A stretch of DNA of 34,608 nt from NCBI GenBank assembly GCA_009702525.1, contig WLHW01000003.1:1-34608 (forward strand). Reading direction: 5' to 3'. How positions within the stretch are numbered: the stretch's first letter is position 1; each line of letters starts with the position of its first letter. The notes below the pieces were generated by a model. The model was not told the origin of the DNA. It did no database searches and saw nothing but the letters and a program-made list of their open reading frames with translations. The stretch is from Actinomycetota bacterium (GTDB lineage Bacteria; Actinomycetota; Actinomycetes; Nanopelagicales; Nanopelagicaceae). Both the position numbers and the translations under genes were made by a program. This document shows, in pieces, positions 1-34,608 of this stretch.

Positions 1-50
1 CGTTCGGCCGAACGTAAATTTCCAGATCCGTAGTCAAGTATTGCGATCAA
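1..50 (-). CDS. hisH: Imidazole glycerol phosphate synthase subunit HisH (partial, N-terminus only, runs off the window)
   Basis: Reverse complement of 1-50 translates from TTG as MIAILDYGSGNLRSAER, the HisH N-terminal motif. The TTG start overlaps the hisB TGA stop (TTGA). Confidence 0.85.
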   Translation of the reverse strand, partial: MIAILDYGSGNLRSAE

Positions 51-640
51 AGAGAGCCCTTGGTTGAAGGTATCCCTGCGACTCGTCCATCCAATGAGAC
101 TGCATCACGCAGTGCGCGCGCAACTGCTTTGAACTGTGCTTCAAAAACGTGATGCGCATTTCGGCCTTCAAGCACTCTGATATGTAGGGCGATATGTGCT
201 TCGGCAACAATAGATTCCCAGATGTGCTTACCGAGTGTTGTATCAAAAGTTCCAATGAGTTCTACAATCTCTGGTTGACGATGGACGAGATACGGACGTC
301 CAGATAAGTCAACGGCAGCTTGAACCAGAACTTCATCTAGCGGAACCATCGAATCACCAAAGCGACGAATTCCTGCCTTATCCCCTAGCGCTTCGCGTAG
401 TGCTTGGCCAAAGGCAAGTGAAGTGTCCTCAACGCTGTGATGAGAATCGACATCGATATCACCGGTTGTTTTGACGGTAAGGTCGAAACCGGAGTGCTTA
501 CCAAGTTGAGACATCATATGATCGAAAAATGGAACACCCGTGCTGACATCAATCACACCTTGACCATCGAGATTAAGCTCAACTAGAACGTGTGACTCTT
601 TAGTTTTTCTTTCAATGCGTGCGGTTCTCATGGCGCTCAC
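47..640 (-). CDS. hisB: Imidazoleglycerol-phosphate dehydratase
   Basis: 197 aa ORF with HisB motifs (FFDHMMSQLGKHSGFDL, DSHHSVEDT, NAHHVFEAQFKA); in a his operon. Confidence 0.97.
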   Translation of the reverse strand: MSAMRTARIERKTKESHVLVELNLDGQGVIDVSTGVPFFDHMMSQLGKHSGFDLTVKTTGDIDVDSHHSVEDTSLAFGQALREALGDKAGIRRFGDSMVPLDEVLVQAAVDLSGRPYLVHRQPEIVELIGTFDTTLGKHIWESIVAEAHIALHIRVLEGRNAHHVFEAQFKAVARALRDAVSLDGRVAGIPSTKGSL

Positions 641-643
641 TTT

Positions 644-1729
644 CTATAACAGATCTTTTAATGCATCAATAAAGCGTTGGTTGTCGGCCTCATTGCCGAT
701 TGTTACTCGCAGATACCCCGATAATCCCACATCTCTAATCAGAACACCCTTTTCTAGAAGTTGAGCCCACAGTTGTGGCGCACTGCCGTTAAATCCAGTA
801 AAGAGCAGGAAGTTGGCACTGCTGGGAATAGTGCGTAAACCCAGTTCGTGAAGCGAGTCCGCTAACTGTTCGCGAGCAGTGACGAGAGATGAAACACCTG
901 CAAGCAGTTCGCGACGATAGTCGAGGGCAACTTCTGCAGCTGCCTGTGTCAGTGAACTCAAATGATATGGAAGGCGCACTAGCAGCATCGCATCCACTAC
1001 ATACTCATTGGCAACTAAATAACCTAAGCGGGCACCTGCAAAAGCAAAAGCCTTGCTCATAGTGCGAATTACAATGACATGAGGTCTGTCAGCGAGCAAG
1101 GTTGCTGCCGAGATTTCTTGAGAAAATTCAGCATAGGCTTCATCGACAATTAATAGCCCGCCGCATTCAGCAACTACGTCAGCTAATTGGCTTATGTCAC
1201 CAAGTGAAATTGCATCCCCTGTTGGATTATTAGGCGTCGTGATAAAAGTTAAGGCTGGTTTATGTGCTCGCACTTCCGAAGTAGCAACTTCTAGATTAAA
1301 GGTTAAATCAGAGTTTCTTGCGCCATCTACCCAGGTTGTTCCCGTAACTTTTGCAATGAGTGGGTGCATTGAATATGACGGAGTAAAACCAAGGGTAACA
1401 CCGGCACCAAAAGCTAAAAAGATTGATTGGATAATCTCGTTACTTCCATTGGCTGCCCAAATATTTTTTATTTGCAAGTCCGTCCCAGAGCCCTCATTAA
1501 TATAACGAGCTAATCTCGTACGCAAGACATCCGCGTCGCGATCTGGGTAGCGATTCAAATTCGATGTGACTTTCTGGATTGCATCTGTAATTGCATTCTG
1601 CAAAGCCAATGAAGGTGGGTATGGGTTCTCATTGGTGTTAAGGACCGCTTGCGCTGGCACTTGCGGTGCTCCATATGCACTCAAAGCCTGTAAATCGGCA
1701 CGTAGTGGTAACCACGTTGGCCAACTCAC
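644..1729 (-). CDS. hisC: Histidinol-phosphate aminotransferase
   Basis: PLP aminotransferase with [25 protein letters not shown] and [16 protein letters not shown]; between hisD and hisB. Confidence 0.96.
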
Positions 1730-3036
1730 GGCTTCTGCTCCAATCGCACAAGCATGGCTTCACCATGGGCAGGCAAGTCTTCAGAGTTTGCAAGAGTTAC
1801 AACTGTTGGTACTAGTTCAGTAAATGCACTCTGGTTGTATTCGATAAAATGTAAACCTCGCAAGAAACTTTGAACTGATAGACCACTTGAATGACATGCG
1901 CATCCCCCGGTCGGTAAAACGTGGTTTGAGCCCGCCGAATAGTCACCTAATGAAACTGGTGAGAAACGCCCCACAAATACTGCGCCAGCATTTCGTACTT
2001 TTAGTGAATCTGCACGTGAATTTTCAGTCTGAATCTCTAAATGCTCTGCGCCATAGGCATTAACAACATCTAAGCCCTGTTCGATTGAATCAACGAGCAC
2101 TATCGCAGATTGCACTCCACTCAGAGCTTCACGAATACGATCTGCGTGTTTTGTAGCAGATACACGTACCTTTAACTCTGCGGCTACGGCATCTGCCAAC
2201 TCAACACTTGTGGTCACTAAAATTGCAGCTGCAATGACATCGTGCTCGGCTTGGCTGATTAAATCGGCCGCAACATCGGCGGCATGCGCACTGCTGTCAG
2301 CCAAAATCGCAATCTCCGTAGGTCCGGCTTCAGAATCAATTCCAATCACTCCGCGCAAAGCTCGTTTGGCAGCAGCAACATAGATATTTCCAGGACCGGT
2401 CACTAAGTCACATTTTTCGCAGAGACCACTCATGCCGTAGGCAAAGAGCGCGACGGCTTGTGCACCACCGATTGCATACACCTCTGTAATTCCAAGCAAA
2501 GCGCACGTTGCCAAAATCGTAGGGTGTGGAAGTCCGCCAAAATCTTTTTGCGGAGGAGATGCAACTGCAATTGACTGCACCCGTGCAATCTGTGCAGGAA
2601 TTACATTCATCATGACGCTACTTGGATATACGGCGCGGCCGCCTGGTACATATAAACCAACACGATCAACAGGTATCCATTTTTCAGTAACAGTCCCGCC
2701 ATCTACAACCGTTGTAGTTTTATCATGACGGATTTGATCGGTATGTACTTTTCGAACTCTTTCAATTGAAATCTCTAGAGCTCGGCGAACCGCAGGGTCT
2801 AACTCAACCAGCGCTCGATCTAATGCGGCTTGTCCAACTCGAATTGAATCGGGGCGTACGCCATCGAACTCTTGAGCTAAAGCCAGAAGATCCTGCTCGT
2901 TACCATCTTTAACCCGTGCCAAAATCGGTTCGATTAGAAGCATTGCCTCTGCAACATTTAAATTAGCGCGCGGAAGTTCATTGGTGTATTCACTCTTGGA
3001 TAGAGCGCGACCGCGAAGGTCAACGGTGCGAATCAT
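1726..3036 (-). CDS. hisD: Histidinol dehydrogenase
   Basis: 436 aa with [50 protein letters not shown] and [10 protein letters not shown]. 4-nt overlap with hisC. Confidence 0.97.
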
Positions 3037-3070
3037 TCCCTAATTGTAACTGTAGCTAGAGTGGGCATGC
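3037..3070 (-). promoter_or_regulatory. Candidate leaderless promoter for hisD
   Basis: Minus strand reads TACAAT-TAGGGA-ATG at 3048-3034: a -10-like hexamer exactly 6 nt before the hisD ATG, with no Shine-Dalgarno. Confidence 0.45.
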
Positions 3071-3084
3071 TGGCCAGTTAAGGT

Positions 3085-6000
3085 CTAAACCAAGCAGTTG
3101 GGCCCTAAAATCGATTTTAGATCAGCGCTCAAACTTGGAGATGAGGTAATAAGGGCATCAATCTTCATAAAAGTATCGCTGCCATTATCTTTGATTTGTA
3201 GATGGACCTCACGCTTACCTGGATGAGAGCGCAAAATCTCCTTAATCCGATCGACTATAGGTGGAGTGCATTGAGCAATCGGCAAGGTGATCACAAGCGG
3301 GCCAGTTGGTCCAGCAGAAATATCTGGCATCGACATTTCTAGTGCAGTAAAACGTAATGCATCTTCACGACGATCTACGCGGCCTCTGACCGTGACAATT
3401 CGATCCTCGGTGAGTGACATGGAATATTGGTTATATGTATTTGCAAAGAAGAGGACTTCAAGAGAGCCTTCTAAATCTTCTACCGTTACAACTGCCCAGG
3501 AAGCACCTTGACGTGAAACTTTTCGCGTGACACTTGTGATTAACCCGCCAATTGTGACGATTGTTTCAGTTTGTGCTCCGTCATCCAGTAGTTCGCTTAT
3601 TGTCATATCGGTATTAGCACGAAGGACATGCTCCACACCTAGTAGTGGATGATCTGAAACATACAGACCCAGCATTTCCCGTTCGTAACTCAGCAACATG
3701 GCCTTATCCCATTCGCCTTTTGGTATCTCTAAATCTATGGCTGCAACATGACTAATTGATTCGCCGCCGAAAAGATCAAATTGGCCAATCGCTTCAGCGC
3801 GTTTTGTTTCAATAACAGAATCTATAGCTTCTAAGTAAATTGCCATTAAGCCTTTACGTGTTGCGCCCATCGATCCAAATGCACCTGCCTTAATTAATGA
3901 CTCAATAGTCTTCTTATTGCAGACTTGAGCATCAACTTTGGCTAAGAAATCTCCAAATGAAGTAAAGCGTCCTTTGCTGGCACGCGCAGCTTTAATGGAT
4001 GCCACTACCCCTTCACCCACGTTACGAATTGCAGCTAGTCCGAAACGAATGTCATTACCCCGTGGCGTGTATTCAGCATCAGATTCATTGACATCTGGCT
4101 CTAATACCTTGATACCCATACGTCTGCACTCACTTAAGTACAACGCTGATTTATCTTTGTCATCGCGCACACTTGTAAGAAGTGCTGCCATGTACTCAGT
4201 TGGATAATTGGCCTTTAAGTAACCCGTCCAATATGAAACAACTCCATAACCCGCCGAGTGCGCACGGTTGAAGGCGTAGTCGGAAAAGGGAATCAGAACA
4301 TCCCACAGCCTCTTAATTGCAGCGGTCGAAAATCCATTTGTCTTCATGCCAGCTTCAAAGGGCACATACTCTTTATCGAGAATCTCTTTGTTCTTCTTAC
4401 CCATAGCTTTACGGAGCAAATCTGCACGCCCAAGTGAGAAACCTGCAACCTTTTGGGCGATAGCCATTACTTGCTCTTGGTAGACGATGAGACCATATGT
4501 ATCGCCAAGAATTTCGTTCAGCGGCTCAGATAGCTCAGGGTGAATCGGCTCTACTGGCTTACGATTATTTTTACGATCGGCGTAGTTGTTATGAGCATTT
4601 TCACCCATAGGTCCAGGACGGTACAACGCAATGACAGCTGAGATATCTTGAAAGGAATCAGGCGACATAGAACGAAGCAGTGCGCGCATAGGGCCACCGT
4701 CGAGTTGGAATACACCAAGCGTGTCGCCACGAGATAAAAGCTCATACGTTTTTTTATCATCCAAAGTTAAATCTTCAAGAACTACATCGATGCCTTGGTT
4801 AGCTTTAATGTTCAGTAAAGCATCATCTAAAACTGAAAGGTTTCTTAGTCCTAAGAAATCCATCTTGAGCAGACCAATTGCCTCGCACGCACCCATATCA
4901 AACTGAGTAATAATTGCTCCATCGGCTTCACGTCGATGAATTGGAATCACATCAAGTAAAGGCTCTCGCGACAAAATTACGCCAGCGGCGTGGACTCCCC
5001 ATTGGCGTTTCAAACCCTCTAATCCACGAGCGGTATCAACGACACGTTTTGAATCCGGATCAGATTCATAGAGGGATCTAAACTCCCCTGCTTCTCCATA
5101 TCGATCGTCTTTAGAATCAAATATTCCACCTAAAGAAATGTCCTTGCCCATTACTGAAGGTGGTAAAGCTTTAGTTAATTTCTCACCGATTACATATGGG
5201 TAACCAAGCACGCGTGTTGAATCTTTAATGGCCTGCTTTGATTTAATAGTTCCGTACGTGATTATCTGTGCGACACGGTCTTCACCATATTTAGTGGTGG
5301 CATAGCGAATCATTTCACTTCGCCGACGCTCATCGAAGTCCAAATCAATATCTGGCATAGAAATACGTTCAGGATTTAAAAATCGTTCAAACAAGAGCCC
5401 GTGTTCAAGTGGATCCAGGCCCGTGATTCCCAGTGAGTATGCGACGAGTGATCCCGCTGCAGATCCGCGTCCCGGACCTACGCGGATTCCAACCTCTTTG
5501 GCATGTGCAACTAAGTCGGCGACAACTAAAAAGTAACCGGGAAAGCCCATCGTCTGCATAACCCCGAGCTCATATGCCAAGCGATCTACGTGGGCTTGGG
5601 TAACTCGAGCACCTAGTCGCAGGCCAAGACCACGTTCGGCCTCTTTTTGAAGCCAGGAGTCCTCTGTCTCACCTGCAGGAACGGTGAACTGGGGAAGCAA
5701 GTTCTCGCCTTCGCGCAACGTAACGGTACAGCGTTCTGCAATTAATAATGTGTTGTCACAACTTTCAGGGATTTCTTTGAAGAGCTCACGCATCTGCTGC
5801 GGAGTCTTAACATAAAAACTGTCATTATCGAATTTAAATCGTTTTGGGTCGGCCAAAGTTGAACCAGATTGAACACAAAGGAGCGCTTCATGTGCCCCAG
5901 CGTCACTTTGTAATGTGTAGTGCAAATCATTTGTAGCAAGCAAAGGTAAGCCAAGCTCTTTGGCGAGTTTTAGTAAATCACTTTTGACACGTGACTCAAT

Positions 6001-6582
6001 CTCAATACCATGATCCATAATTTCAAGAAAGTAATTATCTGCTCCAAAAATATCTCGGTAATCACTGGCCGCTTTGATGGCCTCCTTGTATGCGCCCATG
6101 CGAAGACGTGTTTGGATTTCTCCACCAGGACATCCAGTTGTGGCGATTAAGCCAGTTGAATGCTGCGCAAGGAGTTCACGATCCATACGAGGCTTATAGT
6201 AATAACCCTCAAGGGATGCCAAAGAAGATAGTCTAAAAAGATTTCCTAAACCCACATTGTTCTCAGCCAGAATAGTCATGTGCGTATAAGCACCACCACC
6301 AGATACATCATCTTCGCCGCCATCTGCCCACTTCACACGCTTCTTATCAAAACGAGATTCGGGTGCAACGTAGGCTTCAATTCCAATAATAGGTTTAACT
6401 CCTGCTTTTTGAGCAGTCTTATAAAAATCATAAGCACCAAATACATTTCCATGATCTGTCATGGCGATAGCTGGCATGCCTTGACGCGAAACTTCGCTCA
6501 TTAAATCTGAGACCCGGGCTGCACCATCGAGCATCGAATACTCGGTGTGAACGTGAAGGTGAACGAAGTTATCTTTTGACAT
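3085..6582 (-). CDS. dnaE: Replicative DNA polymerase III alpha subunit, DnaE1 type with intact PHP-domain residues
   Basis: 1165 aa; PHP motifs HLHVHTEYSMLDG, TDHGNVFGA, NDLHYT; polymerase motifs PDIDLDFDERRR, LKMDFLGLRNL, YAFNRAHSAGYG. Confidence 0.97.
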   Translation of the reverse strand: MSKDNFVHLHVHTEYSMLDGAARVSDLMSEVSRQGMPAIAMTDHGNVFGAYDFYKTAQKAGVKPIIGIEAYVAPESRFDKKRVKWADGGEDDVSGGGAYTHMTILAENNVGLGNLFRLSSLASLEGYYYKPRMDRELLAQHSTGLIATTGCPGGEIQTRLRMGAYKEAIKAASDYRDIFGADNYFLEIMDHGIEIESRVKSDLLKLAKELGLPLLATNDLHYTLQSDAGAHEALLCVQSGSTLADPKRFKFDNDSFYVKTPQQMRELFKEIPESCDNTLLIAERCTVTLREGENLLPQFTVPAGETEDSWLQKEAERGLGLRLGARVTQAHVDRLAYELGVMQTMGFPGYFLVVADLVAHAKEVGIRVGPGRGSAAGSLVAYSLGITGLDPLEHGLLFERFLNPERISMPDIDLDFDERRRSEMIRYATTKYGEDRVAQIITYGTIKSKQAIKDSTRVLGYPYVIGEKLTKALPPSVMGKDISLGGIFDSKDDRYGEAGEFRSLYESDPDSKRVVDTARGLEGLKRQWGVHAAGVILSREPLLDVIPIHRREADGAIITQFDMGACEAIGLLKMDFLGLRNLSVLDDALLNIKANQGIDVVLEDLTLDDKKTYELLSRGDTLGVFQLDGGPMRALLRSMSPDSFQDISAVIALYRPGPMGENAHNNYADRKNNRKPVEPIHPELSEPLNEILGDTYGLIVYQEQVMAIAQKVAGFSLGRADLLRKAMGKKNKEILDKEYVPFEAGMKTNGFSTAAIKRLWDVLIPFSDYAFNRAHSAGYGVVSYWTGYLKANYPTEYMAALLTSVRDDKDKSALYLSECRRMGIKVLEPDVNESDAEYTPRGNDIRFGLAAIRNVGEGVVASIKAARASKGRFTSFGDFLAKVDAQVCNKKTIESLIKAGAFGSMGATRKGLMAIYLEAIDSVIETKRAEAIGQFDLFGGESISHVAAIDLEIPKGEWDKAMLLSYEREMLGLYVSDHPLLGVEHVLRANTDMTISELLDDGAQTETIVTIGGLITSVTRKVSRQGASWAVVTVEDLEGSLEVLFFANTYNQYSMSLTEDRIVTVRGRVDRREDALRFTALEMSMPDISAGPTGPLVITLPIAQCTPPIVDRIKEILRSHPGKREVHLQIKDNGSDTFMKIDALITSSPSLSADLKSILGPNCLV

Positions 6583-6601
6583 TGTTGCGCAAGGTTATTA
6601 C

Positions 6602-7543
6602 TTAGGGCAGAACGGCGTCGGAAAGCAACGCCAGTGAGCCTGTGAGATCAGCTGGATAGGGGGCGACAAAGCTAAGTGGCTGGCCAGAGATTGGATGCGT
6701 AAAGCGCAGTTCCTTGGCGTGCAACCACGGACGTGCCATTGCAAGGCTTTTTGCCAGGACTGGATCGGCCCCATAGGTCGTATCCCCCACCAATGGGTGA
6801 TTGAGCGCTGAAAAGTGAACGCGAATTTGATGTGTTCGTCCGGTCTCTAACTCTACTTTTACGAGAGAGACCGCACGGTAAAACTCAATAACTTCATAAT
6901 GAGTAATTGACTCTTTTCCAGTCCCGACAACGGCAAACCGGTGATCCTCTTTTGGATGTCTATCAATAGGGGCATCGATAGTTCCAGTAGTTGGATCCAT
7001 ATGTCCTTGAATCAGCGCGTGATAAATTTTTTCAACACTTCGTGTGCGAAATGCGTCCTTTAAAACTGTGAATGCACGATCGCTTTTGGCTACAATCATT
7101 AATCCACTTGTTCCAACATCTAATCTATGAACAATTCCTTGACGCTCAGCCGCACCACTTGTTGAAATAATAAATCCCGCTGCACTCAAAGCACCTACAA
7201 CTGTAGGTCCGGTCCAACCTGGGCTGGGGTGGGCAGCACAACCAACCGGCTTATTAATTACAACGATGTCTTCATCTTCAAAGACAATCTCAAGACCATC
7301 AATTGGAGTAAGTGGAATAGGAATTGTATTGAGAGGTGCAGGCATCAAGACATCAATGATTTGTCCAGAAGCAACTCGTTCTGATTTAAGCATCGCCTTA
7401 CCGTAAGTTGTGATGTCACCATCTTCTAGGAGTTTGACTACTGCAGTTCGAGATAAACCTAAAACACGGGTAAGTGCGCTATCGATGCGTTCACCTGCCA
7501 CGCCTTCAGGAACCGACAAAGAGCGGAGTTCTCGATTACTCAT
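6602..7543 (-). CDS. rluD: RluA/RluD-family 23S rRNA pseudouridine synthase
   Basis: S4-like N-terminus plus catalytic HRLDVGTSGLMIVAK and LETGRTHQIRVH; next to lspA. Confidence 0.92.
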   Translation of the reverse strand: MSNRELRSLSVPEGVAGERIDSALTRVLGLSRTAVVKLLEDGDITTYGKAMLKSERVASGQIIDVLMPAPLNTIPIPLTPIDGLEIVFEDEDIVVINKPVGCAAHPSPGWTGPTVVGALSAAGFIISTSGAAERQGIVHRLDVGTSGLMIVAKSDRAFTVLKDAFRTRSVEKIYHALIQGHMDPTTGTIDAPIDRHPKEDHRFAVVGTGKESITHYEVIEFYRAVSLVKVELETGRTHQIRVHFSALNHPLVGDTTYGADPVLAKSLAMARPWLHAKELRFTHPISGQPLSFVAPYPADLTGSLALLSDAVLP

Positions 7544-8025
7544 ATCTGTGAATCCTTTTTCGCAATTGGAGGAATATTCCGAGCGGATAGGACTATCGAA
7601 ATTGCAGAAGCAACAACGATTGCAGAATCAGCAATATTGAATATAGGCCAATGTGGCAGTTGCATCCAATCGATCACACGTCCTCTTAAGAATGCAGGCT
7701 CACGGAAGATGCGATCAGAGAGATTACCTAAAATCCCGCCCATTACTAGGCCTAATACGACTGCCCAGCCCTTAGACGTCAGGCGAGGTGCGAAATAGAT
7801 AATCGCTATTAAGACGCAGATTGAGAAGAGGGAAAAGAGCAATGTGGCGCCAGTTGCAAATGAAAAAGCCGCACCCGAGTTGCGCACAAATGTTAGTTGA
7901 AAAAACTTACCTATAACTTGTACCGAATCTCGGTGTGAAAGCTGACTAACTGCCCACGCCTTAGTTGCTAAATCGAGGATCCAGATAGACCAGGCAACAC
8001 TTAAGAGTGTTCGCCAGCTGCGCAC
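7540..8025 (-). CDS. lspA: Lipoprotein signal peptidase II (start reassigned to GTG at 8025)
   Basis: LspA motifs FVRNSGAAFSF, GGILGNLSDRIFR and FNIADSAI. The ORF-track start at 8118 overlaps the upstream gene by 91 nt; GTG at 8025 lies 2 nt after its TAA stop. Confidence 0.88.
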   Translation of the reverse strand: MRSWRTLLSVAWSIWILDLATKAWAVSQLSHRDSVQVIGKFFQLTFVRNSGAAFSFATGATLLFSLFSICVLIAIIYFAPRLTSKGWAVVLGLVMGGILGNLSDRIFREPAFLRGRVIDWMQLPHWPIFNIADSAIVVASAISIVLSARNIPPIAKKDSQI

Positions 8026-8027
8026 AG

Positions 8028-8834
8028 TTAGCGCCGTTCTTCCTTCTGCTTGCACAGCATGCAGAGAGTTGCACGAGGGAATACTTGGAGTCGGGCTTTT
8101 CCAATTGGATTGCCACACTCTTCGCAGTTTCCATACCGTTTTGAATCAATTCGTTCTAAAGCGCGCTCAGTTTGTAACACCATGTCGCGTGCATTTATCA
8201 CTAACGACATTTCATGTTCGCGTTCAAAAGTCTTAGTCCCTGCATCGGCTTGATCATCGCCAGCGCCCTCACCTGACTCTTGAATGAGTGAGTCCATTTC
8301 AATTTCAACAAGTGCTAGTTCACGACGTAGACGCTCAAGCTCTTTTGAGATGTCGGTGCGAATTACTTTCAGTTCAGCGTTAGTCCATGATGGCTCTGAC
8401 TCACTGACTACTACAGGAGTCGGTGCTCCCTTGATTGGTTTCAGTGGCGCAATCTTTTTTGTACTTTTAGCTGGACGCGGTGGGGGTGGCATAACCAAGC
8501 GGCGCTCTTCGACAACCGGAGCTACTACAGGTGCCGAAATTGTCGAGACTGAAACCGTCTGAGATTTTTCATCGACAGTCAGTGTTGTCTTTGATGGAAA
8601 GGCTTTACCTGACGCTTTTTTAACGGGGATACTTTTGATGGCGGTTTTTTTAGCCGCTACTTTCTTGATAGGCGCTTTCTTGGCAGGCGCCTTCTTAGCT
8701 ACAGCTTTTTTGGCCGCTACTTTCTTGATAGGTGCTTTCTTGGCAGGAGCCTTCTTGGCTACAGCTTTTTTCGCAGGAGCCTTCTTAGCCGGAGCCTTCT
8801 TGGCAGCGACCTTCTTTATTGGCTTCTTGGGCAT
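8028..8834 (-). CDS. DksA/TraR-type C4 zinc-finger protein with Ala/Lys/Pro-rich repeat N-terminus (start likely MPKKPIKK at 8834, or 8861)
   Basis: C-terminal CEECGNPIGKARLQVFPRATLCMLCKQKEERR zinc finger; N-terminal KKAPAKKA-type repeats; next to lspA. Confidence 0.88.
   Translation of the reverse strand: MPKKPIKKVAAKKAPAKKAPAKKAVAKKAPAKKAPIKKVAAKKAVAKKAPAKKAPIKKVAAKKTAIKSIPVKKASGKAFPSKTTLTVDEKSQTVSVSTISAPVVAPVVEERRLVMPPPPRPAKSTKKIAPLKPIKGAPTPVVVSESEPSWTNAELKVIRTDISKELERLRRELALVEIEMDSLIQESGEGAGDDQADAGTKTFEREHEMSLVINARDMVLQTERALERIDSKRYGNCEECGNPIGKARLQVFPRATLCMLCKQKEERR
8641..8820. repeat. 60-bp (20-codon) tandem repeat encoding the AKP-rich tail
   Basis: 8641-8700 and 8701-8760 are near-identical (…GCCGCTACTTTCTTGATAGGYGCTTTCTTGGCAGGMGCCTTCTTRGCTACAGCTTTTTT…); 8761-8820 is a degenerate third copy. 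Confidence 0.9.
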
Positions 8835-8934
8835 GACGCGAACCTTATGCCGATTGGGCATTAGATACCAACTGCGCCACGACCAATCTTTATCTCCTTA
8901 TGGCCTAGACTGAGTGTACTGACATAAACAGAGC

Positions 8935-9109
8935 ATTGACGGGGCTATCACCTCACGAGCTCGTTGGAAGAAATGAGCTTCACGCTCATCTAGAACCAGC
9001 AGTCAGAACTTTAAGTGGCGCACAGTGTGCGCAAGGCGGGTGGTACCGCGAGCTCTGCCCACTAGCAGAGCTCGTCCCTCCAGAGTTTTATTAACCTGGA
9101 GGTTTTTTA
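8935..9109 (+). promoter_or_regulatory. T-box riboswitch upstream of ileS, with an SD-sequestering hairpin
   Basis: T-box core GGGTGGTACCGCG (9038-9050); candidate specifier ATC (Ile) at 8947-8949 in GGGGCTATCACCTC; antisequestrator hairpin GAGCTCTGC/GCAGAGCTC (9050-9073); competing CCTCCAG (9077-9083)/CTGGAGG (9096-9102) hairpin buries the ileS GGAGG. Confidence 0.93.
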
Positions 9110-12100
9110 ATGTCGTTTAAAGCCATCTCCCCCGCAGTCGATCTGCCTGCTCTGGAGCATTCGATTTTAGATTTTTGGCGAGACAATCAAATCTTCCATA
9201 AAAGCGTTAATGCACGCGCTGGTGCTACTCCGTGGACATTTTATGAAGGCCCTCCCACAGCAAATGGAATGCCCGGAACACACCATATTGAAGCGCGTGT
9301 TTTTAAAGATGTCTTTCCGCGTTTTCAAACAATGAAGGGTCTGCATGTAACTCGTAAAGCTGGTTGGGATTGTCATGGCTTACCGGTTGAAATCGCCGTA
9401 GAGAAAGAGTTGGGCTTTGCCGGAAAAGGCGACATTGAAAAATTTGGTGTTGCAGCATTCAACGATAAGTGTCGGGAGTCAGTTCAGCGACATGTGAGTG
9501 CCTTTACCGACATGACCGATCGCATGGGTTTTTGGGTTGATTTTGATGAGGCGTATTGGACGATGTCACCTGACTATGTAGAAAGTGTGTGGTGGTCTCT
9601 AAAAGAGATTTGGAAAAAAGGTCTTCTTGTTCAAGATCACCGTGTAGCGCCATATTGCCCTCGATGTGGAACAGGTTTATCAGATCATGAATTAGCTCAA
9701 GGCTACGAAACCGTTGTAGATCCATCGGTCTATGTGCGCTTTCCAGTAACAAGTGGTGAGCTAGCACAATTAGAGGCATCCCTACTTGTCTGGACGACTA
9801 CTCCATGGACTCTGGTATCAAATACGGCCATCGCAGTACATCCAGATGTCGAATATGTTGTTCTACGAGTAATAGTTGATGAGAAGAGTGAAGTCCTCAT
9901 CGTCGCTAAAGCCTTAATCGAAAGCATTAAGGGCGAGAAGGAAATTCTTCAAACAGTGCTGGGTAAAGATTTAGAGCGCGTTACCTATAAAAGACCATTT
10001 GATTACGTTGACATTCCTGATGCACATTACGTTGTGTTGGCAACGTATGTAACTACCGAAGATGGAACTGGATTAGTTCACCAATCTCCTGCTTTCGGCG
10101 CAGACGACCTTGCAGTATGTCGTGGATACGGTCTACCCGTTGTGAATCCCATTGCTCCTGATGGAACATTTCTTAGTGCAACTCCAGTTGTTGGCGGAAT
10201 GTTTTTTAAAGATGCTGACAAAGTTTTAGTAAAAGAGCTTAAGGCAAATGGGTCTCTCTATAAGCATCAACCATATGAGCACACGTATCCGCATTGCTGG
10301 CGCTGTCACACCGCATTGATGTATTACGCGCAACCATCATGGTATGTCCGTACAACATCGATAAAGGATGCCCTGTTGCGTGAGAACGCTGCCACCGACT
10401 GGCATCCACAATCAATTAAAGAGGGTCGCTATGGTGACTGGCTCAACAACAATATCGACTGGGCACTTTCCCGGAATCGATATTGGGGTACTCCACTACC
10501 AATTTGGCGCTGCGAGAATAAACATGAAATCTGCGTTGATTCACTCAAAGAGCTAGGTGCATTAGCTGGCAAGGAGCTTTCTAATTTAGATCCACATCGA
10601 CCATTTGTTGATGACATTACTTTTGCCTGTGCCGAGTGTTCACTGACAATGACGCGAGTTCCAGAAGTTATTGACTGCTGGTATGACTCGGGGGCAATGC
10701 CATTTGCGCAATGGGGTTATCCGCACAAAGAGGGCTCAGTTGAGAAGTTCAACGCCTCCTACCCTGCTGATTTTATCTGTGAGGCAATCGATCAGACCCG
10801 TGGATGGTTTTACACGCTCATGACTATCGGCACTTTAGTATTTGATAAATCTTCGTATAAAACCGTTCTATGCCTGGGTCACATTCTTGATAAAGATGGA
10901 CGCAAGATGAGCAAGCACGTTGGAAACGTTTTAGAGCCAATGGCGCTCATGGATCAACATGGCGCCGATGCCGTTCGTTGGTACATGTTGGCTGCCGGCT
11001 CACCATGGGCTGCGCGTCGAGTAGGACATGAAGCAATTAATGAAGTCATCAGAAAAACTCTATTGACGTACTGGAATACCGTTTCATTTCACGCCCTATA
11101 TGCCAATGCATCAAACTTTGATCTTGCTCAAACTCCTGCCCTAAAAGATCGAGCTTTAATGGATCGTTGGATTATCTCCGAACTCAATGTCTTGATCGAG
11201 ACCGTAGATGCAGCCTATGAGGGCTTTGATTCTCAAATTGCTGGTAAAGCACTGGCGGGATTTATTGATGACTTATCAAATTGGTATGTTCGCCGTTCTC
11301 GTCGTCGATTTTGGGATGGCGATGTGGCTGCCATGGCCACTCTGCATGAATGTCTTGTCACGTTGACCAAACTTCTTGCACCGATGGTCCCTTTTATTAC
11401 TGAACAAGTATGGCAAGAACTAGTGCGACCAACAGATTCAAACTCTGAAGCATCGGTTCACTTAACAGATTTTCCAAAAGTCAGTGCTGACGCAATTGAT
11501 CTCGAACTGTCGCAACAAGTGGCCCTTACTCGCCGCATTGTTGAATTAGGTCGAGCCTCCCGCGCCGAATCCGGAATCAAAATTCGTCAGCCACTACAGC
11601 GTGCGCTCATTGCCGCAACAGGATGGGCGAAATTACCTGAAGCAATGCGCGAACAAATTGCAGATGAACTCAATGTGATTGAATTGGAAGATATTGCTAG
11701 TGCTGATGGCGACTTAGTAGATATTTCAGTGAAAGCAAACTTTAAATGTTTGGGAGCAAAATTTGGTGGTGTAGTGCAAGAGATAGCTAAGGCAATTGCA
11801 GCCACTGACCCAACTTCTCTTGTTAAGAAACTTCGCGCCCAAGGTGTCGCAACCTTAGGAACGTGGGAAATTGCACTCGAGGATTTAGTAGTCACTGAGG
11901 TCCCCAAGAGTGGGTGGATGGTCTCGTCTCACGATGGAGAAAGTGTTGCCCTAGATCTGGCTCTCTCCCCATCTCTGATTTTGGCCGGCAACGCCCGAGA
12001 GGTCATTCGTTTTATTCAAGAGCGTCGCAAGAGCGATGGCTTCGAGATTTCTGATCGAATTAATGTCACGTGGAATGCAACACCTGAGATAGCAGAGGCA

Positions 12101-12223
12101 ATTGCCAGCGATCGTGCACATATTCAAGATGAGACTCTCGCACTAACTATGGTGTGCGATCCGTCAATCACTTTAGATCAAGGTGAACTTGGATTGGCAG
12201 TAAAGCTAGTTAAATCCCTCTAA
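9110..12223 (+). CDS. ileS: Isoleucyl-tRNA synthetase (long, about 1037 aa form)
   Basis: Class I motifs GPPTANGMPGTHH and KMSKHVGN, plus GWDCHGLPVEI; preceded by an Ile-type T-box. Confidence 0.97.
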   Translation: MSFKAISPAVDLPALEHSILDFWRDNQIFHKSVNARAGATPWTFYEGPPTANGMPGTHHIEARVFKDVFPRFQTMKGLHVTRKAGWDCHGLPVEIAVEKELGFAGKGDIEKFGVAAFNDKCRESVQRHVSAFTDMTDRMGFWVDFDEAYWTMSPDYVESVWWSLKEIWKKGLLVQDHRVAPYCPRCGTGLSDHELAQGYETVVDPSVYVRFPVTSGELAQLEASLLVWTTTPWTLVSNTAIAVHPDVEYVVLRVIVDEKSEVLIVAKALIESIKGEKEILQTVLGKDLERVTYKRPFDYVDIPDAHYVVLATYVTTEDGTGLVHQSPAFGADDLAVCRGYGLPVVNPIAPDGTFLSATPVVGGMFFKDADKVLVKELKANGSLYKHQPYEHTYPHCWRCHTALMYYAQPSWYVRTTSIKDALLRENAATDWHPQSIKEGRYGDWLNNNIDWALSRNRYWGTPLPIWRCENKHEICVDSLKELGALAGKELSNLDPHRPFVDDITFACAECSLTMTRVPEVIDCWYDSGAMPFAQWGYPHKEGSVEKFNASYPADFICEAIDQTRGWFYTLMTIGTLVFDKSSYKTVLCLGHILDKDGRKMSKHVGNVLEPMALMDQHGADAVRWYMLAAGSPWAARRVGHEAINEVIRKTLLTYWNTVSFHALYANASNFDLAQTPALKDRALMDRWIISELNVLIETVDAAYEGFDSQIAGKALAGFIDDLSNWYVRRSRRRFWDGDVAAMATLHECLVTLTKLLAPMVPFITEQVWQELVRPTDSNSEASVHLTDFPKVSADAIDLELSQQVALTRRIVELGRASRAESGIKIRQPLQRALIAATGWAKLPEAMREQIADELNVIELEDIASADGDLVDISVKANFKCLGAKFGGVVQEIAKAIAATDPTSLVKKLRAQGVATLGTWEIALEDLVVTEVPKSGWMVSSHDGESVALDLALSPSLILAGNAREVIRFIQERRKSDGFEISDRINVTWNATPEIAEAIASDRAHIQDETLALTMVCDPSITLDQGELGLAVKLVKSL

Positions 12224-12491
12224 CTACGCCGAGTAGAAGTTGCACGGCGAAAAAGAGCACGATGAAACTTAAATCCAGACTTACTGCGCCAAGTCGCAGC
12301 GGTGGGATGTAGCGTCCTACAAAGCGCATGGGTTGATCAGTGATTGCATAAATCGCTTCTACTAAATACAACGTGACTCCGCTAGGTCGCCAATTGCGGG
12401 CAAACATACGTATGTAATCCAGAATTAAACGTCCAAGTAGGGCAAACAAGAACAACTGAAGTACGCCCGCTAAAAGCGAACCGATTGCCAT
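12210..12491 (-). CDS. YggT-family membrane protein
   Basis: 93 aa, two hydrophobic segments, RMFARNWRPSG and YAITDQPMRFVGRYIPPLRLGAVSLDLSFIVLF; directly downstream of sepF. 3' end overlaps the 3' end of ileS by 14 nt. Confidence 0.92.
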   Translation of the reverse strand: MAIGSLLAGVLQLFLFALLGRLILDYIRMFARNWRPSGVTLYLVEAIYAITDQPMRFVGRYIPPLRLGAVSLDLSFIVLFFAVQLLLGVVRGI

Positions 12492-12497
12492 AAAAAA

Positions 12498-12971
12498 TCA
12501 GCTCTGGTTGAAGAAGCTTGCTTGAGCAGCAGCTGACTTATCTTCTGAACTCACTTGCAAGTTAGCAGGAGAGATGAGGAATACTTTTTTAGTCACGCGC
12601 TCAATAGTTCCGTGGAGACCAAAAGCAAGTCCACTGGCAAAATCTACAAGTCGCTTATGTTCTGATTCATCCATGTCAGTCAAATTAATAATCACAGGAT
12701 TGCCCTGACGAAAATGCTCACCGATTGTTCGGGCTTCATTATAAAAACGTGGGTGCAGGGTGATGATGCGATCTAGAACTGGGAGATCAAGTTGTGGCGC
12801 ACTCTCAACTGTCGACGTGTGAACAGATGAAACCGAACGAGCTGCTCGAGGTTTAATCTTCACTTCATTGGATGTATGTACTGCCGGAACTGATGGAGTT
12901 AGTGGAGCATCAAACTCAGGATCGTCCATCAAACCTAAATAGTTTGCGACGCGCTTAAGGGCATTAGTCAT
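12498..12971 (-). CDS. sepF: Cell division protein SepF
   Basis: 157 aa; NPVIINLTDMDESEHKRLVDFASGLAFGLHGTIERVTKKVFLISP is SepF-typical; located in the dcw cluster. Confidence 0.95.
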   Translation of the reverse strand: MTNALKRVANYLGLMDDPEFDAPLTPSVPAVHTSNEVKIKPRAARSVSSVHTSTVESAPQLDLPVLDRIITLHPRFYNEARTIGEHFRQGNPVIINLTDMDESEHKRLVDFASGLAFGLHGTIERVTKKVFLISPANLQVSSEDKSAAAQASFFNQS

Positions 12972-13000
12972 AGTTAAAATATACCTATCTGGCTACCTAG
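12972..13000 (-). promoter_or_regulatory. Candidate leaderless promoter for sepF
   Basis: Minus strand reads TATATT-TTAACT-ATG at 12983-12969: a -10-like hexamer 6 nt from the start codon, no Shine-Dalgarno. Confidence 0.4.
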
Positions 13001-13655
13001 AACCCAGGATTGAGCTCCCAATTCGGACATGTGTCGCACCATGAATAATCGCCTCTTCATAGTCTCCACTCATGCCCGCCGACAATGATGGTGCATCCTT
13101 AAACTCTGCAATAAAATCACGATGAATATCGGCCAACCGACTAAAAGAATCTGCGGCACTGCCTGTTAAAGGGGCAACCGCCATAAGACCTTTCAGTTGA
13201 TGGACTGGCGAAGCCTGAACTAAGCCGGCTAACTGGTAAAGCTTTTCACTATCGGCACCACCACGATTTTTAGCCCCATCTAAGCTGACTTGAAGAAATA
13301 TCTGTAAGGGATGGAGCGCAGATTTCTCCATCATGGTGAAGTGTCGCGCCTCATCTAATGAGTGAACAACGTGACTCCAGGTACATATGGATCGAATTTT
13401 GTTACTTTGAATCTGGCCTTGGAAATGCCACCTGGCATCAATAGCCGCAGCTTTCTCGGCTCCATCGCTATCTCTATTTTCACCAAAATCACTGACGCCT
13501 AGCTCCTTCAAAATCTCAATATCACTGATCGGAAAAGTCTTCGTCACAACAACGAGGGTGATGTCTGTAGCTTGCCGGCCCGAATGCGCTGCACTCACTG
13601 CGATGCGCTCCTTGACTTGCGCTAACTTCTCAGCAATCTCATCGAAGCGTGTCAT
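12993..13655 (-). CDS. YggS/PLPBP-family pyridoxal phosphate homeostasis protein
   Basis: VVVTKTFP, LGVSDFGENR, WHFQGQIQSNKIR and LSAGMSGDYEEAIIHGATHVRIGSSILG motifs. Confidence 0.94.
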   Translation of the reverse strand: MTRFDEIAEKLAQVKERIAVSAAHSGRQATDITLVVVTKTFPISDIEILKELGVSDFGENRDSDGAEKAAAIDARWHFQGQIQSNKIRSICTWSHVVHSLDEARHFTMMEKSALHPLQIFLQVSLDGAKNRGGADSEKLYQLAGLVQASPVHQLKGLMAVAPLTGSAADSFSRLADIHRDFIAEFKDAPSLSAGMSGDYEEAIIHGATHVRIGSSILGSR

Positions 13656-14314
13656 AGCCAGACAACTCCGGCATTTCTACCCGTTATGTTGTGGCGTCTA
13701 TAAGAAAAATAAAGCGGATCTTCTAGCGTGCATATCGATGATGCTTCATACGTAATCCCCATACTCACTAAAACTGCAATCAATGCTTTCGGTAGATCTA
13801 GAGCTGGAGTCATTTCACGTGTGAGTGAAAATGCAGCAGGATATATCGCACAAACTTCATCGGCAATATCTTGCGAAACTTCATAACATCGACCACAAAT
13901 TGATGCACCCAGTGTGGCATGAATGTGATTAGCACCTAAGCGACGCATTTCATCTACAACTTTTATCGCTATTCCATTGTGCAGCCCTCTTCGACCTACA
14001 TGAACTGCTGCGACTACAGTTGAAGAAGTAAGCAGTAACGGGATGCAGTCTGCAACGAGAACTGCAAGTGCAATACCTTTTGTTGTAGTAATTAATGCAT
14101 CACACGTTGGATCTATATCCTCAATAGTCTCGATAACAGTGAATGAATTACCATGCACTTGGTTCATAAATTGAGTCGGCCCTACCTGTGAAGCAAGGGC
14201 GATGCGATTGGCGCGAACAGTTTCTTCACTGTCTCCAACATGGAGCGCTAAATTAAACGAGTCAAAAGGCGCAAGGCTCAAACCTTGACGCCGATCGGTA
14301 AAGAGCTCTGGCAA
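13652..14314 (-). CDS. pgeF: PgeF/YfiH laccase-domain protein (peptidoglycan editing factor / multicopper-type family)
   Basis: NQVHGNSF, ADCIPLLL, AVHVGRRGLHNGI and ICGRCYEV motifs; between ftsZ and yggS. Confidence 0.9.
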   Translation of the reverse strand: MPELFTDRRQGLSLAPFDSFNLALHVGDSEETVRANRIALASQVGPTQFMNQVHGNSFTVIETIEDIDPTCDALITTTKGIALAVLVADCIPLLLTSSTVVAAVHVGRRGLHNGIAIKVVDEMRRLGANHIHATLGASICGRCYEVSQDIADEVCAIYPAAFSLTREMTPALDLPKALIAVLVSMGITYEASSICTLEDPLYFSYRRHNITGRNAGVVWL

Positions 14315-14318
14315 TGCC

Positions 14319-15455
14319 TTACTTCATAAAGTCAGGGACGTCGATCTCATCATCTTCGGCCACAAGCTCTTCAAACGTCACACGGCGACGGGCAATTGGC
14401 TCATCGTTGAGTTCGAGAGCAACTGAGATTGGATCATTTGTGGCAATAGGATCGGCCACTCCACCCAGAGTTGCTGCATCAATAACAGGAGTCGACACTC
14501 TCTTTGGCTCGCCGCCCTCAAAGCCAGCAGCTACCACTGTAATTCGCACTTCATCACCGAGTGCATCATCGATAGTTGTACCGAAGATGAATTTTGCATT
14601 TGGATGCACGGCCGACTGCACTAATTCGCACGCCTCATTAACTTCAAAGAGACCTAAATCAGAGCCACCGGAAACAGATAGCAGAACACCCATAGCGCCA
14701 TCGATTGAGGCTTCTAATAGAGGTGATGAGATTGCTAATTCAGCAGCGCGCAACGCACGATTTTCACCGCGCGCTGATCCAATACCCATAAGAGCTGATC
14801 CCGCACCAGACATAACCGCTTTCACATCGGCAAAGTCTAAGTTAATTAAACCAGGCTGAGTAATAATTTCAGTAATACCTTGAACACCAGATAGCAGAAC
14901 TTGATCAGCGCTCTTGAATGCATCGGCCAAAGTAATTGTACGATCAGAGATTGCAAGTAGTCGATCATTTGGAATAACAATTAATGTATCTACTTCTGCA
15001 CGCAAAGCTTCGATTCCAATATCGGCCTGTGTTGCACGAAGCTTTGCCTCAAAGGAAAAGGGGCGTGTAACTACACCAATAGTTAAGGCACCGATATCCC
15101 GAGCAATCTTCGCAACGATTGGTGCTGCACCCGTTCCGGTTCCGCCACCTTCACCTGCAGTTACAAAAACCATATCCGCGCCGCGCAAAATCTCTTCGAT
15201 ATCATCTGCGTGATCAAGTGCAGCTTCACGGCCTTTTTCTGGATCCATTCCTGCACCAAGACCACGAGTAGTTTTTCTTCCGATATCTAATTTCACATCG
15301 GCGTCACTCATTAAAAGATGTTGTGCATCGGTATTAATTGCAATGAACTCAACGCCTTTAAGTCCGACGTCGATCATGCGATTGATTGCATTTACTCCAC
15401 CGCCACCAATGCCTACAACTTTGATGACTGCTAAATAATTCTGCGGTGAAGCCAC
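14319..15455 (-). CDS. ftsZ: Cell division protein FtsZ (GTG start)
   Basis: [11 protein letters not shown], tubulin signature [10 protein letters not shown] and C-terminal peptide DVPDFMK. SD AAGGAGG before GTG at 15455. Confidence 0.98.
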
Positions 15456-15522
15456 GTTTTTCCTCCTTGGGAACCATCAACCTCAACTTGAGCGTTATGA
15501 TTCATTCTTTATTGATAAGGCG

Positions 15523-15551
15523 AAACTAAAGTGCCAGCCCTGCTTAATCAA
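15523..15551 (-). promoter_or_regulatory. Candidate sigma-A-like promoter for ftsZ in the ftsQ-ftsZ gap
   Basis: Minus strand TTGATT-N17-TAGTTT inside the only sizeable gap (135 bp) between rsmH and yggT. Confidence 0.4.
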
Positions 15552-15590
15552 ATACCGACTCGAACTATTTACTGTGTCGCACTAATAAAT

Positions 15591-16232
15591 TTATTTCACA
15601 ATCGGAGCGTGTGGGGCAGAAACATCTACTCGTTTGAGTTTCGCATTTTCAGGTTGGAGCAATAAAGCTTGAAAAACCTTAGCTTTAAGTGCATTTTCTT
15701 CACTTCTTCCCCATCGAAGTTCAAGGGAGCCCTTTTCTGATTCCAGCTCTAAAATAAAAGTATCTCCACTGTGAACTTTGAGCACCCTGACCTGTGTAGA
15801 AATCTCGACTGGAAGTTCTCTGAAAAAGGCGGCGGCAATAATCGCTGAATCAACGGATGGGGCTTGAATAGTGGGTAGCTGAGAAGTTTTCTGGCCACTT
15901 AGAAGAAAGCTCTGTCCTTGGGCATCGATCGCGAAGTTGTTAAAAATTGCAATGGGTGTTCGTTCGGTAATTTCAATACTCACTTTTCCATTAATCCAAT
16001 TACGCGAAACAACCGCACTTTTTACCCAATCAAACTTTTCATATCGTCCAGCAATTATTCTTGGTTCTACACGAGCTAATTTCTGACCTTTCTTAATTTC
16101 AATAGGTACATAGTTCTTCGTTCCCTTTATTTCGATTGCGCTCACGGTAAATAGCGAGGACCAACCCAGGACGTATGCAGACGTAATGACGACTAGCACA
16201 GTGATTGCAATTACTAAGCGTCTCTTTTTCAT
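15591..16232 (-). CDS. ftsQ: Cell division protein FtsQ (POTRA domain)
   Basis: N-terminal TM followed by LFTVSAIEIKGTKNYV; between murC and ftsZ. Confidence 0.9.
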   Translation of the reverse strand: MKKRRLVIAITVLVVITSAYVLGWSSLFTVSAIEIKGTKNYVPIEIKKGQKLARVEPRIIAGRYEKFDWVKSAVVSRNWINGKVSIEITERTPIAIFNNFAIDAQGQSFLLSGQKTSQLPTIQAPSVDSAIIAAAFFRELPVEISTQVRVLKVHSGDTFILELESEKGSLELRWGRSEENALKAKVFQALLLQPENAKLKRVDVSAPHAPIVK

Positions 16233-17624
16233 TTAATTAAATCGCCGACTTAAGCCATCAACAATTATTGGGGCTAAGGAGCTCACGTCGCCTGCACCTA
16301 GCGTAATAATCACATCTCCGGGTTGAGCAAAGTTGATTATCTGATCCGTAACTTCCACAAAGTTTGGAATGTACTCACCATGTGTCATCACATTAGTGAT
16401 GAGTTGAGAGGTGACACCTTGGATAGGTTTTTCACTGGCGGCATAAATCTCCAAAACGATAACTCGGTCGGCAACGTCTAGAGCTTGCGCAAAGTTTTCT
16501 GCGAAAGCCCGAGTTCGTGAGTATCTATGTGGTTGAAAGATTACTAAAAGTCGGCCATCCCCTGCATAGCGTCGCGCGGCGTCAAGAGTTACCTTGATTT
16601 CGGTTGGATGGTGCCCGTAATCATCTACAACTCGTATTCCATGAACAGTCCCTACTAATTCAAAACGTCGTCCAGTTCCACGGAATGTTGCTAAACCAGT
16701 TAATAGTTCAGCCGGTGCACAACCTAATGCGATGCCGGTTGCCAAGACTGCCGCAGCATTGAGCAGATTATGGTGGCCTGGAACCATTAGCTCAATAAAA
16801 CCAACTGCCTTCCCATGCCACAAAGCGCGTGCTTTAGATCCGGATGCTCCTAACTCGATCTGATCCAGACGCATATCAGCACTCTCTGAAACTCCATATG
16901 AAATTACTGAAAGCTCACCAGTTTGAGATACAAGTGCACATGCTCCGGGATCGTCGGCACAGTAGGTAAGAAATCCTTCAGGATTAATTGTCAAAGCAAA
17001 CTCTTTAAACGCTGTATCGACATCGGCAGCTGTAGCGAAATAATCAACATGGTCATGTTCAACATTTGTGACTATTGCGGCAAATGGATGGTACTCAATA
17101 AATGATCCATCTGACTCATCGGCTTCGGCGACAAATATATTGCCAGTACCGCGATGGGCATTTGAGCCCGATGCAGTAATTGTTCCGCCAATCGCAAACG
17201 ATGGATCCTCGGCACATGCCTGTAGCGCAACGGCAAGCATAGAAGACGTCGTAGTTTTTCCGTGGGTTCCGGCAACTGCGATTGATTTAGATTCTGACAT
17301 CAAAATAGCTAAAGCTGCAGCACGTGTTAGTAGTGCAAGACCCAGCTCCCCTGCTCGAATTATTTCAGGATTTGTAGCTGAGATTGCACTTGAAAACACG
17401 ACTACATCTGCACCATCTACATTTTCACTTGCATGACTTATAGAAATACTTGCACCTAAAGCTTTTAACGCTTTTACAACTGAAGAGTCTTTGGCATCAG
17501 ATCCGCTCACACGAATCGAGTGCGAGAGCGCAATGCGCGCCAAGCCACTCATTCCAGCACCACCAATTCCAATAAAGTGGATTCGTTTACCGGTCAAAGA
17601 ACGCAACTCCATGCGACTCATCAT
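16233..17624 (-). CDS. murC: UDP-N-acetylmuramate–L-alanine ligase
   Basis: IHFIGIGGAGMSGLARI, AVAGTHGKTTTSSM and DDYGHHPTEI. Confidence 0.97.
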   Translation of the reverse strand: MMSRMELRSLTGKRIHFIGIGGAGMSGLARIALSHSIRVSGSDAKDSSVVKALKALGASISISHASENVDGADVVVFSSAISATNPEIIRAGELGLALLTRAAALAILMSESKSIAVAGTHGKTTTSSMLAVALQACAEDPSFAIGGTITASGSNAHRGTGNIFVAEADESDGSFIEYHPFAAIVTNVEHDHVDYFATAADVDTAFKEFALTINPEGFLTYCADDPGACALVSQTGELSVISYGVSESADMRLDQIELGASGSKARALWHGKAVGFIELMVPGHHNLLNAAAVLATGIALGCAPAELLTGLATFRGTGRRFELVGTVHGIRVVDDYGHHPTEIKVTLDAARRYAGDGRLLVIFQPHRYSRTRAFAENFAQALDVADRVIVLEIYAASEKPIQGVTSQLITNVMTHGEYIPNFVEVTDQIINFAQPGDVIITLGAGDVSSLAPIIVDGLSRRFN

Positions 17625-18697
17625 GCACCTAACGCAAACTGGCCAAGGGCAACAATCTTCTGGGCTGCATCGAGGTCCTTTGGGTCTCCCGCAATAGGTG
17701 CTGCAGCAGACTTCATTAATAGAGTCTCAATTGAGGCTACAAGGAAATCGGAGCTGAATTCGGCTTGATTAATAACCTGAGCCCGACCACTTTCAACTAG
17801 CGGCTGAGCATTGTGAAATTGTTCGCCGTTTCCAACTGGTAGCGGTACAAAAAGTGCGTAACGCCCAAGGGCTGCAAACTCGCTACAGGTAACCGCTCCA
17901 CTTCTTGCTATGACTACATCACTAGCTAAATATGCCATCGCCATATCCTCGACATATGGAACTGGGTGATACCACGATTGCGACTGCGGCAGTGAATTGA
18001 GTCGACCTACGGAGTGCAAGACCGAGATATTTTTTGAGTTCAGTCCTTCCAATGCCGCTGAAACTATCGAATTAATAGCAACCGAACCCTGAGACCCGCC
18101 CATAACGAAAATTAATGGTGTTTTCTTATCAAAGCCCAACTTAGACTTCGCTGTATCTCGAGCAACTTTCCAATCATTTCTAGATTCATTGAAAGCTTGC
18201 GCAACATCAGAGCGCAAAGGTAGACCCGTCAGTAGTGCATCAGAGAACTCGCGGCTTTCGACCGGATTGGCGACTGCCACAAATGGAGTTAGTAGTGCGC
18301 CTAATTTATTTGCCCACCCAGGCTTGGCATTTGCCTCGTGAACAAGAAGTGGTACTCCGCGTAATCTGGCCGCCAAATAAGCTGGAGCGCTAACATAACC
18401 CCCGAAACCAATTAATAAATCTGCAGATGTAAGCGCTGCAGATGCCACGCTGATTGACTTAATAAGATTAAACGGAATCTTTAGCCACGTTAACGAGGGT
18501 CTCCTAGCTATCGCAACTTTAGGAATTAGAGTCAAAGCAAATCCCTGTGCTGGAACTAAAGTATTTTCGAGCCCAGTCTTGGTGCCCAGAAATTGAATCT
18601 CATCATTCGGGTGAGCACTTCTCCATGCTCGCGCTACAGCAAGTGCCGGTTCGATATGGCCAGCAGTTCCACCTCCAGCAAAAATTATCGTAGCCAT
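17621..18697 (-). CDS. murG: Undecaprenyldiphospho-muramoylpentapeptide beta-N-acetylglucosaminyltransferase
   Basis: GGGTAGHIEPALAVA, FGGYVSAPA, VMGGSQGS and ARSGAVTCSEFAALGRYALFVPLP. Confidence 0.97.
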   Translation of the reverse strand: MATIIFAGGGTAGHIEPALAVARAWRSAHPNDEIQFLGTKTGLENTLVPAQGFALTLIPKVAIARRPSLTWLKIPFNLIKSISVASAALTSADLLIGFGGYVSAPAYLAARLRGVPLLVHEANAKPGWANKLGALLTPFVAVANPVESREFSDALLTGLPLRSDVAQAFNESRNDWKVARDTAKSKLGFDKKTPLIFVMGGSQGSVAINSIVSAALEGLNSKNISVLHSVGRLNSLPQSQSWYHPVPYVEDMAMAYLASDVVIARSGAVTCSEFAALGRYALFVPLPVGNGEQFHNAQPLVESGRAQVINQAEFSSDFLVASIETLLMKSAAAPIAGDPKDLDAAQKIVALGQFALGA

Positions 18698-19851
18698 GGA
18701 ACTCCAGTTTCTTGCAATTCTTTATAAATTACTGGATCACGACGTGCAGCACCAATGACAAAAGCTATTCCCAAATACGTAGCGATCAACGCAGAGCCTC
18801 CGTATGAAACTAACGGAAGGGTTACTCCGACAACGGGAAGAATGCTGATTGCCGAACCGATATTTAAAATTGATTGGATAGCAATCCAACATCCAATGCC
18901 TGAACTCACATAGCGGACCATGGGATCGGCAGTACGCAAAGCGATTTTAAAGATTGCAAAAATCAATGTTGAGATCAATAACAAGGTCAAGAGAGTGCCA
19001 AATAAACCTAACTCTTCACCTATAACTGAAAAAATAAAATCTGTATGTGCTTCAGGTAAATTGCCCCATTTTTGGCGACTCGCACCAAGACCCACGCCAA
19101 ACAACCCGCCACTAGCCAATCCCAGCAAGCTATGTGCTGGTTGCCACCCGATATTCTTATATTGATTTTCTGCAAATGGATTTAGAAAAACAGAAAAACG
19201 TGCCATTCGGTATGGGGCTGAAATAATTAAGGCTCCAATACCTGCAAAACCAACACCTAGAATTGCGCTAAATACGCTCAGTCGTACGCCAGAAACCCAC
19301 AGGAGTCCGGCTAGAACAAAACCAAAGACTGAAGCCGTTCCTAAATCTTTACCCGCCATCACCAAAACAATACAAACAAAGTATGCGGGAGCAATGAGCT
19401 TTACGACATTTCCCTGTACATCACCTGAGCGTTCACGTTTAGCTAACACATATCCAGCCCAAAGAATCATTAAAAATTTAGCAATCTCACTGGGCTGTAC
19501 GTCCACGAATCCTAAGCTGATCCAGTTATGGTTTCCATTCACACTCTTACCAATAACTTGTACGACTGCCAATAATCCAAATGAAACGACAACTCCTAGT
19601 CGTGCAATAACCTTCCACTTTGTAAGTGAAAATCTAGAAAGTACCCATGCCATAGGTATAGAGATAAGTAAGAAAATAAACTGCCTTAAAACAATTGCAT
19701 ATGTTGTGCCCTTAGTTTCTAGTGAGTGAATTGAGGAGGCTGAAAAAACCATAATTAGTCCCAGCAGACTCAAACCAAGAGAACTAAAAATAAGCATGTA
19801 ATACAAATTGATGGGTTTACTGAAAATATTTTGTTTTTGTTCAGCTTTCAT
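18685..19851 (-). CDS. ftsW: SEDS-family peptidoglycan polymerase FtsW
   Basis: Multi-TM protein; NHNWISLGFVDVQPSEIAKF, HTDFIFSVIGEELGL and GVTLPLVSYGGSALIATYLGIA. Confidence 0.95.
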   Translation of the reverse strand: MKAEQKQNIFSKPINLYYMLIFSSLGLSLLGLIMVFSASSIHSLETKGTTYAIVLRQFIFLLISIPMAWVLSRFSLTKWKVIARLGVVVSFGLLAVVQVIGKSVNGNHNWISLGFVDVQPSEIAKFLMILWAGYVLAKRERSGDVQGNVVKLIAPAYFVCIVLVMAGKDLGTASVFGFVLAGLLWVSGVRLSVFSAILGVGFAGIGALIISAPYRMARFSVFLNPFAENQYKNIGWQPAHSLLGLASGGLFGVGLGASRQKWGNLPEAHTDFIFSVIGEELGLFGTLLTLLLISTLIFAIFKIALRTADPMVRYVSSGIGCWIAIQSILNIGSAISILPVVGVTLPLVSYGGSALIATYLGIAFVIGAARRDPVIYKELQETGVPWLR

Positions 19852-21235
19852 GCGCCACCAGTTTCTTTACAGCTTTAGCAAATCGATCGCCGCGATCGGC
19901 GTACGAAACAAATTGGTCCATCGATGCACATGCAGGGGCCATTAATACAGTATCGCCCGGTGCTGCATGTTTTGCCGCAGCGCTCACTATTTTCTCCATC
20001 AAGGAGTTAGAGGCTCCTCCTTTGACGTAATCTGTATCTGGATCGAGTACAACTCTCGGAGTAAGAGGTGAAAACTCGAGGAAAGCTTTCTCAATGAGAT
20101 CTCGGTCGGCACCAATTAAAATTGCAAACTTAATTCGCTTCGCACATGTCTTGATGAGGTCAGACATGTCTGCCCCCTTAGCTAGGCCTCCAGCGATCCA
20201 GATAACGCTTAAGTGGGACATAATCGATGCCGTAGCGGCGTGGGGATTTGTAGCTTTGGAATCATCAATCCAATTCACACCATCTGCCTCAAGAATCGAT
20301 TCGATCCGGTGTCGCCCTGGGTGGAAATTACGCAGTGCGCCTTGAATTTTTTCGTAAGGTACGCCGATACTGCGTGCTAGTCCAGCGGCAGCTAAAGCAT
20401 TTGAAACACTGTGTGGCAACGTTGGTTGGATATCGGCAAGAGCGGCAATCATCGCCGCCTCGCTTGGATCCGTTACAAACGCCCTATCTACGAGCAAATC
20501 TTCTACAACACCAAGCTCTCCCGGTGCTGGCGTCTGGAGAGAAAAAAAGATCTTACGTCCGGGCCAGCTTTGTGCCCGCGTAAAAATCTCGGCATCTTGC
20601 GCGTTCAGTACGCCAATACTGGAACGATTCAAAATTGAAAGCTTGTCATTGCAGTAATTATCAAAACTTCCATGCCAATCAAGATGATCTTCGGCAATAT
20701 TGAGTATTGCGGCACTTACAAATTCTGCCTTCTTCATCCAATGAAGTTGAAAAGAAGATAACTCTAAAACTAGATAGTCGAACGTATCTTCACGATCTAC
20801 AGCATCGATGACAGTGTCGCCTACATTTCCGCATGCAATCGCCTTTAATCCAGCGTTTTGCAAAATTGCCGCCGTCATTTCAACAGTCGTTGTTTTGCCA
20901 TTAGTACCAGTGAGTGCGAGCCACTTCTGTTCTGGCGAAATCTTGCGTGAAAGTTCCCATGCTAAATCCACTTCATTCTCAATCTTTAGGCCAGCCTTAT
21001 TTGCGGCGATAATTATCGGATGTTTTTCATTCCACCCGGGAGAAACGACAACGGCATCGAAATTTTCAATGTGAACATCACCAGGGTTAAGCACGGCAAA
21101 ATCAGAGTGTGAATTCGGATTTTCATCCACAACACTTACTAAGCCTCCGCGCCGTGAAAGAGATTTCCCTATCGAATTTCCAGTCACGCCAGCCCCAAGG
21201 ACTAAATATTTGGTACCAGCTAGAGTGATTGACAT
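19841..21235 (-). CDS. murD: UDP-N-acetylmuramoylalanine–D-glutamate ligase
   Basis: ALTGTNGKTTTVEM, LNIAEDHLDWHGS and NWIDDSKATNPHAA. Confidence 0.97.
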   Translation of the reverse strand: MSITLAGTKYLVLGAGVTGNSIGKSLSRRGGLVSVVDENPNSHSDFAVLNPGDVHIENFDAVVVSPGWNEKHPIIIAANKAGLKIENEVDLAWELSRKISPEQKWLALTGTNGKTTTVEMTAAILQNAGLKAIACGNVGDTVIDAVDREDTFDYLVLELSSFQLHWMKKAEFVSAAILNIAEDHLDWHGSFDNYCNDKLSILNRSSIGVLNAQDAEIFTRAQSWPGRKIFFSLQTPAPGELGVVEDLLVDRAFVTDPSEAAMIAALADIQPTLPHSVSNALAAAGLARSIGVPYEKIQGALRNFHPGRHRIESILEADGVNWIDDSKATNPHAATASIMSHLSVIWIAGGLAKGADMSDLIKTCAKRIKFAILIGADRDLIEKAFLEFSPLTPRVVLDPDTDYVKGGASNSLMEKIVSAAAKHAAPGDTVLMAPACASMDQFVSYADRGDRFAKAVKKLVAHES

Positions 21236-21240
21236 CGAAG

Positions 21241-22299
21241 CTACTTAACTACCCACTGCGCATAGAAAAGACCGAGGCCGCCAGCAACACTCAATCCCGC
21301 AATAATCCAAAAACGAATAACGACAGTAATCTCAGCCCATCCCTTAAGTTCAAAGTGATGATGAAGAGGTGCCATTCTAAATACTCGTTTTCCACCACTC
21401 ATTTTGAAGTAAAGCGTCTGAATCACTACCGACATAGTGATAATTACAAATAGGCCACCCAATGGAATAAGCAGTAACTCCACACGAAGCGTTGCGGCCA
21501 GACCGGCGATCGCTGCTCCTAGTGCGAGTGAGCCAGTATCGCCCATGATGATTTTAGCCGGCGCTGTGTTCCACCAAAGAAAACCAGTACATCCACCTGC
21601 AAATGCAGCGGCAAGTACGGCCAGATCCAAAGGATCGCGCACTTGATAACAACTACCAGCAGCATTTACTGCACAACTTTGTCCAAACTCCCAGACACCA
21701 ATGAGCACAAATGCAAGAAAAGTCATGATGGTGGCACCAGTGGCCAAGCCATCTAAACCATCAGTTAAGTTAACCCCGTTGCTGGCTGACATAACCATAA
21801 TAATTATTAAGACAATCGCAAGAAATGAGCCCAAGTATATGGTTGTCTCTCTTACACCCGATAGATGTTGTGAAATCGGTGTCAAAGCATCAGTATCTGC
21901 AAACTTTAAACCTAAGAATCCAAAAATGCCCGCAAAAACAGCCTGACCAACTAACTTGTAACGCCCTTTGAGGCCTCTTGAATTTTGGCGAGAAACTTTC
22001 AACCAATCATCAATAAAACCAATTGCGCCAAGGCTAACGACTAAACCAATCACTAATACTGCTGAAGCTGTAAATGTGTTTCCAGAAATGATGTGCGCAG
22101 CGGAGTAGCCAATTATTGCGGCAAGAATGAAAATTATTCCACCCATTGTTGGAGTGCCGCGTTTAGTATGGTGGCTGCTTGGGCCATCATCCCTAATTAT
22201 TTGACCGTAGCCTTTGCCCGCTAATATTTTTATGAGTCCTTTTGTACCAAAGAGTGAAAAGGCAAGTGCGATTGCTCCTGCCATAAGAATCTGTCTCAT
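21241..22299 (-). CDS. mraY: Phospho-N-acetylmuramoyl-pentapeptide transferase
   Basis: HTKRGTPTMGGIIFI, GFIDDWLKV, NGVNLTDGLDGLA, IIMGDTGSLALGA and MAPLHHHFELKGW. Confidence 0.98.
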   Translation of the reverse strand: MRQILMAGAIALAFSLFGTKGLIKILAGKGYGQIIRDDGPSSHHTKRGTPTMGGIIFILAAIIGYSAAHIISGNTFTASAVLVIGLVVSLGAIGFIDDWLKVSRQNSRGLKGRYKLVGQAVFAGIFGFLGLKFADTDALTPISQHLSGVRETTIYLGSFLAIVLIIIMVMSASNGVNLTDGLDGLATGATIMTFLAFVLIGVWEFGQSCAVNAAGSCYQVRDPLDLAVLAAAFAGGCTGFLWWNTAPAKIIMGDTGSLALGAAIAGLAATLRVELLLIPLGGLFVIITMSVVIQTLYFKMSGGKRVFRMAPLHHHFELKGWAEITVVIRFWIIAGLSVAGGLGLFYAQWVVK

Positions 22300-23672
22300 T
22301 CATTCACTCCATTCTTTTCTTTCCAATAAAGTTCTAGTGAATCAGCAATCTTTTCAAAACCTTCTGAACGCGATGCTTTGACAAGTGCTACATCGCCTTC
22401 AGCCAAATATTCAAAATATTTGCCTGCCTCTTCGATTGTCAGAACATGGTGAACTGCAAGTTCCCCAGCCCCGTTCCCATACTCAGGAGCATTCACCACA
22501 ACTAAGTGGTCAATTCCAATCTCTTGGGCAAGGGTGCCAATAGCTGCGCTGAGAGACGGACCTGACTCGCCGAGTTCATGCATTTTTCCTATAAAGGCCC
22601 ATGACTGACCGCCTCGCTCTTGGGCAAATAGAGCAAGTGAACGCATCGCTGCGGCCATCGAAACGGGATTTGCGTTGTATGAGTCATTGATAATCAAAAG
22701 ATTCTCCAGTTCGCGCAGCTCCATACGCCATTTACTAGAGGTTTCAGCGGTTGATAGCGAGCTAGCAATTAATTCAAGTGGCAGGTTTAAGGCAGTACCA
22801 ACGGCTGCTACCGCTAAAGCATTTGCGATGTGATGAGCTCCAACTAAACGCATTCCGACCGCGTCACGTCCGGCAGTAGTGACCACATCAAAGTGTGGCC
22901 TACCTTCGCGTATCTCAACATCTGCAGCTCGCACATCTAGGTGTGCCTGCTCACCAAACATTAAAGTGCGACCGGTATGTAGCGTTGCCATGAGAGGCGT
23001 GAATTCATCGTACGTTCCTAGAATCGCAACTCCCGACGGGTCTAGCGATTGAATGAGTTCGCCTTTTGTTTGCGCAATTGCTGCTGACGATCCAAACTCA
23101 CCAAGATGAGCACTGCCTACAGTGAGTACGACCCCAATATTTGGTTTAGCAATTTCACACAATCGTGCAATATCTCCTTTGTGCCGTGCACCCATTTCTA
23201 AAATACAAAATTGGGTTCGATCATCACACTCTAATAAGGTAATTGGTAGACCTAAATCATTATTAAATGATCCAGCAGGTGAAACAGTTGGACCAACTGT
23301 CCTTAACATATGTGCTAATAAATCTTTTGTGCTGGTCTTACCTTGCGAACCAGTGATACCGATGACAGTCAAGTTCGTTAATCTCTTTCTTACAAATGCC
23401 GCAAGAATAGAGAGTGCATAAATGACATCTTTGACAACTATGCATGGCCCATCAATTACGTGAGTAGTGAGGGAAAACATAGAGCCCTGTCGATAGGCAT
23501 CGGCAGCAAAATCATGCCCATCGTGTTGTTCGCCTTGAAGTGCCAAAAAGAAAGTTCCCGGAGTTGCCAGACGCGAGTCAAAAACCGGGGCTTTGGAAAT
23601 GAGTAAGTCTTTATCGCAATGTAGCTCTCCCCCTACTAATAGGGCTATCTCCCCTGCGGTCAATGTGATCAT
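22296..23672 (-). CDS. murF: UDP-N-acetylmuramoyl-tripeptide–D-alanyl-D-alanine ligase
   Basis: GITGSQGKTSTKDLL, EMGARHKGDIARL and NDSYNANPVSMAAAM. Confidence 0.96.
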   Translation of the reverse strand: MITLTAGEIALLVGGELHCDKDLLISKAPVFDSRLATPGTFFLALQGEQHDGHDFAADAYRQGSMFSLTTHVIDGPCIVVKDVIYALSILAAFVRKRLTNLTVIGITGSQGKTSTKDLLAHMLRTVGPTVSPAGSFNNDLGLPITLLECDDRTQFCILEMGARHKGDIARLCEIAKPNIGVVLTVGSAHLGEFGSSAAIAQTKGELIQSLDPSGVAILGTYDEFTPLMATLHTGRTLMFGEQAHLDVRAADVEIREGRPHFDVVTTAGRDAVGMRLVGAHHIANALAVAAVGTALNLPLELIASSLSTAETSSKWRMELRELENLLIINDSYNANPVSMAAAMRSLALFAQERGGQSWAFIGKMHELGESGPSLSAAIGTLAQEIGIDHLVVVNAPEYGNGAGELAVHHVLTIEEAGKYFEYLAEGDVALVKASRSEGFEKIADSLELYWKEKNGVNE

Positions 23673-25165
23673 CGCTTGTCCTCAATCGCTTGTGCTAGCT
23701 CCTTGCGATCATCGAATTCCTTAATTACTCCATCAATTTCCTGACCTTTTTCATGCCCCTTACCTAAAACAATGACTACATCGCCTTCTTGGGCCGCATT
23801 TACTGCCGCCTTTATTGCCGCAGAGCGATCTGAAATAACTTCATGAGGATGTTTGATATCAAGATCTAAAACCATTTGTACAAGAATGTCCTCAGGGTTT
23901 TCGCTGCGTGGATTATCACTGGTAAAGATTGCAATATCAGCGCCATCAAAGAGGGCCTTACCCATGAGAGCCCGTTTTGTAGTGTCACGATCGCCACCAC
24001 AACCTAGAACCGCAATTACATTTCCGTTGGATATCTCATGGGCAGTTTCTAAAACTCGAATGACTGCATCGGGAGAATGCGCGTAATCAACTAATGCGAT
24101 GAAGTTCTGACCAAGTCTTACCGCCTCTAACCTTCCTGCAGCACCCGAAAGTTGAGGGATTATTGAAGCAATATCGATTGGATCTATTCCACTTTCAACT
24201 GCAATAGCTACCGCCATCAGTAAGTTGTCGTAATTAAATGACCCATGCAGATGAGTTTTTGCTTCAATCAGAATCCCACCGCTGCCACGTATTGAAAGAG
24301 ATGCCCCAACGTAGTCAGAATTAATAGAGGTAAAGTGCCAATCGGCTTGGGGATTTAATCGTGAAAGTGTAAGTACTGAAAGCTCAGTCGACTTCGCGAG
24401 TCGTTGTCCATATATATCATCGATATTGATAACCGCTAAATCTGCATACTCGAAGGTGAATAACTTAGATTTTGCTAAGAAGTAATCCTCCATAGTTTTA
24501 TGGAAATCTAAGTGGTCTTGTGAAAGATTAGTGAAACCTACGACAGCAAAGTGGGATCCTCTGACGCGCTCTAGGGAAATCGCATGGCTCGACACTTCCA
24601 TTACTAAATTACGCATATGTCGCTCGCGCATTACGGCAGATAATGCAGCTAGTTCACTACTTTCAGGGGTGGTTCTTGTGCTTGCTAATACATCAGAACC
24701 GATTCGAGTTTCTACCGTACCTATAAGTCCGGACTCTCTGCCAGCAAGACTCATGATTTGGTGGAGCAATGTTGTAACTGTAGTTTTTCCATTCGTCCCA
24801 GTTACACCTACGCTGTATAAATCCCGCATAGGTTCGCTATAAAACCATGCGCTCACTATGCCCGCTGCTCTGCGTGGATTGTGTGTAATTAAGACAGGTA
24901 AATCATTAATCATGGCCGCTCCGGCAGCATCGGTAAGAACTGCAACTGCGCCTTTGATTTTGGCATCTGCTGCAAATTTTGCGCCGTGAAAATTTTCACC
25001 AGGCAGGGCTATAAATAAATCACCTTCGCTGATTGATGCACTGGATTGAGAAATCCCATTGATGAAAATTGAAGACAATTCTTTATCGGCAGTTTGAGAA
25101 TGAGCATCAAGAACTTTGCAAATGGCTTCTAGGCTTTTTTGGGGACTAGTTAGTGGTCTTAGCAT
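23669..25165 (-). CDS. murE: UDP-N-acetylmuramoyl-tripeptide synthetase
   Basis: GVTGTNGKTTVTTLLHQI, NLSQDHLDFHKTMEDYF and VDYAHSPDAVIRVL. Diaminopimelate-type motif SDNPRSENP present. Confidence 0.96.
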   Translation of the reverse strand: MLRPLTSPQKSLEAICKVLDAHSQTADKELSSIFINGISQSSASISEGDLFIALPGENFHGAKFAADAKIKGAVAVLTDAAGAAMINDLPVLITHNPRRAAGIVSAWFYSEPMRDLYSVGVTGTNGKTTVTTLLHQIMSLAGRESGLIGTVETRIGSDVLASTRTTPESSELAALSAVMRERHMRNLVMEVSSHAISLERVRGSHFAVVGFTNLSQDHLDFHKTMEDYFLAKSKLFTFEYADLAVINIDDIYGQRLAKSTELSVLTLSRLNPQADWHFTSINSDYVGASLSIRGSGGILIEAKTHLHGSFNYDNLLMAVAIAVESGIDPIDIASIIPQLSGAAGRLEAVRLGQNFIALVDYAHSPDAVIRVLETAHEISNGNVIAVLGCGGDRDTTKRALMGKALFDGADIAIFTSDNPRSENPEDILVQMVLDLDIKHPHEVISDRSAAIKAAVNAAQEGDVVIVLGKGHEKGQEIDGVIKEFDDRKELAQAIEDKR

Positions 25166-26945
25166 CAGCAGCCTTCTTAGCTAGTAACTCTTTCTCATTC
25201 AGCGCTACAGGAACTACTACTGTTCCAGTCGGTGGAATATGTCGGCTTTGAAGTACAAAAGACATAACTTTCTTAAACACTGGACCGCCGAGTGCACCAC
25301 CCCAGTGCAACCCTTTTGGATCTTGAATCGTGATGCTAATAACGTAAGCGGGTTTATCTGCAGGAGCGAAACCAATAAAAGATGCGGTGTAACCACGATA
25401 GCAACCACACGTATCGTCGATGCGCATCGCCGTACCAGTCTTTCCAGCTACCCGATATCCAGAAATTGCTGCAGTTGGTGCGGTACCAGATGCTGATACA
25501 ACACTCTCCATCATGATGCGCATTTTTTGTGCAGTATCGATACTAATCACGCGCTGACTAGACCGACCTGCTGCAGGTGTGAAATTTCCACTTGCATCTC
25601 GCGTACCTGCAATTACTGTTGGTGATACACGTACGCCATTATTTGCAATGGTCGCAAATATGCTTGTGGCCTGCATAGCTGTGAGTGAATAGCCCTGACC
25701 AAAAGCGACTGTGGGTGCAGTGGTGCCCGACCAATCTGCAACTTTTGGCAGAATTCCATTTGACTCTCCTGGTAACCCAGAGCCTGTCTTTGTGCCAACG
25801 CCAAACTTGGAAAGGTAATTATATAAAGTTTCGTGAGATAACAGCTCACCAATTTGAATGGATCCTGTGTTTGATGACTCAGCAAGAATTCCTGAAGCAG
25901 TTAAGTGTTTAGTCGCGTGACGTTCATGATCATGGAAAACCTTTGTTGAACGTTTTAAAGCATAAGGAACAGTAAATACTGTTTCGGGAGTTATCTTCTT
26001 CTCTTCAATCGCAGCTGATAGCGTCATTACCTTACCCGTAGAACCAGGCTCATACACATCTTGTACCGAAGGATTTCGCATCGCTACAAGCGAAACTTTG
26101 GATGTGTTATTAGGATCAAAGGTTGGTGCAGTTGCATGAGCTAAAATTTCACCAGTTTTAGGATCCATGACAATGACTGTTCCACTAATTGCATGCGAGG
26201 CCTTAACGACATCTGAAATTGCTTTAGAGGCAACCCATTGAATATCTCGATCGATTGTCAAACGAACCGTTGTGCCAGTTTGGGCGGCAATGATCTCTGA
26301 TTGAGAACCTGGGATTTCTGCGCCATATCCATTTGCATATGAATATTTTCCATCAACTCCAGCAATTACGGAGTTCATACTCGATTCCAAACCGGTCGCA
26401 CCTTTTCCATCATGGTTAACAAAGCCGACTAAGGAAGCGATGAGAGACCCTGAAGGATATTCGCGAACATAACTGCGCTCAGGGAAAAATCCAATTATTC
26501 GATCGGGGCTCATAGGCGGAAATTGCGTGTTGTACTGAGCTATAGCCAGATTTAACTCTTGCCACTTTGCTGGCTTTGCGTTTTGAAAAACCATGCTCCA
26601 CTTTCGGACCCCAGTAATGCTCGCTTGTACCTCTGAAACCGACAAACCCAGAATAGGTGCAACAAAATTAGCTACTTTATGTGGATTTGAAATCTGAGTT
26701 TGATCGACGACGATACTTGTAGCTGCAACGCTTCTGGCAAATGCAACTCCGTTGACATCGGTTATTTCTCCACGCGGGGCAAGTAAGGAGCGAGTATTTT
26801 CCATCTCAGTAGCAGCTCGGGCGCGATAATCTGACGCTTGTACTGCTTGAACTTGTACAAGCCGAATACCAAAAACAAACATTGCAAGGGCGACCAGTAA
26901 AATCAATAATCTGATTCGATTGTGCGCTATTGCAAAATTACCCAT
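25146..26945 (-). CDS. ftsI: Class B penicillin-binding protein FtsI (PBP3 type)
   Basis: N-terminal TM; transpeptidase motifs EPGSTGKVMT (SxxK), SSNTG (SxN) and AGKTGTA (KTG). Confidence 0.95.
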   Translation of the reverse strand: MGNFAIAHNRIRLLILLVALAMFVFGIRLVQVQAVQASDYRARAATEMENTRSLLAPRGEITDVNGVAFARSVAATSIVVDQTQISNPHKVANFVAPILGLSVSEVQASITGVRKWSMVFQNAKPAKWQELNLAIAQYNTQFPPMSPDRIIGFFPERSYVREYPSGSLIASLVGFVNHDGKGATGLESSMNSVIAGVDGKYSYANGYGAEIPGSQSEIIAAQTGTTVRLTIDRDIQWVASKAISDVVKASHAISGTVIVMDPKTGEILAHATAPTFDPNNTSKVSLVAMRNPSVQDVYEPGSTGKVMTLSAAIEEKKITPETVFTVPYALKRSTKVFHDHERHATKHLTASGILAESSNTGSIQIGELLSHETLYNYLSKFGVGTKTGSGLPGESNGILPKVADWSGTTAPTVAFGQGYSLTAMQATSIFATIANNGVRVSPTVIAGTRDASGNFTPAAGRSSQRVISIDTAQKMRIMMESVVSASGTAPTAAISGYRVAGKTGTAMRIDDTCGCYRGYTASFIGFAPADKPAYVISITIQDPKGLHWGGALGGPVFKKVMSFVLQSRHIPPTGTVVVPVALNEKELLAKKAADAKTTN

Positions 26946-27345
26946 TATTTACGCTCACTTGAGGAATAGTTATTTCATTAAGATTGAGGAACGTTGGCGT
27001 TTCTGAAGGTTTCATGCCAAGCAATGCCGCCGCTTTTGCCAGAGCCTCAGGCGAAGATTGCTTATCTATCTGACGTGCGATTGCTTCACGTTCATCGCTA
27101 ACCATCTTTGCTTGAAGTTTGAGGTGAGTGAGCGTAAATGCATCTTGTGCTAAAAGTGTGTTTATGAATAGAAGAGTCAGTAGTCCCAATATTCCGGCGA
27201 AAGAGACGAATGTTGCGAAGAATTTACGGCTCGCTTGTTTGCCTTCAGAGATATCAGGTACTAGCTTCAGGGCAACTTTTGAGGATCTTTCAACAAGTAT
27301 TTCGCGTGAGCGAGAAATTGCTGGAGCTAATGCGGTCATAGCCAT
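26938..27345 (-). CDS. FtsL-like septum formation protein
   Basis: 135 aa with one TM segment and a short coiled region, between rsmH and ftsI; assigned mainly by position. Confidence 0.7.
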   Translation of the reverse strand: MAMTALAPAISRSREILVERSSKVALKLVPDISEGKQASRKFFATFVSFAGILGLLTLLFINTLLAQDAFTLTHLKLQAKMVSDEREAIARQIDKQSSPEALAKAAALLGMKPSETPTFLNLNEITIPQVSVNNG

Positions 27346-28292
27346 TATGCGGCCACCCTTTCAATTGCACGAAGTCGAACCGAGGCCGAACGGGAATTTT
27401 CTTCTAACTCTTTTTCTGATGGACTTTCACTGCCTCGAATCACTAGTGAGAACTTTGCAGCGAATTCAGGAAGTTCAAATGGGAGATCTCGAGGAGTACC
27501 AGATTTTGTTGATGCAACAAAAAGCTCTTTCACTATGCGATCTTCAAGTGACTGAAACGACATAACAACTAAACGTCCACCAACAGTTAATAGTTTGAGG
27601 GCAGCTGGCAAAGCTCTTGTTATTGCACCAAGTTCGTCGTTGGTTTCAATGCGCAAAGCTTGGAAGGTGCGTTTTGCGGGATTTCCACCGGTACGACGAG
27701 TTGCTGCTGGAATAGCATTCTTAACTAAGTTCGCTAACGTACTTGTAGAGTTCAAAGGTTTAATAGCTCGTGCTTTAACAATTGATTCAACAACTCTGGT
27801 AGCAAATTTTTCTTCGCCATACGTACGTAAAATGCGCACTAATTGCCCAGGTTCGTAAGTATTTACAATCTCAGCGGCCGTCAAAGATTGTGTACGATCC
27901 ATGCGCATATCTAGTGGAGCATCTTGCGAATAAGAAAAACCACGATTACTTTCATCTAACTGCATCGATGAAACACCAAGATCGAAAAGAGCTCCTACGA
28001 TATTGGTGTAACCAAAGGATTGAACAACCTCATCGATTGAATCAAATGTTGCATGAGCCGTATGAAGTCGATCAGCATAAGGAGCAAGACGCTCAACTGC
28101 GCGACTCAGTGCTTCTTGATCTCGATCAATCCCGATAACAGTCAGCTGTGGAAATTCTTGAAGTAGCGCCTCAGTGTGTCCACCTAAACCTAGAGTTGCA
28201 TCAACTACAACAGGATTAGTGCAGGAATTTATTGAAGGGGTCAGAAGTTCGATGCATCGATCACGCATCACTGAAATATGTGCACTTGCCAT
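27345..28292 (-). CDS. rsmH: 16S rRNA (cytosine(1402)-N(4))-methyltransferase RsmH/MraW (ATG at 28292 preferred over TTG at 28307)
   Basis: VDATLGLGGHTEALL, GIDRDQEAL, FDLGVSSMQLDESNRGFSY and GRLVVMSFQSLEDRIVK. SD AAAGGGGGAG just before ATG 28292. Confidence 0.96.
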   Translation of the reverse strand: MASAHISVMRDRCIELLTPSINSCTNPVVVDATLGLGGHTEALLQEFPQLTVIGIDRDQEALSRAVERLAPYADRLHTAHATFDSIDEVVQSFGYTNIVGALFDLGVSSMQLDESNRGFSYSQDAPLDMRMDRTQSLTAAEIVNTYEPGQLVRILRTYGEEKFATRVVESIVKARAIKPLNSTSTLANLVKNAIPAATRRTGGNPAKRTFQALRIETNDELGAITRALPAALKLLTVGGRLVVMSFQSLEDRIVKELFVASTKSGTPRDLPFELPEFAAKFSLVIRGSESPSEKELEENSRSASVRLRAIERVAA

Positions 28293-28348
28293 CACTCCCC
28301 CTTTCAATAAACAATCCCTAACTACTTTCTTCCTTTACCTTTATTTCC

Positions 28349-28452
28349 ACTCTCATCTCTGGTCACCGCCGGCCGACGGATCTGTTTAGTAGCGGCGCCG
28401 GGGAAGGGGCGCCGATACGTTCGAAGGGTCGGCGGTGGCCACAAATGAGAGT
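28349..28452 (-). ncRNA. Structured RNA element between mraZ and rsmH, candidate mraW RNA motif (cis-regulatory)
   Basis: Nested inverted repeats: ACTCTCAT (28349-28356)/ATGAGAGT (28445-28452); GGTCACCGCCG..GAC (28361-28377)/GTCGGCGGTGGCC (28428-28440); GGCGCC (28394-28399)/GGCGCC (28408-28413) with minus-strand loop CCUUCCCC. Located directly 5' of rsmH (mraW). Confidence 0.85.
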
Positions 28453-28455
28453 CAC

Positions 28456-28887
28456 TTAGAAAAGTCCTGGAAAGACCTCCTCTGAAACATCAGCAAAACT
28501 CTTTTCGCGATCTGCTAAATATTCATTCCAAGAAGTTGCATCCCAAATTTCAACGCGAGTGTTTGCGCCAATAACAACGCAATCTTTTTCAAGTCCTGCA
28601 TATGTACGAAGACCTTGTGGAATTGTTATGCGACCTTGACGATCAGGAATTTCATCGTGTGCACCTGCAAACATCACACGGCTGTAATCGCGTGCTGATT
28701 TTGCAGTGACTGGCGCTTGTTTTAGCGTCTCAGTAATAACTGTGAATTCATTTGTTGGAAAAACATAAAGACAACGTTCTTGGCCTTTAGTAATTACTAA
28801 ACCTGATGCAAGCTCTTCACGAAATTTCGCTGGAAGAATCAAACGACCTTTTTCATCAAGGCGCGGTTCGTGGGTGCCTAGAAACAT
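28456..28887 (-). CDS. mraZ: Transcriptional regulator MraZ (AbrB-like)
   Basis: [26 protein letters not shown] and [18 protein letters not shown], the two MraZ repeats; heads the dcw cluster. Confidence 0.98.
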
Positions 28888-28940
28888 TTTCCGCGCCCCC
28901 TTCCCCAGGTTCGCTAGCCGTGTGGATCCTCGGCTTAGTT

Positions 28941-29020
28941 CCCCACTTTACTCCACTTTCCTCCTTTTTCAACCACCTTTCGCCACTTTTTGCCCTTTTC
29001 CACCCACAATCCCCCACCTT
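28941..29020 (-). promoter_or_regulatory. Direct-repeat array upstream of mraZ, candidate MraZ-binding operator (8 decamers)
   Basis: Plus-strand decamers in exact 10-bp register: CCCCACTTTA CTCCACTTTC CTCCTTTTTC AACCACCTTT CGCCACTTTT TGCCCTTTTC CACCCACAAT CCCCCACCTT; minus-strand consensus AAAGTGGnG. Confidence 0.8.
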
Positions 29021-29028
29021 TCAGGCAT

Positions 29029-29054
29029 AAAAAAAGACCCTCCGTAAGAGGGCC
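29029..29054 (-). terminator. Intrinsic terminator downstream of the DUF3040 gene
   Basis: Minus strand GGCCCTC-TTACG-GAGGGTC followed by TTTTTTT. Confidence 0.88.
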
Positions 29055-29071
29055 TTGTCACTGGTTATCGG

Positions 29072-29425
29072 CTACTGATTATTGCGCTTATCCCAACGGG
29101 ACTGCAGTTTTGAGTTCAAACCTGGCGCTGTGCGAGCGCGCTTCTGCTTACCTGAGCCCGAGATAGCTCCGACAGATGACAGGGCCAGGATGATCCCAGC
29201 CAAAGCGATGACAAAGCCAAGGACTCCAACTGGCGTCATTTTGGCGATGAGGCCGGTAAAGAGGACTGCGATTCCCAAAAGAACAAGACCTAACGCGGCC
29301 AGAGTTCTGGAGCGCCGTGGAGAAGGCCCGCTGCCAGAGAGCGCGGAAAACAGGCGTGGGTCTTCAGTTAATAGCGCTGCCTCCATCTCCTGGAGCATTC
29401 GCTTCTCATGATCTGATAACGGCAT
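29072..29425 (-). CDS. DUF3040 domain membrane protein
   Basis: MPLSDHEKRMLQEMEAALLTEDPRLFSAL plus two TM segments, typical DUF3040. Confidence 0.9.
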   Translation of the reverse strand: MPLSDHEKRMLQEMEAALLTEDPRLFSALSGSGPSPRRSRTLAALGLVLLGIAVLFTGLIAKMTPVGVLGFVIALAGIILALSSVGAISGSGKQKRARTAPGLNSKLQSRWDKRNNQ

Positions 29426-29457
29426 GGGTCAACAATAGAAGGTTTTATGCTGCCCCG

Positions 29458-30627
29458 CTACTCGTCTTCGTGGCCCTTGATGAGTCGAGCCGGACGCACA
29501 CTGCCTGCACCAAATCGCGCCCTGGCTCTATCTATAGCCCCATCGGCCTGGCGCCATCCGCTCTCTCGTGCGCCTAAGACCATCTGCTCAGGCGCCCCAC
29601 TGCTTAAGTTCTCTAGCGAAACACCAACTAAACGCAGGCGAGCTCTTTCAATTTTGAGTGCCTTATACAGACCCTTCACGACCTCGTATATCTCCTGGGT
29701 TCCATCTAAGGGCAGAGCAAGAGTTTTGGATCTATTGATAGTAGTGAAGTCGGCAAAACGAACCTTGATCGAAATGGTCTTGGCAAATAAATCTTTATCG
29801 CGCAATCTGGCCGATGCCCGTTCTGTTAATCGTAAAAACTCCGTCAAGATCTGAGCGGGATCATCTAAGTCTTGAGGAAACGTCTCGGCGGCACTAATAC
29901 TTTTTTCGGCATCGTTAGGTGAGACATCTCGATAATCTCGACCCCATGCCAATTCATAGAGGGAAGCTCCACTGGCTTCACCTAATGCACGAATAAGAGT
30001 TGCACGTGGCACATTCGCTATGTCCTCAATTGTTCGAAGACCTAAGCGTTCTAATGTCTCTGCAGTCTTAGGACCGACTCCCCACATTGCTTTGATTGGT
30101 AAGGGATGCAAGAAAGTAAGAATGCGATCGGCAGTAATCTCCAACATCCCATCTGGTTTGCAGTGTTGAGATGCAAGTTTTGCAATGAACTTTGATGGTG
30201 CAATTCCAACAGAACATGTGATTCCCTCTTGCGATTCAACTTTGGCACGAATTGCCGCCGCGATTTCGCGCGGAGTACCTAATAAACGTTGTGCTCCACT
30301 GACATCTAGGAAAGCTTCATCCAATGAGATGGGCTCCACCCAAGGTGTAAAACTTTCAAAAATCTCCATAATGTGGCCAGAGACTTCTTGGTATCTAGGC
30401 ATATCAACAGGGAGAAAAATCGCATGAGGTGCTAACCGTCGTGCGCGACCTACTGGCATCGCTGAGTGGATTCCAAATTTGCGTGCTTCATAATTTGCCG
30501 CAGATACAACACCACGTGCGCCCATTCCAATGACAACTGCCTTGCCTTTAAGTTCGGGATTATCGCGCTCGGCAACGGAGGCAAAGAATGCATCCATATC
30601 CACATGCAGGATTGAGGCCGATGTCAT
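29458..30627 (-). CDS. dinB: Y-family DNA polymerase IV (DinB), catalytic residues intact
   Basis: HVDMDAFFASVA, SLDEAFLDVSGA, SVGIAPSKFIAKLAS and MWGVGPKTAETLERLG. Confidence 0.95.
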   Translation of the reverse strand: MTSASILHVDMDAFFASVAERDNPELKGKAVVIGMGARGVVSAANYEARKFGIHSAMPVGRARRLAPHAIFLPVDMPRYQEVSGHIMEIFESFTPWVEPISLDEAFLDVSGAQRLLGTPREIAAAIRAKVESQEGITCSVGIAPSKFIAKLASQHCKPDGMLEITADRILTFLHPLPIKAMWGVGPKTAETLERLGLRTIEDIANVPRATLIRALGEASGASLYELAWGRDYRDVSPNDAEKSISAAETFPQDLDDPAQILTEFLRLTERASARLRDKDLFAKTISIKVRFADFTTINRSKTLALPLDGTQEIYEVVKGLYKALKIERARLRLVGVSLENLSSGAPEQMVLGARESGWRQADGAIDRARARFGAGSVRPARLIKGHEDE

Positions 30628-33600
30628 ATTGCCAGCGTACTTTCTTTAGCCCGCCAACTTTCATATGCCGCGCGTAAATCCCATGCACCTGTGCCCCGGA
30701 TTGAAATCCCACGCGCGCCTGTGCGGCGAGTCTGCCCTCTAACCAGTAGCAGGGATGTCGAATACAGCGTGCTGGCGTAATCTGCTTGCATATCAGTGAA
30801 AAAAGCTGAATCGCTACAGCCATATCCATCATCGAGAGTTAAGAAAATTACACGCTTTCCTGATCGCACTGGGGGTGTCTGCAGTGCAACTTTGATGCCG
30901 GCTACAAGGACACTAGAACCAGAGCGTTGAGTAAGTAACTGAGATGATCTCACCGCCCCGATAGCGTTGAGAAATTCACTATAAAACTCAATGAGGTGCG
31001 CGGACATGTCGATACCTAAGCGCTCTACTTCGTGACGGACCATTTCTGCTGGCTTCATATCGGGTAGGCCGCTACTAATCAGAGCGGGGGCTGCAAAAGC
31101 TAAGTTCATCTGCGCCCCAGAAATAGTTTTACTTGGAGAGCGTTGCAAGTCAGAGAAATGTAATAAGAGATCGCGACGATTGACATCGGTATGCAGGCGA
31201 TCAAATGCACCAGTTAATATCGCACTCTCTGTAACCGGTGCGCTACTTCCAGAGCGATGAACAAAATCACCGAGATCGGTATAAGGGCGACCGGCAATAA
31301 TTGATCTGATTTCTCCATCACTGATCTTTTCAATAGTCGATAGCGCTATGCGAATAGCAGCACCTTGATCTTCAACCCGGTATACCGAATCAGACTCATT
31401 CACATCTAAGGGTGCAACAGTGATTCCCATCTGGCGTACTTCATCAACGATTAAACGTTTGGGGTACATGCCAGGATCATGCGTAAGTACTCCAGCTAAA
31501 AAAGCTGCAGGGTAATGTGTCTTGAGCCAAGCCGATTGATATGTAGGTAGCGCAAAGGCTGCAGCATGTGCTTTGCAAAAACCAAAGGATGCAAAGGCGC
31601 GTAGTAAATCCCAAATCTGAGTAATAATTCCCAGCTCATAACCCTTTGCCGTTGCAGCAGGGAAGAACCAATCGCAGACTTCTTGCTGACCCACTTTGTC
31701 TCCCAAGGCGCGGCGTTTTTCATCTGCGCTAGCAAGGGATGCACCAGTCATCGTTGCAATGATTTCGATAACCTGTTCATGGAAAACAACTACCCCTTCG
31801 GTATCACGCAAAATCTCATAGAGATCAGGGTGAATTATCTGGGCTGGGCTCCACCCATGCCGGGCCTTTAAAAACGGCGTAATCATGTCGCCTTTAACTG
31901 GGCCGGGTCTAAAAAGTGAGATATCGATAATTAAATCGGTAAAAGTTTTGGGCTCTAACTTTCCAACTAACTCACGCTGGCCTGGACTCTCTATCTGAAA
32001 CATACCGAGGGTTCGCGTTGATTGGATTAAATCAAATGTTGCCGGGTCATCTATTGGCACAGTATCAATATCAACTTTTTCATTCTGGGCACGTTCGATT
32101 TCAGTCAGTGCATATGAAATTGCCGACTGCATGCGTACACCTAAGACATCTAGTTTTAATAAGCCAATGGCCTCAACGTCATCTTTATCAAAGACCACCA
32201 TGGGGTAACCGCTAGCACTAGCCATCAGTGGGGTGCGATCTAATAAACCGCCATCAGATAAAACGATGGCACATGGATGCATCGCTAGGTGTCGCGGTAG
32301 ACCATCAAGGCGTTGAGCAAGTGCAATCGTCATGGCAGTCAACGGCGCTGAAACGTTGAGAGATTTTAACTCCGGTAGGTTTTCGAGAACGCTAGAAATA
32401 TTGCGCGCACGCACATGTGGCATTGACTTAGCAAGTAAGTCAATCTCCATCGCGGGCAAACCAAGTGCTGCACCTGCATCTCGAATTGCATGGCGAGCAC
32501 GATAGGTATCGACCATTGCAACAGTGGCGCACCGTGATTGATTATTAGGTGTATCCCAGTTGGTATCACCGTAGCGTTTAAAAACCATGTCATAGATCTC
32601 AAGGCGACGGTGTGATTCAACATCGATATCTATGTCAGGCAAAGCTCGACGCAATGGCGAACAAAAACGCTCCATTAATAAGCCGTGCTGCATCGGTTCA
32701 ACACCAGAGATTCCAAGTAAATGGCAGATCAGTGAGCCCGCACCGCTGCCGCGTGCAGCAACGCGAATACCAGCACTTCGTGCCATGTCACAAATATCGG
32801 CAACAGTTAAAAAATACGATTCAAAACCAAGGGTTGCAACCGTGGCTAGCTCATCATCTAAACGCAGGCGCGCACGCTTAATAGTTGTGGCATCGCTATA
32901 GCGCCAATTAATACCGGCCTCGCTGCGCGTGCGTAAAAGTGTACGCATCTGATGTGCTGATTCAGCACCAACAACGTGTGGCTCAGGTAAGTGCGCACCT
33001 CCCAAGCCAATATCGCGTGCAGGTGATAACAGACAACGCTCGGCCCACTCTCTAGTCGTTGCTAGTAGTTGCCGCGGTGTGCGCTCACCTGCGGCGCGTG
33101 CAATTTCAGCGGCCAAAGTAATCATCTCGTCGCCAGATTTTAAAAAGCCTTCAGCATTAGTGCGTTCAACGTGACGCGGGTGCAGCGGTACTAATTGACG
33201 AGCGCAATCTAAGACATCTGCTACAGGTCCATCGATACGATCTCGCATGCGAACCGCATTTGTAATAACTGCATCGATGTCATGATCTCGCGCAAAAATT
33301 AATGACTTAGCGGCCTGCGATGTAGAACGTGGGCCCTTACCTGCAGCTAAATGCGATATGCACTCAATTGCATTACCAGCAAATAAATCGCGTGTCATAT
33401 TAAATATCGTAAAAGCAGCATCACTACGGTTATCGGTTAATAATCTACCCGCAGGTGATTCAGGTCCGTGTAGTGCATAAAGATTTGAGCTGTAGTGACT
33501 AAAGCGCTGTAAGAATTCAAGGGTCATAATCGGATTACGGGTATCGCTCACCATCGCCAGCGATGTCAGCAGGCGACACAGCGAGCGCCATCCTCCATCA

Positions 33601-33851
33601 CTGTGCGCCAACAACGTAATACGATTTTTTGGGCTGCCAATATCAATTCCTAGATTGACTCCAATAATTGGTGCGATGCCAAAATCAACACAACTCTGTG
33701 CAAAGCGAACCGCGCCTGCTAAGCCATCACGATCAGTCAGGGCTAGTGCAGGCATTTCAAACTCTGCAGCCCGGGCAACTAAATCTGCTGGTTGTGTGGT
33801 GCCGTATTTAAGTGAGTATGCACTTGCAACGTTCAGGTGTATGAAACTCAT
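30624..33851 (-). CDS. dnaE2: DnaE2-like C-family (error-prone type) DNA polymerase, degenerate PHP domain
   Basis: C-family motifs RGSGAGSL, PDIDIDVESHRR and GLLKLDVLGVR. ATGA overlaps with both neighbours: start ATG at 33851 (MSFIHLN), stop TGA overlapping the dinB ATG. Confidence 0.9.
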   Translation of the reverse strand: MSFIHLNVASAYSLKYGTTQPADLVARAAEFEMPALALTDRDGLAGAVRFAQSCVDFGIAPIIGVNLGIDIGSPKNRITLLAHSDGGWRSLCRLLTSLAMVSDTRNPIMTLEFLQRFSHYSSNLYALHGPESPAGRLLTDNRSDAAFTIFNMTRDLFAGNAIECISHLAAGKGPRSTSQAAKSLIFARDHDIDAVITNAVRMRDRIDGPVADVLDCARQLVPLHPRHVERTNAEGFLKSGDEMITLAAEIARAAGERTPRQLLATTREWAERCLLSPARDIGLGGAHLPEPHVVGAESAHQMRTLLRTRSEAGINWRYSDATTIKRARLRLDDELATVATLGFESYFLTVADICDMARSAGIRVAARGSGAGSLICHLLGISGVEPMQHGLLMERFCSPLRRALPDIDIDVESHRRLEIYDMVFKRYGDTNWDTPNNQSRCATVAMVDTYRARHAIRDAGAALGLPAMEIDLLAKSMPHVRARNISSVLENLPELKSLNVSAPLTAMTIALAQRLDGLPRHLAMHPCAIVLSDGGLLDRTPLMASASGYPMVVFDKDDVEAIGLLKLDVLGVRMQSAISYALTEIERAQNEKVDIDTVPIDDPATFDLIQSTRTLGMFQIESPGQRELVGKLEPKTFTDLIIDISLFRPGPVKGDMITPFLKARHGWSPAQIIHPDLYEILRDTEGVVVFHEQVIEIIATMTGASLASADEKRRALGDKVGQQEVCDWFFPAATAKGYELGIITQIWDLLRAFASFGFCKAHAAAFALPTYQSAWLKTHYPAAFLAGVLTHDPGMYPKRLIVDEVRQMGITVAPLDVNESDSVYRVEDQGAAIRIALSTIEKISDGEIRSIIAGRPYTDLGDFVHRSGSSAPVTESAILTGAFDRLHTDVNRRDLLLHFSDLQRSPSKTISGAQMNLAFAAPALISSGLPDMKPAEMVRHEVERLGIDMSAHLIEFYSEFLNAIGAVRSSQLLTQRSGSSVLVAGIKVALQTPPVRSGKRVIFLTLDDGYGCSDSAFFTDMQADYASTLYSTSLLLVRGQTRRTGARGISIRGTGAWDLRAAYESWRAKESTLAI

Positions 33852-34129
33852 ACCGATCGGATAATCCACTGACCGCTAAGCTCATCGCGTTCGAGTTCAA
33901 ATGTTGTTAGCGAGCCAATAGGTGCAGCTTCTACGCGCCATACCGCTCGGGCTTGATCATCAGGGCGATACTTGCCATCACTAATTCGGTTCCACCATCC
34001 CCCGGCTTCACACCACCTGGATAACACTGCATGGATACGAAAGCGCCTGCCCTTGAAAGTAAATTCAATCGGCGTTGTTGCACCATCGATCGTGACATCG
34101 TGGGCGGGGTTAATCTGCGGGACTGACAT
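33848..34129 (-). CDS. DUF6504-like small protein of the translesion cassette (start likely MSVPQIN at 34129)
   Basis: Small ORF coupled to dnaE2 by an ATGA overlap; SD GAAGGAG before the internal ATG. The ORF-track start at 34207 would place the SOS box inside the CDS. Confidence 0.75.
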   Translation of the reverse strand: MSVPQINPAHDVTIDGATTPIEFTFKGRRFRIHAVLSRWCEAGGWWNRISDGKYRPDDQARAVWRVEAAPIGSLTTFELERDELSGQWIIRSV

Positions 34130-34160
34130 CGCGGGCAAAGACTCCTTCAGGCTGTGGATA

Positions 34161-34178
34161 TTCGAACAGGTGTTCGAA
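34161..34178. promoter_or_regulatory. LexA/SOS box
   Basis: TTCGAACAGGTGTTCGAA, with 8-bp perfect inverted arms around GG; matches the actinobacterial/Gram-positive LexA consensus TCGAAC-N4-GTTCGA. Confidence 0.92.
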
Positions 34179-34232
34179 AAATACTCCCCTGGGCTGACAA
34201 AAGACAAGTGGTGGCGCGTGTCGGCTCTATAA

Positions 34233-34254
34233 GTAGTTGAAATTTCAACTACTA
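34233..34254. promoter_or_regulatory. Perfect 22-bp palindromic operator candidate (MarR-like) upstream of doxX
   Basis: AGTAGTTGAAATTTCAACTACT is self-complementary over 22 bp; it overlaps a TTGAAA -35-like hexamer. Confidence 0.75.
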
Positions 34255-34291
34255 TGCACCATACAACGTATTCATCAACCTAAGGAGTCCC

Positions 34292-34608
34292 ATGAACGCA
34301 GTACTCGTAATCGGTCGCATCATGTTTGCGCTGATCTTCATTAATTCAGGTATCAGCCACCTCACCAAGCTTGAGGCAATGACTGGCTATGCCACATACA
34401 AGAAGGTTCCAGCTGCCAAGCTCAGTGTCATCGTTTCAGGTCTGATGATTCTGATTGGTGGCCTCTATATTGCCTTCGGTGTCTATGCAGATCTCGGCGC
34501 ACTTCTTATCGCACTGTTCTTAGTTCCAGCAGCATTCATGATGCATGCATTCTGGAAAGAGAGCGATGCAACTGCAAAGCAGAATGAAACTATTGGTTTC
34601 TTTAAAGA
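34292..34608 (+). CDS. DoxX-family membrane protein (partial, runs off the window)
   Basis: Own translation MNAVLVIGRIMFALIFINSGISHLTKLEAMTGYATYKKVPAAKLSVIVSGLMILIGGLYIAFGVYADLGALLIALFLVPAAFMMHAFWK; SD TAAGGAG at 34281-34287. Not in the ORF track because it has no stop in the window. Confidence 0.88.
   Translation, partial: MNAVLVIGRIMFALIFINSGISHLTKLEAMTGYATYKKVPAAKLSVIVSGLMILIGGLYIAFGVYADLGALLIALFLVPAAFMMHAFWKESDATAKQNETIGFFK

Follow-up and report, generated by a model that had tools for sequence, protein, structure and literature searches.

The mraZ locus and its gene product

Few bacterial regulators are as widely conserved as MraZ. In the window analysed here, a stretch of 34,608 nucleotides from a genome of the Nanopelagicaceae (acI), mraZ lies on the minus strand and a head-to-tail array of decamers is found directly upstream of it, with the mraZ ATG at 28887. 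The features of the locus are given below, together with the scores of eight candidate MraZ boxes against a PWM described further on.

27345..28307 (-): mraW/rsmH, next cluster gene after mraZ (PF01795, E 7e-106)
28456..28887 (-): mraZ, 143 aa, first gene of the dcw cluster (PF02381 twice, E 4.9e-41)
28942..28951 (-): putative MraZ box 1, GTAAAGTGGG, PWM 11.8; holds the -10
28945..28950 (-): -10 hexamer TAAAGT, inside box 1
28952..28961 (-): putative MraZ box 2, GGAAAGTGGA, PWM 12.8; promoter spacer
28962..28971 (-): putative MraZ box 3, TGAAAAAGGA, PWM 2.9; compromised by the -35
28967..28972 (-): -35 hexamer TTGAAA, spanning boxes 4/3; 16-bp spacer to the -10
28972..28981 (-): putative MraZ box 4, GAAAGGTGGT, PWM 7.3
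28982..28991 (-): putative MraZ box 5, AAAAAGTGGC, PWM 6.8
28992..29001 (-): putative MraZ box 6, GGAAAAGGGC, PWM 5.2; weak core
29003..29012 (-): putative MraZ box 7, GGATTGTGGG, after an 11-bp step; PWM 7.9 one base outward, -3.2 at strict 10-bp register
29013..29022 (-): putative MraZ box 8, GAAAGGTGGG, PWM 8.7 one base outward, -2.2 at strict 10-bp register
29034..29056 (-): intrinsic terminator of the upstream DUF3040 gene (10-bp stem and T run)
29072..29425 (-): upstream gene for a DUF3040 protein (PF11239, E 8.8e-22)

The array fills the gap between the promoter and the DUF3040-gene terminator, which bounds it. TTGAAA-16-TAAAGT is the sole sigma-70-like site found on the relevant strand, and it sits within the array. 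TAAAGT is kept in 80 of 81 relatives, and TTGA stands at the matching offset in 80% of the 81. With the -10 in box 1 and the -35 in boxes 3 and 4, the presumed operator therefore overlies the promoter. An RNA-level element at the mraZ leader was considered as well; it is not supported, because Rfam matched no RNA family in 28456-29500 and the leader RNA folds no better than shuffles (z 0.17).

Judged from its sequence and predicted fold, the gene encodes a normal MraZ. Both MraZ/AbrB-like domains (PF02381) are present, and so are both DxxxR motifs, in which D11, R15 and R86 are invariant and D82 nearly invariant among 41 homologues. An AF2 monomer model from a 41-sequence alignment (pLDDT 87.6) has the MraZ fold: its structural matches are the MraZ proteins of M. 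genitalium and M. pneumoniae, among them M. genitalium 9qlg (E 4.2e-14), with a TM of ~0.8 to 9qlg, 1n0e, 9r4j and 9sz7. Two of these are cryo-EM entries released in February 2026: 9r4j, titled as MraZ 'in complex with its promoter', and 9sz7, titled as MraZ 'in complex with 4 box promoter'.

Geometry and conservation of the array

The repeat is real, as the sequence-only reading of this DNA had proposed. Its lag-10 identity (28941-29020) is 43/70, compared with 16.8 +/- 3.6 over all 80-bp segments of the 34.6-kb stretch; no second locus in the window reaches 43, and neither did any of 20,000 dinucleotide shuffles. Permitting any lag from 6 to 15 in such shuffles still gives P ~0.0002, and the enrichment at lag 10 extends to both halves, being stronger in the promoter half (28941-28980, P 0.0009) than in the distal one (28981-29020, P 0.015).

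To avoid circularity, we trained the box PWM outside the family, on 60 non-Nanopelagicaceae genomes (consensus GTAAAGTGGA; false-positive thresholds 4.9 at 1% and 1.6 at 5%). With this matrix, boxes 1-6 score in register and boxes 7 and 8 only one base further out, and therefore the array consists of eight GTGG-cored boxes with a single 11-bp step. From box 1 to box 8 the steps are 10, 10, 10, 10, 10, 11 and 10 bp, the long one falling between boxes 6 and 7. The span first assigned was 28941-29020, whereas the eight boxes in fact extend over 28942-29022. The phasing is not exactly 10 bp as had been stated: the register slips by 1 bp in this array and by 0-2 bp from box 6 outward in relatives. 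Nor do the boxes grade simply from good to degenerate. The core is degenerate in boxes 3 and 6, the poorest match being box 3, which carries the -35, and boxes 7 and 8 match well when moved by one base. Box 3 is probably poorest because boxes 1-3 double as promoter and operator; in fact, the positions of these three boxes are constrained also by the promoter itself.

We followed the array through 81 Nanopelagicaceae promoters, each more than 25% different from every other. Counting a downstream position as box 0, exact-register matches for boxes 0-8 occur in 2, 100, 100, 98, 85, 80, 62, 46 and 17% of them, and off-register matches in 0-10%. Loss of the 10-bp register in close relatives, which the sequence-only reading had named as a counter-argument, is not seen for boxes 1-5 and is partly seen for boxes 6-8. 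Box 5 is unshifted in 42 of 43 cases. Box 6 is shifted by 0, 1 or 2 bp in 22, 8 and 2 promoters and box 7 in 19, 13 and 8, and the commonest shift of box 8 is 2 bp (10/20). Of 21 cases with a 1- or 2-bp slip in the interval from box 5 to box 7, 14 return to a 10-bp step immediately afterwards, a small sample. Boxes 5-8 nevertheless remain in register well above expectation (genus-averaged 0.44 vs 0.13 +/- 0.03 in shuffles). MraZ itself is 94-100% identical in named relatives, including Ca. Planktophila and other acI-type assemblies.

Other Actinomycetes and known MraZ operators

In a comparison set of 82 mraZ promoters from other Actinomycetes, exact-register matches for boxes 0-8 occur in 60, 99, 100, 99, 70, 22, 7, 12 and 6%. 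As in acI, three boxes lie on the -35, the spacer and the -10. These promoters usually add box 4 (70%) and/or the downstream box 0 (60%), whereas acI promoters have box 0 in only 2% and add boxes 5-8. From the promoter sequences compared, the three-box core is class-wide, and the Nanopelagicaceae have lost box 0 and extended the row upstream, reaching up to eight sites where three to five are usual. This bears out the earlier suggestion that the array is longer than usual, in-register matches at boxes 5, 6 and 7 being commoner in the family than in the rest of the class. Array length alone is not unique to the family, because sporadic long arrays occur elsewhere (e.g. 8 boxes in L228 and 7 in L262).

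Opposite-strand, inverted runs of at least two MraZ-like boxes, e.g. GGTGGAGCGAAGTGGAGG, were observed in 20 of the 82 other Actinomycetes, where shuffles predict ~0.8. They lie ~70-216 bp upstream of box 1 (e.g. L227, L231, L193, L262, L138), several preceded by GGTCAG, and are near-absent in Nanopelagicaceae (1/81). Such runs possibly constitute a second, divergent MraZ site. Across the class, mraZ was detected in 109 of 118 genomes and in none of the nine from the large-genome genus g19 (G083, G165, G184 and others).

The E. coli MraZ operator consists of three TGGG repeats. In B. cenocepacia, a fragment with four 7-nt repeats separated by 3-nt spacers is shifted by MraZ in EMSA (PMC7761207). 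Both operators share with acI GTG(G)-cored direct repeats with a 10-bp period upstream of mraZ, but their repeats are placed over the TSS, on the downstream side of the -10, whereas the acI row overlaps both promoter hexamers and continues upstream of them. The Mollicutes operator, (AAAGTGKN3)3 (Fisunov 2016, as quoted in PMC5282649), resembles the acI one in having direct repeats of the AAAGTGG type with a 10-bp period at the promoter of mraZ, and the MraZ protein has the same fold. The Mollicutes operator and the M. genitalium complexes 9r4j and 9sz7, going by their titles, have 3-4 boxes, in contrast to up to eight with an 11-bp slip in acI; no MraZ complex with more than four boxes was found among the structural matches. 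Mollicute HsdC operators, which belong to a different protein and gene target and have slightly different spacing, carry similar GTG-core direct repeats and are bound by MraZ in vitro (PMC5282649), so that MraZ tolerates other spacings.

We also searched the genus genomes with the pair pattern AAAGTGG-N3-AAAGTGG, allowing at most one mismatch. Of the 31 genus members, 30 have the pair at the mraZ promoter; for three of these the assignment relies on the matched sequence alone. Elsewhere it gives 20 scattered matches, compared with 23 for a reversed-pattern control. As far as this pattern can tell, mraZ appears to be the only target, and the operator would thus be autoregulatory. In searches for further arrays in the genus and in the genome of the window itself (assembly 76% complete), only the mraZ promoter rose above the control.

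A probable extended operator for MraZ autorepression

The adjacent gene, the box consensus, the 10-bp register, the promoter overlap and the class-wide conservation strongly support the MraZ-operator identity that had been suggested from the sequence. We consider it very probable that the array is an operator for MraZ autorepression, of a known type but lengthened in this lineage. Binding by MraZ is what we infer from these features, with repression as the direction of control taken from work in E. coli and mycoplasma.

To explain the arrangement we propose that ring-forming MraZ reads the GTGG-cored boxes on one strand. As MraZ accumulates, it would occupy consecutive boxes lying on the -35 and -10 and exclude RNA polymerase, lowering transcription of mraZ-mraW-ftsL-ftsI and downstream genes. 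Boxes 1-4, which cover the promoter, would form the core. The upstream boxes 5-8 would replace the downstream box 0 of most other Actinomycetes, raising avidity and occupancy, also at low MraZ; probably, a ring could then slide along the row or be joined by a second one. Ring-like multivalent binding, which the sequence-only reading had raised, is plausible by analogy because MraZ-DNA cryo-EM complexes exist, one of them titled with a '4 box promoter'.

The most serious competing explanation concerns the role of the distal boxes and leaves the MraZ-operator identity untouched: the functional operator would be boxes 1-4 or 1-5 only, and boxes 6-8 decaying or weakly selected duplicates. Conservation does drop outward (62, 46 and 17%) while the register loosens, and, as far as the title of PDB entry 9sz7 tells, four boxes are enough to obtain an MraZ complex. 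Against it, when steps are flexible, 21% of promoters have at least three of the four distal boxes above the 1% level, compared with 0.4% of shuffles, and the distal zone has a strand bias of 150:12 for GTGG over CCAC. Moreover, the nearest relatives retain all eight boxes and the 11-bp step, with GTGG kept while the bases between the cores vary. We regard this reduced operator as a real contender, if somewhat less likely than not.

The other explanations fare far worse. Phased A-tracts could bend the DNA and activate the promoter in the manner of an UP element, with no repressor role, and A3-A5 tracts do recur every 10 bp in boxes 1-5. However, in other families the A positions are poorly kept (0.40-0.56) compared with GTGG (0.75-0.92), and distal acI boxes often lack A-tracts but retain GTGGGG, which makes this account very unlikely. 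Slightly less credible still are two further proposals, on a par with each other. Promoter constraint together with a G-rich spacer or composition, and no MraZ operator, would fit the coincidence of boxes 1 and 3 with the promoter hexamers, but boxes 2, 4 and 5 lie outside the hexamers and are nonetheless 80-100% in register, and shuffles that keep the composition fail to reproduce the array. A G-quadruplex promoter element, reported for S. aureus mraZ (PMC11796246), would account for the G-rich strand upstream of mraZ. Such a structure calls for four G-tracts of at least 3 with short loops in any register, whereas the cores here are mostly GG, 8 bp apart, and would give two-tetrad structures at best. 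It needs neither the 10-bp register, which is conserved, nor the T of GTGG (T 0.52-1.00 in 7 of 8 boxes), and any row of MraZ boxes will contain successive GG cores anyway. Least likely of all is an operator for a different regulator, for instance MtrA. In the actinobacterium Dietzia, MtrA binds the mraZ promoter and controls the gene (PMC9602371), but it has further targets, whereas the motif here fits MraZ boxes and, within the genus, is found above control level only at mraZ.

Within the MraZ-operator reading, the register slip could have a structural meaning. Two adjacent rings might bind: one, fixed on boxes 1-4, would shut off the promoter, and the other would sit on boxes 5/6-8. Slack of 0-2 bp at the junction would then be tolerated because it falls between rings. 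The 10-bp step that follows the slip in most cases weakly favours such a junction of two in-register blocks. We hold the two-ring arrangement to be rather improbable; if true, autorepression would be more cooperative (steeper) than in the 3-4-box operators studied so far.

The kind of operator is thus already known, and what is particular to the lineage is the upstream extension with its loosened register. Among the acI bacteria, which are streamlined and very abundant in fresh water, box number ranges naturally across the lineage from three or four to eight, with an unchanged promoter core and graded register slack. Such a series makes it possible to ask directly how dcw autorepression depends on the number of boxes and their spacing.

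Two other features of the window deserve mention. Beside mraZ, at 29458-34207 (-), genes for a Y-family polymerase, a DnaE-type polymerase (1081 aa) and a DUF6504 protein stand in a row that resembles an imuB-dnaE2 mutagenesis cassette. Further away, the gene at 8028-8861 (-) encodes a histone-H1-like KKAPAKKA repeat tail (HC2) fused to a DksA/TraR zinc finger, with 60-bp DNA repeats at 8646-8816.
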